Source: Solobacterium sp. | GTDB taxonomy: Bacteria > Bacillota_I > Bacilli_A > Erysipelotrichales > Erysipelotrichaceae | Assembly: GCA_024680365.1 (NCBI GenBank) | Contig: JAILCN010000073.1 | Coordinates: 1-51,673, forward strand | Length of the DNA: 51,673 nt | Reading direction: 5' to 3' | Shown here: piece after piece, positions 1 through 51,673 of the stretch | Numbering within the stretch: position 1 is the first letter of the stretch | Layout of the letters: every line of letters starts with the position of its first letter | Translations under genes and position numbers: made by a program | The notes under the pieces: model-generated | Seen by the model: only the letters and a program-made list of their open reading frames with translations | Told to the model about the DNA's origin: nothing | The model's database searches: none

Positions 1-330
1 GTGTTCATCGATCAGCGGCAGCATGTACAGCAGGATCTCTTTCAGTTCTTCCCGCGTCATCAGCTCAGTTGACCACATGCTGTCGTCCGCAAGGTTATAG
101 ATCATGCCGCCGTTCATGCCGATAATAAAGTCAAATTCATAGTCCAGACCCCAGAGTGATCCCTGATGCTTCAGCTTGTCATCGATCTCTCTGCCGGTCG
201 CCAAGCCAAGCAGGACACCGTTTCTGTGCAGGATGTCGAATGCTTCCTTCACAGTCTCGTGCAGGTTCATGCCTTTGGCTGTCAGCGTCATATCAATATC
301 TGCCGCAAGCGCGTCAATTCTTTCAATCAT
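1..330 (-). CDS. Cof-type HAD-IIB phosphatase, N-terminal part (3' end outside window)
   Basis: Reading the minus strand from an ATG at 330 gives 110 residues with no stop before the window edge, so the gene is cut and is missing from the ORF track. It begins with a HAD motif I of the form DIDMTLT (residues 11-17) and continues with ATGR (motif II type) and a GMNGGMIY segment typical of Cof-like HAD-IIB sugar-phosphate or nucleotide phosphatases. The usual Gly after the second Asp of motif I is Met here. An AGAGGT ribosome binding site lies just upstream. It is divergent from the ROK kinase. It is one of three Cof-type HAD genes in the window; the substrate cannot be told from sequence. Confidence 0.8.
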   Translation of the reverse strand, partial: MIERIDALAADIDMTLTAKGMNLHETVKEAFDILHRNGVLLGLATGREIDDKLKHQGSLWGLDYEFDFIIGMNGGMIYNLADDSMWSTELMTREELKEILLYMLPLIDEH

Positions 331-359
331 TTTCAAATACCTCTTTTCTGCCAAAAGTG

Positions 360-380
360 ATTATAGTCAGCAGACTGCTG
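360..380 (-). promoter_or_regulatory. -10 element with adjacent palindrome before the HAD gene
   Basis: On the minus strand TATAAT (360-365) stands 30 nt before the HAD start codon, with no good -35. Immediately upstream, in what would be the promoter spacer, is a perfect 6-1-6 inverted repeat CAGCAG-A-CTGCTG (368-380). Its position suits an operator, but no regulator is known for it. Confidence 0.4.
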
Positions 381-427
381 TCTATGCAGAAGTATGCAGG
401 AAGTAAGAGGTTTTTGGAGAATCTCAA

Positions 428-456
428 TTGAAAACAGGATATGCGTCTAATACAAT
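428..456 (+). promoter_or_regulatory. SigmaA-type promoter of the ROK kinase
   Basis: TTGAAA (428-433), a 17-nt spacer and TACAAT (451-456) match the housekeeping consensus closely. Transcription would begin near 463, giving a ~30-nt leader that carries an AAGGAGG ribosome binding site. Confidence 0.7.
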
Positions 457-492
457 AGATATAAGAGAAAAGATTCAAGGAGGAATCACATC

Positions 493-1392
493 ATGAAATC
501 ATATATCGGTATCGACCTTGGCGGAACAAACGTCAGAGTTGCCAAGATCTCGGAAGACGGCGAGGTCCTCGCACAGGTCAAGGGACCTTCCTACGGCATG
601 GAAGGACCGGAAAAGGTCATGGCCAACATCAAGGCGCTGGTCCGCGAGATCCCTGACTGGCAGGAATGTGCAGGCATCGGCATCGGCGTTCCGGGCCCGG
701 TCGACACAGCAGCAGGCACAATGGTGCTGAGTACAAACCTGAAAGGCTTTGCCGGTTATCCGCTGGCAGAAGAAATGGCAAAAGAATTCGGCATGCCTGC
801 ATTCCTGGACAACGACGCCAATGTTGCCGGTCTGGCAGAAGCACTGGTCGGTGCCGGAAAAGGCAAGCGCTTTGTATTCTATACAACCATTTCAACAGGC
901 ATCGGCGGCGTTCTCGTCGTTGACGGCAAGACAGTTTCCGGCAAGCACGGATTCGGCGGCGAAGTCGCGAACATCATCATTGACCGCAACCGTGAGAAGG
1001 TCAACTACCTGAATGCCGGTGCAATCGAAAACGAAGCCAGCGGCACAGGTCTCAAGAGAAAGTATGAAGCCCGCAAGGGAGAAACGATCGAACATACAGG
1101 CGTTGTCTTCGACAGAGCAGAAGCCGGTGAAGAGCTCGCGAAAGAATGCAAGGCTGAATACGAAAAGGATCTCGGTCAGTACTTCGCGACGATCGCGTGC
1201 GTCTGCGATCCAGATGTCTTCGTCCTCGGCGGCGGCATGATGAAATCCGCAGACAAGTTCCTGCCGGGCGTCATCGAACAGTACAAGGCAATGTCCCACA
1301 CAGCAGTTCACGACACACCGTTTGTCCTGGCTGCTCTGGAAGAGCCTGGCATCATCGGCGCGGCAATGCTGCCGAAGAGCAACGGCATCTGA
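493..1392 (+). CDS. ROK-family sugar kinase (glucokinase-like), lacking the zinc motif
   Basis: The 299-residue protein has the ROK nucleotide-binding start IDLGGTNVRVAK (residues 7-18), the catalytic Asp in FLDNDANVAG (D108) and the GFGGEV segment that contributes the sugar-binding Glu. ROK kinases phosphorylate glucose or related hexoses such as N-acetylmannosamine using ATP in the cytoplasm. The family's zinc site (His after GGExG plus a CxCGxxGCxE loop) is absent: the His position reads Asn (EVANIIID) and the loop has no Cys. It has its own promoter, an AAGGAGG site 8 nt before the ATG and a terminator, so it is probably monocistronic. Glucokinase is the likeliest role, but substrate specificity is uncertain. 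Confidence 0.85.
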   Translation: MKSYIGIDLGGTNVRVAKISEDGEVLAQVKGPSYGMEGPEKVMANIKALVREIPDWQECAGIGIGVPGPVDTAAGTMVLSTNLKGFAGYPLAEEMAKEFGMPAFLDNDANVAGLAEALVGAGKGKRFVFYTTISTGIGGVLVVDGKTVSGKHGFGGEVANIIIDRNREKVNYLNAGAIENEASGTGLKRKYEARKGETIEHTGVVFDRAEAGEELAKECKAEYEKDLGQYFATIACVCDPDVFVLGGGMMKSADKFLPGVIEQYKAMSHTAVHDTPFVLAALEEPGIIGAAMLPKSNGI

Positions 1393-1415
1393 GAACCATC
1401 AGAAATGCATGATAA

Positions 1416-1447
1416 GGAAACTGGTCTTCAGGATCAGTTTCTTTTTC
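1416..1447 (+). terminator. Rho-independent terminator after the ROK kinase
   Basis: GAAACTG (1417-1423) pairs with CAGTTTC (1435-1441) and is followed by a TTTTTC tract. Confidence 0.6.
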
Positions 1448-1504
1448 TGTACAGCGGCGCATGCCGGCTGATACGATGAAAGAGAGATCAGGAGGAACCA
1501 TCAT

Positions 1505-2494
1505 ATGATCATTCCCGCACAGGCACATGTAGAAATTGATAAACTGTATCACAACCGTCATCACATTGAACTGACCATCGGCGTCCGCAGCCAGGGAAAG
1601 AGTGAAATGATCCGCTTCGGACCGGACCGTGCTGTCATTGAGGGAGAACCGCTTGTATATCCGGTCGGCTCCATCTGCAAACCATTCACTGCCTCGCTGC
1701 TGGCAAAATACATTTCCGAAGGACAGCTGGACCTTGACGCTCCCGTTTCAGAATATATTCAGGGACTGCCGGAACAGTATTATCCCAGCCTGCGCAGACT
1801 TGCGACCCATACATCCGGCTATACCACCCAGCCGTACAATCTGCTGACAATGATCCCGTTCTTTGTGAAAATGAACCAGGAAGGCGGACTGTTCCACACC
1901 AATCCGTTCCGCGGCTATCCGGATGAAGAAGGGATGATGAAGATCCTGCGGGAAACACATCTGAAAGACAAGACATACAAGTTCGTGTATTCCAATATCG
2001 GCATGGGCATCCTCGGCTACATTGCCGGCCAGGTCACCGGCAAAGGCTTCTGGGACGCGATGCAGGAGTATATCAGTGATGATCTGAAACTGAACAGCAC
2101 CTTCCTCGGCAACGTGGGTATGAAGGGCTATGACCGGAAGGAAAACCCGTGTTCCTGCTGGCAGTGGGAAAAGGAAGATGTCATCGCTCCGGCCGGCGCG
2201 CTCAACGCGACGATCGAAGACCTGCTTCTGTTCGGGGAAATGCAGACGGATGGATCCCGTCCGTATCTCGATCTCTGTCATGAAATACACGGTGAGATCG
2301 ATGAGCATTCTTACAGCGGTCTGGCATGGCGTCTGGACAAAAAAATGCCGATCTCATGGCATACCGGTTCCGCCGGCGCGTTCTCAGCCTGGCTGGGCGT
2401 CAACCGCAAGACTGGAACATCTGTCGCGGTCGGCATCAACTACGGACTCGTGAATGCGGAAGAGATCGGCTTCGCGATCCTGCGTAATATATAA
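1505..2494 (+). CDS. Serine hydrolase of the beta-lactamase / class C PBP-like family
   Basis: The 329-residue product carries the active-site set of the serine beta-lactamase-like superfamily (PF00144 type): SxxK as SICK (S56-K59), YSN (162-164) and HTG (286-288), in the normal order and spacing. Such proteins include D-Ala-D-Ala carboxypeptidases, esterases and class C beta-lactamases. No signal peptide or membrane segment is visible, so it looks cytoplasmic, which argues against a resistance enzyme and for an esterase or peptidase acting on internal substrates. The start is supported by an AGGAGG site. The next gene begins 7 nt after the stop, so the two are probably co-transcribed. Confidence 0.8.
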   Translation: MIIPAQAHVEIDKLYHNRHHIELTIGVRSQGKSEMIRFGPDRAVIEGEPLVYPVGSICKPFTASLLAKYISEGQLDLDAPVSEYIQGLPEQYYPSLRRLATHTSGYTTQPYNLLTMIPFFVKMNQEGGLFHTNPFRGYPDEEGMMKILRETHLKDKTYKFVYSNIGMGILGYIAGQVTGKGFWDAMQEYISDDLKLNSTFLGNVGMKGYDRKENPCSCWQWEKEDVIAPAGALNATIEDLLLFGEMQTDGSRPYLDLCHEIHGEIDEHSYSGLAWRLDKKMPISWHTGSAGAFSAWLGVNRKTGTSVAVGINYGLVNAEEIGFAILRNI

Positions 2495-2501
2495 TGGTTC
2501 T

Positions 2502-3293
2502 ATGAAGAAAGAGATCATTATTGCTTCAGCCGCCGTCTTTGTGCTGGGCGGTCTGCAGTACCATATGGATATTACTGAATTATCCATTCCGTCTGAAAAA
2601 GTAACGAAGCCGGTCACGATCTGTGTGCTTTCTGATCTGCACTGCCGCAGATTCGGAAAAAAGCAGGAAAAGATCATGAAAGAAGTCCGCGAAAAGGATC
2701 CGGATCTGATCGTGATCCCCGGCGACCTGTTCGATGTGGACAGAGATTTTTCCATCAGTTTTGAACTGCTGGATCTGCTCAGAGGCAGAAATGTATTCTA
2801 TGTTTCCGGCAACCATGACCGCTATCTGAAGGAACTGCCGCAGCTGTATGAACAGATGGAAGAGATGGGCGTGTTCATACCGGAGGAGGATTCCTTTCAA
2901 TATGGTGAGATCGAGATCGCCGGTCTGAAGGATCTGGGCAGAAAGACATCCGTGAAAAGTGAAGAAGTGAACAGAAGGTTTCAGACAGACGGCTTCCGGC
3001 TGCTGCTGTCACACCGGCCGAATTATATCTCGCTGTATGAACAGCTGGACTGTGATCTGATCATCTGCGGCCATGCCCACGGCGGTCAGTTCCGCATTCC
3101 GTTTACCCATCAGGGCATCATCGCACCTCAGCAGGGACTGTTCCCGAAGTACACAGAAGGCCTGCATCAGACAGGAAAAGCGAAACTGTTCATTTCCCGC
3201 GGTCTGGCGTCCGGCGATCCGCACATTCCGCGTCTGTACAACAACCCTGAGATCGCTTTTCTGACCATCGTGCCGAAGGAGGAAAAAGAATGA
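2502..3293 (+). CDS. Membrane-anchored metallophosphoesterase (YkuE/YaeI-like)
   Basis: The 263-residue protein has all four calcineurin-type motifs: SDLH (D45, H47), GDLFD (74-78), GNHD (103-106) and GHAHGG (190-195), which bind a di-metal centre that hydrolyses phosphoesters. A single hydrophobic N-terminal segment (about residues 4-19) suggests a membrane anchor, as in YkuE/YaeI proteins that act on lipid-linked or envelope phosphoesters. The ORF track starts at 2454 inside the previous gene; I prefer the ATG at 2502 because it follows that gene's stop and begins at the anchor. The ribosome binding site is weak, so translational coupling is likely. The next gene overlaps by 4 bp. Confidence 0.8.
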   Translation: MKKEIIIASAAVFVLGGLQYHMDITELSIPSEKVTKPVTICVLSDLHCRRFGKKQEKIMKEVREKDPDLIVIPGDLFDVDRDFSISFELLDLLRGRNVFYVSGNHDRYLKELPQLYEQMEEMGVFIPEEDSFQYGEIEIAGLKDLGRKTSVKSEEVNRRFQTDGFRLLLSHRPNYISLYEQLDCDLIICGHAHGGQFRIPFTHQGIIAPQQGLFPKYTEGLHQTGKAKLFISRGLASGDPHIPRLYNNPEIAFLTIVPKEEKE

Positions 3294-3712
3294 AGCTGCC
3301 GCCGGAAGAAAAAATACTGGAAGCGTATACCGCGATCGCGGATGAAAGAGTAACGATGCAGGAAGACCATGCGGAAGTGCTCTCTTCCGACCGTCAGAAG
3401 GCATACAAGGTGCGCTGGAACGGAACCACGTTCGCCTCCAGTGATCCTGCCACATACTGGCAGTCGTATCCCGGCTATCCGGTGATCGCCGTGCTGATCC
3501 TGCAGGGGAAGATCCCGGCCGATCCAAAGCTGATGGAACAGATGAAAGGGATCCCCTGGAAACAGCTCAATGATGCGCATAAGCGGAACTACAAAGCTGC
3601 CGCGGAAGAAGCGCTGGAGAAGATCGGCGCAAAAGAGGAGATCCTTGCCATGGCAGCGGATGGCAACCGGATCCTTGCCGGCATGGACCTGACACTAAAA
3701 CGAAAGATATGA
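3290..3712 (+). CDS. Hypothetical protein, 140 aa
   Basis: The start overlaps the metallophosphoesterase stop as ATGA, and a GGAGG site lies inside that gene, so the pair is translationally coupled. The protein is soluble, mixed charge and probably alpha/beta, with a Trp- and Tyr-rich middle (YWQSYPGYPVIAVL) and a helical Lys/Glu/Ala-rich C-terminus. I recognise no domain. It ends at a strong terminator and so closes the serine hydrolase-phosphoesterase operon. Confidence 0.7.
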   Translation: MKLPPEEKILEAYTAIADERVTMQEDHAEVLSSDRQKAYKVRWNGTTFASSDPATYWQSYPGYPVIAVLILQGKIPADPKLMEQMKGIPWKQLNDAHKRNYKAAAEEALEKIGAKEEILAMAADGNRILAGMDLTLKRKI

Positions 3713-3756
3713 AAAAAGCCGCAGACTTCAGATGTCTGTGGCTTCGCTTTTCAGAA
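3713..3756. terminator. Bidirectional terminator between the phosphoesterase operon and alr
   Basis: GCCGCAGAC (3718-3726) pairs with GTCTGTGGC (3734-3742). T-rich sequence follows on the plus strand, and a run of six A precedes it, giving TTTTTT after the hairpin on the minus strand. The hairpin contains the alr stop codon, so it serves both convergent operons. Confidence 0.75.
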
Positions 3757-4840
3757 GACGTGCGTTTTCTTCCGTCACCTGTTTTCCATGCCAGAGATAG
3801 GTGCGGGTCACGCGGCCGCTGATCAGACAGATGATCTCATACGGGATCGTATGCAGTTCGTCTGCCATTGTTTCAATGGAGATATGAGGACCGAAGATCT
3901 CTGCTGTGGTGCCGGCAGGAACTTCTTTTTCCAGACGGACCATGATCTGGTCCATGCAGACCCGGCCGGTGATCTCACACAGCTGGCCGTCGATCCAGAT
4001 CTTTCTGCCCTGGTTGGCGCGGATCAGACCGTCCGCGTAGCCGATCGGAAGAGTGGCGATGATCTCATCATCCTTTGCGGTATACGTTGCGCCGTAGCCG
4101 ATCGTTTCACCGGCTTTGACATGCTTGACCATCATGACCGTGGAATACAGTGAGATCGGATATGCCAGGCTTTTTTCATATGTGGAGATGCCGTAGAGGG
4201 AAATGCCCAGACGGCAGGCGTTGGAAACGGGATCTTTGAAGAAGACAGTCGCGTCACTGTTGTCGCAGTGGATCCACGGGAAGGGATAGTTCAGATACTC
4301 CACTGCCGAGCGGAACCGCTCATACTGACGGTCTGTCATTTCCAGGTCTGTATCCGCGCAGCAGAAGTGGGTGAAGATGCCTTCCATCACGCATCCTGCT
4401 TTCTGCAGCAGATCAAACGCCTGTTTCAGAGATTCATTGTCCTTGAAGCCGATCCGGTTCATGCCGGTATCAACTTTCATATGCACTTTCAGTCCGGCGC
4501 AGCCGCGGGCAGCAGCTGCCTCCGCCCACTGGGCAGAATAGCCGGCTGTGCTGATATTGTTTTCGATCAGTGTTGGAATGTCATCCGCGGATGTCATGCC
4601 GAGGATCAGGATGCCTCCCTCATAGCCTTCATTTCTGAGCATCAGCGCTTCATCAACAGAGGATACCGCGATCATGTCCGCGCCTGCTTCCAGAACGGCT
4701 TTTGCGACATGGCTGTCGCCGCAGCCGTAGGCATCCGCTTTCAGAACGGCAATGATGCGTTTGCCGCAGATCGCCTTGCATGTTCTGACATTTTCTGCGA
4801 CCTTGTCAAGGTCGACTTCCATCCATGTTGTTCTGTACAT
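3728..4840 (-). CDS. alr: Alanine racemase
   Basis: The 370-residue protein is a PLP-dependent fold-type III alanine racemase that makes D-alanine for peptidoglycan. The PLP lysine is in the signature AVLKADAYGCG (K34) and the C-terminal domain carries the GYGATYT and TLPIGYADG segments with the second catalytic Tyr. The ORF track start at 4978 adds 46 residues unlike the family; the ATG at 4840 has an AAGGA site and gives the standard N-terminus (MYRTTWMEVDL). It lies 14 nt behind a small membrane protein gene, and both share the promoter near 5350. D-amino-acid transaminase is also encoded in this window (36.8 kb). Confidence 0.95.
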   Translation of the reverse strand: MYRTTWMEVDLDKVAENVRTCKAICGKRIIAVLKADAYGCGDSHVAKAVLEAGADMIAVSSVDEALMLRNEGYEGGILILGMTSADDIPTLIENNISTAGYSAQWAEAAAARGCAGLKVHMKVDTGMNRIGFKDNESLKQAFDLLQKAGCVMEGIFTHFCCADTDLEMTDRQYERFRSAVEYLNYPFPWIHCDNSDATVFFKDPVSNACRLGISLYGISTYEKSLAYPISLYSTVMMVKHVKAGETIGYGATYTAKDDEIIATLPIGYADGLIRANQGRKIWIDGQLCEITGRVCMDQIMVRLEKEVPAGTTAEIFGPHISIETMADELHTIPYEIICLISGRVTRTYLWHGKQVTEENARLLKSEATDI

Positions 4841-4854
4841 TGCCTGTGTTCCTT

Positions 4855-5292
4855 TCAGAAAAGAATTGATTCGCTGTATCCGAACCAGATGCCTGCCGCC
4901 CGGAAGAGCAGAGAAAGCAGTGCGTTGATATTTGCGGACAGATAGATCCGCATCCAGTGAATGATGACAGACGGCCACAGCAGCGGACGCATCAGCATCT
5001 TCAAGCCCGGCATCAGACCGTACATGGAACAGGTATCGCCGATCAGGATCGCAAGCAGCGTCATCACTGCGCCGAGCACCGCAAAGCGCTTATGCACGCC
5101 GCGGCCTGTTTTCTTAACGACCTGGCCGATGCACCAGCCAATTCCTATATAAATAATGGACGCTTCGATCCTGAGAATGCTGTGCAGCATTCCGTACGCG
5201 ATCCCGAGGACGACAGCAGCTGCCAGCGAGCAGAGCAGCGCCTTCAGAAAACGCTGGTTGTTGTCCAGTGAACGTGAGTTCCAGATTTCCAT
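4855..5292 (-). CDS. Small integral membrane protein, 145 aa, upstream of alr
   Basis: The protein is strongly hydrophobic with about four membrane segments and a short loop KKTGRGVHKRF typical of an uncharacterised Bacillota membrane family. I cannot give it a function. The ORF track starts at 5367; I choose the ATG at 5292 because an AAAGGAGATGAT ribosome binding site stands just before it, and because the longer version would cross the promoter region. It is the first gene of the operon with alr. Confidence 0.7.
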   Translation of the reverse strand: MEIWNSRSLDNNQRFLKALLCSLAAAVVLGIAYGMLHSILRIEASIIYIGIGWCIGQVVKKTGRGVHKRFAVLGAVMTLLAILIGDTCSMYGLMPGLKMLMRPLLWPSVIIHWMRIYLSANINALLSLLFRAAGIWFGYSESILF

Positions 5293-5339
5293 TGGATCAT
5301 CTCCTTTACTACAAGTAACAATTGTAGCACAGATAAAAA

Positions 5340-5367
5340 ACAATATGAATTCGTTGTTGACTGTCAA
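5340..5367 (-). promoter_or_regulatory. Promoter of the membrane protein-alr operon
   Basis: On the minus strand TTGACA (5362-5367), a 16-nt spacer and TATTGT (5340-5345) form a promoter whose -35 overlaps the -35 of the divergent tRNA promoter. A second option is an extended -10, TGCTACAAT, at 5321-5329. Confidence 0.55.
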
Positions 5368-5385
5368 AAACGACTATGCTAATAT
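5357..5385 (+). promoter_or_regulatory. Promoter of the six-gene tRNA operon
   Basis: TTGACT (5357-5362), 17 nt, TAATAT (5380-5385). Transcription would start near 5392, about 26 nt before tRNA-Val. Confidence 0.75.
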
Positions 5386-5417
5386 ATGAAAGCACTCGGA
5401 AAAAAAGAACCGGATGC

Positions 5418-5493
5418 GGAGGTTTAGCTCAGTTGGGAGAGCATCTGCCTTACAAGCAGAGGGTCAGCGGTTCGAGCCCGTTAACCTCCACCA
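5418..5493 (+). tRNA. tRNA-Val (TAC)
   Basis: Acceptor GGAGGTT pairs with AACCTCC, with D-loop and TTCGAGC T-loop in place. The anticodon stem-loop CTGCCTTACAAGCAG gives anticodon TAC. The 3' CCA is encoded. It is the first gene of the cluster. Confidence 0.97.
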
Positions 5494-5500
5494 TAGACGT

Positions 5501-5576
5501 GCCGACTTAGCTCAATTGGCAGAGCAATTGATTTGTAATCAATAGGTTGTAGGTTCGATTCCTATAGTCGGCACCA
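5501..5576 (+). tRNA. tRNA-Thr (TGT)
   Basis: Acceptor GCCGACT/AGTCGGC; anticodon loop TTTGTAA gives TGT. CCA is encoded. It lies 7 nt after tRNA-Val. A second Thr isoacceptor (GGT) is at 38.3 kb. Confidence 0.97.
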
Positions 5577-5583
5577 TTTATTT

Positions 5584-5668
5584 GGAGACGTAGCGAAGTG
5601 GCTAAACGCGGCAGACTGTAAATCTGCTCCCTCCGGGTTCGGTGGTTCGAAACCACCCGTCTCCACCA
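5584..5668 (+). tRNA. tRNA-Tyr (GTA)
   Basis: An 85-nt class II tRNA with long variable arm (CTCCCTCCGGGTTCGG region), acceptor GGAGACG/CGTCTCC, anticodon GTA in GCAGACTGTAAATCTGC, CCA encoded. Confidence 0.97.
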
Positions 5669-5679
5669 TCTTAAAAACG

Positions 5680-5695
5680 AGATGCTTCGGCATCT
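5680..5695 (+). other. UUCG-capped hairpin between tRNA-Tyr and tRNA-Gln
   Basis: AGATGC-TTCG-GCATCT forms a 6-bp stem with an extra-stable tetraloop. No T tract follows, so it is not a classic terminator; it may stabilise or mark a processing point in the polycistronic tRNA precursor. Confidence 0.5.
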
Positions 5696-5716
5696 ATATA
5701 TATTTAGGGCAGTGAT

Positions 5717-5792
5717 TGGGGCATAGCCAAGCGGTAAGGCAACAGACTTTGACTCTGTCATTTCGCTGGTTCGAATCCAGCTGCCCCAGCCA
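5717..5792 (+). tRNA. tRNA-Gln (TTG)
   Basis: Acceptor TGGGGCA/TGCCCCA with discriminator G; anticodon loop in ACAGACTTTGACTCTGT gives TTG; CCA encoded. Confidence 0.96.
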
Positions 5793-5800
5793 TTCTCTCT

Positions 5801-5876
5801 GTCTCGGTAGCTCAGGTGGCAGAGCAACTGACTTTTAATCAGTGGGTCGTGCGTTCGAGTCGCATCCGAGACACCA
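5801..5876 (+). tRNA. tRNA-Lys (TTT)
   Basis: Acceptor GTCTCGG/CCGAGAC; anticodon stem-loop ACTGACTTTTAATCAGT gives TTT; CCA encoded. Confidence 0.97.
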
Positions 5877-5886
5877 TTTCCTAAAT

Positions 5887-5957
5887 GCGCGTGTAGTTCA
5901 ATGGTAGAACGGCAGCCTTCCAAGCTGCATACGTGAGTTCGATTCTCATCACGCGCT
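5887..5957 (+). tRNA. tRNA-Gly (TCC), CCA not encoded
   Basis: Acceptor GCGCGTG/CACGCGC with discriminator T; anticodon loop CTTCCAA gives TCC. Unlike the other six tRNAs in the window the gene lacks CCA (TCTC follows), so its 3' end must be trimmed and CCA added. Last gene of the cluster. Confidence 0.95.
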
Positions 5958-5963
5958 CTCAAA

Positions 5964-5990
5964 GCCTGCTTATGCAGGTTTTTTGTTTTT
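5964..5990 (+). terminator. Terminator of the tRNA operon
   Basis: CCTGC-TTAT-GCAGG (5965-5978) followed by TTTTTTGTTTTT. Confidence 0.85.
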
Positions 5991-6004
5991 CTGTGATATT
6001 ATAA

Positions 6005-7495
<1,491 letters not shown>

Positions 7496-7523
7496 ACGGA
7501 GAGTTGAATCTCCGTTTTCTTAT
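7496..7523 (+). terminator. Terminator after the GH1 gene
   Basis: ACGGAGA (7496-7502) pairs with TCTCCGT (7509-7515), then TTTCTTATT. Confidence 0.8.
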
Positions 7524-7574
7524 TCGGCAGGCCGGTGTTTTTCAGTATAATGAATGTAACTGAGAGTAAATGAT

Positions 7575-9458
7575 ATGGCAGAAGGATTTCTTCCCGTCTC
7601 GAAGCGGGACATGATTGAAAGAGGAATTGCACAGATGGATTTTGTCTACGTGTGCGGCGACGCGTATGTGGATCATTCATCGTTCGGCGCTGCGATCATC
7701 TGCCGGCTGCTGGAGGCGCACGGCTATACGGTCGGCATGATCGCCCAGCCGGACTGGCGGAAGGATGACAGCATCAATGTGTTCGGAGAACCGAGACTTG
7801 CTTTTCTGGTGTCTTCCGGAAACATGGATTCCATGGTCAACCACTACACCGTCGCGAAAAAAAGAAGACAGTTTGACGCCTACAGTCCGGGCGGCGTGAT
7901 CGGAAAGCGTCCGGATTACGCGGTCACTGTCTACTGCAACCTGATCCGCAGGACATATAAGAAAACACCGATCATCATCGGCGGCATCGAGGCAAGTCTG
8001 CGCCGGCTCGGCCATTATGACTACTGGTCTGACAAGGTCAGAAGGTCGGTGCTTCTCGATTCCGGTGCGGATCTGATCTCCTACGGAATGGGCGAGATCA
8101 GCATTCCCGAGATCGCGGATGCCCTTGCCAGCGGTCTGGATGTGAAAGACATTACGTTCATCAACGGAACGGTGTATAAGACACGGGATGAAGAAAGTAT
8201 TTTTGAAGGTGTCAGACTGCCGGACTTTGAAGCCATCCGCGATGACAAAAAGAAATACGCAGAGAGTTTCCGGATCCAGTATCAGAATACGGATCCCTTT
8301 ACGGCAAAGCGTCTGTATGAATGCTATGACGGAAAAATGTTCGTCGTACAGAATCCGCCGGCCCGGCCGCTGACCGTTTATGAGATGGACGCGGTCTACC
8401 GCATGCCGTTCATGCGCGCCTATCATCCGATGTATGAAAAAGCCGGCGGCATTCCTGCCCTGGGCGAGATCAAATACTCGCTGACCTCCAACCGCGGCTG
8501 TTTCGGCGAATGCAATTTCTGTGCCCTGACCTTCCACCAGGGCAGGATCGTGCAGGTGAGAAGCCACGAATCGATCATAGAGGAAGCGAAGATCTTTACG
8601 AAGGAAAAAGGCTTCAAGGGATATATTCATGACGTCGGCGGTCCGACTGCCCAGTTCCGGCGGCCGGCCTGTGACAAGCAGCTTACGCACGGCGCCTGCA
8701 CGCATCGCAAGTGCCTGTATCCGAAGCCCTGTCCCAATCTGAAAGTCGATCATAGCGACTATCTGGAGCTGCTGCGGAAACTGCGGGCGCTGCCGAAGGT
8801 GAAGAAGGTTTTTGTGCGCTCCGGCATCCGCTTTGACTATCTGCTTGCGGACAGTGATCAGACCTTCCTGAAAGAGCTGTGCCAGTATCATATCAGCGGC
8901 CAGCTGCGGGTCGCTCCCGAGCATATTTCCGACAACGTGCTTTCGAAGATGGGCAAACCCGGCGTTGCCGTTTACAACCGGTTCATCAAGCGGTTCGATC
9001 AGGTGAACAAGGAGATCGGAAAAGAGCAGTATGCGATCCCGTATCTGATGTCTTCTCATCCGGGAAGCACGCTGAAAGATGCGATCGCACTTGCGGAATA
9101 TCTCCATGAACACCGTCTGAATCCGGAACAGGTACAGGATTTCTATCCGACGCCGTCCACGATCTCCACGTGCATGTATTACACCGGTCTGGATCCGGAG
9201 ACGATGAAGCCGGTCTATGTTGCCCGCAATCCGCATGAAAAGGCAATGCAGAGAGCACTGATCCAGTACCGCAGTCCTTCCAACTATGATCTGGTAAAAG
9301 AAGCGCTGGAGAAGGAACACAGACAGGATCTGATCGGTTTCGGACCGAAGTGTCTGATCCCGCCGCGCAAAATGGGACCGAGGAACGACAAGGAACGAAG
9401 ACCGGAAAACAAAGACCGGAAAAACAATAAAGGAAAAACAGGCAGACGCAGAGTATGA
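7575..9458 (+). CDS. ygiQ: YgiQ-family radical SAM protein (UPF0313)
   Basis: The 627-residue length and the sequence MAEGFLPVSKRDM...DFVYVCGDAYVDH at the start are typical of the YgiQ family. The radical SAM 4Fe-4S ligands are C309, C313 and C316 in GCFGECNFC. The N-terminal part resembles a B12-binding-like region and the C-terminus is a basic tail (Lys/Arg/Asn rich). The reaction is unknown for the family. A TATAAT -10 lies at 7546-7551, but the -35 and the ribosome binding site are weak. The next gene overlaps by 4 bp, so this heads the ygiQ-pcrA-bcp-yaaA operon. Confidence 0.9.
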   Translation: MAEGFLPVSKRDMIERGIAQMDFVYVCGDAYVDHSSFGAAIICRLLEAHGYTVGMIAQPDWRKDDSINVFGEPRLAFLVSSGNMDSMVNHYTVAKKRRQFDAYSPGGVIGKRPDYAVTVYCNLIRRTYKKTPIIIGGIEASLRRLGHYDYWSDKVRRSVLLDSGADLISYGMGEISIPEIADALASGLDVKDITFINGTVYKTRDEESIFEGVRLPDFEAIRDDKKKYAESFRIQYQNTDPFTAKRLYECYDGKMFVVQNPPARPLTVYEMDAVYRMPFMRAYHPMYEKAGGIPALGEIKYSLTSNRGCFGECNFCALTFHQGRIVQVRSHESIIEEAKIFTKEKGFKGYIHDVGGPTAQFRRPACDKQLTHGACTHRKCLYPKPCPNLKVDHSDYLELLRKLRALPKVKKVFVRSGIRFDYLLADSDQTFLKELCQYHISGQLRVAPEHISDNVLSKMGKPGVAVYNRFIKRFDQVNKEIGKEQYAIPYLMSSHPGSTLKDAIALAEYLHEHRLNPEQVQDFYPTPSTISTCMYYTGLDPETMKPVYVARNPHEKAMQRALIQYRSPSNYDLVKEALEKEHRQDLIGFGPKCLIPPRKMGPRNDKERRPENKDRKNNKGKTGRRRV

Positions 9459-11635
9459 GTGAAGATCTTCTGAAAGAACTGAATGCAGAACAGAAAGAAG
9501 CGGTGACAGAGACCGAAGGTTTTATCCGTGTGATCGCGGGTGCCGGTTCCGGCAAGACGCGGGCTCTGACGCACCGGTTTGCCTGGCTGGTGAATGAACT
9601 CGGCATCCGGCCCAACCGGATCCTTTGCGTGACGTTTACCAACAAGGCGGCAGCCGAAATGCGTTCGCGCATCCGGGTGCTGACCGGTGACAGCGATACC
9701 GGCTTTATCAATACCTTCCACGGCTTCTGTGTTTCCGTTCTGCAGGAAGACTCGCACGCGATCAATTATCCGAAGAGCTTTCTGGTGCTGGATAATTCCG
9801 ACATCGATCAGATGCTGGAGATCATTTATGAAGAGCGCGGGCTGACGCTGCGGGATATGACATACGCAGCTGCCAGGGATTACTTTGAAATGCGCAAAGG
9901 TCTGTATGAGCCGGATTACTATAAATATCTGATCGATCTTTCTGCCGAGGAGCTTCACCGCCGCTTCCTGGAAGCGATCGATCTGAAGGATATTCTGTTC
10001 TACGGATATCTGTGGCAGGAGAAGAAATGCTTCGGCATGGACTACAACGACCTGCTGTTTCTGACGATGCATATCTTCAAGACAAGGGATGAGATCGCAT
10101 TGAAGTGGCAGAAGCGGCTGGAATATATCATGATCGATGAGTTTCAGGATATCGATCCGCCTCAGTATGAGCTGATGAAGATTCTGAGCGCATATCACGG
10201 CAACCTGTTCATTGTCGGTGATCCGGATCAGACGATCTATACGTGGCGCGGCGCCAATGTCCGCTTTCTGATGGACTTTGACAAAGATTTTTCCAATGTG
10301 AAGACGATCATGATGATGCGGAACTACCGCTCCACACCGCAGATCCTGCGGGCTGCTGATTCACTGATCGAAAAGAACCGGTACCGGATCGAGAAACATC
10401 TGATTCCGGTGCTCGAAGACGGTCAGGACGTACGCTATCATCATTCCGTCTCGCAGGAAAAGGAAGCGGTGTGGATCGCGGAAGAGATCCAGAAGCTTCT
10501 GAAGCAGGGGGGCAGCCGGAAGGACATTGCCGTGCTGTACCGGGCGCATTATGTAAGCCGTTCCATTGAGGATGTGCTCATCCGGGAAGAGATCCCGTAC
10601 CGGATCTACAGCGGCGTGCAGTTCTTCCAGCGGGCTGAGATCAAAGACGCGCTGGCATATCTGCGGATGCTGGCATTTAAAGATGATCTTTCCCTGATGC
10701 GGATCATCAACCTGCCGCGCCGGAACTTTGGAAAACGGCGGATGGCATATCTGCAGGAGAAAGCGCAGGAAAGCGGAATGAGCCTGTATGAAACGCTGCA
10801 GATGCATATTGAGGACGAGATCTTCACGTCAACGAAGGCAAAGCAGTTCATCGAGCTGATCGAATCACAGCGCCGCAATACGGAACGGCCGGTCTCGGAG
10901 ATCCTCAGTGATATTCTTGAGGCGAGCGGCTATGAACGGATGCTGAGAACAGCCGGCAGTCAGGAACGGCTGGACAATCTGGCGGAGCTGCGTCAGTCCA
11001 TTTATGAATACGAAACGACCTGCGGAGAGGAAACAGATCTTTCCGCTTACCTGAACCATATCGCGCTTCTGACCAATCTGGACGCCGATCCTGGTACGGA
11101 TGCCGTCAAGCTGATGACGATCCATTCCGCCAAGGGTCTTGAGTTTCCGTATGTCTTCCTGTGCGGCATGAATGAAGGCATCCTGCCGAGCCGCAAGACA
11201 GCGGATGAAGCGGGAATGGAGGAAGAACGCAGGCTTGCCTACGTTGCCTGCACAAGAGCGGAAAAGGGGCTGTACCTTTCCGACAGTGAAGGCAGGAACT
11301 TCGATCATACGATCCGCTATGTATCAAGATTTGTACTCGATATCGATCCTCCGTACATCGTGTATGACACGGAGATCCCCGATTCCCTGATCAAAGAGAC
11401 AAAGGAATATGTGCGCCGGCTCAGCCGGAAGCTGGCCCCGGCAGACACAGATCTGCCCTTTGCACCGGGCATGCGGGTCAGGCACGCGGTGTTTGGCGAA
11501 GGCACGGTGGAACGGATCGATACGGAAGAAGAAAAAGCGGTATTTGTCAGATTCGACAAGATGGCAACGGTCCGAGGCATTGCCCTCAGGGCAGCTGACA
11601 AACTGACGCCGCTGAATGAAAATAAGGAGAAATGA
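9455..11635 (+). CDS. pcrA: UvrD/PcrA-family DNA helicase
   Basis: The 726-residue protein has the superfamily 1A helicase motifs: Q motif LNAEQKEAV, Walker A AGAGSGKT, Walker B DEFQD, motif III GDPDQTIYTWRG, motif V TIHSAKGLEFPYVF and motif VI VACTRAEKGLYLS. The C-terminus (FGEGTVERIDT...) is the Tudor-like tail that in PcrA/UvrD binds RNA polymerase. It unwinds DNA 3'-5' in repair and in replication-transcription conflict resolution. The start overlaps the ygiQ stop as ATGA. It is distinct from AddA at 22-25 kb. Confidence 0.9.
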   Translation: MSEDLLKELNAEQKEAVTETEGFIRVIAGAGSGKTRALTHRFAWLVNELGIRPNRILCVTFTNKAAAEMRSRIRVLTGDSDTGFINTFHGFCVSVLQEDSHAINYPKSFLVLDNSDIDQMLEIIYEERGLTLRDMTYAAARDYFEMRKGLYEPDYYKYLIDLSAEELHRRFLEAIDLKDILFYGYLWQEKKCFGMDYNDLLFLTMHIFKTRDEIALKWQKRLEYIMIDEFQDIDPPQYELMKILSAYHGNLFIVGDPDQTIYTWRGANVRFLMDFDKDFSNVKTIMMMRNYRSTPQILRAADSLIEKNRYRIEKHLIPVLEDGQDVRYHHSVSQEKEAVWIAEEIQKLLKQGGSRKDIAVLYRAHYVSRSIEDVLIREEIPYRIYSGVQFFQRAEIKDALAYLRMLAFKDDLSLMRIINLPRRNFGKRRMAYLQEKAQESGMSLYETLQMHIEDEIFTSTKAKQFIELIESQRRNTERPVSEILSDILEASGYERMLRTAGSQERLDNLAELRQSIYEYETTCGEETDLSAYLNHIALLTNLDADPGTDAVKLMTIHSAKGLEFPYVFLCGMNEGILPSRKTADEAGMEEERRLAYVACTRAEKGLYLSDSEGRNFDHTIRYVSRFVLDIDPPYIVYDTEIPDSLIKETKEYVRRLSRKLAPADTDLPFAPGMRVRHAVFGEGTVERIDTEEEKAVFVRFDKMATVRGIALRAADKLTPLNENKEK

Positions 11636-11636
11636 T

Positions 11637-12089
11637 ATGCTTGAGATCGGAACAAAAGCACCGGAATTCACACTGGCGGACCAGAACGGCGAACTGCATT
11701 CGCTGAGCGGTTACCGCGGACAGAAAGTCATTCTGTATTTCTATCCGAAGGATTCTACGGCCGGATGCACGAAAGAAGCGTGCGGCTTCCGGGACAGATA
11801 TCCTGATATCAGAGAAAAGGGAGCAGTTGTCCTTGGTGTTTCCAAAGACAGCGTGAAGTCACATAAAAACTTTGCGGAAAAACAGGAGCTTCCGTTTACA
11901 CTGCTTTCTGATCCTGACAAGGAAGTCATCCAGCTGTATGACGTCTGGCAGGAAAAGACGATGTACGGGAAAAAGGTATTCGGCGTGGAACGAAGCACAT
12001 ATCTCATCGATGAAGACGGTGTTATCATAAAAACATACCGCAAGGTGAAAGCCGCTTCCCACCCCGATGAGATCGCCGGAGATCTGTGA
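11637..12089 (+). CDS. bcp: Thiol peroxidase, Bcp/PrxQ-type peroxiredoxin
   Basis: The 150-residue peroxiredoxin has its peroxidatic Cys at C44 and resolving Cys at C49 (GCTKEAC), the atypical 2-Cys PrxQ arrangement in which both lie on one helix. It reduces hydrogen peroxide and organic peroxides using thioredoxin. I choose the ATG at 11637, which follows the pcrA stop by one base and has AAGGAG at 11624-11629; the ORF track's 11616 start would lie inside pcrA. It is followed by yaaA, another peroxide-stress gene, with a 1-base overlap. Confidence 0.93.
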   Translation: MLEIGTKAPEFTLADQNGELHSLSGYRGQKVILYFYPKDSTAGCTKEACGFRDRYPDIREKGAVVLGVSKDSVKSHKNFAEKQELPFTLLSDPDKEVIQLYDVWQEKTMYGKKVFGVERSTYLIDEDGVIIKTYRKVKAASHPDEIAGDL

Positions 12090-12835
12090 TGAAGATCATT
12101 CTTTCGCCTGCCAAGACGATGCGCAGGGCAGATGATGATTTCTCTCATGAGAGTCTGCCGGTCTTTCTGGAACGGACAGAGATCCTTCTGGAAAAGATGC
12201 GCGGGATGGATCATGACGGACTGAAAAAGCTGTGGAACTGCAGTGAGAAACTGACGAAGGAAAACATGGAGCGGCTGGCTGTCATGGATCTTGAAAATAC
12301 GCTTTCGCCGGCGCTGTTCGCCTACATCGGCCTGGCGTTCCAGCATCTGGCAGCCAATGCGATGACGGAGGAACAGCTGGCATATCTGCGGGAACATCTG
12401 TACATTCTCAGCGGCTTCTACGGAGCTCTGAAGCCGTTTGACGGCGTCACGCCGTATCGTCTGGAAATGCAGGCGGTCTTTCCGGACGGCATGGATCTGT
12501 ATGCGTTCTGGGATGCATCGGTCCATGATGAAGTGATGCGGAATGATCAGACGGTGATCAATCTTGCGTCTAAGGAATATTCCCGTGTGATCAGCGATCA
12601 TCTGCGGCCGCAGGAACACATGATTACCTGTGTATTTGCCCAGGAGCACGGGAGAAAGATCAGAACAAAAGGAACACTTGCCAAGATGGCCCGCGGCACG
12701 ATGGTCTGGTGGATGAGTGAAAACAATATCACGGATCCGGAAGATCTGAAACAGTTTGACGCAGGCTACCGGTATAGTGAGAAAGATTCAGACCGGGATA
12801 CATTTGTTTTTCTGGAAGAAGGGAAGAGACTATGA
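12089..12835 (+). CDS. yaaA: Peroxide stress protein YaaA (DUF328 family)
   Basis: The 248-residue protein starts with the family signature MKIILSPAKTM and contains YGALKPFDGVTPYRLEMQ and INLASKEYS segments. In E. coli YaaA limits free iron and DNA damage during peroxide stress and binds DNA. A GTG at 12086 is also in frame, but the ATG at 12089 (TGATG overlap with bcp) matches the family N-terminus. Its place right after bcp and behind a helicase fits a peroxide and DNA-protection operon. Confidence 0.92.
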   Translation: MKIILSPAKTMRRADDDFSHESLPVFLERTEILLEKMRGMDHDGLKKLWNCSEKLTKENMERLAVMDLENTLSPALFAYIGLAFQHLAANAMTEEQLAYLREHLYILSGFYGALKPFDGVTPYRLEMQAVFPDGMDLYAFWDASVHDEVMRNDQTVINLASKEYSRVISDHLRPQEHMITCVFAQEHGRKIRTKGTLAKMARGTMVWWMSENNITDPEDLKQFDAGYRYSEKDSDRDTFVFLEEGKRL

Positions 12836-13272
12836 GTTATCAGACAGAAGAGATCAGTGAAGCGGTCAATGCCGCGAATGAAGCGCTGTATTATCTCGGC
12901 ATTGCCGATGAAAAGCTGCAGTCTGCCAGAGGCTGGGGAATTGCCGACCTGCTCGGCGGCAAGATGATCACAACGATGATCAAGCGTTCCCGCATGCGGG
13001 AAGCAGAAGACGCGATGCGCAATGCCAAGCAGGCACTTGACGTGCTGACAGAGGAACTTCAGGATATCAGAGGATATGAAGAGCTGGATCTGACCCTGGG
13101 CAGCTATCTCGGCATTTCTGATTTCCTTTTTGACAACGCCATTGTCGACGCGATGGCACAGGCCAGGATCTCCCGGGCAGCGCAGGACGTCAGAAACATC
13201 ATGAGCGAGGTAGAGGGCATTCTGGATGCGCTCTCTGATATTGCGGCGGAAGCTGAGCGCAGCGGGGAGTAA
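12832..13272 (+). CDS. Conserved helical protein of unknown function, 146 aa
   Basis: The start overlaps the yaaA stop as ATGA. The protein looks all-helical, with heptad-like stretches, a Gly-rich turn (GWGIADLLGGKM) and an acidic C-terminus. It has no signal peptide; one short less polar stretch near LGSYLGISDFLF is not a convincing membrane segment. I do not recognise a named family. As the last gene of the ygiQ-pcrA-bcp-yaaA operon it may take part in stress protection, but this rests on position only. Confidence 0.75.
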   Translation: MSYQTEEISEAVNAANEALYYLGIADEKLQSARGWGIADLLGGKMITTMIKRSRMREAEDAMRNAKQALDVLTEELQDIRGYEELDLTLGSYLGISDFLFDNAIVDAMAQARISRAAQDVRNIMSEVEGILDALSDIAAEAERSGE

Positions 13273-13285
13273 AACAGCATGACAG

Positions 13286-13313
13286 AAGGATCCTGAAAAA
13301 GGATTCTTTTTTG
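13286..13313 (+). terminator. Terminator of the ygiQ-yaaA operon
   Basis: AAGGATCC (13286-13293) pairs with GGATTCTT (13301-13308; one G-U pair) and a T run follows. Confidence 0.75.
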
Positions 13314-13338
13314 ATGTGCTGACTGTTTCTGTTATCAT
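13311..13338 (+). promoter_or_regulatory. Promoter of the YhcC-like gene
   Basis: TTGATG (13311-13316), 16 nt, TATCAT (13333-13338). Transcription would begin at about 13345, practically on the start codon. The -35 overlaps the T tract of the preceding terminator. Confidence 0.5.
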
Positions 13339-13345
13339 ATGTCAT

Positions 13346-14269
13346 ATGGAACGATGGCATACGTTTCCCCAGTACTGCAGGGAAACATTCGGAAAAAAAT
13401 TGTATAAAGTTCCGCTGGACGCGCATATGACCTGTCCGAACCGTGACGGCACGAAAGGAACCGGCGGCTGTATTTTCTGCAGCGGCCGAGGATCCGGCGA
13501 GTTTGCGGTCAGCTATGACGGACAGAAGCTGAGCAGAGAAGATCTTGTCTTCAATCATACCGATGCGCCGGAAGGCAGCTATATTGCTTATTTCCAGTCT
13601 TTTACAAATACATACGCGCCTGTGCAGAGACTGGAACAGCTGTACCGTCCGTGTCTGGAGGATCCATTGTTTGCCGGCATCAGCGTCGCGACCAGACCGG
13701 ACTGTCTGCCGGAAGAAACGGTCCGCCTGCTGAGAGACCTCAGAAAGCAGTATCCTGACAAATTCATCTGGGCGGAGCTTGGTCTGCAGACCATCCACGA
13801 GAAAAGCGCGCTCTGGATGAACCGCTGCTATTCTCTGGCGGTGTTTGATGAGAGTGTAAAGCACCTGCAGGATGCCGGGATCGATGTGATCGCGCATGTG
13901 ATCATCGGTATCCCCGGTGAGACGGAAGAGGACCTGCTTGCGACGATCGCCCATCTCAATGCCCTCGGCATCAGCGGGATCAAAATGCATCTGCTGCATT
14001 ATCTTTCCGATTCCCGTCTCGGCGTGCAGCTGAAAGAAGATCCGGACGCGTATCACATCCTTTCAATGGAAGAATACGTTTCGCTTGTCTGCGCGTGTAT
14101 CGGTCATCTGGATCCTGATATCGTGATCCACCGGCTGACCGGCGACGGCGACAGGAACACGCTGCTGGCGCCGCTTTGGGCAAACGACAAACGGCGGGTG
14201 ATCAACAGCATCCGCCATGAACTGAAGGTGCGCGATATCACCCAGGGGAGTATGATCGGTTATGAATAA
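13346..14269 (+). CDS. TIGR01212-type radical SAM protein (YhcC-like)
   Basis: The 307-residue protein has the pattern FGKKLYKVPLDAHMTCPNRDG with Fe-S ligands C30, C42 and C45, spaced CxxxxxxxxxxxCxxC as in the YhcC/TIGR01212 family, whose reaction is not established. The ORF track starts at 13316, but the first ten residues are unlike the family and cross the promoter; the ATG at 13346 gives the expected N-terminus. No Shine-Dalgarno sequence is present and the likely transcription start is at the ATG, so it may be leaderless. The following gene overlaps by 8 bp. Confidence 0.88.
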   Translation: MERWHTFPQYCRETFGKKLYKVPLDAHMTCPNRDGTKGTGGCIFCSGRGSGEFAVSYDGQKLSREDLVFNHTDAPEGSYIAYFQSFTNTYAPVQRLEQLYRPCLEDPLFAGISVATRPDCLPEETVRLLRDLRKQYPDKFIWAELGLQTIHEKSALWMNRCYSLAVFDESVKHLQDAGIDVIAHVIIGIPGETEEDLLATIAHLNALGISGIKMHLLHYLSDSRLGVQLKEDPDAYHILSMEEYVSLVCACIGHLDPDIVIHRLTGDGDRNTLLAPLWANDKRRVINSIRHELKVRDITQGSMIGYE

Positions 14270-14657
14270 AAGAAAACTGCTGAAGATCCTGAAAGGATCC
14301 GGACTGGAATACGAGATCGTCTGCGATGCCCGGCAGTATGGAGAAACGCTCTTTGGCCGCCGGGAAAAAGAGTGCTTTCTGTTTCTTGCGAAAGAAGGAA
14401 ACTGTCTGTCCGCTGAGAAACTGGCGGCAGATGCAGGACTGTCTGACGTAAAAGCAGAAGATCTGCCGAAGCGCTGGCTCAGACTGGCGGAGCGTGACCG
14501 GCTGTGCGTATGCATTGACCGCAGCCTGCAGGATCAAAAAACAGCTCTCAGACTCAGTGACAGCGAGTTTCTGGTGATGCGGACGGCAGATCTCAGAGAC
14601 ATCCTGAAACAGTGCGGGATCCCGACTGTGTATTTCCTTCCGCACCAGATCATCTGA
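14262..14657 (+). CDS. Hypothetical protein, 131 aa
   Basis: The gene overlaps the radical SAM gene by 8 bp and is therefore co-translated with it. The product is a small basic soluble protein with a mixed alpha/beta pattern (LKGSGLEYEIVCDARQYGETLFGRREKECFLFL). Two Cys are near each other in LCVCID. I recognise no family; a partner role for the radical SAM enzyme is only a positional guess. Confidence 0.65.
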   Translation: MNKRKLLKILKGSGLEYEIVCDARQYGETLFGRREKECFLFLAKEGNCLSAEKLAADAGLSDVKAEDLPKRWLRLAERDRLCVCIDRSLQDQKTALRLSDSEFLVMRTADLRDILKQCGIPTVYFLPHQII

Positions 14658-14666
14658 GCAAAATCA

Positions 14667-14695
14667 TTGACGTGAAACAGGCAATTGTATTAATA
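14667..14695 (+). promoter_or_regulatory. Promoter of larC-amidohydrolase
   Basis: TTGACG (14667-14672), 17 nt, TTAATA (14690-14695), with an AAGGGAGA ribosome binding site downstream. Confidence 0.6.
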
Positions 14696-14716
14696 AAGGG
14701 AAAAGGGAGAATACAG

Positions 14717-16021
14717 ATGAAAACATTATATATTGAATGCCGGATGGGTGCAGCCGGCGACATGCTGAATGCGGCCCTGAGCGAGCTTGTCGACCAGCAG
14801 GCGTATCTCGGCAAGATGAACTCCATCGGCCTTGAAGGGATCACCTTCAAAGCGGAACCATCTGTCAAATGCGGCATCCACGGAACCCACATGTCCGTCC
14901 TGATCGACGGGGAAGAGGAAGAGACGGAAGATGTGCATGCGCATGAGCATCATGATCATGACCATGAACACCATCACCACCATGATCACGAACATGAACA
15001 TGATCATCATCACGACCATGATCATGAACACGAGCATCATCACGACCACGATCATGAGCACCACCATGATCATGACCATCATCATTCTTCCATGCAGGAT
15101 ATTACTGCGATCATTAACGGTCTGAATGTTTCCGATCAGGTAAAGAAGGACGCGATCGCTGTCTACGGCCTTATTGCGGAGGCTGAGAGCGCCGCGCACA
15201 ATACGACAGTAGATCAGATCCATTTCCATGAAGTCGGCTCCAGAGACGCTGTAGCGGACGTTGTGGGCGTCTGTGTGCTGATGGAAATGATCGGTGCGGA
15301 AAGAGTGTATGTATCTCCGGTCAATACCGGTTACGGAATGGTCAGATGCGCACACGGCATCCTGCCGGTGCCGGCACCTGCGACTGCGTATCTGCTTAAG
15401 GGCATTCCCACCTATGCCGGACGGTTTGAGGGAGAACTGTGCACGCCGACCGGCGCGGCACTGCTGAAGTACTTTGGGGACAGTTTTGAGAACATGCCTG
15501 TGATGAAGACGGAAAAAGTCGGCTACGGCATGGGCAAGAAAGACTTCCCGGCAGCCAATGCCGTACGCGCATTCCTGGGTGAATCTGAGGAAGACGGGGA
15601 AGTCCTGGAACTTGTCTGCAATATCGATGATGAAAGCTCTGAGGAGATCGGCTTTGCCAGCGAAGCGCTGATGGCAGCCGGTGCGCTGGACGTGTACGTG
15701 ATCGCTGCGGATATGAAAAAGAACCGTCCGGGTCATCTGTTCACCTGCATGTGCAGGATCAATGACCGGGAAAAAATGGTCGGACTGATGTTCAAACACC
15801 TGACAACCATCGGGATCCGTGAATATACATGCCGCCGTCATGCTCTGAACCGTTCGTTCCGGACAGTTGAGACAGAATACGGTCCGGTCCGGATCAAGCG
15901 CTCAGAAGGCTATGGAACGGTACGGGAAAAGGCTGAGTTTGAAGATATCGCGAAGATTGCGAAAGAACATGATCTTTCTCTGGCAGATGTCAGAAAACTG
16001 ATCACGGAAAAAGAGGGATAA
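14717..16021 (+). CDS. larC: Nickel insertion protein LarC (single ORF) with His-rich insert
   Basis: The 434-residue protein begins TLYIECRMGAAGDM, the LarC signature, and continues through HFHEVGSRDAVADVVG and GYGMVRCAHGILPVPAPAT. LarC is the CTP-dependent cyclometallase that puts nickel into the pincer cofactor of lactate racemase and related LarA enzymes. In Lactiplantibacillus plantarum it is split by a frameshift (larC1/larC2); here one intact frame spans both halves. Residues 74-123 are almost only His, Asp and Glu (32 His in 50), a likely nickel store. The start at 14717 (AAGGGAGA site) is preferred to the track's 14612. No larA, larB or larE is in the window. Confidence 0.92.
   Translation: MKTLYIECRMGAAGDMLNAALSELVDQQAYLGKMNSIGLEGITFKAEPSVKCGIHGTHMSVLIDGEEEETEDVHAHEHHDHDHEHHHHHDHEHEHDHHHDHDHEHEHHHDHDHEHHHDHDHHHSSMQDITAIINGLNVSDQVKKDAIAVYGLIAEAESAAHNTTVDQIHFHEVGSRDAVADVVGVCVLMEMIGAERVYVSPVNTGYGMVRCAHGILPVPAPATAYLLKGIPTYAGRFEGELCTPTGAALLKYFGDSFENMPVMKTEKVGYGMGKKDFPAANAVRAFLGESEEDGEVLELVCNIDDESSEEIGFASEALMAAGALDVYVIAADMKKNRPGHLFTCMCRINDREKMVGLMFKHLTTIGIREYTCRRHALNRSFRTVETEYGPVRIKRSEGYGTVREKAEFEDIAKIAKEHDLSLADVRKLITEKEG
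14936..15085 (+). repeat. Degenerate CAT/CAC-GAT/GAC repeat coding the LarC His-rich tract
   Basis: About 150 bp of imperfect trinucleotide repeats encode a His/Asp/Glu tract (residues 74-123 of LarC) with units such as HDHEH. Mixed CAT/CAC and GAT/GAC codon use keeps the DNA from being a pure repeat. Confidence 0.85.
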
Positions 16022-16025
16022 GAAT

Positions 16026-17165
16026 ATGCTGATCAGAAACGGACTGATTTACGACATGGTGAACAGAGATCCGTATCAGGCGGATCTGCTTGTAAAAGAC
16101 GGAAAGATCCTTGCGGTCGGAAATGATCTGGCTTCCGATGAAGAGATCATCGACGCGGCAGGACTGAATGTGTTCCCCGGCTTTGTTGAGGCGCACGCAC
16201 ATCTCGGTCTGGACGGCTACGGCATCGGCTACGAAGGAAAAGACTACAATGAAATGGGCGATATCTGCACGCCTCAGCTGCGCGCGATCGACAGTTTCAA
16301 TCCGTTTGACCCGACCGTTGCCAGAGCGGCAAATGCCGGCGTCACAACTGTTGCGACAGGCCAGGGCAGCGCCAATGCGATCGGCGGCACCTGGATCGCT
16401 GTCAAAACGCACGGCATCTGCGTTGACGATATGATCATCAAAGATCCGATCGCGATGAAATGCGCCCTTGGTGAGAACCCCAAGAGATGCTACCGTGACA
16501 AAGGCAATTCTGCCAGAATGTCGACGGCTGCCGTGATCCGCAATATGATGCTGAAGACAAAGGACTATATGGCAAGGATCGCAGCTGCCGAAGGACATCC
16601 GGAGAAACGCCCGGCATTTGACTTCAAATGCGAAGCGATGATCGCGGTCATGGAAAAGAAGATCCCGCTGAAGGTCCATGCCCATCAGGCAAACGATATC
16701 CTGACAGCGATCCGTCTTGCCCGTGAATTTGACGTGCTGCTGACGCTCGAGCATGTGACGGAAGGGCATCTGATCGCTGACAAGCTGGCGGAATACAAAG
16801 ACATTCCGATGGCTGTCGGTCCGTCCCTGACCCATGCCTCCAAGTTTGAACTGCAGAACAAGACATGGGAAACACCCGGCATCCTTGCGAAGAAGGGATG
16901 CAGCGTATCGATCATCACGGACTCACCGGTCATCCCCCAGGAATATCTGCCGCTGTGCGCAGGTCTTGCGGTCAAGGCAGGCATGGATGAGTTTGACGCC
17001 CTCAGAGCGATCACAATCAACGCCGCGAAGCACATCGGTGCTGCCGACAGAGTCGGTTCTCTGGAAGCGGGAAAGGACGCCGACATCGTGCTCTGCGAAG
17101 GCTCTCCGCTGGTCAGTGATTCAGCTGTCAGATGCGTTCTGATCGATGGGAAAAGAGTGTTCTGA
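16026..17165 (+). CDS. Metal-dependent amidohydrolase
   Basis: The 379-residue protein is an amidohydrolase of the imidazolonepropionase-like branch: N-terminal beta-sandwich IRNGLIYDM, metal ligands HAHLG, then KVHAHQ, LEHVTEGH and the Asp in IITDSPV, and the C-terminal AADRVGSLEAGKDADIVL. It probably opens a cyclic amide or imide or removes an N-acyl group; the substrate is unknown. It begins 4 nt after the larC stop with a GAGGGATAAGA site, so it is in the same operon. The pairing with a nickel-cofactor enzyme gene is unexplained. Confidence 0.85.
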   Translation: MLIRNGLIYDMVNRDPYQADLLVKDGKILAVGNDLASDEEIIDAAGLNVFPGFVEAHAHLGLDGYGIGYEGKDYNEMGDICTPQLRAIDSFNPFDPTVARAANAGVTTVATGQGSANAIGGTWIAVKTHGICVDDMIIKDPIAMKCALGENPKRCYRDKGNSARMSTAAVIRNMMLKTKDYMARIAAAEGHPEKRPAFDFKCEAMIAVMEKKIPLKVHAHQANDILTAIRLAREFDVLLTLEHVTEGHLIADKLAEYKDIPMAVGPSLTHASKFELQNKTWETPGILAKKGCSVSIITDSPVIPQEYLPLCAGLAVKAGMDEFDALRAITINAAKHIGAADRVGSLEAGKDADIVLCEGSPLVSDSAVRCVLIDGKRVF

Positions 17166-17225
17166 AATCTTAAAAAAGCCGCATAAATAAAGCACTTTCA
17201 GCATTTCACACAATTTCACAAATTC

Positions 17226-17284
17226 ACTCCCGAAGGTGCGGAAAACCCGCATAAACAGGGAGTTTTTTTGATGCCTGTTTTTTT
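17226..17284 (+). terminator. Compound terminator after the larC operon
   Basis: ACTCCC (17226-17231) pairs with GGGAGT (17258-17263) around an inner TGCGG/CCGCA hairpin and is followed by a seven-T run. A second, partly overlapping hairpin AAACAGG (17253-17259) / CCTGTTT (17274-17280) has its own T run. The two cannot form together because they share 17258-17259. Confidence 0.75.
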
Positions 17285-17313
17285 CGGAAGCGGGCTGCGG
17301 CCGACCGGGCGTC

Positions 17314-17342
17314 TTTACAATTTCTTAATAATTTGTTAAAAC
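17314..17342 (+). promoter_or_regulatory. Promoter of the first NlpC/P60 gene
   Basis: TTTACA (17314-17319), 17 nt, TAAAAC (17337-17342). The second NlpC/P60 gene has the same -35, the same spacer length and the same 16-nt distance from -10 to the leader hairpin. Confidence 0.55.
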
Positions 17343-17358
17343 TTGTGAGTAAAAAAAA

Positions 17359-17395
17359 TTGGTTCATGGAGGCCTATACCGGTCATACGGATCAA
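17359..17395 (+). promoter_or_regulatory. Shared leader hairpin, copy 1
   Basis: TTGGTTC (17359-17365) pairs with GGATCAA (17389-17395) and GGCC (17371-17374) pairs with GGTC (17381-17384), giving two stems separated by an internal loop and closed by TATACC. It begins about 10 nt after the likely transcription start and ends 7 nt before the AAGGAGG site. Copy 2 is at 21291-21327. Confidence 0.6.
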
Positions 17396-17415
17396 TGTGA
17401 AAAAGGAGGGAGCGG

Positions 17416-18501
17416 ATGAATAAGACTTGTAAGCGTTTCCCGCTGGCAATGCTTGTCATGACAGTCGGACTGATCACATTTTCCACGACACCGTTAAAAG
17501 CGGAGAATGAAACAACTACAGAAACAGAGACAGAAAAAGCTGCTGAGACAACAGAGAAAGCTGCCGAAACAGTAACCGAAAAGACAGCTGAAGCAGCTGA
17601 GAAGACAGTTGAAACTGCTGAGGTTTACAGATTATACAGCGTGTATTCCGGAGAACACTTCTATACTGCAAAGAAAGCGGAAAAAGAAGCTCTGGTCAAA
17701 GCAGGCTGGGTATATGAAGGAGCAGGATGGATCGCTCCCGTTAAAAGCAATACCCCGGTATACAGACTGTATAACAGCGAAGCAGGGGATCATCACTATA
17801 CGATCAAGGCAAAAGAAAGAGCAGCTCTGGTCGAATACGGATGGGTCGATGAAGGCGTTGCATTCTATTCTGATGATGAGAAGACAATGGCTGTCTACCG
17901 TCAGTTCAATCCGTATACGGAAGCAGCCGGAGCTCACAATTATACGATCAGTGAAAAAGAAAAAGAATTCCTGATCAGCGCCAGCTGGGTCGATGAAGAC
18001 ATCTGCTGGTACGGCATCAGCGAAGGCTGGACCGAAGAAGCGGCGGTCAAGCAGATCGCAGCCATCCAGAAACAGATGGAAGCCGAAATCGCAGCCGAAC
18101 AGGCACGTGTCGCGGCTGAAAAGGCGAAGGGCGTCAAGGGAAGCGACATTGTAGCAGCAGCCCGCAAATGGATCCACAAGACAAGATACAGAAGCGGCGG
18201 AAACAACCCGTCTTCCGGTGTTGACTGCTCCGGATTCACGCAGTATATCTTCAGACAGTTCGGCATCAAGATCAACCGGACTGCGAAGAGCCAGGCAGCC
18301 AACGGCTACAAGGTCAAGAACCCGCAGCCGGGCGATCTCGCTCTGTGGACACACCACGCAGCGATCTATGCCGGCAACAACAAGATCGTTGACTCCACCA
18401 GCAGCCATCACGGTGTTGACGAAAGAGTCTTCGCGACATGGCGCGGCGCCGGAACGTTCATGGGATTCTATCACATCCCGGGCGTCAGCAACGGCAACTG
18501 A
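17416..18501 (+). CDS. Secreted NlpC/P60 hydrolase with GEHFYT-type repeats, copy 1
   Basis: The 361-residue precursor has a signal peptide (residues 1-29, cut after KA), a Thr/Glu/Ala-rich linker (30-69), three tandem repeats of the DUF5648 kind (YRLYSVYSGEHFYT, YRLYNSEAGDHHYT and a longer third; about 70-200), a helical linker (205-240) and a C-terminal NlpC/P60 domain with C271 in DCSGF and H314 in HAAIYAG. Such enzymes cut peptide cross-bridges of peptidoglycan outside the cell; the repeats probably bind wall or matrix. AAGGAGG lies 5 nt before the ATG. It is paralogous to the gene at 21349 and shares its leader. Confidence 0.9.
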   Translation: MNKTCKRFPLAMLVMTVGLITFSTTPLKAENETTTETETEKAAETTEKAAETVTEKTAEAAEKTVETAEVYRLYSVYSGEHFYTAKKAEKEALVKAGWVYEGAGWIAPVKSNTPVYRLYNSEAGDHHYTIKAKERAALVEYGWVDEGVAFYSDDEKTMAVYRQFNPYTEAAGAHNYTISEKEKEFLISASWVDEDICWYGISEGWTEEAAVKQIAAIQKQMEAEIAAEQARVAAEKAKGVKGSDIVAAARKWIHKTRYRSGGNNPSSGVDCSGFTQYIFRQFGIKINRTAKSQAANGYKVKNPQPGDLALWTHHAAIYAGNNKIVDSTSSHHGVDERVFATWRGAGTFMGFYHIPGVSNGN

Positions 18502-18513
18502 GACTGATTTGAG

Positions 18514-18540
18514 AGAGACCTCTTTGAGAGGTCTTTTTTC
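18514..18540 (+). terminator. Terminator after NlpC/P60 copy 1
   Basis: AGACCTC-TTTGA-GAGGTCT (18516-18534) followed by TTTTT. Confidence 0.88.
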
Positions 18541-18606
18541 TGTGTTACCATGAGTTTATCGATCTATTTCATTTATTCTTTTTTCCTATGAAACGGGGGA
18601 CAGACC

Positions 18607-19473
18607 ATGATCAGAGTAATTCTGCTGGACATCGACGGCACGCTGACCAACGATAAAAAGATCATTACACCCAAAACAAAAAAGGCTTTGCTGAAAGCGC
18701 AGGCGAAGGGAGTCAGGCTTGCCATCGCCAGCGGCCGTGCGGATCAGGGACTGTATCAGTGGGCGGACGTACTGGAGATGCGGGAACACCACGGTATCTT
18801 CGTCTGCTACAACGGCGCAAAGGTCATGGACTGCCAGACCGGCGAAGTGTATTTCCATCAGTCGATGAGTGTGGAAGAAGGCCGGGAAGTACTGGAACAT
18901 ATGAAGAAGTTCAAAGTATCCCCGGTGATCATCAAAGGGGAATACATGTATACCAACGACGTCTATTCCGGCATGATCCACCGTTCAGCCGGCGGTGAGA
19001 TCTTCAATGTGCTGCAGTATGAGTCGCGCTCCAACAGCTACATGCTGTGTGAAAAGAAGGATCTGGCAGCTTTCGCGGATTATCCGATCGAAAAGATCCT
19101 GACGGCAGGGGAGCCGGAGTATCTGCAGGAGCACTGGCAGGAAATGGCAGAGCCGTTCCGGGGCCGTCTTTCCTGCATGTTTACTGCACCGTTCTACTTT
19201 GAATTCACAGCGCAGGGCGTTGACAAGGCAAAGGCGATCGACGCTGCGTTCAGCCGCCTCGGCTTCCGGCAGGAAGAGATGATCGCCTTCGGAGACGCGC
19301 AGAATGACCTGTCCATGCTGAAATACGCAGGCATCGGCGTCGCCATGGGCAATGCTTCGGAAGAAGTGAAGGCTGCCGCAGATGAAGTTACATTATCCAA
19401 CAATGAAGACGGCATCGCTGTCTCACTATACAGGCATATGCCGGAACTGGCAGAGGAGGAAGCCGCATGTTAG
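18607..19473 (+). CDS. Cof-type HAD-IIB phosphatase
   Basis: The 288-residue protein has motif I LLDIDGTLT (D8, D10), motif II ASGR, and the C-terminal GDAQNDLSMLKYAG and MGNASEEVK segments of Cof-type phosphatases, which remove phosphate from sugar phosphates, pyridoxal phosphate or flavin precursors. GGGGGA precedes the ATG. It overlaps the next gene, a PHP phosphoesterase, by 7 bp, so two phosphatases are made together. The substrate is not evident. Confidence 0.88.
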   Translation: MIRVILLDIDGTLTNDKKIITPKTKKALLKAQAKGVRLAIASGRADQGLYQWADVLEMREHHGIFVCYNGAKVMDCQTGEVYFHQSMSVEEGREVLEHMKKFKVSPVIIKGEYMYTNDVYSGMIHRSAGGEIFNVLQYESRSNSYMLCEKKDLAAFADYPIEKILTAGEPEYLQEHWQEMAEPFRGRLSCMFTAPFYFEFTAQGVDKAKAIDAAFSRLGFRQEEMIAFGDAQNDLSMLKYAGIGVAMGNASEEVKAAADEVTLSNNEDGIAVSLYRHMPELAEEEAAC

Positions 19474-20333
19474 CAGATTATCATATTCATACCGAATTCA
19501 GCGATGATTCAAGAGAACCGATGCAGAATCAGATCGAACGGGCAATTGCGCTCGGCCTCGATGAGATCTGTTTTACGGATCATATTGACTATGGCATCAA
19601 GAAGGACTGGGAGGAAGGGAACATCGTGTTCCGCGGCGGCGACGGCATGAGCAGCGATCCGTCCCAGATGGATCCCTGCGCGAATGTCAACTATCCCGAA
19701 TACTTCGGCAAGCTGCTGCGAATGAAAGAGATCTATAAAGGAAAGATCACGATCCGGCAGGGACTTGAATTCGGCATTCAGACGATCACCGTCGATCAGT
19801 ATGAAAAACTGTGGGACAGATATAAAGATCAGCTGGACTTCATACTGCTCTCCATGCATCAGGTCAACAATCTTGAATTCTGGACGCAGGATTTCCAGAG
19901 AGGAAAGACGCAGAAAGAATACAATGAGGAATACTACCGCGAGATCTATGAAGTGCAGAAAGTCTTCAAGCATTACAGCGTCCTTGCCCATCTTGATCTG
20001 CTGGTCAGATATGACCTGCAGGGCATCTACCCGTTTGAAAATGTCAGGGATATGATCGCGGAGATCCTGAAGCTGGCCATCGCTGACGGCAAAGGGATTG
20101 AAGTCAATACATCCAGCTGGCACTACGGCCTCTCAGACACACAGCCCAGCCGCGCGATCCTGAAGCTGTACAAGGATCTCGGCGGAAAGATCGTCACGAT
20201 CGGCTCCGACGCCCACAATACGAAATTCCTGGCGGATCATCTGCAGGATGCGATGAAGATCCTCAAAGAAGAGATCGGCATCCAGGAGATCTGTACATTT
20301 GATCACATGGTTCCTTCTTTCCATGCACTGTAA
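19467..20333 (+). CDS. PHP-domain phosphoesterase, histidinol-phosphatase (HisJ) family
   Basis: The 288-residue protein begins DYHIHTEFSDDS (H6, H8 metal ligands) and contains CFTDHIDYG, FGIQT, SMHQVN, LAHLDL and GSDAHN, the metal-binding set of PHP phosphatases of the HisJ/HisK type. These hydrolyse histidinol phosphate in histidine synthesis, but no his genes are nearby, so another phosphoester is possible. It overlaps the HAD gene by 7 bp. Confidence 0.85.
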   Translation: MLADYHIHTEFSDDSREPMQNQIERAIALGLDEICFTDHIDYGIKKDWEEGNIVFRGGDGMSSDPSQMDPCANVNYPEYFGKLLRMKEIYKGKITIRQGLEFGIQTITVDQYEKLWDRYKDQLDFILLSMHQVNNLEFWTQDFQRGKTQKEYNEEYYREIYEVQKVFKHYSVLAHLDLLVRYDLQGIYPFENVRDMIAEILKLAIADGKGIEVNTSSWHYGLSDTQPSRAILKLYKDLGGKIVTIGSDAHNTKFLADHLQDAMKILKEEIGIQEICTFDHMVPSFHAL

Positions 20334-20335
20334 AC

Positions 20336-20368
20336 GAAAAAACACCGGCAATGGCACCGGTGTTTTTC
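20336..20368 (+). terminator. Terminator after the PHP gene
   Basis: AACACCGG (20341-20348) and CCGGTGTT (20357-20364) form the stem, flanked by A and T runs. Confidence 0.88.
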
Positions 20369-20404
20369 CATGTTCATAACTTTTTTGGGGAAGAAATCAT
20401 GAAC

Positions 20405-20420
20405 GTCAGATGTATCTGAC
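20405..20420. promoter_or_regulatory. Palindrome upstream of the GNAT gene
   Basis: GTCAGAT-GT-ATCTGAC is a perfect 7-2-7 inverted repeat in the 224-nt gap before the GNAT gene, just upstream of a TATACT hexamer (20430-20435). It could be an operator; the gap otherwise shows only a weak TAAAAT -10 candidate near 20532. Confidence 0.35.
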
Positions 20421-20557
20421 ATGCATTACTATACTGGAAAACGAATCGAAAAAAGGAGTAATTTACTGTTAATTTGATGCTTTTCGGAAATTGTAAAAAA
20501 GAATCATGAATGAAAGAGGAACGTTGATGATAAAATGAGCCTGCATTGGAGAAAACT

Positions 20558-21028
20558 ATGGCAAGACTGATCATACCGGAACTTGAAGAACTGTCATTTC
20601 GCAGGAAAATGTATGAAAATGAACGGACCATGTCTTTCCTGCACAAAACGGTGCCGTTTCCGAAAGAGGCGTGGGAACCGTTTTATCAGGAAGTGATCCA
20701 GGCGGATCCGGCTGAGTACTGTTACCGGCTGGTTTACTGCGGAGGCTGTGAAGACTTTGTCGGAGAAGCAATGTACAGAAGAAAACCTGGCACGGATGCA
20801 GCGGAATGCTGGATCCTGATCGAAGCGTCAAGAAGAAACAGCGGCTACGGGAGAAGCGGTCTGGAACTGCTGGAACAGACGGCAGCCGGCTATGGGATAA
20901 GGACATTCTATGCCCGTATTCCAGCGGATGATCCGGCATGCGGCTTCTTTGAACACCTCGGTTTCCATAAGCTGCGGGACGAAGGATCTGTGGTCGTGAT
21001 GAAAAAAGAATTCGCAGAGATTCTGTAA
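20558..21028 (+). CDS. GNAT-family N-acetyltransferase
   Basis: The 156-residue protein has GNAT features: an acceptor-side helix, a strand with GEAMYRRK, the motif A-like stretch NSGYGRSGLELLEQTA and the C-terminal CGFFEHLGFHKL segment typical of acetyl-CoA-dependent acetyltransferases. The substrate is unknown. The ORF track uses a TTG at 20546; the ATG at 20558 follows GGAG with 6-nt spacing and is preferred. It is followed by a terminator, so it is probably transcribed alone. Confidence 0.75.
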   Translation: MARLIIPELEELSFRRKMYENERTMSFLHKTVPFPKEAWEPFYQEVIQADPAEYCYRLVYCGGCEDFVGEAMYRRKPGTDAAECWILIEASRRNSGYGRSGLELLEQTAAGYGIRTFYARIPADDPACGFFEHLGFHKLRDEGSVVVMKKEFAEIL

Positions 21029-21055
21029 TCATTCCTTAAAAATTGTGAAAAATTC

Positions 21056-21086
21056 GCGCTTTTTCAGCTGAGAAAGCGCTTTTTTC
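21056..21086 (+). terminator. Terminator after the GNAT gene
   Basis: GCGCTTT (21056-21062) pairs with AAAGCGC (21073-21079), then TTTTTT. A second AAAGCGC at 21114-21120 could compete for the same arm. Confidence 0.75.
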
Positions 21087-21102
21087 ATCAGAGAATGGGA
21101 GT

Positions 21103-21205
21103 TTTCATCGATGAAAGCGCTGCAAAATCACATCACTTCACATATTTCATGCATGAATTCACACAGATTTTCCAATGTAACCGGTCACATTTTCAAATGT
21201 AACCG
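21103..21205. promoter_or_regulatory. Array of palindromes upstream of NlpC/P60 copy 2
   Basis: This part of the 320-nt gap holds three dyads: TTTCATCGATGAAA (21103-21116, perfect), TTCATGCATGAA (21146-21157, perfect) and AATGTAACCGGTCACATT (21174-21191, one mismatched pair), plus an extra half-site AATGTAACCG (21196-21205). Dyad centres are 42 and 31 bp apart, close to four and three helical turns. Confidence 0.5.
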
Positions 21206-21245
21206 TTTAACTGACCAACAGTCGGCTGTGAAAAAATAAACAAAT

Positions 21246-21274
21246 TTTACATGCATTACAAAAGAGGGTATAAA
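21246..21274 (+). promoter_or_regulatory. Promoter of the second NlpC/P60 gene
   Basis: TTTACA (21246-21251), 17 nt, TATAAA (21269-21274). Same -35 and spacing as the promoter at 17314. Confidence 0.65.
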
Positions 21275-21290
21275 AATCGGGTCTTTCAAA

Positions 21291-21327
21291 TTGGTTCATG
21301 CAGGCCCATACCGGTCAGTAGGATCAA
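21291..21327 (+). promoter_or_regulatory. Shared leader hairpin, copy 2
   Basis: TTGGTTC (21291-21297) pairs with GGATCAA (21321-21327), and GGCC (21303-21306) with GGTC (21313-21316), loop CATACC. Both stems are identical to copy 1; differences fall in the internal loop and one loop base. Confidence 0.6.
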
Positions 21328-21348
21328 TGTGAAAAAGAAGGAGGATAT

Positions 21349-22326
21349 ATGAGTAAGAATCGAAAGCGGATCCCGCTGACATTCCTGATCATGATCATCG
21401 GACTGATCACATTCAACCCAACACCTGTAAAAGCGGAAAATGAAACGACAAGTGTTTACCGGCTGTATAACGTTTCTTCAGGAGAACACTTCTATACAGT
21501 CAATGAGAATGAAAAAAGCGGACTCGAAAAAAGCGGCTGGATCTGCGAAGGCGTCGGATGGATGGCGCCGGTCGTCAGCAGTCAGCCAGTGTACAGACTC
21601 TACAACCCCAAAGCAGGGGATCATCACTATACAGTAAATGAAACAGAAAAAGAATATCTGGTGAAAGCCGGATGGAAAGATGAAGGCATCGCGTTCTATT
21701 CCGATGAAGACAAAACATACGCGGTCTATCGTCAGTTTAATTCAAATCAGAAAAAAGCAGGCGCGCACAACTACACAGTTTCTGAAAAAGAAAGAGACGT
21801 GCTTGTCAAAGCTGGCTGGAAAAATGAGGGAGAAGGATGGTATGCTTCCGCAGAAGGCTATTCCGATCCTTCCGCAATTGAAAAGATCAACGCGAAAAGA
21901 GCGAAACTGGAAGCGTCGAAGGCATCCGCAAAGGCTGAAGCAGCCAAGTCTTCCGGCGTGACCGGCACAGCGATCGTTTCGGCAGCCCGCAAATGGGTCG
22001 GTGTCGGCAAATATGTATCCGGCGGCACAAATCCGAAGACAGGAACAGACTGTTCCGGCTTCACCCAGTACATCTTCAGACAGTTCGGCATCTCACTGAA
22101 CAGAACTGCCCGTTCCCAGGCATCCAATGGCTACAAGGTCAGCAGTCCGAAACCAGGCGATCTTGCCATCTGGACAGGCCACGTTGCGATCTATGCCGGA
22201 AACGGCGTGATCATTGACGCGGTCAATGCAAAACAGGATATCAGAGAACGCGCGTTCGGCAAATCCAAAGGCGCGGGAAGATTCCTCGGATACTATCATA
22301 TTAAGGGCGTTTCCAACGGAAACTGA
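21349..22326 (+). CDS. Secreted NlpC/P60 hydrolase with GEHFYT-type repeats, copy 2
   Basis: The 325-residue paralogue of the 17416 gene has a signal peptide (1-29), three DUF5648-like repeats (about 36-165), a short helical linker and an NlpC/P60 domain with C235 in DCSGF and H278 in HVAIYAG; both proteins end GVSNGN. It lacks the Thr/Glu-rich linker of copy 1, so the repeats start right after the signal peptide. It should cleave peptidoglycan peptides outside the cell. AAGGAGG stands before the ATG. The strong conservation of leader and coding region suggests a fairly recent duplication across the HAD-PHP-GNAT block. Confidence 0.9.
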   Translation: MSKNRKRIPLTFLIMIIGLITFNPTPVKAENETTSVYRLYNVSSGEHFYTVNENEKSGLEKSGWICEGVGWMAPVVSSQPVYRLYNPKAGDHHYTVNETEKEYLVKAGWKDEGIAFYSDEDKTYAVYRQFNSNQKKAGAHNYTVSEKERDVLVKAGWKNEGEGWYASAEGYSDPSAIEKINAKRAKLEASKASAKAEAAKSSGVTGTAIVSAARKWVGVGKYVSGGTNPKTGTDCSGFTQYIFRQFGISLNRTARSQASNGYKVSSPKPGDLAIWTGHVAIYAGNGVIIDAVNAKQDIRERAFGKSKGAGRFLGYYHIKGVSNGN

Positions 22327-22358
22327 AAAATCAGGGTTTGACTTCCCTGATTTTTTTG
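22326..22358. terminator. Bidirectional terminator between NlpC/P60 copy 2 and addA
   Basis: AAAAATCAGGG (22326-22336) and CCCTGATTTTTTT (22345-22357) form a hairpin with A and T runs on either side, so it can end both convergent transcripts. Confidence 0.85.
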
Positions 22359-25300
22359 TTATTCGGGTATTTTGATGGCGCTGTGGTTGTGGAATGACCA
22401 GGCGTATGCGCTGATGCGGCGGCCGGGATACAGTGCCTTCAGCACTTTGCGGTATGCATTCAGCTGCGGCGTATACGCGTGCAGGATCTCTTCCGGCGTT
22501 TTGCGGTCGGTCTTGAAGTCAACAAGCAGGATCTCATCAGCGCCGATGGCTGCGAAGTCCATCGTACCGTTGATCCGCACGGCTTTGTCTTCATAATAGA
22601 ACGGAAATTCTTTATGGATCTCCATCGTCTTCGCTTTCTGATACAGATCAGAAGCAGCGAATTCCAGAGCGGAAGCGATCATGGACGGCTCTGCGTCCGG
22701 CTGGAAGCTCCTGATGAATTCTGCTGTCCATTCCGCATCATCCGGCAGCTCTTCCATTAACGCGTGCATGCGGGTGCCGTACAGCGCTCCGCCGGAGCTT
22801 TCTTCGCGCAGCGGCGGCAGTCCGGGAACTTCCTGCAGCGGGCGTTCCAGAGAACTCGGCGTCAGGATGTCAGGCAGAAGATCAACGCTGAGGGTAAAGC
22901 GGGGCAGGGCAGCAGGTGCTTCTTTCTGCGCTTTGCTGAGCGCTGCGGGTGAAGGTGTGAATTCTTCATATACTGTTTCCAGCAGACCATGTTCCGTAAT
23001 GCCTTCCGTATGATCCAGTGCGGCTGTGATCAGTCCGGTGATGCCTTTTCTTTCTTCCAGATCAGACAGTGTCAGAGGAGAGCGGAAATCACGGGCGCTG
23101 CTTTCCATATCGACAATGTACAGCTGGTCTTTGGCACGGGTGACGGCAACATAGAGAAGACGGGTGAATTCTTCCAGATCTTCCTGTTCCGTTTTCTGCA
23201 TCGTGCACAGACGGTGGATCGTCGGCAGAACGATCCGCGTCCCGGGATTGATGTCCTTCAGTCCGATCATCAGGTCGTCATCGATCTGAACCGGGGAAGC
23301 AGAGGATATTCCGCGTGAGGAGCCGGTGCCCCACAGGAAGACGCAGTCATACTGCAGGCCTTTGGAGTGATGGATCGTGGACGCGGTGACTGTATCGTCA
23401 TCTGCGCCGACAGTGACAGCTTCTGAACTTTTTTCGTCAGAAGAGATATCGATCTGGCGCATGACGGAAAGAATATCGTCGCTGTCAGCCGCCAGGATCA
23501 GCTCACAGAGATAGTCGAAGTTGGCTCTGTCTTTTTCACTGACCGCGTCATACCAGGCAGTATCGCTGCCGCGCACAGGCGTTCGGGCAAGCAGGGAAAG
23601 CATCGCGTACGTGCCTTCTTCCCGGGCTGTCTGATCCAGTGTATCAAGACAGGCGGAGAGATCCGGATACCGGGTCCGGAGCCCTTTGCGCAGGGAACCG
23701 CAGGACAGCTTCAGCTGCGCGACCTCTTCATCGCTGAAGGCAAACAGCGGAGAAGTCAGAACAGCGGTCAGAGAAAGATCGTCATCCGCGGAATTCAAAT
23801 AGCGGAGCAGACTGAGAATGTCCAGACACAGATCCGACTGATAGAAACCTTCTTTGGTGTCCATGTCATACGGGATGCCGAGACGCTCCATTGCGCTGCG
23901 CACAGCCCGCTGGTCATCGTGGCTTTTGGTAAGCACCGCAAAGCTTCCCCAGCGCATGCCTTTCGTCTCATGCAGAGAGAGGATCTTCTCAGCGATCCAG
24001 GCAGACTTGAGCGCTTTGGCTTTGTGGGAAGGCAGTGCTTTGGGCTTTCCTTCTTTTGTCAGCTCCTGATCCGGACTTTTCAGCAGGATCAGATGGGTGT
24101 GCGGTGTTTCCGTATCTGTCTTCTGACGGTCGCTGCCGGCGGAAACGTTGTCTTCTTCTGTATAGGCATCCTGAATGCCTTCGATATTCATCAGTCTGGC
24201 AAACAGGAGATTGGAGAATTCGACGATCTTCGTATTGGAACGGTAGTTATAGCGCAGTGAGAACACCGCATTGTCCGGATCCTTCATCAGATCCCGCATC
24301 AGCTGCGGTCTGGCCTGACGGAAGCGGTAGATCGACTGCTTGACGTCGCCGACCCGGAAAATAGGCGTATCCTTCGCAATCATGCGGATGATCTTGTCCT
24401 GCAGAACACTAGTATCCTGGAATTCATCGACCATGATCTCATCCAGCGAGCGGTGGATCTTTTCCGCAACTCTGCCGCCGTCCGCCTGCAGGATCTCAAG
24501 GGCGAGACGTTCCATGTCGCTGAAATACATACATGTGTTTTCCCGCATCAGCCGGGCAAGTCCTTCCGCGCTCATCCGCGCCAGGCGGATCAGGGTACGG
24601 ACGATCTTTGCCAGATACGCAGAATTCGCCGCAAAAGTCTCCTGCGGATAGGTGATTGCCAGCAGAGCATCGACCTGCGTCCGGAAGGCGGCATGCAGGG
24701 GAATGAGTTCCGGGTTCTTCGGCTTTTTCTCTTTGATCACAAAGAATTCCAGCATGTTTTCGTAATAGGCCGGATAGTCCTGATCAGCAAGACAGCGGAT
24801 GCAGTCATTGAGACGGCTGATCCCGGCTGTCATCATTTCTTTTTTCAAAGCGCTGTCCGGTGTTTCTTCCAGCACAGTCAGGATCCTTTCCTGCGTCGTT
24901 TTCAGGTCTCTGCATTTTCTTTCCAGCATGGCAAAGAAGGCAGTGCGGATCGTTTCCGGCAGCTGCCGGATGGTCTTGAATGGCACATACTGTTCTTCTG
25001 CTTTTCTGTACCAGTCGTCCGGGTCTTCCGATGACTCCGCGTGGGTGATCACGTTCTGGACGGTTTCAAAGAGAACACTGTAGTCCTCCGGACGTGGCGA
25101 ACAATAGGAAACAAGATCAGCGAGATCCTGACGGTCTGTTTCTGCCAGCTGCGCGAAAGCACTGTCAAAGGCCTCCCTGAACAGGGCGGTATGCACGCCT
25201 TCGCTGATGACGTTTGCCGGAGCAGCAGGATCAAGACCGATCACGCTGTAGTATTTTTTGATCACGCTCAGACACCAGGCATCGATGGTCGTGATCCTGG

Positions 25301-25607
25301 CTTCCGTCAGATGAATGATCTGATCTTCGATATAGGCAGTCTCTTCCGCATTGGAAGAAGATGCTCTGAGTTTGTACAGTTCTTCTGAAAGCCGCGTCTT
25401 CATTTCTTCCGCGGCAGCGGCTGTAAATGTCAGTGCCATGATGCGGGTGATCGGGATCCTGTCCTGAATGATCCGCTTCATGATCCGGGTGACAAGCACG
25501 CGTGTTTTGCCGGCACCGGCAGAGGCACCGACGACGATGTTCCTTCCGCTCAGTTCATTGATCACGTCCTGCTGAAAGGTATCGCATCCGGAGATATCGA
25601 TCTTCAT
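22359..25607 (-). CDS. addA: Helicase-nuclease subunit AddA (RexA)
   Basis: The 1082-residue protein has Walker A GASAGAGKTRVLV near the N-terminus, Walker B DEFQDTS, motif III VGDVKQSIYRFRQA, motif V TIHHSKGLQYDCVF and a C-terminal PD-(D/E)XK nuclease with LLVDFKTDRK. With AddB it forms the dual-nuclease helicase that processes double-strand breaks and loads RecA at Chi-like sites. At 1082 residues it is a little short for AddA (commonly about 1200). AGGAGGTGAT lies upstream and the start overlaps the addB stop by 4 bp. Confidence 0.95.
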   Translation of the reverse strand: MKIDISGCDTFQQDVINELSGRNIVVGASAGAGKTRVLVTRIMKRIIQDRIPITRIMALTFTAAAAEEMKTRLSEELYKLRASSSNAEETAYIEDQIIHLTEARITTIDAWCLSVIKKYYSVIGLDPAAPANVISEGVHTALFREAFDSAFAQLAETDRQDLADLVSYCSPRPEDYSVLFETVQNVITHAESSEDPDDWYRKAEEQYVPFKTIRQLPETIRTAFFAMLERKCRDLKTTQERILTVLEETPDSALKKEMMTAGISRLNDCIRCLADQDYPAYYENMLEFFVIKEKKPKNPELIPLHAAFRTQVDALLAITYPQETFAANSAYLAKIVRTLIRLARMSAEGLARLMRENTCMYFSDMERLALEILQADGGRVAEKIHRSLDEIMVDEFQDTSVLQDKIIRMIAKDTPIFRVGDVKQSIYRFRQARPQLMRDLMKDPDNAVFSLRYNYRSNTKIVEFSNLLFARLMNIEGIQDAYTEEDNVSAGSDRQKTDTETPHTHLILLKSPDQELTKEGKPKALPSHKAKALKSAWIAEKILSLHETKGMRWGSFAVLTKSHDDQRAVRSAMERLGIPYDMDTKEGFYQSDLCLDILSLLRYLNSADDDLSLTAVLTSPLFAFSDEEVAQLKLSCGSLRKGLRTRYPDLSACLDTLDQTAREEGTYAMLSLLARTPVRGSDTAWYDAVSEKDRANFDYLCELILAADSDDILSVMRQIDISSDEKSSEAVTVGADDDTVTASTIHHSKGLQYDCVFLWGTGSSRGISSASPVQIDDDLMIGLKDINPGTRIVLPTIHRLCTMQKTEQEDLEEFTRLLYVAVTRAKDQLYIVDMESSARDFRSPLTLSDLEERKGITGLITAALDHTEGITEHGLLETVYEEFTPSPAALSKAQKEAPAALPRFTLSVDLLPDILTPSSLERPLQEVPGLPPLREESSGGALYGTRMHALMEELPDDAEWTAEFIRSFQPDAEPSMIASALEFAASDLYQKAKTMEIHKEFPFYYEDKAVRINGTMDFAAIGADEILLVDFKTDRKTPEEILHAYTPQLNAYRKVLKALYPGRRISAYAWSFHNHSAIKIPE

Positions 25608-28276
25608 TCTGCTATCACCTCCTGTCTGATCAGGGAACCTTCATAGACGTCCCGGGGCTCCCGGCTGTCGCCGTGGAAGCGGCAGATCATGCCGTAGTCA
25701 CAGAACGTGCATGCGTCTTTGACAGGGGCAGCGGCAATGCCGAGAGGATCTTCATCTTCACCGAGAAGCTGCCGGCAGAAGTATTCATAGCAGGTCTCCA
25801 GGCATTCCCGGACCGCGTCATGATCAAAGCATTTCTTCATGCCGCTGACATATCTGCCGTCGGCGTCGATGACATCCGTCCTGTCGCTTAAGCGCCAGCC
25901 TTTGAGCTGCCTGCTTTCGATAAACAGAGAAGAAATGTATTCCGGATCGCTGAGATCGCGGACTTCGGTTTTGAAGCCGGTGCGGGAAAGTCTGACGGCA
26001 TCCGTTTTGTCAGAAGAGATGTTTTCATCTTTTAATGAGAAGTAGTACGCGCAGACAGGCTCGTCGGCAGGATACATTTCTTCCGCGGTCATCAGATAGC
26101 TCAGCAGCTGCAGCTGCAGGCCCTGCTTTACCTTTTTCTCACTGAGGTCTTTGCTGGAAGATTTGTAGTCAAGGATGGCAAACAGGTGATTGCCGGGATC
26201 TCTGCTGATCCGGTCGATCGTGCCGCGCAGGCGGATATGTTCCGAAATGGCAGACAGTTTGAAAGGACGCTCGGCGGCGCAGGGCTTCAGCCGGGTGTTC
26301 TTTTCGTATTCTTTCAGGAACGACGCGGACTTCAGCAGGGAAGCGCACATCCGTTCTGCCGTCAGGTCAATGTAGGCGGCAAGATGCGGATACAGTGCCT
26401 TCATTGCGTCAAAGTACGGCGCGGTCAGCTCAGTGACCGTTTCCCGGTCAATGTGCTCCGCATAGTTTTCATCGATCGTACCGTCATCTTTCTGAATGAC
26501 ATTTTCCATGACGGCATGCTGGATCGTTCCCATGGCAGCCGCGTCCGGCGAAAGAGAATCAGGTGTGCGGAGCTTCAGTCCGGAAGCGATGAAATAACGG
26601 TACGGACAGCCGAACCATGATTCCACAGAACTGACAGAGCCCTGGATCACCATGTTTCCGTTCTCGTCGGTTTCCGTGAAGAGACGGCGTGCTGTTTCCG
26701 CGCTGAGCGCATGGTCAGGCTTTCTGCCGGGCGTCAGGGCAGAGAGAGGAAGGATCCCCTGCGGGATCACATCGCTGCGGGAGGTGATCTCAAATGCCGG
26801 GAAGATCTCACGGCCGAGACTGTCGTTCGTATAACAGGAGTAACGGATCTCACTGCCGCTGCGGCTGACCCATTCGAGCTGTTCGAGATAGATGTCGCGG
26901 CGTTCTTTCAGCTGCGGGAATTTCTCGATCCTGCGGACATAGTCTTCATCGAATACGCCTTCCATTGCCGCAAAGCCTGGATAGGAGGTGCTGGAACAGC
27001 CGGCAACGTAGGAGACAGGACGGGGATCGACAGGATGACGCAGATCTGTAACTGTGCAGAAATCCGTGACAAGGGCATGTTCTGACTGCGCCTGCGCAGC
27101 CAGCTGATCGGCCAGGAACAGGGCGTCCTCCGCTGTTTCAGCAAGCGGCAGACATTCTTCCAGGGCGCTGCGCAGGGTGAGGCCTGCCTGCAGTTCGCTG
27201 TTCTGTTTCAGAAGCACGGAAGATGTCAGTACGGTGTACGCGCTGCGGAGCACATCCTTCGGGTCACTGGCGGATCCAAGCAGATCAAGATCTTCCCGGA
27301 TCGCCGCAAAAAACTGCTTTCCTTCTTCTTCCAGACGATGGATGCGCATCGCTTCCCGGGAAGGCCGGGGCGGATCACCGCGTCTGCCGTTAGTTTTCGC
27401 GACAGCGCTGACATAGTCTTCATAGACGGACGGTGCCTGTGGTCCGGTCATGGTCTGTTCAAGGAAGGCGAACAGTTCCGCGGAGATCCGTACCCGGAAG
27501 GCGCTTCTTTCCGCAGCTTCCAGCAGAGAGCTGCTGTCTTTGCGGAACGCGTAATAAACAAGGGAACGGAAGGCAGCCGGCAGTTTCGGAACATGTCGGT
27601 CTGCCGTATAGGAAAACGGGATCCCGTAACGCGCAAAAACGGTCTTCAGCACCGGCATCTGCGCAGCGGCTGAGCAGAGGATGATATTGCAGGGCTTCTG
27701 TTCCCGGCAGATCTCCTGGGCGATCGCCTCGATCTCACGGCGGACAGAAAGAGCCCGGCGGTATGTCAGAGAAACGGGCTCAGTCCCGGGATAGGCTTCG
27801 GTTTTTACGGTCTGCTGAAGCTTTTTCCGGATCTGATACAGGAACGGCTCATCCGTGAACGAATAGGAAAGGATCAGTCCGTCATGTTCTTCATGCAGAA
27901 ACTGATCTGCGGCTGCGGCATACTGCTTTTCCGCAAGACCGGTTTCCAGAGCGGCAGTGAGGATCTTCTGAAGTTCCTGAAGATCTTCGTCGTCATCCGG
28001 CAGATCGTCCGGCGTGACCTGATACAGGGCAAGTTTTCTCGCGAAAGAAAGGATCTGACTGAAAAAAGCGGGGTAGGAGAACATTTTCCCCCAGCGTTCA
28101 AATTCACTGCTTCTTCTGCGCAGAGAAAGGGCAAGTGAAAAAAGAAGCTGTTCGCTGCTCTTTTCAGCGGCAGGAAACAGCAGGCGCTGCAGAGGGATGA
28201 CTTCGATCCCCGCGGCGCTCTGGATCTGATGCAGAATGCTTTCTTTCCGGTAATCATCAGCAATTATTTTCGTCAT
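25604..28276 (-). CDS. addB: Helicase-nuclease subunit AddB, RexB-like
   Basis: The 890-residue protein carries the AddB-type nuclease: LFAILDYKSSSK plus Fe-S cysteines, one in WFGCPYRYF and three in CTFCDYGMIC near the C-terminus. The N-terminus shows no Walker A loop (no GxxxxGKS), unlike Bacillus AddB (about 1160 residues) but like streptococcal RexB, so it probably does not bind ATP there. It lies directly upstream of addA. No Shine-Dalgarno is visible and an extended -10 element sits just before the ATG, so it may be leaderless. Confidence 0.93.
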   Translation of the reverse strand: MTKIIADDYRKESILHQIQSAAGIEVIPLQRLLFPAAEKSSEQLLFSLALSLRRRSSEFERWGKMFSYPAFFSQILSFARKLALYQVTPDDLPDDDEDLQELQKILTAALETGLAEKQYAAAADQFLHEEHDGLILSYSFTDEPFLYQIRKKLQQTVKTEAYPGTEPVSLTYRRALSVRREIEAIAQEICREQKPCNIILCSAAAQMPVLKTVFARYGIPFSYTADRHVPKLPAAFRSLVYYAFRKDSSSLLEAAERSAFRVRISAELFAFLEQTMTGPQAPSVYEDYVSAVAKTNGRRGDPPRPSREAMRIHRLEEEGKQFFAAIREDLDLLGSASDPKDVLRSAYTVLTSSVLLKQNSELQAGLTLRSALEECLPLAETAEDALFLADQLAAQAQSEHALVTDFCTVTDLRHPVDPRPVSYVAGCSSTSYPGFAAMEGVFDEDYVRRIEKFPQLKERRDIYLEQLEWVSRSGSEIRYSCYTNDSLGREIFPAFEITSRSDVIPQGILPLSALTPGRKPDHALSAETARRLFTETDENGNMVIQGSVSSVESWFGCPYRYFIASGLKLRTPDSLSPDAAAMGTIQHAVMENVIQKDDGTIDENYAEHIDRETVTELTAPYFDAMKALYPHLAAYIDLTAERMCASLLKSASFLKEYEKNTRLKPCAAERPFKLSAISEHIRLRGTIDRISRDPGNHLFAILDYKSSSKDLSEKKVKQGLQLQLLSYLMTAEEMYPADEPVCAYYFSLKDENISSDKTDAVRLSRTGFKTEVRDLSDPEYISSLFIESRQLKGWRLSDRTDVIDADGRYVSGMKKCFDHDAVRECLETCYEYFCRQLLGEDEDPLGIAAAPVKDACTFCDYGMICRFHGDSREPRDVYEGSLIRQEVIAE

Positions 28277-28282
28277 GAACTC

Positions 28283-28291
28283 ATTTTAGCA
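28283..28291 (-). promoter_or_regulatory. Extended -10 promoter of addBA
   Basis: On the minus strand TGCTAAAAT (TGn-TAAAAT) ends 6 nt before the addB ATG. No clear -35 is present. The implied transcription start is at or next to the start codon. Confidence 0.45.
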
Positions 28292-28384
28292 TGTACCTGA
28301 CAGGAAAAATGCCCATTTTGCGATACAGGATACAGGGAGCAGTTTTTTCTGTATAATGAAACATAGTAAGAACGGAGGTATCTT

Positions 28385-28645
28385 ATGCCCAGAGAATTTA
28401 AATATGAAGTGATCAAGAGCATTGCCGTGCTCAGTGAAAATGAATCTTCCACCGGAGCTGTATATTCCAAAGAGCTCAATCTGATCTCCTACAATGACGC
28501 AGAACCTGTCTATGATATCCGCAACTGGACGAAAACTGCGGCAGGCGAAAGAAGAATGGGCAAGGGGATCACACTCAGTATCGATGAACTGGCGGAACTG
28601 AAAGACAGCCTCGACGATCTGGAAGACCTGTTCTTTGCGGAATAA
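28385..28645 (+). CDS. PC4/YdbC-family ssDNA-binding protein
   Basis: The 86-residue protein matches the bacterial PC4-like YdbC family: KELNLISYNDAEPVYDIRNW followed by MGKGITLSIDELAELKDSL. Family members form dimers that bind single-stranded DNA through a PC4 fold and may act in transcription or repair. CGGAGG lies before the ATG and a TATAAT -10 is at 28352-28357. It sits beside the divergent addBA operon, another DNA-end-processing function. Confidence 0.88.
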   Translation: MPREFKYEVIKSIAVLSENESSTGAVYSKELNLISYNDAEPVYDIRNWTKTAAGERRMGKGITLSIDELAELKDSLDDLEDLFFAE

Positions 28646-28708
28646 ATTGAACAAAAAAGAAAAAACTTCCTGTATAATTTTGATATTGGAAGCGCGGAGG
28701 AAAAATAC

Positions 28709-29203
28709 ATGAATACGTATGTTATATATAAATCATCACGGACAGACCGTCTGGAATGCGTTACCTTCTCCGGTGACGAGATCGTCCTGAGAGCGTTTAT
28801 GAACCGGGTGCCGTCTGCCCCGGCGCATATTGAAACAGCCGGCATCAGACTGGTCAGTGAATTCGATGTTGAACAGACGCTGATCCCCGGCGTGACCAAG
28901 CGGGTGATCATGTATGACGGATACAAGGATGTATTCGGCGAGATGCTCTGGAATGACGACGAGACCTATACCCTGAAGTTCCCGGATGAGACTGTGCGGA
29001 TCATCCGTCTGGACAAGCGGACATTCGCCTTTTTCCACGATGACGTATGCGTCGTGACGCTTTCCGGTGCCAAGAACCAGCCCCGCCGCAGTGACGGAGA
29101 ATATGATTATACGCCTGTCTACAAAGCGGAAGCTGCTGAGAATATCTCGCAGAGAACGCTTTATACAGCACTGAGCTTTCTTGTACTTTATTTTGGATTC
29201 TGA
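28709..29203 (+). CDS. Hypothetical protein, 164 aa
   Basis: The protein looks like a soluble beta-rich domain (FGEMLWNDDETYTLKFPDETVRIIRLDKRTFAFFHDD) with a hydrophobic C-terminal segment (TLYTALSFLVLYFGF), perhaps a short membrane or packing helix. The pattern faintly resembles LURP-one/YxjI-like barrels, but I would not assign it. A TATAAT -10 (28673-28678) and GCGGAGG site precede it, and a terminator follows, so it is a single-gene unit. Confidence 0.65.
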   Translation: MNTYVIYKSSRTDRLECVTFSGDEIVLRAFMNRVPSAPAHIETAGIRLVSEFDVEQTLIPGVTKRVIMYDGYKDVFGEMLWNDDETYTLKFPDETVRIIRLDKRTFAFFHDDVCVVTLSGAKNQPRRSDGEYDYTPVYKAEAAENISQRTLYTALSFLVLYFGF

Positions 29204-29224
29204 AAACGCCGGCAGGCGTTTTTT
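29203..29224 (+). terminator. Terminator after the 164-aa gene
   Basis: AACGCC-GGCA-GGCGTT (29205-29220) followed by TTTT. Confidence 0.85.
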
Positions 29225-29251
29225 ACATCAGCAGACAGAGAGGACCAGACT

Positions 29252-29638
29252 ATGACAGAAGAAATGACCAGAGCCGCGAAGAAACCGGCATCGAGCGGCC
29301 GCAAGACGACATCGACCGCCAGAAAGAAGACATCATCGACAGCGAAGAAGCCGGCGTCTTCCGCGAAGAAACCGGCATCGACCGCAAAGAAGAAGCCTTC
29401 TTCCACAGCGAAGAAACCTGCTTCGAGCGCAAAGAAGCCTTCGACAGCTTCGACGTTCCGGCTGAGCGCAGCAGAAAAAAAGATCATTACGGATTACCGG
29501 AAGTGCAACGCGCTGATGAAAAAACTGATCGCAGTGCTCGCAGAAAAGGGATCCGGCAATATCACCCGGGCTGAGCTGGAAGGCCTGACCCGCGGCAATA
29601 TGGAGAATCTCCTGGATGATCAGGGCGATCTTCTTTGA
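29252..29638 (+). CDS. Histone H1-like Lys/Ala/Ser-repeat protein, 128 aa
   Basis: Residues 8-66 consist of repeated units of the type AKKPASSAKKP, rich in Lys, Ala, Ser, Thr and Pro, as in histone H1 tails and bacterial H1-like proteins. Residues about 68-128 form a predicted helical, more acidic domain (LSAAEKKIITDYRKCNALMKKL...). The protein probably binds DNA or another polyanion through the tail. AGAGAGGA precedes the ATG. It overlaps the following HAD gene by 23 bp. An alternative is a ribosome- or RNA-associated protein. Confidence 0.75.
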   Translation: MTEEMTRAAKKPASSGRKTTSTARKKTSSTAKKPASSAKKPASTAKKKPSSTAKKPASSAKKPSTASTFRLSAAEKKIITDYRKCNALMKKLIAVLAEKGSGNITRAELEGLTRGNMENLLDDQGDLL

Positions 29639-30413
29639 TATTGACGGCACACTGATCTCCATGAAGACGCGGCGCTTCGAACCGGAGCTGATCCGCGCGC
29701 TTCATCAGCTGAAAGATCAGGGGATCCGCCTTTGCATCGCATCCGGCCGGCCGCCGGTACAGCTGCCGCTGCTGGGGGCGGATTTTAATGCGTTTCCCTG
29801 GGATGCGCTGATCCTGATGAACGGGCAGTACTGTCTGGATGAAAACGGAGAATGTTTCCGTAAAATGCCGATCCCGCAGGAAGCCCTGAGACAGCTGGTA
29901 CCGTGGCTGAAGACAACTGCGGATTACCCGTGCACATTTTATGAAATTGACTATATGTATGACCTGAGGTTCAATCAGGGCATGTATGACTATCTGAAGT
30001 CTCTGGGAAAGGAAGAGCAGATGCCGAAGGTCGATGATCCTGTGCGTTCGTTTACGCATGACACGTATCAGATCTGTCCGTACTTTGATGCCTCCCGTGA
30101 TGAAGAATGGCTGAAGCACGCGCCCGGCATGAAGTCAGCCCGCTGGACGCCGGCCTTTGCCGATATGATCCCGGAAGGCGGCGGAAAGCCGGAAGGCATC
30201 CGGGCCGCACTGGAAAAATGGGGCATCAGCCGGGAAGAATGCATGACATTCGGCGACGGCGGAAATGATATCTCAATGCTCAGATATGCCGGGATCGGCG
30301 TAGCGATGGGAAATGCCGCAGATGATGTCAAAGCGGCGGCGGACTATGTGTGTCCGGCCTGCGAAGACAGCGGCATTCTGGAAGCATTCAGGCATTTCAA
30401 ATTGTTGCAGTGA
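29616..30413 (+). CDS. Cof-type HAD-IIB phosphatase
   Basis: The 265-residue protein has motif I FFDIDGTLIS (D8, D10), motif II ASGRPP and the C-terminal FGDGGNDISMLRYAG with MGNAADDVK, the full Cof-type set. The start lies 23 bp inside the histone-like gene, with GGAG at 29602-29605 as a ribosome binding site. It is the third Cof-type HAD of the window; substrate unknown. Confidence 0.88.
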   Translation: MIRAIFFDIDGTLISMKTRRFEPELIRALHQLKDQGIRLCIASGRPPVQLPLLGADFNAFPWDALILMNGQYCLDENGECFRKMPIPQEALRQLVPWLKTTADYPCTFYEIDYMYDLRFNQGMYDYLKSLGKEEQMPKVDDPVRSFTHDTYQICPYFDASRDEEWLKHAPGMKSARWTPAFADMIPEGGGKPEGIRAALEKWGISREECMTFGDGGNDISMLRYAGIGVAMGNAADDVKAAADYVCPACEDSGILEAFRHFKLLQ

Positions 30414-30426
30414 AACAGTCTTTCCG

Positions 30427-30435
30427 TGCTATAAT
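30427..30435 (+). promoter_or_regulatory. Extended -10 promoter of the small membrane protein gene
   Basis: TGCTATAAT matches the extended -10 consensus; TTGCAG (30405-30410) is the nearest -35-like hexamer, with a long 19-nt spacer. Confidence 0.5.
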
Positions 30436-30457
30436 CATCTGGTATCACGGAGGAATT

Positions 30458-30856
30458 ATGAATTATTTCTTATTTGTTCTGTTCCTGGCAGTGTGCTGGG
30501 GAGTTAGCCTGATCCTGTTCGGTAAGGCAATGGCAGATGCCAGAAACGGAAATTATGTGATGACTGCTGTCAGTATCGCGGTATCGTGCGGTATTCTGGC
30601 GCTGGTCTGGTTCTGTTTCTACAACCAGTTCCTGGCAGCGGTGCTTGGTCTGCTGGCAGGCGCATTTCTTGGCATCGATCCGTTCGGCATGACGCAGGAA
30701 AAAGCGGAAGAGATCGGAAAAGAATACAAGCGTGAAAAAGCGCTGAAAGAACAGCAGGAAGAACAGGAACGTGAAGACGCGATGCGCAAGGCACAGAATG
30801 AGAAGGCCTACCAGGAAGCGATCAAAGAACTGAAGAAGCGTGAATCAGGCAAATGA
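30458..30856 (+). CDS. Small membrane protein with charged coiled-coil tail, 132 aa
   Basis: Two or three hydrophobic segments (about residues 2-22, 33-52 and 56-73) are followed by a highly charged helical tail rich in Glu, Lys and Gln (about 78-132) that should lie in the cytoplasm as a coiled coil. The ORF track start at 30350 lies inside the HAD gene; the ATG at 30458 has CGGAGG and its own promoter. No function recognised. Confidence 0.7.
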   Translation: MNYFLFVLFLAVCWGVSLILFGKAMADARNGNYVMTAVSIAVSCGILALVWFCFYNQFLAAVLGLLAGAFLGIDPFGMTQEKAEEIGKEYKREKALKEQQEEQEREDAMRKAQNEKAYQEAIKELKKRESGK

Positions 30857-30927
30857 TTCATGCTTTTTTTGTCAACCGGGCAGACCATGATAAAATAGAA
30901 GCTGAAATATAACAGGGAGGAAATGAG

Positions 30928-32271
30928 ATGAAGAAACAGTACAGGAAAGCTCTGAACTGCCTGCTGCCGCTGATCCTGATGGGCGGCTGTACGCAGGAAA
31001 AAGAACCGGAACCGACACCGGAGCCCAGCGCTGAACCGGAAGTATTTTCTGTATGGGATATTGAACCGTCTCTGACATATACATCGGTGAAGATCCCCGA
31101 ACCGTACTTCCAGACGGAAGTCCGTGTGGATACCGCTTCCCACGGCAAGATCCCGGTGATCGCGGATGTGGACAGAAAAGGCTATGCCCAGATCTGGAAC
31201 GGAGCCGGCTATACGCCGGATTCCGTGATCATATCAAACGGAACAAGCCAGGGCATTGCCGACTATACCGGAACGGAGATCTATCCGCTCAGCGTCAACG
31301 TGCATTCCACGCCTTTTGCGGCAGGCATCAGCGCCGGACGCGTTGAGAGCAATGGCAATGTGCGTCATGTGTTCGGTTCCGTCAATACCACGAAAGGGAC
31401 CGCATCTGTCTTTGCGAATGATTTCAAGACGACGGAGCAGTTCCCGCTCAGCGAGTACACCTATGATCCTTATAAAAACAACACATACGCATACTTTGCC
31501 GTTAAGGACAAGGTATTCGGCATCGTCATCCCGCTGAAGGACAGCGAAGGGGACCTGACGTATGAATATGATTTCGAAAAGTACACCGGACCGGCGATGA
31601 GCGGCAGAATGATCGTTCCTGTCGTGGATCCGATGTTCTATACAGAAAAATATGTTCTCTGCGAAGCGGACGGAAAGATCATCGGCAATCTGGCCGGCGG
31701 CAGAGGAACATACCGGAAGAATTCCTTTATCAACGGCTTCTATGTGATCGCCCAGGCCAATGAGGCAACGTTTATCAAAGTCGGTGCCGGTCAGGTCGGC
31801 CTGACCTATAACGACGCGAAGTATTTCGAGGACGGACTGGCTCCGGTTGCCCGCTATGGCAAATGGGGCTTCATCAACGAAAAAGGCGAAGAAGTCAGCG
31901 ACTTCCTCTTTGACGACGCGCTGCCTGTTTACGACGGCAAGACCTGGGTGAAGTACAACAACAAATGGGGGATCCTGAATCTGCGCAGAGCGCTCGACAC
32001 CGATCAGTTCCTGACGGTATCCACATGCTTTGCGGATGAAGGAGAACCGATCGGTACGCTGACTGTCAGTGCCTCATCCCTGACGATCCGCTCGTCTGCC
32101 TCCACCTCCGCCAGCAAAGCGGGCATGTGCCGCAAAGGCGCTGTCTATCAGGTGTATGAGACAAAGGAAGGCCAGGGATACACATGGTACCGCGTCAGTA
32201 AGGAACACTGGGTCCCCAACAACGGCAAGTGGGCAGTCTATCAGGAAGGAAATAACGAAACCGGCCAGTAA
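30928..32271 (+). CDS. Lipoprotein with WG repeats and SH3-like C-terminus
   Basis: The 447-residue protein has a lipoprotein signal with lipobox LMGGC (lipidated C21), then a Glu-Pro-rich linker (24-40). The middle has beta-rich WG-repeat-like units (YGKWGFINEKGEEV, NNKWGILNL). The end (about 375-440) looks like a bacterial SH3 domain (LTVSASSLTIRSSAS...WYRV). It should sit on the outer face of the membrane and may bind the wall or a ligand. GGGAGG precedes the ATG. Confidence 0.82.
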   Translation: MKKQYRKALNCLLPLILMGGCTQEKEPEPTPEPSAEPEVFSVWDIEPSLTYTSVKIPEPYFQTEVRVDTASHGKIPVIADVDRKGYAQIWNGAGYTPDSVIISNGTSQGIADYTGTEIYPLSVNVHSTPFAAGISAGRVESNGNVRHVFGSVNTTKGTASVFANDFKTTEQFPLSEYTYDPYKNNTYAYFAVKDKVFGIVIPLKDSEGDLTYEYDFEKYTGPAMSGRMIVPVVDPMFYTEKYVLCEADGKIIGNLAGGRGTYRKNSFINGFYVIAQANEATFIKVGAGQVGLTYNDAKYFEDGLAPVARYGKWGFINEKGEEVSDFLFDDALPVYDGKTWVKYNNKWGILNLRRALDTDQFLTVSTCFADEGEPIGTLTVSASSLTIRSSASTSASKAGMCRKGAVYQVYETKEGQGYTWYRVSKEHWVPNNGKWAVYQEGNNETGQ

Positions 32272-32283
32272 GCCGGTTTTTTC
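32257..32283. terminator. Terminator between the lipoprotein and yfcE genes
   Basis: AAACCGGC (32258-32265) pairs with GCCGGTTT (32272-32279), with further Ts after it. The lipoprotein stop codon lies in the loop. It may also serve the convergent yfcE gene. Confidence 0.8.
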
Positions 32284-32827
32284 AGTAGCTGACACGCATG
32301 TATTCCTGATGATCGGAGGTCATCACGCGGAAGCCGTTTTCATCCAGAATGCCGTAGGAGCGGGGATGACCGTTCTTCGGCAGCGAGGCGGATCCGGGAT
32401 TGCCGATCACGATCCCGTTCTGCTTTTCCGCGGCAGGCAGATGCGTATGCCCGTACAGGAATACATCGCAGGAAGGAATATTTGCGGGACTGTAGATGTG
32501 GCCGTGACTCATGCAGACTTTTTTCCCAAACAGATACAGCATGTTGGCATCAGCCATGCAGGGGAATTCCAGCACCATCTGATCGACTTCCGCTTCGCAG
32601 TTTCCCCGCACTGCGATGATGATGTCTTTGTACCTGTTCATGATCCCGATCACCTTTTTCGGCGCATAGTCTTCCGGCACATCGTTGCGCGGACCGTGGT
32701 AGAGAATATCGCCGAGGCACAGGATCTTCTGCGCTTCCTGCACACGGAGCGCTTCTTCCATCAGGGAAGCGCCGCATAAAGCACCGTGGATATCGGATAT
32801 TACCAGTATTTTTTCATGATTTGTCAT
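32282..32827 (-). CDS. yfcE: YfcE-type phosphodiesterase
   Basis: The 181-residue metallophosphoesterase has ISDIHG (D12, H14), CLGDILYHG, RGNCEAE, SHGH and YGHTHLP, with NPGSASLPK near the end, all typical of YfcE/MJ0936-like phosphodiesterases that use Mn2+ to cleave phosphodiesters. The natural substrate is unknown. AGGAGTG lies upstream of the ATG. It is divergent from coaBC. Confidence 0.9.
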   Translation of the reverse strand: MTNHEKILVISDIHGALCGASLMEEALRVQEAQKILCLGDILYHGPRNDVPEDYAPKKVIGIMNRYKDIIIAVRGNCEAEVDQMVLEFPCMADANMLYLFGKKVCMSHGHIYSPANIPSCDVFLYGHTHLPAAEKQNGIVIGNPGSASLPKNGHPRSYGILDENGFRVMTSDHQEYMRVSY

Positions 32828-32830
32828 TTT

Positions 32831-32903
32831 CTTATCACTCCTGTAGAAATCTTATCAGAAATAACCATTTATTCATAAATATCGCATGATAAAATTATTA
32901 TCA
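32831..32903. promoter_or_regulatory. yfcE-coaBC divergent region with repeated TTATCA words
   Basis: The 89-nt gap contains CTTATCA at 32831 and 32851 (20 bp apart) and an inverted pair TGATAA (32887-32892) / TTATCA (32898-32903). GATAAAAT-like -10 elements occur within these words on both strands, so a regulator could act on both promoters. Confidence 0.35.
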
Positions 32904-32916
32904 GAGGAACTCATAT

Positions 32917-34107
32917 ATGGAAAATAAATGTATTCTGATCGGCGTCAGCGGCGGCATCGCGGCGTACAAGATCAATCAGCTGGTTTCATCTCTTGCCAAA
33001 AAAGGGAATGATGTGCATGTGCTGATGACAAAGGAAGCGGAACAGTTTGTCACTCCGCTGACTTTTCAGACCTTAAGCAAAAACAGAGTGATCACGGATA
33101 TCTTCTCGCTTGATGAACAGCCGGAAGTGCACCATATCGCGCTGGCATCCAAAGCAGACGCCTTTGTGATCGCACCGGCAACTGCCAACATCATCGCCAA
33201 AATTGCCAATGGCATCGCGGATGACATGCTGACGGCAACGTTCCTGGCAGCGACCTGCCCCAAGCTTGTCGTTCCGGCAATGAATACGCATATGCTGGAA
33301 AACCCGGCAACACAGGACAATATTGAAAAATGCCGCAGATACGGCATGCATATTCTCGATTCCGCGGAAGGCTATCTTGCCTGCGGCGATATCGGAAAGG
33401 GAAGAATGCCGGAGGCGGACGTCATCGAAGACGCGCTTTCCGCTGTCATTGAAACAGACAGATATCTGGAAGGAAAGAATGTTCTGATCTCAGCCGGACC
33501 GACATCTGAAGCGATCGATCCGGTCCGCTATATCACCAATCATTCATCCGGCAAGATGGGCTATTCCCTGGCCAGAGCAGCCCGCAACCGCGGTGCGAAA
33601 GTGACCCTGGTTTCCGGAAAGACAAATCTGGATACGCCGGTTGGCGTTACCAGGATCAATATCACCAGCGCGGCGGAAATGGCAGAAGCTGTGCTTTCGC
33701 TCAGTGATGAAATGGACATGATCATCATGGCGGCGGCGGTCGCGGACTACACCCCGCAGACCGTAGCGGAAAACAAGATCAAGAAGAAGGAAGGCGAGTT
33801 CGTGATCCCGCTGAAGCGGACAACAGACATCCTGGCGTCTCTTGGCAGAGAGAAGAAAGACGGTCAGCTGCTGATCGGCTTTGCGATGGAGACCGAAGAC
33901 CTGATCGCCAACGCGGAAGAAAAGCTTGTGAAAAAGAACGCGGATTTCATTATTGCCAACAGCATCAATGAGAAAGGCGCAGGCTTCGCGGTAGACACCA
34001 ACTCCGTCACGATCATTTCGAAAGACGGACAGAACCGGCTCGGCCTGCTGTCGAAAGATGATACAGCAGAAGAAATTCTGCGTTTCTGTGCGAAAGGAAG
34101 GGTATGA
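32917..34107 (+). CDS. coaBC: Bifunctional phosphopantothenoylcysteine decarboxylase/synthase
   Basis: The 396-residue protein joins an N-terminal flavoprotein decarboxylase, CoaC (GVSGGIAAYK, HHIALA active His, PAMNTHM and ACGDIGKGRM) and a C-terminal CTP-dependent ligase, CoaB (ISAGPTSEAIDPVRYITNHSSGKMG, AAAVADY). It makes 4'-phosphopantetheine from phosphopantothenate and cysteine. GAGGA precedes the ATG. coaX, the first step of the same pathway, follows with one base between stop and start. Confidence 0.97.
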   Translation: MENKCILIGVSGGIAAYKINQLVSSLAKKGNDVHVLMTKEAEQFVTPLTFQTLSKNRVITDIFSLDEQPEVHHIALASKADAFVIAPATANIIAKIANGIADDMLTATFLAATCPKLVVPAMNTHMLENPATQDNIEKCRRYGMHILDSAEGYLACGDIGKGRMPEADVIEDALSAVIETDRYLEGKNVLISAGPTSEAIDPVRYITNHSSGKMGYSLARAARNRGAKVTLVSGKTNLDTPVGVTRINITSAAEMAEAVLSLSDEMDMIIMAAAVADYTPQTVAENKIKKKEGEFVIPLKRTTDILASLGREKKDGQLLIGFAMETEDLIANAEEKLVKKNADFIIANSINEKGAGFAVDTNSVTIISKDGQNRLGLLSKDDTAEEILRFCAKGRV

Positions 34108-34108
34108 A

Positions 34109-34891
34109 ATGTTACTGACAGTTGATGTAGGAAACACCAATATCGCTCTCGGCCTGATGAAAGGCAATGAAACCATCGGCAGATACCGTCTGATGACGCA
34201 GACAACAAGAACCAGCGATGAATACGGCTTCTTCATTATGACCTTCATGAATCAGGCCGGCATCAGCCCGGAGGATATCGAAGATGTCATCATTTCGTCC
34301 GTTGTGCCGAAGCTGATGTATTCCCTGACTGCTGCGATCATCAAGTATCTGAAGAGAAAGCCGATCATTGTCAGCGGACTGCTCGATACCGGCATCACGC
34401 TCGGCATGGAACATCCTTCGACCGTCGGTGCTGACAGGATCGTCAATACGACCTGGGCATGGCATACCTATCACCGTTCGGCGATCGTTGTCGACTTCGG
34501 CACTGCCACGACCTTTGACTATATTGACGGAAACGGCGTATTCAAATACGTCACGATCATGCCGGGACTGGGCATTTCCCTGCACGCCCTGACCGGCAGC
34601 GCGGCCAAGCTGCCGGAGATCGAGATCGCCAAACCATGCTCGGTACTTGGCAGAAACACGGTGAACGGCATGCAGGCAGGCGCAGTGTACGGCTATATCG
34701 GCGCTGTTGAATATGTCATCAAGACAATGAAAAAAGAACTGAACGATCCGGACGCCCTGGTCTTCGCGACCGGCGGACTCGGCAAAGTGATCGCGAAGGA
34801 GACTGATGCGATCAATGCCTATGACCCGGATATTGCCTACAAGGGAATGAAGATCATCTATGATCTGATCAAGGAACAGAATTCCCAGTAA
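34109..34891 (+). CDS. coaX: Type III pantothenate kinase
   Basis: The 260-residue protein begins LLTVDVGNTNIALG and contains GADRIVNTTWAW, VVDFGTATTFDY and MPGLGISLHAL, the signature set of CoaX. It phosphorylates pantothenate, the first step to coenzyme A. The ORF track start at 34058 lies inside coaBC; the ATG at 34109 has AAAGGAAGG upstream and gives the correct N-terminus. Two CoA steps are thus made from one operon. Confidence 0.96.
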   Translation: MLLTVDVGNTNIALGLMKGNETIGRYRLMTQTTRTSDEYGFFIMTFMNQAGISPEDIEDVIISSVVPKLMYSLTAAIIKYLKRKPIIVSGLLDTGITLGMEHPSTVGADRIVNTTWAWHTYHRSAIVVDFGTATTFDYIDGNGVFKYVTIMPGLGISLHALTGSAAKLPEIEIAKPCSVLGRNTVNGMQAGAVYGYIGAVEYVIKTMKKELNDPDALVFATGGLGKVIAKETDAINAYDPDIAYKGMKIIYDLIKEQNSQ

Positions 34892-34922
34892 CAGACCCCT
34901 GTATCTGAAAGGAGAAAGTGAG

Positions 34923-36293
34923 ATGAAAAGGATCCTCGCATGTTTCTGGACTCTTCTGCTGGCTTTTGTGATGTGCATTCCTGTCCATGCCAATTCCGCC
35001 AAATACTGGTGGTACGGCAGTGACGGAAGAGGAACAGAAACGCTGGATGAAGACTGTCCGCTCGTCGTAGATCACGAAGATCTGACATTTCATATTGCCT
35101 CTTTTCCCAAAGATCATTATGTCAGCCGGGAAGAAGTGCGTTCCTATGACGCGTCTGTCACAGCTTCCTATACATTCCGCAATCCGGAATCCTTTGCGGT
35201 CGACGCCCGTCTTGTGTTTCCGTTTGGAACACCGCCGGAATATATTTACGAAGGCGGCAGTCTGATCCCGGAAGAAAAATACAGGATCACTGCGGACGGG
35301 AAAGAGATCCCCTGCATCACGCGCTATACCTATACACCAGATGAATTCAGCGTCGGAACAGATCTTGCCAGACTGTCTGACACATTCATCAGCGATCCTT
35401 TCTACAGACCGGATCTGCCGGTGCATATCCTGCGCTGGCGCGTGGAGGAACTGGAGGATAAGGGCGGTCTGGTGCTCTATGCCGGAATGACATTCAAGCC
35501 GGACCGGGATCATACCAGATATCTGTTTCCGGAAGAGTGCGGGATCCGTCAGGATCAGACCGAGACAAGAGTTGATCTGTTTGCGAAAAAAGGCGGGATC
35601 CTGGAAGCGGTCGTATTCGGCACGGTTCCCTCGGACCTTCCTGAGTGGGGATTCTATGACTATGACAATCACCCCGTGGAAGGGAAGGCTGTCAGACTGG
35701 AAGATGAAACAACGGATCTTGGGACATACGCAAAACGTCTTGTCAGTCCGGATTCTTTCGCGGCAGTCATGCCGGAGACGGAATGGTATAACTGTGTCAT
35801 TGCTTTCCTGAACCGCTGGGACAACCACGGTTTTATCTTCAAAGACAAAGGGGATATCGACAGCTCCCTGATGCGCTGGTATGAATACAGCCTGCATCTG
35901 GATCCCGGACAGACGGTGGTCAATTCGGTCACGGCGCCGATCTATCCTGATCAGGATCATTCCTGGTCTTCTCCGGTCTATACCTATACATATCTGCTTT
36001 CTCCTGCTTCGACCTGGAAGTCGTTCGGCAGTCTGGATATTACGGTGGAAACAGATTTCGAGATGATATCAAAAAAGCCTGCTTTCGAAAAAGCAGACAG
36101 TGTGTACAAACTGCATTATGATTCGCTTCCCAAAGGGGAACTGGAGTTTAAGCTGTGCGCGGAAGCAGATCCGAAGAACAATCGTGCGGCTACCGGCTGG
36201 CTGATCCTTGCCATGATCGCGCTGCCGCCGCTGCTTGGTCTGATCCTGGTGATCTGGCTTCTGAAAAAGCTCTTCAGCAGAAAGAAACGTTAG
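34923..36293 (+). CDS. Exported, membrane-anchored protein of unknown function, 456 aa
   Basis: The protein has a signal peptide (1-23, cut after VHA), a large beta-rich extracellular domain with many Tyr, Pro and Asp, and a C-terminal membrane segment (about 424-449) ending in a basic LFSRKKR stop-transfer tail: a type I topology. I recognise no domain with certainty. It begins 31 nt after coaX behind AAAGGAGA and may be transcribed with it, though CoA synthesis offers no obvious link. Its stop overlaps the convergent PAS gene by 4 bp. Confidence 0.75.
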   Translation: MKRILACFWTLLLAFVMCIPVHANSAKYWWYGSDGRGTETLDEDCPLVVDHEDLTFHIASFPKDHYVSREEVRSYDASVTASYTFRNPESFAVDARLVFPFGTPPEYIYEGGSLIPEEKYRITADGKEIPCITRYTYTPDEFSVGTDLARLSDTFISDPFYRPDLPVHILRWRVEELEDKGGLVLYAGMTFKPDRDHTRYLFPEECGIRQDQTETRVDLFAKKGGILEAVVFGTVPSDLPEWGFYDYDNHPVEGKAVRLEDETTDLGTYAKRLVSPDSFAAVMPETEWYNCVIAFLNRWDNHGFIFKDKGDIDSSLMRWYEYSLHLDPGQTVVNSVTAPIYPDQDHSWSSPVYTYTYLLSPASTWKSFGSLDITVETDFEMISKKPAFEKADSVYKLHYDSLPKGELEFKLCAEADPKNNRAATGWLILAMIALPPLLGLILVIWLLKKLFSRKKR

Positions 36294-36682
36294 ACAAGAC
36301 CGGTCCTGCGCAGCCAGTAATCACCGACCGGCTCCGAGACTTCATCTGCTGACCACGGGACTTCATGACGCTCAAAATAACCGATGACGGTGCCTTCGCT
36401 GTTTCTGACCGGAACAAAGAATTCCCGCTCACCGGTTTTTCTGTTGCAGAGCTCAAACATCTCGTCTTCGCCTTCATCAGCGCGCTGCAGGAAAGCTTCG
36501 ATCTTTCCTCTTGAGCCTTCATTGTGGCAGTTGAACAGGGACGCACCGATCGAAACGCGGCCAGTATATCTCTTTACCGCAGTCTTGTTCATGTAGCGGA
36601 TAGTGTGGGTGCGGTCGCAGAAAACGACCTCGTAGGGGTAAGCGTTCAGGATCGCTTCCAGTATTTCTTTTGTGATCTCCAT
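36290..36682 (-). CDS. Stand-alone PAS-domain protein, 130 aa
   Basis: The product is essentially one PAS domain: IRYMNKTAVKRY, a GASLFNCHN segment like that of PAS domains in DUF438 proteins, then the beta sheet with EREFFVPVRNSEGTVIGYFE. There is no attached kinase, helix-turn-helix or enzyme domain, so it should sense a ligand or bind another protein. AAAAGGAG precedes the ATG. The FNCHN Cys/His could be a ligand site. It converges on the 456-aa gene with overlapping stop codons and no visible terminator. Confidence 0.8.
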   Translation of the reverse strand: MEITKEILEAILNAYPYEVVFCDRTHTIRYMNKTAVKRYTGRVSIGASLFNCHNEGSRGKIEAFLQRADEGEDEMFELCNRKTGEREFFVPVRNSEGTVIGYFERHEVPWSADEVSEPVGDYWLRRTGLV

Positions 36683-36750
36683 GAGGTGACTCCTTTTACG
36701 GAATAATCATATCATGGAGAAAATAAAACTGCTTTCAGCAGGCTCAGGAA

Positions 36751-36759
36751 TGGTACAAT
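36751..36759 (+). promoter_or_regulatory. Extended -10 promoter of dat
   Basis: TGGTACAAT is an extended -10, with no good -35; transcription would begin near 36766, just before the GAGGATAAG ribosome binding site. Confidence 0.5.
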
Positions 36760-36788
36760 ACTATACAGGATGAAAAGAGGATAAGAGT

Positions 36789-37643
36789 ATGAAGATCGGA
36801 TATTATAACGGTGTGATGGGACCAGTGGAATCTGTCATGATCCCCATGCAGGACAGAGCGATGTATTTCGGCGACGGCGTATATGATTTTATCTTTGCAT
36901 ACAATGGGATCATGTATGGGACAGAGGATCATATCGACCGTTTTTACAATTCCATGAAGATGATGGAGATTCATCCCCGCTGTTCCCGGGAAGAGCTCAG
37001 AAAAGAGCTGCAGAAATGTCTGGACGCTTCTGAGATCAAAGACGGTGCGGCTGTCTACTGGCAGACAAGCAGAGGAAACTGCGCAAGGAATCATATCTTC
37101 CCGAAGGAAGGCGAACCTTCCACGCTGCTGATCACGGTCAGCCCGCTGAAGACACCGGACTGGAATAAGCCGCTGAAGCTGGTCACGGTTGAAGATACCC
37201 GTTTCCAGCACTGCAATATCAAATCGCTGAATCTGATCCCGAATGTGATGGCAGCCCAGCGGGCAGAAGAAGCCGGCTGTCAGGAAGCTGTGTTCCACCG
37301 CGGAGATCAGCTGATGGAATGCGCCCACAGCGCACTGGCCATCATCAAGGACGGACATGTGATCGCTCCGGTCCTGAACAATCTGATCCTTCCGTCCATC
37401 TCCAGAAAACATGTATACGAGATCTGTGAGGAACTGGGCATTCCGGCAGAATCCCGTCCTGTCACAATGCAGGAAGTCATGGACGCGGACGAGATCATGG
37501 TGCTGAGCACATCCAAGCTGATGATGCCGGCTGATACGATCGACGGAAAACCGGTCGGAATGAAAGACCGGGAACTGTTTGACAGGATCAGAAACAGATA
37601 TTTTGAGAAAGTAAAAGAAGTAACAGGCTATACCCTTGGCTGA
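36789..37643 (+). CDS. dat: D-amino-acid transaminase
   Basis: The 284-residue class IV aminotransferase has the PLP Lys at K145 in NIKSLNLIPNVMA and the Glu at position 177 (MECAHSALAI), matching K145 and E177 of the well-studied Bacillus D-amino-acid transaminase. It interconverts D-alanine and D-glutamate with 2-oxo acids and so can feed peptidoglycan synthesis with D-Glu from the D-Ala made by alr (3.7 kb). GAGGATAAG precedes the ATG. A branched-chain aminotransferase is less likely given the KSLNL motif. Confidence 0.88.
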   Translation: MKIGYYNGVMGPVESVMIPMQDRAMYFGDGVYDFIFAYNGIMYGTEDHIDRFYNSMKMMEIHPRCSREELRKELQKCLDASEIKDGAAVYWQTSRGNCARNHIFPKEGEPSTLLITVSPLKTPDWNKPLKLVTVEDTRFQHCNIKSLNLIPNVMAAQRAEEAGCQEAVFHRGDQLMECAHSALAIIKDGHVIAPVLNNLILPSISRKHVYEICEELGIPAESRPVTMQEVMDADEIMVLSTSKLMMPADTIDGKPVGMKDRELFDRIRNRYFEKVKEVTGYTLG

Positions 37644-37680
37644 AAAAAGCGGTCTGACGAAATCAGACCGTTTTCTTTTT
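37644..37680. terminator. Bidirectional terminator between dat and a convergent membrane gene
   Basis: CGGTCTGA (37650-37657) pairs with TCAGACCG (37663-37670), with TTTTCTTTTT after it and AAAAAA before it. The stop codon of the minus gene lies in the stem. Confidence 0.88.
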
Positions 37681-38157
37681 GCGGTATTCAGCGAATGTCA
37701 CCGTTGCTTTTTTGGCGGTCAGCAGCCGGCTTCTGGTCCTCTGCAGATCGACCCAGCGGAACCATGTATTGCCGACTTCCCAGAGGAAATACGCACCGAA
37801 GTTGGTGACGACAAGGAGGACGATGCCCTTGTCATTCTGTTTTGTCAGCGAGATGGAGATGAACAGCAGGGTCAGGGAAAGCGTCAGCAGCATGGCTGCT
37901 CTGACATAGACTCTGATCATGTCGCGGCGCAGTGCTTTCAGCTCATCGCTGTAATGCTCGCGGTAGACTTCCCGGATCTTTTCCTTCAGGATGTCACTCA
38001 GCGGTTCTGAATAGATGCACAGCGTGAAGACGGTGTTGTCCGATCTGCCCAGCAGAGCATCCACTTCCTGATAGATCCCGGCATTCAATTCGCTGTGCGG
38101 TGTCAGCACATGCGGATCAAACAGTTCGTTTTTTTCGTATTTCAGGTTCAGCTCCAT
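37663..38157 (-). CDS. Hypothetical membrane protein, 164 aa
   Basis: An N-terminal soluble region of about 80 residues (with YREHYSDELKALRRDMIR just before the membrane) is followed by two membrane segments (about 85-106 and 112-130) and a basic cytoplasmic tail (RTRSRLLTAKKATVTFAEYRKKK). No enzyme motif is visible. CGGAGAAA precedes the ATG. Function unknown. Confidence 0.7.
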   Translation of the reverse strand: MELNLKYEKNELFDPHVLTPHSELNAGIYQEVDALLGRSDNTVFTLCIYSEPLSDILKEKIREVYREHYSDELKALRRDMIRVYVRAAMLLTLSLTLLFISISLTKQNDKGIVLLVVTNFGAYFLWEVGNTWFRWVDLQRTRSRLLTAKKATVTFAEYRKKKTV

Positions 38158-38226
38158 TGTTTTTCTCCGGTCTCATTATAGCAAATTCCCTTTTCTGAAA
38201 GAACATATGCATGCCCGTATGGAAAT

Positions 38227-38252
38227 GAAAAAGCCCTGTTTCCAGAGCTTTG
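38227..38252 (-). terminator. Terminator of tRNA-Thr(GGT)
   Basis: On the minus strand AGCTCTG-GAAA-CAGGGCT (one G-U pair) is followed by TTTTTC. Confidence 0.75.
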
Positions 38253-38255
38253 ACA

Positions 38256-38329
38256 TGGTGCCGCTTGGCAGAATTGAACTGCCCGCTCATCCTTACCATG
38301 GATGCGTATTACCACTATACTAAAGCGGC
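38256..38329 (-). tRNA. tRNA-Thr (GGT)
   Basis: The minus strand gives acceptor GCCGCTT/AAGCGGC with discriminator A and encoded CCA. The anticodon loop ATGGTAA in CATCCATGGTAAGGATG gives anticodon GGT. It is transcribed alone from a promoter inside the end of maf. Confidence 0.95.
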
Positions 38330-38339
38330 GCGCGCATAT

Positions 38340-38367
38340 ATCATACCAAATCCTGCAGAGAAATCAA
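38340..38367 (-). promoter_or_regulatory. Promoter of tRNA-Thr(GGT)
   Basis: On the minus strand TTGATT (38362-38367), 16 nt, TATGAT (38340-38345). The -35 overlaps the maf stop codon. Confidence 0.6.
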
Positions 38368-38927
38368 TATTCTTCGATCTTCTTCAGTTCTTCGTATGCC
38401 ATGTTCAGAGGCAGGCCGACGATCGTGTAATAATCCCCGCTGATGCAAGTGATGAATCTGCCGGCTTCACCCTGGATCGCGTAGGATCCGGCTTTGTCCA
38501 TCGGTTCGCCTGACATGATATAGCTTTCGATCTCATCCTCGCTTAAGGCAGCGAACGTCACATTGGCGCAGCTGACGTCGCTGAACACTTTCCGGGTGCT
38601 CATGATGCAAAGGCCCGTGATCACCTGGTGGGTCTTTCCCGACAGCATCTTCAGCATCCGTTCCGCGTCTGAGCGGTCAGCAGGTTTGCCGAGGATCACG
38701 CCGTCTGCAGCAACGACCGTATCGCTGCCGATCACGACAGCCTCCGGGTGTGTGCGCAGGACCGCTTCCGCTTTGCGCACGGAAAGCTGTCTGACCGCTT
38801 CCGCGGCAGGCAGGTCAGGATCGAGCGTCTCGTCGATGTCAGCGGGACAGACCGCAAAATTCCGGATGCATTTTTCCAGCAGTTCCTTCCGGCGCGGGGA
38901 CTGGCTGGCAAGAATCACATGTTTCAT
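38364..38927 (-). CDS. maf: Maf-type nucleotide pyrophosphatase
   Basis: The 187-residue protein has the Maf signatures ILASQSPRRKELL, SDTVVAADGVILGKP and the GSYAIQGEAGRFITCISGDYYTIVGLP segment. Maf proteins hydrolyse dTTP, UTP or modified nucleotides to monophosphates and are linked to septum control. The track start at 38945 has no ribosome binding site; the ATG at 38927 has GGTGA 5 nt upstream and gives the usual start MKHVILASQSP. Confidence 0.93.
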   Translation of the reverse strand: MKHVILASQSPRRKELLEKCIRNFAVCPADIDETLDPDLPAAEAVRQLSVRKAEAVLRTHPEAVVIGSDTVVAADGVILGKPADRSDAERMLKMLSGKTHQVITGLCIMSTRKVFSDVSCANVTFAALSEDEIESYIMSGEPMDKAGSYAIQGEAGRFITCISGDYYTIVGLPLNMAYEELKKIEEY

Positions 38928-39008
38928 TTCAATCACCGCAGTCATTCTAGCAGAATGAATGATATAATGACAGCGGACTTAGTATTTTTTGAAAGGAGCA
39001 AATATCAT

Positions 39009-39914
39009 ATGAACAAACCTGTACTGGTGATTCTCGCGGCCGGAATGGGCAGCCGCTACGGCGGAATGAAGCAGATCGACGGTGTCGGCAGCCATGGCGA
39101 ACCGATTATCGAATTCTCAATCTATGACGCAAAAGAAGCAGGATTTGAAAAGGTCGTTCTGATCATCCGCAAAGAACATGAAGAAGTATTCCGCAAGGCA
39201 CTGACGGACAAGATCGAAGGCAAGATGGAAGTTGCGTTTGCCTATCAGGACATGAATGACATTCCGGAAGGGATCGAGATTCCCGAAGGAAGACAGAAGC
39301 CATGGGGAACGACGCATGCGCTGCTTGCCTGCCGTGATCTGATCGACAGCCCGTTCGCGATCCTGAACGCGGATGACTTCTACGGCAAGGATGCCTATAA
39401 GGTCATCTACAACTATCTGAGCAATGAGATCAAAGATGATGAATACGCAATGGTCGGCTATCTGTGCGGCAATACGCTCTCTGAAAACGGAACTGTCACC
39501 AGAGGCGTCTGCGAAAAAGATGAAGAGGGCTGGCTGAAGCACATTGTTGAAGTACAGCAGATCTCCAAAAAAGACGGCAAAGCAGTCTGTGAGATCAACG
39601 GCGAAGAAAAGGTGCTCGCTGACGATACAGTCGTATCCATGAACTTCTGGGGCTTCACACCGAAGATCTTCGAAGAAGCAAAACCGCTGTTTGAGAAGGA
39701 TATCCGCAAAGGCGTCGTTGAGAACCCGCTGAAGTGTGAATCCCTGCTTCCGACAACTGTCGGTGAAATGGTCAAAGACGGCACCTGCAAGGTCAAAGTG
39801 CTTTCCAGCAAAGACCGCTGGTTCGGCGTGACCTACAAGGAAGACAAACCGGATGTCGTCGCAAAGATCCAGGAAATGAAAGACGCCGGTGTCTATCCGG
39901 ACATTCTCTGGTAA
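39009..39914 (+). CDS. Sugar-phosphate nucleotidyltransferase family protein
   Basis: The 301-residue protein starts VILAAGMGSRYGGMKQ, the nucleotide-binding signature of GlmU/RmlA-type transferases, and has the metal-binding segment AILNADDFYG. These enzymes activate a sugar phosphate with an NTP. No sugar-specific motif lets me name the substrate, and no cell-wall glycan genes adjoin it. The track's 38748 start runs antisense through maf and its promoter; the ATG at 39009 has AAAGGAG and a TATAAT -10 (38963-38968) upstream. Confidence 0.85.
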   Translation: MNKPVLVILAAGMGSRYGGMKQIDGVGSHGEPIIEFSIYDAKEAGFEKVVLIIRKEHEEVFRKALTDKIEGKMEVAFAYQDMNDIPEGIEIPEGRQKPWGTTHALLACRDLIDSPFAILNADDFYGKDAYKVIYNYLSNEIKDDEYAMVGYLCGNTLSENGTVTRGVCEKDEEGWLKHIVEVQQISKKDGKAVCEINGEEKVLADDTVVSMNFWGFTPKIFEEAKPLFEKDIRKGVVENPLKCESLLPTTVGEMVKDGTCKVKVLSSKDRWFGVTYKEDKPDVVAKIQEMKDAGVYPDILW

Positions 39915-39918
39915 ACAG

Positions 39919-39944
39919 AAATCCTTCAGAAATGGAGGATTTTT
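39919..39944 (+). terminator. Hairpin that includes the next gene's ribosome binding site
   Basis: AAATCCT (39919-39925) pairs with AGGATTT (39936-39942) and two more Ts follow. It could end the nucleotidyltransferase transcript. Its 3' arm also covers GGAGGA, the ribosome binding site of the HD gene at 39948. Confidence 0.45.
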
Positions 39945-39947
39945 CGA

Positions 39948-40751
39948 ATGAAGAATACAATTGACATGGTTCATGCCCGGAACGCGATGAACCGGTTTCT
40001 GGATTCTTTTGAAGACAGAGATAAACCAGGCTTCCGTCTCAAGGTGGTGCATACATACCATGTCGTCAGAAATGCCCGCAAGATCGCAGAAGAAAGCGGC
40101 ATGAGCGAAGAAGATGTCCGCCTGGCCATGCTCATCGGGCTTCTGCATGACATCGGCAGATTTACCGAGATCAGCGACACAGGGCGGCTGGACAACGAAC
40201 GGTATGACCATGCGGAACAGGGAGCGGATCTGCTGTTTGGGAAGGGAATGATCCGTGACTTTATTGAGACAGACGCGTATGACGATATCATCGAATGCGC
40301 GGTCCGCCTGCACAATAAGCTGAATGTTCCGGACGGTCTGTCAGAGGAGCAGGACAGACACGCAAGGCTGATCCGCGACGCTGACAAGCTGGACAACTTC
40401 CGGGTGAAAGCGGAAGAACCGATCGAAGAGATCTTTCCCAACCGCATCGGCTCCATAGCTGAGATCAATGAATCGCATATTTCAGAAGCTGTCATGGCCG
40501 CCTTCCGCCGGAACGAGTGCGTGAATATCTATGACCGGAAGACACCGCTGGATTACATGATGTGCATTCTGGCATTTGTCTTCGATCTGAATTTTGATGT
40601 TACAAAGAAGGACATTCTGGAAAACGGCTATATTGAAAAGATCATCTCCAGAGTGGATCTGAAAGAAAACGAAGCTGCAGGTCAGCTTCGTGAGTGTTAT
40701 GAGATCATTGTGTGTTTTCTGCGCGGAGGATCTGCCGGTAGCGGATCGTAA
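39948..40751 (+). CDS. HD-domain phosphohydrolase
   Basis: The 267-residue protein has the HD metal-binding set: VVHTYHVV (first His), LIGLLHDIGRF (HD), a third His region around RYDHAEQG and an Asp in LIRDADKLDNF. HD proteins hydrolyse phosphoesters, often nucleotides or signalling nucleotides; the target is unknown. The last 15 codons overlap the convergent DUF1275 gene. Confidence 0.85.
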   Translation: MKNTIDMVHARNAMNRFLDSFEDRDKPGFRLKVVHTYHVVRNARKIAEESGMSEEDVRLAMLIGLLHDIGRFTEISDTGRLDNERYDHAEQGADLLFGKGMIRDFIETDAYDDIIECAVRLHNKLNVPDGLSEEQDRHARLIRDADKLDNFRVKAEEPIEEIFPNRIGSIAEINESHISEAVMAAFRRNECVNIYDRKTPLDYMMCILAFVFDLNFDVTKKDILENGYIEKIISRVDLKENEAAGQLRECYEIIVCFLRGGSAGSGS

Positions 40752-41400
40752 TGATCACCAGCAGAACAGCGAGCAGGGCACAGGGCACGAGGATCGAGAG
40801 AGCGGACAGATGAGGTGTCAGAACAGCGCCGAGGAACACGCCGCCGATAAAGACAAATACGATCACGATGCAGCGCAGAGCAGAAGAGAGATCTTCTGCT
40901 TTTTTCCGGGTGAAGGCTTTGTACAGATATTCGATGCCTTTGCGCAGGTTGCCAGTCGAGACGGTCGTCGCGATCACTTCGCCGCCGAAGGACCGGAAGG
41001 CTTCCATCTGCATCGCGCAGCCGAAGGAGACCAGTGTATTGGCAATGATATTGGTCTCTTCTGTCTGCGGAACAAAGGCGGCTGCCGCGAATGCGATGAT
41101 CTCTGCCACGATCACCATCCTGCGGATATAGCGGATGGAGAACCGGCGGAAAACAGATTCAATGACAAGTACAGCAGTCACGCCAAGTGCGAAGGCGCAG
41201 ATCGGAATCAGATAGTTCATGCAGGCGCTGATTTTTCCTTCTGCCATCCGCAGACCGAGCTTGATGATGTTGCCGGTCTGGGCATTGGCAAAAACGCCGC
41301 CTCTTGCATAATACGTATACGCGTCCAGATAGCCGCCGGTCAGCGTCAGGATCAGGGCGGCCAGATACGTCTGTGATCCTTTTGTCAGTTTTTCCTGCAT
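40705..41400 (-). CDS. DUF1275/YoaK-family membrane protein
   Basis: The 231-residue protein has about six membrane segments and the family signatures GGYLDAYTYYARGGVFANAQTGN and FGCAMQMEAFR...TTVSTGNLRKG. Function is unknown for the family; transport is often guessed. The track start at 41508 lies in the intergenic region; the ATG at 41400 has GGGAGGTG upstream and matches the family. It converges on and overlaps the HD gene by 47 bp and is divergent from the DJ-1 pair. Confidence 0.88.
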   Translation of the reverse strand: MQEKLTKGSQTYLAALILTLTGGYLDAYTYYARGGVFANAQTGNIIKLGLRMAEGKISACMNYLIPICAFALGVTAVLVIESVFRRFSIRYIRRMVIVAEIIAFAAAAFVPQTEETNIIANTLVSFGCAMQMEAFRSFGGEVIATTVSTGNLRKGIEYLYKAFTRKKAEDLSSALRCIVIVFVFIGGVFLGAVLTPHLSALSILVPCALLAVLLVIITIRYRQILRAENTQ

Positions 41401-41425
41401 AACGCACCTCCCGCTCTTTTTTATA

Positions 41426-41449
41426 ATGTACAGATCCGCTTCTGTACAT
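41426..41449. promoter_or_regulatory. Inverted repeat over the DUF1275 promoter
   Basis: ATGTACAG-N8-CTGTACAT is a perfect dyad. On the minus strand one TGTACA arm is 17 nt from a TATAAA hexamer and could be the -35, so a protein bound here would cover the promoter. Confidence 0.45.
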
Positions 41450-41451
41450 GT

Positions 41452-41470
41452 TTTTCCAGTTTCTGGAAAA
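41452..41470. promoter_or_regulatory. Inverted repeat next to the DJ-1 promoter
   Basis: TTTTCCAG-TTT-CTGGAAAA is a perfect 8-3-8 dyad ending 4 bp before the -35 of the DJ-1 operon. It has no T tract at the right place for a terminator, so an operator is more likely. Confidence 0.45.
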
Positions 41471-41474
41471 CGCT

Positions 41475-41502
41475 TTGTATGGTGTGCGGAAGACAGTATG
41501 AT
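41475..41502 (+). promoter_or_regulatory. Promoter of the DJ-1 pair
   Basis: TTGTAT (41475-41480), 16 nt, TATGAT (41497-41502), followed by an AGGAGG ribosome binding site. Confidence 0.5.
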
Positions 41503-41531
41503 GTGCATGCAGAACAGGAGGATCCGTATAA

Positions 41532-42092
41532 ATGAAAGCAGCAGTAATCATCGCACCCGGATGTGAAGAGGGTGAAGCACTGACGATCGTCGATATTTTC
41601 CGCAGGGCAGAGATCACCTGCAATATGATAGGTCTCAACGCAGAGGACATTACCGGAGCGCATCAGATCACGATGCGGTGCGATCATGTCCTGGATGAAA
41701 ATCTGAAGGACTATGACATGGTCATTCTTCCCGGCGGCTATGAAGGAACCGACGCGATGGCAGCCAGCGAAAGCCTCAGAACATCCCTGCAGGAAATGAA
41801 CAGGGCAGGAAAGTACATTGCGGCGCTGTGCGCGGCACCGGAAGTTCTGGATCAGGCAGGCCTTCTGGAAGGAAAGACATTCACCTGTTATCCGACTGTC
41901 GCGGAGCAGATCCGCAGCGGAAACAGAACAGATGATGTTACGGTACAGGATGGAAATATCATTACCGGCAAAGGTCCGGCGCTGGCCTGGGCATTCGCTT
42001 ACCGGCTGGTGGACATTCTTGGCGGCGGCAGTGAAACAGTCAAAAAGAGAATGGTGTATTACAACGCGTTTGACGTGAAGGAGGAAGGATGA
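41532..42092 (+). CDS. DJ-1/PfpI-family protein, first copy
   Basis: The 186-residue protein has the DJ-1 layout: acidic residue in the first loop (PGCEEGEA), VILPGGYEG, and the nucleophile-elbow Cys in AALCAAPEVL. DJ-1/YajL-type proteins are tied to oxidative or carbonyl stress, as chaperones or proposed deglycases. AGGAGG precedes the ATG. The second DJ-1 gene overlaps by 4 bp. Confidence 0.87.
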   Translation: MKAAVIIAPGCEEGEALTIVDIFRRAEITCNMIGLNAEDITGAHQITMRCDHVLDENLKDYDMVILPGGYEGTDAMAASESLRTSLQEMNRAGKYIAALCAAPEVLDQAGLLEGKTFTCYPTVAEQIRSGNRTDDVTVQDGNIITGKGPALAWAFAYRLVDILGGGSETVKKRMVYYNAFDVKEEG

Positions 42093-42655
42093 GTATGACA
42101 AAGACAGCTGCAGTCATGATGATCGACGGTTTTGAAGAAAGTGAGACCATGCAGATCACAGATCTGCTCAGAAGAGCAGGCATTGAAACATATACATACC
42201 GCTTCCAGGATGATGAATTTGTGACAGGCATGCAGAAGATCCGCGTGAAGAGCGACCGCAGATTCTCCGAAGAAGTAAAAAACGCGGATGTCATCATCGT
42301 TCCCGGCGGCAGAACATGCGCTGCAGAATTCATCGCGGACGAGGCGTTTATGGAAACGCTGAAATGGTTCAATGAGAACGGAAAGCTGATCGCCGGCATG
42401 TGCTCGGGCACGACGGTGCTGGAAGCCGCAGGTGTTCTTGCGGGGAAAAGAGCGACCGGCTATACAGGTTATGAAGAGAAGCTGAAGAGCGTTTCTGAAT
42501 TTGTTCATGAGGTCACTGTATATGATCAGAACGTCGTGACATCCCAGGGCCCGGCAACCCCGTATCCCTTCGCGTTTAAGATCATGGAAGCACTCGGCAT
42601 CGATCCTTCTGAGATCAAAGCACGTCTTCTGTACGCCGAAGCCGGCGGGAAATGA
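42089..42655 (+). CDS. DJ-1/PfpI-family protein, second copy
   Basis: The 188-residue protein is a clear relative of the previous one, with DGFEESET, VIIVPGG and the Cys in AGMCSGTTVL. Conservation between the two is moderate, so the duplication is old and they may form a heteromer or differ in substrate. The start overlaps the first copy as ATGA; the ATG at 42095 with GGAGG 10 nt upstream is an equally good start. Confidence 0.86.
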   Translation: MSMTKTAAVMMIDGFEESETMQITDLLRRAGIETYTYRFQDDEFVTGMQKIRVKSDRRFSEEVKNADVIIVPGGRTCAAEFIADEAFMETLKWFNENGKLIAGMCSGTTVLEAAGVLAGKRATGYTGYEEKLKSVSEFVHEVTVYDQNVVTSQGPATPYPFAFKIMEALGIDPSEIKARLLYAEAGGK

Positions 42656-42705
42656 AAGAATTCTGAAAACAGCAGATCCGTGATATCCTATTGTTAAGGT
42701 ATCCT

Positions 42706-43494
42706 ATGATCTACGAAAAACTGCCGGTCGTGCTGCTGAGCACGCTGGCCGCGGAAAAAACCCAGACAACCAACAGCCAGATCGCAGAGTATATCCTTTC
42801 CCACCGGGAAGAGATCAGGACGATCGGGATCCAGGAACTCGCGGAGCGGTGCCATGTCGGCACTGGCTCCATTTCGCGTTTCTGCCGGGATGTCGGCTTC
42901 CGGGATTTTTCCGAGCTGCGGCGGCTGCTGGAAGGCACCAGCTACCGGTTCGAGACCGTACAGGAAGACGGCAGGGCTGCGGTGGACCGCTGGACAGACG
43001 AACTGGTCAAAGCGCTGCGGAAGGTACAGGCCTCGCTTGATCTGAACAAGGTACAGGCCCTGTGCGCTGACATGCGGGCATATAAAAAGATCTCCGCATA
43101 CGGAATGCTGAAGGCGGAGTCCGCAGCCATCAACCTGCAGGCAGACATGTTGATGCTGGGCAGGCAGGTGCGCACGTCCGTTGCCTATTCCGATCAGATC
43201 AGGCAGATCCTGGAAGCGGGGAAAGATGAGCTGATCATCATCTTCTCCTACACCGGCTCGTATTTCGAGTACCAGGACTTCCGGATCAGAGAGAAGCATC
43301 TGGCGCTGCCGAAGATCTGGATGATCAGCGGATCGAAAAAAGCGAAGCCGTGGTTCGTCAACGACGTGATCCGCTTTGATTCCGATCAGGAACAGCTGTC
43401 TCATCCGTATCAGCTGGAAATGGCAGAAAGCATCATCGCCCAGATGTACGCGGCAGAGAAACCATCGTCAGAAGAACAGATACCTATGCTATAA
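42706..43494 (+). CDS. MurR/RpiR-family transcription regulator
   Basis: The 262-residue protein has an N-terminal helix-turn-helix (IQELAERCHVGTGSISRFCRDVGF) and a C-terminal SIS sugar-phosphate-binding domain (SAYGMLKAES..., LIIIFSYTGSYFEY). Such regulators respond to sugar phosphates such as MurNAc-6-P or GlcNAc-6-P. I choose the ATG at 42706 (AAGG 7 nt upstream) over the TTG at 42691. No sugar genes adjoin it. Its stop codon lies in the -10 of the cdaA promoter. Confidence 0.85.
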   Translation: MIYEKLPVVLLSTLAAEKTQTTNSQIAEYILSHREEIRTIGIQELAERCHVGTGSISRFCRDVGFRDFSELRRLLEGTSYRFETVQEDGRAAVDRWTDELVKALRKVQASLDLNKVQALCADMRAYKKISAYGMLKAESAAINLQADMLMLGRQVRTSVAYSDQIRQILEAGKDELIIIFSYTGSYFEYQDFRIREKHLALPKIWMISGSKKAKPWFVNDVIRFDSDQEQLSHPYQLEMAESIIAQMYAAEKPSSEEQIPML

Positions 43495-43495
43495 T
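43487..43495 (+). promoter_or_regulatory. Extended -10 promoter of cdaA-cdaR
   Basis: TGCTATAAT overlaps the TAA stop of the regulator gene. Transcription would start near 43502, about 17 nt before the proposed GTG start of cdaA. Confidence 0.55.
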
Positions 43496-43518
43496 ATGAA
43501 CGTTTGCAGGAAGGGAGT

Positions 43519-44844
43519 GTGATTATCCTGAATCTGACATTTGAAAACATCAGGACTATTACCGTCATGTTCCTGGATATATTCATTATCTGGCTGGTCA
43601 TTTATTACATCCTGAGACTGGTCAGAAACAATTCAAGAACGATCCAGATCTTTAAGGGGATCATTCTGGTCGTCGTCATTGACGCGCTGGCCAAGATGCT
43701 CGGTCTGAAGACGCTTGAATATCTGATGGATATGTTTGTGAACTGGGGTTTTCTTGCGGTTATCATCATCTTCCACCCCGAGATCCGCTCGATTCTGGAA
43801 CGAATCGGAAAATCGAATGTATTTTCAAGAATTACAACGCTGACCGGCGGCGAAAAGGAAAACCTGGTCGACAATATCGTGACGGCAGTCATGATCTTAA
43901 GCAAGAACCAGACCGGTGCCCTGATCTCCATCGAGCAGTCGCATTCCCTTGAAGATTTCGTAGCGACGGGAACAAGAATGAACTCGGATGTGACCGCTGA
44001 GCTTCTGACATCGATCTTTGTGACGACAACGCCTCTCCATGACGGAGCGGTGATCATTCAGGGCGACAAGATCGCCTGTGCTTCGGCGTATTTCCCGCCG
44101 ACCAATCTGGATCTGCCGTCCCGCTACGGCGCAAGACACAGAGCTGCCATCGGTATCAGCGAGATCTCCGATGCGGTGACGATCGTCGTTTCAGAAGAGA
44201 CTGGAGCTGTATCCATCGCGGAAAGCGGCAAGCTCTATCCAGTCAGCCGCAATGAGCTGCGCAACTATCTGCTCAGAGTGATCTGCGGCGAGATCACCGA
44301 AGTCAGAACCGCCGGCGTGAAACAGGAAAATCTCATCATTGACGATGAGGAAAATGTCCATCCGGCAGAAAAGAAGAAAAAAGTATTCGGCAAGCTGGCG
44401 CTGAGACGTCAGGAAGCTGCGGCGCCGGTCAAGATCGAAGCCGAAGAGGTAACGCCTGCCCGCACGGATCCGGAAGAGACGCCGGAAGCCAGCAGTTTTG
44501 CGGAAGCTGATGAAGAAGCAAGGGCAGCGAAGATCAAGCTCCCTCACAAAAAGAAAGCCGTGCCGATGAAGGAAGAAGCACCTGCGGAAAAAGAAGCGAG
44601 AATGACAGCGGAACAGGTGAAGGCAGCCAGAGAAGCCAGCAGGAAGCGTCTGAAGCGTCAGGAAGAACCTGAAATGGCGCCGGCAATTGAGATCGAACCT
44701 GTTCTTGAGGAAGAAAAACAGTTTGATACGACAAAACTGGATATCTCTGAGCTCGTCGGCTTCAGCGGCGAACTGAAAGACCAGTTTGATATGGTGGAAA
44801 ACATGGCCTCCGATTCCGCCGGCCGGAAAGGAGGCAGCGAATGA
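43519..44844 (+). CDS. cdaA: Diadenylate cyclase CdaA with long C-terminal tail
   Basis: The protein has three N-terminal membrane segments (about residues 12-85) and a DAC domain with the catalytic motifs DGA (175-177, in LHDGAVII) and RHR (206-208), and makes cyclic di-AMP from two ATP. CdaA is usually about 270 residues; here a Lys/Glu/Ala-rich, probably disordered or helical tail of about 160 residues follows (280-441). No in-frame ATG lies near the expected N-terminus: the track's TTG (43504) sits on the likely transcription start, so I take the GTG at 43519, 7 nt after AGGA. The cdaR gene overlaps by 4 bp. Confidence 0.93.
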   Translation: MIILNLTFENIRTITVMFLDIFIIWLVIYYILRLVRNNSRTIQIFKGIILVVVIDALAKMLGLKTLEYLMDMFVNWGFLAVIIIFHPEIRSILERIGKSNVFSRITTLTGGEKENLVDNIVTAVMILSKNQTGALISIEQSHSLEDFVATGTRMNSDVTAELLTSIFVTTTPLHDGAVIIQGDKIACASAYFPPTNLDLPSRYGARHRAAIGISEISDAVTIVVSEETGAVSIAESGKLYPVSRNELRNYLLRVICGEITEVRTAGVKQENLIIDDEENVHPAEKKKKVFGKLALRRQEAAAPVKIEAEEVTPARTDPEETPEASSFAEADEEARAAKIKLPHKKKAVPMKEEAPAEKEARMTAEQVKAAREASRKRLKRQEEPEMAPAIEIEPVLEEEKQFDTTKLDISELVGFSGELKDQFDMVENMASDSAGRKGGSE

Positions 44845-46259
44845 CTGACAACGAGAAGAAAAACCTGTTAGGCGATGACCAGACGAACAAGACGGAACTT
44901 GCCAACCGGATCGCCCGCCAGTCCAGGAAGATGGCGAATACGTATCAGCAGCTCGAAGACGTTGTCTTCCGTACGGTACGCTGGTTCTCCGCTCTGATCG
45001 ACAAGGCGCTGTTCAACCGCAAATACGGAAAGATCACAGCGCTCGTGCTGGCCGTTCTGCTGTATGTTGCGATCAACTACAACACGATGGCTTCCATCTA
45101 CACAAACTCCATGAAGTATACCCGGACGATCACCGGCGCGCCGGTCACCGCCCGCTATAACACCGATACATTCGAACTCAGCGGCATGCCGGAAAAAGTC
45201 GATATCCAGATCATCGGCGACGCGACCAATGTCACCAATGCGCTGACATCCGGCGGCGTGATCGTGGCGGACCTGGAAGGCCTGACAGAAGGCTCACACC
45301 AGGTGAAATTTACCGGCGAAGGCTTCGGCGACAATGTCAGCGTCGTTGTCGATCCTTCCGTTACGGTTCTGACGCTTAAGAAAAAGACGACTCAGCAGTT
45401 TGATCTGTCATGGGACTTCATCAATCTTGACAGCATGGCAAACATCTACAGCGTCGGTACTCCGCAGTTTGAATACACCAAGGTCAATGTCCGTGCCTCC
45501 AAAGACACGCTGTCATCAATTGCCTTCGTCAAGGCGCTGATCGACGTCAGCGGGCAGATGGCGGAATTTGAGCAGGATGCCAGACTGATCGCTTACGATG
45601 CGTCCGGCTATCCGGTCCAGGCGGACATCGTTCCGGACCGGATCCATGTCAAGGTCCCGGTCACATCACCGAACAAGACGGTTCCGATCGAGATCCAGGT
45701 CAGCGGCGAAGTGCCTGACGGCATGGCAATTGACAGTATTACGGCGGATCAGCAGACGGTGACGATCTATGGTTCGGAAAGCGTTCTGGGCGAGATCGAC
45801 AAAGTCATGGTCACCCTGAGTGCTGCGACCATTACCAAGGATTCCACGCTGCTGCGGCCGATCGTTCTGCCGGCCGGCGTCAACAGCTCAAACATCAACC
45901 AGATCACGATCAATGTCACGCTCGCTGAATCGGTCAGCCGCGTCATTGAAAACGTGCCGATCAATTTCCGCAACAACATCAATAACTACAAGGCTTCCCA
46001 GCCGGAGAACAAGACGACGACCAGCGTCACCGTCACCGGCACCCAGACCAACGTTGACCGGATCAGCGCTGCCAATATCAACGTCTATGTCGATATGAAA
46101 GACGCGGTTCCGGGCCTGCAGGACTTCAAGCTGTATGTCGATCAGCCCTCTGACGGACTGGTAAAATACATTCTCAATGAAGCTTCCTACACGCTCAATG
46201 TACTGGGTGAAACAACGGATACGGATTCCAGCGGAAACCAGAATACCAACAATGACTAG
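44841..46259 (+). CDS. cdaR: CdaA regulator CdaR (YbbR-domain protein)
   Basis: The 472-residue protein has a cytoplasmic N-terminus (about 65 residues), one membrane segment (about 69-86, ALVLAVLLYVAINY) and an extracellular region of repeated YbbR beta domains (DGMAIDSITADQQTVTIYGSESVL is a typical unit). CdaR binds CdaA across the membrane and adjusts cyclic di-AMP production. ATGA overlap with cdaA. The usual third gene, glmM, is missing from the operon: a terminator follows. Confidence 0.92.
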   Translation: MTDNEKKNLLGDDQTNKTELANRIARQSRKMANTYQQLEDVVFRTVRWFSALIDKALFNRKYGKITALVLAVLLYVAINYNTMASIYTNSMKYTRTITGAPVTARYNTDTFELSGMPEKVDIQIIGDATNVTNALTSGGVIVADLEGLTEGSHQVKFTGEGFGDNVSVVVDPSVTVLTLKKKTTQQFDLSWDFINLDSMANIYSVGTPQFEYTKVNVRASKDTLSSIAFVKALIDVSGQMAEFEQDARLIAYDASGYPVQADIVPDRIHVKVPVTSPNKTVPIEIQVSGEVPDGMAIDSITADQQTVTIYGSESVLGEIDKVMVTLSAATITKDSTLLRPIVLPAGVNSSNINQITINVTLAESVSRVIENVPINFRNNINNYKASQPENKTTTSVTVTGTQTNVDRISAANINVYVDMKDAVPGLQDFKLYVDQPSDGLVKYILNEASYTLNVLGETTDTDSSGNQNTNND

Positions 46260-46279
46260 CAGGGGAAACCCTGCTTTTT
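46258..46279 (+). terminator. Terminator of cdaA-cdaR
   Basis: AGCAGGG-GAAA-CCCTGCT (46258-46275) followed by TTTTC; the hairpin starts within the cdaR stop codon. Confidence 0.88.
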
Positions 46280-46282
46280 CTG

Positions 46283-46291
46283 TGGTACAAT
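46283..46291 (+). promoter_or_regulatory. Extended -10 promoter of the two-component system
   Basis: TGGTACAAT, directly after the cdaR terminator, with GGAG and the response regulator ATG downstream. No clear -35. Confidence 0.5.
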
Positions 46292-46310
46292 AGGACTGGA
46301 GAATTGATTT

Positions 46311-46970
46311 ATGAAAAGAGTAATTGGAATTGTTGAAGATGAAAAAGACCTGAATGAACTGGTCAAGAGATATCTTGAAAAGGAAGGATATGAAGTACAT
46401 TCCTATCTGACTTTTGATGAGGCGGATGCGCATACTGCCGATGATGATGTCAGTCTGTGGATCCTGGACATCATGCTCGGCGACAAGAGCGGTTTTGATC
46501 TGATCGAAGCGATCCGGACAGTGGATCCGGAAGTGCCGGTCATCTTCATGTCAGCCCGCGACAAGGAATTCGACCGGATCATCGGTCTGGAAAAAGGATC
46601 CGACGACTATATCACCAAACCGTTTTCGCCCAAGGAACTCGTGCTGCGCGTCAACAACATCATGCGCAGAACATACCGGGAGGAAAGTCAGAAGATCACG
46701 GTGGACGGCTATGTGATCGACGAGACGCAGAGAACGGTGACAGAGAAGGATGTTCCGATCGAACTGACGACAAAAGAATTTGATCTGATGATGCTGTTTG
46801 TCAACAACCGGGGAACTGCGTTTCCGCGGGAAGCGATCCTGGAGAAGGTCTGGGAAGTCAATTACTACGGAAGCGACAGAGTCGTTGACGATACGCTGCG
46901 CAGACTGCGCAGAAAGATGCCGAATCTGTCCATACATACCATTTACGGATTCGGGTACAGGCTGGGCTGA
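46311..46970 (+). CDS. OmpR-family response regulator
   Basis: The 219-residue protein has a receiver domain with acidic pocket (ED near residue 9-10), phospho-acceptor D53 in WILDIM, the conserved TKPFSPKEL Lys, and a winged-helix DNA-binding domain (TVDGYVIDETQRTV...ELTTKEFDLMMLF...RVVDDTLRRLRRKM). GGAG lies 9 nt before the ATG. The kinase gene overlaps by one base (TGATG). Its targets are unknown. Confidence 0.92.
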   Translation: MKRVIGIVEDEKDLNELVKRYLEKEGYEVHSYLTFDEADAHTADDDVSLWILDIMLGDKSGFDLIEAIRTVDPEVPVIFMSARDKEFDRIIGLEKGSDDYITKPFSPKELVLRVNNIMRRTYREESQKITVDGYVIDETQRTVTEKDVPIELTTKEFDLMMLFVNNRGTAFPREAILEKVWEVNYYGSDRVVDDTLRRLRRKMPNLSIHTIYGFGYRLG

Positions 46971-48391
46971 TGAAAAGACTGAGAATGTGGCTGAGGGAAC
47001 TTTCCCTGACACAGCAGCTGATCACAATTATATTTATATTTCTGATCTGTCTGGCAGGATTCTTTTTTCTGTTCCTCGGCCCGCGGATCGATGAATTTAC
47101 CTACAGCCAGATGTACAGTCAGCTGTATTCTTCCCAGCAGGGCATCGTCAAATTCATTGACTCGCATCCCGGCATGATCCCGCAGAATGACGCCAATATC
47201 GAGAATATTGACGCGATCTACGATCCCAAATATGACCGCTTCTATTTCATCAACGAAGGGGAGTTTTCAAATGCGTTCAAAGATGTGATCCGCCGCCAGG
47301 CCAAGATCGAAAGCTCAGCGCCGCAGGAATACAGATACACGATGCAGGCGGAGAAGGAAGACGGAGTTCCGATCACGTACCTGTATATCATGACAATGCT
47401 CAATGACAGGCGCTTCCTGATCTCCCTGATGGAAGATTCCGTGCGTGTGCAGTTCCAGAACGAACTGTTCTCCAAAGTCGTCGGCATCAATATCCTGTTT
47501 GTGACGATCCTCTTTGCGCTTCTGCTTGTCTGGGTCACTTCGCTGATCTGGCCGCTGAATAAGATCAAGGAGTATATCGACAAGATCCGGGAAGATGATT
47601 CATCCGCGAAGCTGAACATCCACCGGAATGATGAGATCGGTGCAGTTGCCAGCGCGCTTTCGGATATGGAAGCTGAACTGGAACGGCAGAACCGGGAAAA
47701 GGAAGAGATGATCCAGAATATCTCGCATGACCTCAAGACGCCCATCGCAACGATCCGCTCGTACGGCGAAGCGATCAAGGACGGCATCTATCCGTATGAA
47801 ACACTGGAAAAATCAGTCGATGTCATCATCGAGCACGCTGACAGACTGGAGAAGAAAGTACGCAGCCTGATCGTTCTGAACAAGATGGGATACCTGCTGG
47901 ATACATGCGAAGAAGGGGATCAGCTGAATATGTCGGAAGTGATCGATAAAGTTCTTCTGTCCCTGAAGGTCATCCGTCCGGAGATCCGCTTTGTGACGGA
48001 AGTGGATGAGGACGTCTGCTTCCATGGTGAAGAGGAGCCCTGGCGCATCGTTGTCGAGAATCTGATCGACAATGCCCTGCGCTATGCTTCCTCCTATGTC
48101 AGGATCACTCTGCAGCCCGGCGAACTGTGTGTGATCAACGACGGTTCGCATATTGACGATGAGGCAGCGGAAAAGATCTTCCGTCCCTATGAAAAAGGTA
48201 CGGACGGTCAGTTTGGTCTCGGCCTTTCCATCGTCTACAAAGTCTGTACAACGTACGGCTACCGCGTGACTGCGGAGAATCTGAGCGAGGGTGTCTGCTT
48301 CCGGGTCTGGAAGGATCTGCCGAAGAAGGAACGCCGGCGCAGAAAAGAAGAAGAAAAGAAAAACAGCACAAAGAAAACGGGAACCGCGTGA
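46970..48391 (+). CDS. Sensor histidine kinase
   Basis: The 473-residue protein has two membrane segments (about 17-38 and 171-195) flanking an extracellular domain of about 130 residues without a named fold, then HAMP, HisKA with H253 in NISHDLKTP, and HATPase (N box NLIDNALRYA, G boxes GQFGLGLSI). The C-terminus is a very basic tail (KKERRRRKEEEKKNSTKK). It should phosphorylate the adjacent response regulator. It is not WalK: there is no PAS domain and no yycH-like gene follows. Confidence 0.93.
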   Translation: MKRLRMWLRELSLTQQLITIIFIFLICLAGFFFLFLGPRIDEFTYSQMYSQLYSSQQGIVKFIDSHPGMIPQNDANIENIDAIYDPKYDRFYFINEGEFSNAFKDVIRRQAKIESSAPQEYRYTMQAEKEDGVPITYLYIMTMLNDRRFLISLMEDSVRVQFQNELFSKVVGINILFVTILFALLLVWVTSLIWPLNKIKEYIDKIREDDSSAKLNIHRNDEIGAVASALSDMEAELERQNREKEEMIQNISHDLKTPIATIRSYGEAIKDGIYPYETLEKSVDVIIEHADRLEKKVRSLIVLNKMGYLLDTCEEGDQLNMSEVIDKVLLSLKVIRPEIRFVTEVDEDVCFHGEEEPWRIVVENLIDNALRYASSYVRITLQPGELCVINDGSHIDDEAAEKIFRPYEKGTDGQFGLGLSIVYKVCTTYGYRVTAENLSEGVCFRVWKDLPKKERRRRKEEEKKNSTKKTGTA

Positions 48392-48416
48392 TCAGGATCC
48401 GCGGCCCGCTTTTTTG
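48377..48416 (+). terminator. Terminator of the two-component operon
   Basis: CGGG-AA-CCGCG pairs with CGCGG-C-CCG with a small asymmetry, and TTTTTT follows. It contains the kinase stop codon. Confidence 0.65.
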
Positions 48417-48457
48417 CGCTTAACGAAGCACATGTTTTTTTGTAAAATAGAGGCGTT

Positions 48458-49219
48458 ATGACAGAATACAGAGAGATCAGCGGCGTAAAGACCGCGTATA
48501 TGGAAGAAGGAACCGGCCGGGATATGGTCCTGATGCACGGCTGGGGCCAGAATAAAGAAATGATGCAGGCGATCTTTGATCACTTCAAAGACCGCTTTCA
48601 TGTCGTCAGTCTGGACTTCCCCGGTTTCGGGGAATCCGCAGAACCGCCGGAGCCGTGGGGTGTTCCCGAATATGAAGCGTACTTTGCGGAATTCATCAAT
48701 GCGCTCGGGCTGAAGGATCCGATCCTGATCGGGCATTCGTTCGGCTGCCGGGTCGCGATCCGCTATGCTGCGGATCATCAGGACAATGTGCGCAAGATGT
48801 GCCTGACCGGTGCAGCAGGGATCCGTCCGAAGCGGGGCCTGGACTATCAGATCCGGACAAAGGCATACAAGGCAGGCAAATGGTTCCTGAAGGTGACCGG
48901 CCAGACAAAGAAGCTGGAAGAGCTGCAGAACAACAGCGGCTCCGAAGACTATCGCAACGCGAAAGGCGTGATGCGGGCAACGTTTGTCAAAGTCGTCAAC
49001 GACGATCTGAGCCCGGTGCTCAAAGACGTGAAGTGCCCGGTCCTGCTTGTCTGGGGTGAATTTGATGAAGCCGCGCCATTATGGATGGGACAGCAGATGG
49101 AAAAAGAAATGGCAGATGCCGGTCTGGCAGTCTTTGAAGGCGATGACCACTGGGCATACTGGCATCAGGCAGCCCGCTTCAACACGGTGCTGGATATCTT
49201 TCTGAAAGAGGATGAATAA
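48458..49219 (+). CDS. Alpha/beta hydrolase
   Basis: The 253-residue protein has the oxyanion-loop LMHGWGQ, the nucleophile S94 in GHSFGC, an acidic residue in LVWGEFDEAAP and the catalytic His in GDDHWAY. It is a small cytoplasmic esterase- or lipase-type hydrolase; the substrate is not deducible. It begins the last operon of the window: the Mur ligase follows after 2 nt. A TAAAAT -10 lies near 48443. Confidence 0.85.
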   Translation: MTEYREISGVKTAYMEEGTGRDMVLMHGWGQNKEMMQAIFDHFKDRFHVVSLDFPGFGESAEPPEPWGVPEYEAYFAEFINALGLKDPILIGHSFGCRVAIRYAADHQDNVRKMCLTGAAGIRPKRGLDYQIRTKAYKAGKWFLKVTGQTKKLEELQNNSGSEDYRNAKGVMRATFVKVVNDDLSPVLKDVKCPVLLVWGEFDEAAPLWMGQQMEKEMADAGLAVFEGDDHWAYWHQAARFNTVLDIFLKEDE

Positions 49220-49221
49220 GT

Positions 49222-50793
49222 ATGGTAATGAAACTGATTCTCGCCGCAGCGTTTGTGTGGGCGGCGCTGATCCCGTGCAAACGGGCGCTGCATATGTTCC
49301 AGCAGAACCGCTATGAAGTAAAGCGGTACTTCAAATGGATGAAAAGCAGCTGGGCGATCAATGCGGCTTCCGCTGCGCTGCCGCTGATCCTGTGCGTCAT
49401 TGCGGCGGTATGCGGACTGTTCCTGAAAGGCATTGTCAGAGACGTCGTCCTGTGCGTGCTGATGGCGCTTAACGGCGCATATCTCTGGGGCGCTGAAAGC
49501 GAAAAGAACTATATCAAACCGCTGGTATACACAGCCCGGGTCAAGCGGCAGATCGCTGTCATGGCTGTGCTGGCAGCGCTGTGCCTGTTTGTTTTTCTGA
49601 AGTCTGATCTTGCGTTCCTTCTGCCTGCAGGAAGCTTCCTGCTGCCCTGGCTGCTGATCTATCTGATGGCCTGGATCACGATGCCGGTGGAAGCGATGGT
49701 CAGACAGAGGTACATCAATGAAGCAAGAAAGATCCTGGCCGATCACAAAGATCTGATCAGGATCGGCATCACCGGAAGTTTTGGAAAAACATCCACCAAG
49801 AATATCATGCAGTCAATGCTGTCGGAACAGTACAACTCCCTGATGACGCCGGCCAGCTACAATACGCCGCTCGGCATCACGAGAACGATCCGGGAAATGC
49901 TGAAGCCGATCCACAAGGTATTTGTCTGTGAGATGGGTGCGGACCATGTCGGCGAGATCACATATCTGATGAACTTCGTCCATCCTTCGATCGGTCTTGT
50001 CACATCCATCGGTCCCCAGCATCTGAATACATTCGGATCCCAGGAGAACATCATCCATGAAAAGATGCAGATGATCGAACTTCTGCCTTCTGACGGATTC
50101 GGCATCCTCAACTATGACAACGACTTCATCCGGAATTACAAGGTGCAGAACAATGTGGAAACCGTGACCTACGGCATCCGCAGCAAGGATGTGGATTACC
50201 GCGCGGAAGACATCGTGTATTCGCCGACAGGCTCTTCGTTTACGGTCGTGCACGGCGATGAAAGAGTTCACATTGAGACAAAGCTTCTTGGTGAGCTGAA
50301 CATCCTGAATATTCTTTCCGCGATCGCCTGCGCAAGACATCTGAACGTCTCCTGGAACGTGATCCAGAGAGCCGCAAAGCAGATGAAGCAGGTCGAGCAC
50401 AGACTGGAAATGCGGAACATCAACGGCTACCGCTTCATTGACGACGCGTTCAATTCCAATCCGGTCGGCTCGGCAATGGCGCTGGAAGTCCTTTCCATGA
50501 TGCCCAATACCAGAGTCATCGTAACGCCGGGCATGATCGATCTCGGCGAGAAACAGGCGGAATACAACAAAGCCTTCGGCGAAAAGATGAAGGACAAGGC
50601 TGACATCGTCATTCTTGTTGGTGAGAACCAGACAAAGCCGATCGTGGAAGGTCTGGAAGCTTCCGGCTTTGACATGAACAATGTCCATGTCATGAATACT
50701 GTCAAAGAAGCGTTCGCGTACGTTTATCAGCACTGCACACCGAAGGATACCATCCTGCTGGAAAACGATCTGCCTGACGCCTTCAGCCACTGA
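49222..50793 (+). CDS. Membrane-anchored Mur ligase (MurF-like)
   Basis: The 523-residue protein has an N-terminal membrane part of about 150 residues with four or so hydrophobic segments, then a Mur ligase: P-loop GITGSFGKTST (182-192), SYNTPLGIT, CEMGADHVGEI and HRLEMRNINGYRFIDDAFNSNP, ending LLENDLPD. It resembles MurF, which adds D-Ala-D-Ala to the UDP-MurNAc tripeptide, but normal MurF has no membrane domain. GAGG lies 9 nt before the ATG. It may make or modify a wall precursor at the membrane. The next gene overlaps its stop (TGATG). Confidence 0.85.
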   Translation: MVMKLILAAAFVWAALIPCKRALHMFQQNRYEVKRYFKWMKSSWAINAASAALPLILCVIAAVCGLFLKGIVRDVVLCVLMALNGAYLWGAESEKNYIKPLVYTARVKRQIAVMAVLAALCLFVFLKSDLAFLLPAGSFLLPWLLIYLMAWITMPVEAMVRQRYINEARKILADHKDLIRIGITGSFGKTSTKNIMQSMLSEQYNSLMTPASYNTPLGITRTIREMLKPIHKVFVCEMGADHVGEITYLMNFVHPSIGLVTSIGPQHLNTFGSQENIIHEKMQMIELLPSDGFGILNYDNDFIRNYKVQNNVETVTYGIRSKDVDYRAEDIVYSPTGSSFTVVHGDERVHIETKLLGELNILNILSAIACARHLNVSWNVIQRAAKQMKQVEHRLEMRNINGYRFIDDAFNSNPVGSAMALEVLSMMPNTRVIVTPGMIDLGEKQAEYNKAFGEKMKDKADIVILVGENQTKPIVEGLEASGFDMNNVHVMNTVKEAFAYVYQHCTPKDTILLENDLPDAFSH

Positions 50794-51673
50794 TGAAGTG
50801 GGCAGTGATCGGCACCTGGGCAATGGCGGAAAACGGTGTGAACATTGCGGCAGGGATGCTTGAAAAAGGGGAAACAGCAGCTGATGCGGCATGCGCAGGC
50901 GTCAGCGATGTCGAAGACAACCCGTCATTCCATTCTGTCGGTTACGGCGGCAGACCCAATAAAAACTGCAGAGTTGTCCTGGACGGCGGCTTCATGGACG
51001 GCGATACGCTGCACTTCGGAGCAGTCGGAGCCATTGAAGGATTCCGTTCTCCCATACACATCGCAAGATCCCTGATGAAAGGGGATGCCAACAATTTCCT
51101 GGTCGGCAAAGGCGCGGAGCTTTATGCCGAAACAAACGGCTTTGAAAAACGCGACAACCTGACGGAAGAAGCCATTGCGATCTGGCAGAAAGAAAAAGAC
51201 AGGCTGAAAGCGTTAAGCGCCTATGACGGACATGATACTGTCTGTTTCCTGACAAAAGATCAGAACGGCACACTTTGCGCCGCAACGTCGACTTCCGGAC
51301 TGTTCATGAAGGAAGAGGGAAGACTCGGCGATACACCGGTTCCCGGCAGCGGCTTCTATGCGGATTCCAAGTACGGATCAGCAGCGGCGACCGGCATGGG
51401 TGAGGAGATCATGAAAGGCGCGCTGAGCTATGCGGCAGTCTTCTGGATGAAGCTTGGCATGAGCGCGATGGAAGCTGCGCAGAAAGCCGTAAATGATCTC
51501 GACAGGGAACTGAAAGAGAGAAACGGATACGCGCAGCCGATGTCGCTGATTGCAATGGACAAAGAGGGAAACATCGGCGTCGGTACAAATATCGAATTCA
51601 CATTCGTGTACGCGGATGAAAAAACGGAACCGGCAGTCTATACCGCGGTTCCCCAGGAAGAAACGATCATGAT
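50793..51673 (+). CDS. Ntn-hydrolase of the glycosylasparaginase/isoaspartyl peptidase family (3' end outside window)
   Basis: A frame opening at the ATG in the TGATG overlap with the Mur ligase stop runs 293 codons to the window edge without a stop; the ORF track omits it for that reason. It begins MKWAVIGTWAMAENGVN and has the self-cleavage and catalytic site GHDTVCFLT (T149) followed by ATSTSGLFMK and GDTPVPGSGFYAD, typical of N4-(beta-N-acetylglucosaminyl)-L-asparaginases. The precursor should cut itself before T149. Co-expression with a Mur ligase suggests that it might act on Asn/Asp-containing wall peptides, but that is inference. Confidence 0.88.
   Translation, partial: MKWAVIGTWAMAENGVNIAAGMLEKGETAADAACAGVSDVEDNPSFHSVGYGGRPNKNCRVVLDGGFMDGDTLHFGAVGAIEGFRSPIHIARSLMKGDANNFLVGKGAELYAETNGFEKRDNLTEEAIAIWQKEKDRLKALSAYDGHDTVCFLTKDQNGTLCAATSTSGLFMKEEGRLGDTPVPGSGFYADSKYGSAAATGMGEEIMKGALSYAAVFWMKLGMSAMEAAQKAVNDLDRELKERNGYAQPMSLIAMDKEGNIGVGTNIEFTFVYADEKTEPAVYTAVPQEETIM

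Follow-up and report, generated by a model that had tools for sequence, protein, structure and literature searches.

Two near-tandem genes in a 51,673-nucleotide stretch of DNA from Solobacterium sp. (the window) are each preceded by the same short leader, and this raises the question of whether the leader is a cis-acting RNA, a site in the DNA or the trace of a duplication. The products of gene 1 (17416..18501, + strand, 361 aa) and gene 2 (21349..22326, + strand, 325 aa) both have a signal-peptide-like N-terminus, DUF5648 and NlpC/P60 (Pfam). Their domains suggest that both products are secreted, cell-wall-cutting enzymes (peptidoglycan hydrolases), and the host is probably an uncultured rumen-type Erysipelotrichaceae. 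A HAD hydrolase, a PHP-domain protein and a GNAT acetyltransferase are encoded between gene 1 and gene 2 (Pfam).

Promoter, leader and upstream elements

The layout before each gene is TTTACA, 17 nt, an A-rich -10, 16 nt, the 37-nt leader, AAGGAGG and ATG, and the sequence agrees with the coordinates and promoter geometry given in the initial annotation. The predicted promoter of gene 1 (TTTACA, 17 nt, TAAAAC; 17314..17342, + strand) is based on sequence and alignment and has a weak -10, which is conserved at leader A of the related genome G057 described below. That of gene 2 (TTTACA, 17 nt, TATAAA; 21246..21274, + strand) has the same basis. The -10 boxes TAAAAC (17337) and TATAAA (21269) each stand 16 nt ahead of TTGG, and the distance from TTTACA (17314, 21246) to AATTGG is 43 nt at both window genes; across all copies the spacing from TTTACA to the leader is 42-43 nt. 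A consensus promoter scan picked up neither the gene 1 nor the gene 2 promoter because their -10s are weak.

The leader hairpin of gene 1 lies at 17359..17395 (+ strand), with arms at 17359-17365/17389-17395 and 17371-17374/17381-17384 and the loop TATACC at 17375-17380. The leader hairpin of gene 2 lies at 21291..21327 (+ strand), with arms at 21291-21297/21321-21327 and 21303-21306/21313-21316 and the loop CATACC at 21307-21312. Both assignments are based on the fold, conservation in four copies and sense-strand bias, and both leaders fold with the pairings TTGGTTC/GGATCAA and GGCC/GGTC that had been claimed for them. The hairpin begins about 10 nt after the 5' end, which is itself a prediction. 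At both window genes the stem-loop is followed by a strong Shine-Dalgarno sequence, AAGGAGG (17403..17409 and 21338..21344, + strand), which is predicted to be 83-93% unpaired in the isolated leader. A genome search found only the two window copies of the leader in the source genome.

Further upstream is a TTCAC-repeat array, made up of TTTCACACAAYTTCACA and then TTCAC, which was recognised by alignment and spacing. It lies at 17204..17227 (+ strand) for gene 1, as the only exact copy in the genome, and in a degenerate form at 21126..21150 (+ strand) for gene 2; G057 has it at L032:3518-3541 and 5539-5563. The distance from the array to TTTACA is 110, 109, 120 and 120 nt (first window copy, A, B and second window copy, respectively), and the two distances (109-110 and 120 nt) differ by about one helical turn. 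Elsewhere in the three leader-bearing genomes there were only two-mismatch or short matches to the array, at background level. The array is a candidate activator site, and because it is common to all four genes, the pair shares its whole control region and not the leader alone. The initial annotation held that the flanks outside promoter and leader had diverged; this has to be qualified, since the likeness reaches the signal-peptide codons (TCGGACTGATCACAT) on one side and the TTCAC array on the other. An inverted repeat, GGTCACATT-TTCA-AATGTAACC, is present upstream of the second gene only (21183-21204 in the window; L032 at about 5597-5618). The block around it is conserved in G057 and in a third genome, G108; nothing else in the three genomes matches the repeat strongly, and the repeat is a candidate DNA operator.

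Distribution of the leader

In the same-genus genome G057 (uncultured Erysipelotrichaceae bacterium RUG597, where RUG means rumen uncultured genomes), both genes have an orthologue preceded by the leader. Leader A (L032:3671-3709) belongs to the orthologue of gene 1 and leader B (L032:5704-5740) to the orthologue of gene 2. G108 (RUG10685) has one copy, identical to leader B, on a contig that is 99% identical to G057 around the second gene; it is therefore not an independent copy, and the distinct copies number four (two in the window, A and B). The left part of the G108 contig (L127:1-1803) has no match to G057 or to the window region and reflects either a rearrangement or chimeric assembly of the MAG. 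The HAD and PHP genes (18607-20333) are absent from the matching place in G057, where gene A is directly followed by the GNAT gene.

A covariance model built from the four distinct leaders was searched against 246 relatives and 273 family genomes (overlapping sets). Matches with E below 1e-16 were exactly the five known places, and all other matches in these sets were at 5e-4 or worse. The weak matches in relatives (G168, G184, G202, G004 and others) mostly covered only the AAATTGG...CAATGTGAAAAAG edges and lacked the central part, or lay inside unrelated open frames, and were taken as chance. Among 84,980 species, a near-exact 37-nt pattern gave zero matches, and a relaxed pattern gave RUG597, RUG10685 and nine matches in unrelated bacteria; these nine were rejected, as their model score was 17 bits or less compared with 72-79 for true copies. 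Neither viral contigs nor plasmids contained a leader match.

All five leader-bearing genes are in the DUF5648-NlpC/P60 subfamily (the gene in G108 is cut by the contig end). The leader is missing from the other homologues in the leader-bearing genomes, whose alignment covers only part of the protein. The known range of the leader is so far one gene pair in three related genomes (MAGs). The initial annotation had made its proposal depend on copies beyond recent paralogues; copies do occur in G057 and G108, but none lies outside this paralogue pair, which is old and not recent, and its orthologues. DUF5648 domains are strongly expanded in some of these genomes: a search with gene 2 (21349-22326) gave 14 scored matches (43 candidates) in the source genome G000 and 14 scored matches in G057 and G112, with none in most relatives at the same cut-off. 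Behind the signal peptide of gene 1, at about 17518-17619, is a 34-residue EKAAET-like repetitive linker, which is lacking in the orthologue and both paralogues.

Conservation of the leader

Mature-protein identity is 0.67 for the first gene with A, 0.68 for the second with B and 0.54-0.60 for the other comparisons. The proteins thus pair first-with-A and second-with-B, and the duplication therefore predates the split of the two genomes. At four-fold sites of the mature coding part, each comparison gives 40-48% identity, which is near saturation. Over the four copies, 30 of the 39 hairpin columns are invariant versus 8 of the 55 four-fold sites of the mature coding sequence (binomial P ~4e-17), so that the likeness is beyond chance and common descent. 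The first window leader has 5 differences from its own paralogue and 3 from leader B; this closer similarity to B speaks against homogenisation within the genome, and neither gene conversion nor concerted evolution was seen among the four leaders compared. Because the invariance exceeds that of near-saturated four-fold sites and concerted evolution was not seen, these comparisons indicate that the leader is under purifying selection and has been kept nearly letter for letter since before the genes separated. The signal-peptide codons are also strongly kept (5 of 7 four-fold sites invariant, with TCGGACTGATCACAT identical in all four copies), and the constraint may extend beyond the leader into them.

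Folding of the leader

Paired columns are better kept than unpaired ones, with 21 of 22 and 9 of 17 invariant, respectively (Fisher P=0.005, four copies). Most variable columns belong to the internal loop or to the first base of the loop, largely where the initial annotation had placed them, and the loop ATACC is fixed. The sole stem change, C to T in leader B, turns C-G into U-G and so leaves the pair intact; G-U occurs at three further pairs in every copy, and 10 of the 11 pairs never vary. The compensatory changes that might have been expected were not found: the stems are too nearly constant across the four distinct copies to show any two-sided change. Folding energies are -10.9 to -14.3 kcal/mol for the sense strand and just -3.2 to -5.6 kcal/mol for the antisense strand. 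In column shuffles over three spans, the consensus fold was equalled by 8, 11 and 19 of 1000. The folding energy of single sequences is ordinary (z = -0.5 and -1.7 for the first and second window copies, -0.3 and -1.6 for the G057 copies). When 100 nt of coding sequence is added, the outer stem accounts for 16% of the predicted ensemble in the first window copy, about 44% in A, 76-90% in the second window copy and 54-84% in B. A lower stem (UUUCA/UGAAA) is present in the second window copy and B and takes another form in A; it is not counted in the core because of this variable form and its absence from the first window copy. The better-kept paired columns, the pair-keeping change, the strand-biased folding and the shuffle test together favour a sense RNA hairpin over a DNA operator.

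Neither of the expression platforms expected of a riboswitch or attenuator was found: no terminator follows the hairpin, and the predicted fold of the isolated leader does not sequester the Shine-Dalgarno sequence. These predictions, which apply to the isolated leader and not to larger switches that take in coding sequence, argue against the usual attenuator and sequestration designs. The very small regulatory RNA that the initial annotation had offered as an option is unlikely as an independent RNA, since no terminator follows the hairpin. Pairing at long range between AATGTGA and TCACATT, the latter in the signal-peptide codons, was considered as a conserved switch and rejected, as it stands out in the first window copy only: synonymous randomisations were as good in 10 of 1000 cases there and in 225, 827 and 694 of 1000 in the other copies.

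Discussion

The best explanation of the leader, to which we give a probability of about one half, is a cis-acting RNA hairpin in the 5' UTR that is read sequence-specifically and controls mRNA stability or translation. The hairpin would lie within the short 5' UTR of both mRNAs, at a distance of about 10 nt from their predicted 5' ends, and would leave the Shine-Dalgarno sequence free. A free Shine-Dalgarno sequence and the lack of a terminator fit a 5'-end element that acts on mRNA decay or ribosome access, and its action would probably be post-transcriptional. A sequence-specific partner, either an RNA-binding protein or a small RNA, probably reads the hairpin and co-regulates both enzymes; such a partner is favoured because the letters of both stems and of the loop (ATACC) are fixed, and not only the pairing. 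Transcription of the leader, its folding in the cell, the existence of a partner and the direction of the effect are inferred. A tentative suggestion, which we consider possible rather than probable, is that an undescribed RNA-binding regulator with sequence specificity (or a small RNA) binds at the hairpin and jointly controls both hydrolases in one rumen Erysipelotrichaceae lineage. The initial proposal of a cis-acting RNA is thus strengthened by selection, sense-only folding, better-kept pairs and placement, but not by covariation, which is absent, or by folding energy, which is ordinary. Two outcomes that the initial annotation had named as refuting it, a lack of copies beyond recent paralogues and a lack of covariation, come close to what was observed.

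The leader might instead be a plain 5'-end stabiliser of the mRNA of the Bacillus subtilis aprE type, in which a stem-loop and a strong Shine-Dalgarno sequence hinder 5' nucleases and no specific partner is involved. The position near the predicted 5' end, the strong AAGGAGG, the secreted product and the aprE precedent itself (PMC11805744; PMC3997798) fit this. However, pairing alone would then suffice, and compensated stem variation would be expected at the observed divergence; instead 21 of the 22 paired letters and the loop are fixed, and the fold lacks exceptional stability. We therefore consider a plain stabiliser rather unlikely. A DNA operator just downstream of the promoter, for a repressor or an activator and possibly asymmetric, is also rather unlikely. 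It would account for the letter-for-letter conservation, including the fixed stem letters, and for the constant distance from TTTACA, and further candidate DNA sites do occur upstream. A dyad-symmetric operator would have Watson-Crick symmetry and be equal on both strands, but the leader has G-T mismatches at 3 of 11 facing positions in all copies (and at a fourth in B), and only the sense strand forms the hairpin.

The remaining explanations are much less probable. Recent duplication, which the initial annotation had named as another possible cause of the likeness, or gene conversion, affecting the gene in its 5' part, would agree with near-tandem paralogues whose likeness runs on into the signal-peptide codons. 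It is contradicted by the low identity of four-fold sites throughout, if these are a fair neutral yardstick, and by the first window leader being nearer to B than to its own paralogue; with paralogues older than the genome split, we reject it as very improbable. A short regulatory peptide encoded in the leader is hardly more credible. Three of the four copies contain a 13-codon frame that starts with TTG and ends in ATG-TGA, and a second frame, with an ATG start, overlaps the beginning of gene 1. The first frame is broken in A by a 2-nt insertion, has no preceding ribosome-binding site and carries substitutions that alter residues and not third positions, and the end of the ATG frame differs from copy to copy. 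A leader-peptide attenuator was likewise rejected, as no conserved frame with a ribosome-binding site was found.

Cell-wall hydrolases need tight dosing. A leader whose letters have outlasted near-saturated neutral change is likely to be a point of control, probably a post-transcriptional one, and it belongs here to a gut lineage that has received little study. The narrow range of one gene pair in three related genomes limits the general importance of the leader. What is new is a single small hairpin on this pair in three related MAGs, as 5'-UTR hairpins as such are already known.

The hairpin appears to be undescribed in the searchable literature and databases. The literature found on leaders of NlpC/P60 genes concerns the c-di-AMP (ydaO-yuaA) riboswitch, which precedes nlpC in Corynebacterium glutamicum (PMC9960051), and a structured-RNA search in 50 genomes that names Erysipelotrichaceae does not mention NlpC (PMC11109978). 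The hairpin shares with that riboswitch its place in the 5' leader before an NlpC/P60 gene, but it consists of only one 37-nt stem-loop with no terminator and is far smaller than the c-di-AMP aptamer. Rfam 15 gave no relevant match in the window and none at either leader with E up to 10; the riboswitch covariance model was unmatched, and identity with this riboswitch was rejected, as the initial annotation had also judged. In Clostridium perfringens, colA is induced via pairing of a small RNA with the mRNA, and the stem-loop of pilA2 has been proposed to stabilise (PMC7395162). These are also 5' leader structures of genes for secreted or surface proteins (PMC7395162), but they mature by processing of longer transcripts, whereas the predicted place of the present hairpin is at the 5' end of the primary transcript. 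Among proven analogues, the closest is the B. subtilis aprE leader, in which removal of the 5' stem-loop is reported to cut the stability of the mRNA from more than 25 min to about 5 min (PMC11805744; reviewed in PMC3997798). In both, a stem-loop near the 5' end, which is a predicted end in the present case, is followed by a strong Shine-Dalgarno sequence and a gene for a secreted enzyme (PMC11805744; PMC3997798). Unlike an aprE-type stabiliser, the hairpin described here has kept the letters of its stem and loop, beyond mere pairing.

Follow-up and report, generated by a model that had tools for sequence, protein, structure and literature searches.

The diadenylate cyclase CdaA (DacA; TIGR00159), a protein of 273 aa in B. 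subtilis, joins a transmembrane (TM) domain to a catalytic DAC domain that contains DGA and RHR motifs, and its gene precedes cdaR and glmM in the CdaA-CdaR-GlmM module. Residue Arg126 of the B. subtilis enzyme is essential for the formation of the GlmM complex and for inhibition (PMC8573169). Work on CdaA has to date concerned its TM and DAC domains, and little is understood of how the place and timing of its c-di-AMP synthesis are controlled; the known regulators are GlmM and CdaR. The linker and C-terminal peptide of FtsZ provide an example of another architecture, in which a disordered linker is combined with a conserved peptide. A literature search found no description of a C-terminal extension of CdaA or of the diadenylate cyclases of Erysipelotrichaceae.

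The window analysed in this study (the whole stretch of 51,673 nucleotides, contig JAILCN010000073.1 of Solobacterium sp.) encodes this known enzyme, here with a new C-terminal extension. Its TM domain, its DAC domain with both motifs and the cdaA-cdaR gene order are those of described CdaA systems; it differs from the B. subtilis enzyme by approximately 170 more C-terminal residues containing conserved islands, by Asn in place of Arg126, by a probable CTG start codon and by a glmM gene located apart.

The cdaA reading frame runs uninterrupted on the + strand from TTG at 43504 to the TGA codon at 44842-44844. The probable start is CTG 43528: it is homologous to the start codon of L031, the nearest relative, and follows the Shine-Dalgarno sequence AGGAAGGGAG (43508..43517, + strand) at a distance of 10 bases. 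The gene defined in this way (43528..44844, + strand) encodes 438 aa, instead of 446 aa if TTG 43504 is used, and we number residues from CTG 43528; the end of the protein, placed at residue 441 by the initial annotation, is accordingly moved to 438. A CTG start is probable in the window and in L031, and many relatives have TTG or ATG five codons upstream.

The product scores 251 bits against TIGR00159, above the equivalog cut-off of 188.8. The CdaA_N membrane domain occupies residues 15-86 (PF19293, E 3.4e-9), with helices at 5-34, 36-58 and 61-81 in the AlphaFold model, and the DAC domain covers residues 119-236 (43882..44235, + strand; PF02457, E 4.6e-39) and includes both HDGAVI and RHRAAIG. 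Judged by these motifs, the membrane domain and the equivalog score, the protein is a CdaA-type diadenylate cyclase. It is the sole DAC protein found in the draft genome of this rumen-type gut bacterium.

The best solved relative aligns to residues 10-269 only and B. subtilis CdaA has 273 aa, so the window CdaA carries about 170-176 extra C-terminal residues. The long charged tail beyond the DAC domain reported by the initial annotation was therefore confirmed: K, E, A and P make up 51% of residues 263-438 (44314..44841, + strand), among which 41 are acidic and 31 basic. The tail falls in the disordered region of the charge-hydropathy plot, and disorder is likewise predicted by the AlphaFold model. 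The overlap with cdaR was also upheld, as the 3' end of cdaA shares 4 bases with the cdaR gene, whose ATG lies at 44841. The Shine-Dalgarno sequence of cdaR (AAAGGAGG, 44827..44834, + strand), recognised from the sequence and from comparison with near relatives, is situated within the last cdaA codons. The trailing KGG of CdaA, present in nearly all near relatives, is thus not a protein motif, since it is AAAGGAGG that is translated there.

A comparison of CdaA lengths, proposed when the tail was noticed, revealed that the extension is restricted to the window's family among the frames listed for 295 genomes sampled from the wider group. This family accounts for all the frames of more than 300 residues (304-554) in that list, and those listed for other lineages had 165-300 residues; in a second family of the same order the open frames measured just 249-323. 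CdaA has at least 320 residues in 73 of the 75 complete related loci of the named genome collection. Beyond residue 250, the tail comprises 93-333 residues (median 233) in 47 near relatives and 76-300 in 24 other loci. Most of the relatives are uncultured members of Erysipelotrichaceae or Solobacterium sp. obtained from the guts of ruminants and from other gut material. The cultured strains among them include NK3D112, 7770_A6 and Lactimicrobium massiliense, the last with a tail devoid of islands D and E. A search for viral homologues found none.

Each 14-residue piece of the tail was scored against the tails of 47 related loci, with shuffled copies for comparison, which yielded a median z value. 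This analysis separated several islands (all on the + strand) from low-complexity linkers that score no better than shuffled sequence (z about 0). Islands A (around residues 283-296, median z 4.3) and B (around 295-306, median z 2.7) lie at 44374..44445 (residues 283-306; consensus vLSKLAlkKQ ... KIEvEEV). Island C (residues 327-343, 44506..44556; EAxxIKLPHKK) reaches a median z of 7.6, and island D (residues 355-374, 44590..44649; RMTxEEVxAAREA) one of 7.7. The strongest is island E (residues 398-426, 44719..44805; QFDTTKLDISELVGFSGELKDQFDMVENM in the window), with a median z of 11.6 for the segment at 397-424 and the consensus FDTxKLDISKIVGFxxELDxxFxM. The spacing from C to D varies between 13 and 136 residues, and island E is placed 31-42 residues before the C-terminal end. 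The initial description of the tail as a charged K/E/A/P stretch thus holds for its composition, although not as uniform filler.

Where computable among 11 species pairs, dN/dS was 0.03-0.10 in the islands versus 0.08-0.25 in the linkers (linker dS being saturated for the window-L031 pair), which indicates that the tail evolves as protein and that the islands are under stronger selection. The conservation of the islands speaks against a poorly conserved linker, the exception being island E, which is missing in L049/L065/L071, L078 and L080. A sister clade (13 loci) has the same layout of islands and linkers with its own set of islands, of which that resembling island C alone is a likely counterpart (MK[VLMIN]PxNNRxK there versus IKLPHKK). 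The AlphaFold model, based on 40 sequences, is weak, with a mean pLDDT of 58 and a poorly built DAC domain. Its linkers are disordered and of low confidence, and the short helices that it contains (323-333, 361-377 and 415-424) fall within islands C, D and E or next to them.

We consider that the tail is best explained, with a probability of roughly one half, as a disordered, flexible, membrane-proximal docking arm with lineage-specific linear motifs. The pattern expected of such an arm, short conserved islands on unconserved linkers, is present in the sequence, where the islands (C, D and E being the strongest) ride on linkers that are free in both length and sequence. Each island might be a linear motif that binds, and folds upon, a partner close to the membrane; the tail would then hold the only known c-di-AMP synthase of this genome in a complex, and may tune the dimerisation or activity of CdaA. 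The earlier proposal that a cytoplasmic tail recruits partners gains from these observations insofar as constrained segments between fast-evolving linkers fit a putative recruiting arm. The architecture resembles that of FtsZ in having a variable linker and a short conserved motif close to the C-terminus, but there is no sequence similarity. Mimicry of the FtsZ C-terminal peptide by island C was considered and rejected, as the FtsZ of this genome ends in NIIPSFFRKG, which is no real match. Among 26 genomes, the profiles of islands C and E convincingly matched CdaA only, so neither island is a motif that other proteins of these cells have in common with CdaA.

A partner for the docking arm may be encoded by the next, overlapping gene. 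The product of cdaR (44841..46259, + strand; YbbR repeats, PF07949) begins with some 57 additional cytoplasmic residues (44841-45011) that precede its TM helix, an N-terminal extension conserved through the family. Its model (mean pLDDT 80) shows a long helix at residues 15-57 ahead of the TM segment, followed by a helix at 60-86. The sequence KTELANRIAxQSxKVAxTY occurs in the extension in most near relatives; the CdaR N-terminus of the tail-less family differs and carries STTDFFL. Both CdaA and CdaR of the window's family therefore possess family-specific cytoplasmic extensions, which sets them apart from the described CdaA-CdaR-GlmM module.

Co-evolution was assessed by partial correlations after removal of the DAC and CdaR ectodomain distances. 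The distances of the CdaR N-terminus correlated with those of island D (partial r 0.30, p 0.0045) and of island E (partial r 0.22, p 0.034), a small signal obtained in six tests on related sequences. L072, L079 and L103 retain island E and have a CdaR without the KTELANRIA motif, hence island E need not bind this motif. We infer that the CdaR N-terminal helix is the leading, although weak, candidate partner of the tail. A more elaborate scheme, tentative and clearly less probable than the docking arm itself, is a family-specific c-di-AMP module in which the tail islands, in lineage-specific sets, would bind envelope proteins, the N-terminal helix of CdaR, or both, and so control the localisation or dimerisation of the cyclase.

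The islands could alternatively act in cis. One of them, most likely E, would fold back within the same dimer onto the DAC domain, whose active arrangement it would block or promote. Such autoregulation is compatible with the conservation of island E, the highest in the tail, and with the length of the linkers, which is sufficient for contact with the DAC domain, but other tailed genera have similar DAC domains and lack the islands. Neither reliable tail contacts nor docking of the tail on the DAC domain was seen in the AlphaFold model, though with a mean pLDDT of 58 it is too weak to exclude docking. We regard this explanation as unlikely.

It is more improbable still that the tail is a non-functional low-complexity extension, retained solely for the cdaR ribosome site at its end. 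The linkers are unconserved, parts of the tail are missing in some lineages and the trailing KGG is accounted for by the Shine-Dalgarno sequence, as this explanation would have it. However, islands distant from the ribosome site reach median z values of 4 to 11.6 with dN/dS of at most 0.10, and the same layout recurs in the sister clade.

The initial annotation had also proposed that the tail replaces GlmM as regulator after glmM left the operon. It was correct in that glmM is not adjacent to cdaR in the window; the genes that follow encode a response regulator and a kinase. The glmM gene of this genome is placed on another contig (G000:C205:4772-6115; L110, L164), with a nagB-like gene after it. 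Its product is 64-70% identical to GlmM of the tail-less family and 46-51% identical to the operon GlmM of sister species, and is therefore of a different type, a point which, together with non-adjacency, favours substitution. Five sister genomes of the same genus hold close copies (84-89% identical), and in a related lineage (L100) the cda operon itself contains a copy of 74% identity. From these identities, the glmM of this genome looks like a replacement by a transferred gene.

The order cdaA-cdaR-glmM, followed by the response regulator and kinase genes, is retained in most of Erysipelotrichales, and glmM still occupies the third position of the operon in many sister species. Besides the window genome, the window's subclade has 14 members on the tree; 13 of them lack the operon glmM and the remaining one is unscorable, with scattered further losses outside this subclade. 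Island E, however, accompanies an operon glmM beside cdaR in 21 loci and occurs without it in 19, which argues against an origin of the tail as a substitute for GlmM. The tail is, moreover, older than the main loss of the operon gene, and we have rejected the view that it is a consequence of this loss.

The residue equivalent to the GlmM-contacting Arg126 is Asn in the window CdaA (43906-43908), which might likewise be taken in favour of substitution. This replacement is nevertheless order-wide: of the 131 Erysipelotrichales sequences counted, which include some duplicates, a single one has Arg, and nearly all the others have D, N, E, T or S, whether tailed or tail-less. Regulation by the tail in place of GlmM is consequently very unlikely. 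The acidic residues D151, E154 and D195 of GlmM correspond to D, A and A in the protein of this genome, so that all three features of a CdaA inhibited by GlmM in the B. subtilis mode (Arg126, the acidic residues of GlmM and an operon glmM) are lacking or incomplete.

Position 195 of GlmM, which is Asp in B. subtilis, is often Arg or Lys where position 126 of CdaA is Asp or Glu (basic in 20/46 loci with an acidic residue 126), and Arg is also present there in 8/36 loci with a neutral residue 126. This pattern is suggestive of a possible charge-swapped CdaA126-GlmM195 interface in Erysipelotrichales. A full-length close GlmM was not found in genomes G005, G007, G010, G014, G016 and G017, the first of which has a 46-residue fragment; this gap might reflect contigs absent from the assemblies or a phosphoglucosamine mutase that has diverged.

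An assembly or frameshift artefact fusing two frames has nothing in its favour other than the draft state of the genome, with its 7.55% estimated contamination, and can be dismissed, as the tailed frame is also open in independent assemblies, including that of isolate NK3D112 (L040), the related loci mentioned above (73/75) have similarly long frames, and dN/dS in the tail (0.03-0.25) is far below 1. On these grounds, the tail is a genuine part of CdaA.

The genes which adjoin the cda operon encode an OmpR-type response regulator (46311..46970, + strand; PF00072, PF00486) and a sensor histidine kinase (46970..48391, + strand; HisKA, HATPase_c). Both are found beside the operon in 55/63, 13/13 and 13/18 loci with enough flank, a conserved gene order suggesting that c-di-AMP is connected to the adjacent two-component system. 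Upstream of the operon, two tandem DJ-1/PfpI-like genes were recognised by eye from their translations (41532-42655).

These results bear on the regulation of c-di-AMP synthesis in two ways. The B. subtilis contact between CdaA and GlmM cannot be presumed across the order Erysipelotrichales. In addition, a tailed cyclase that is the sole one found in its genome, and whose motifs are separable, would make the question of CdaA as a scaffold directly testable.
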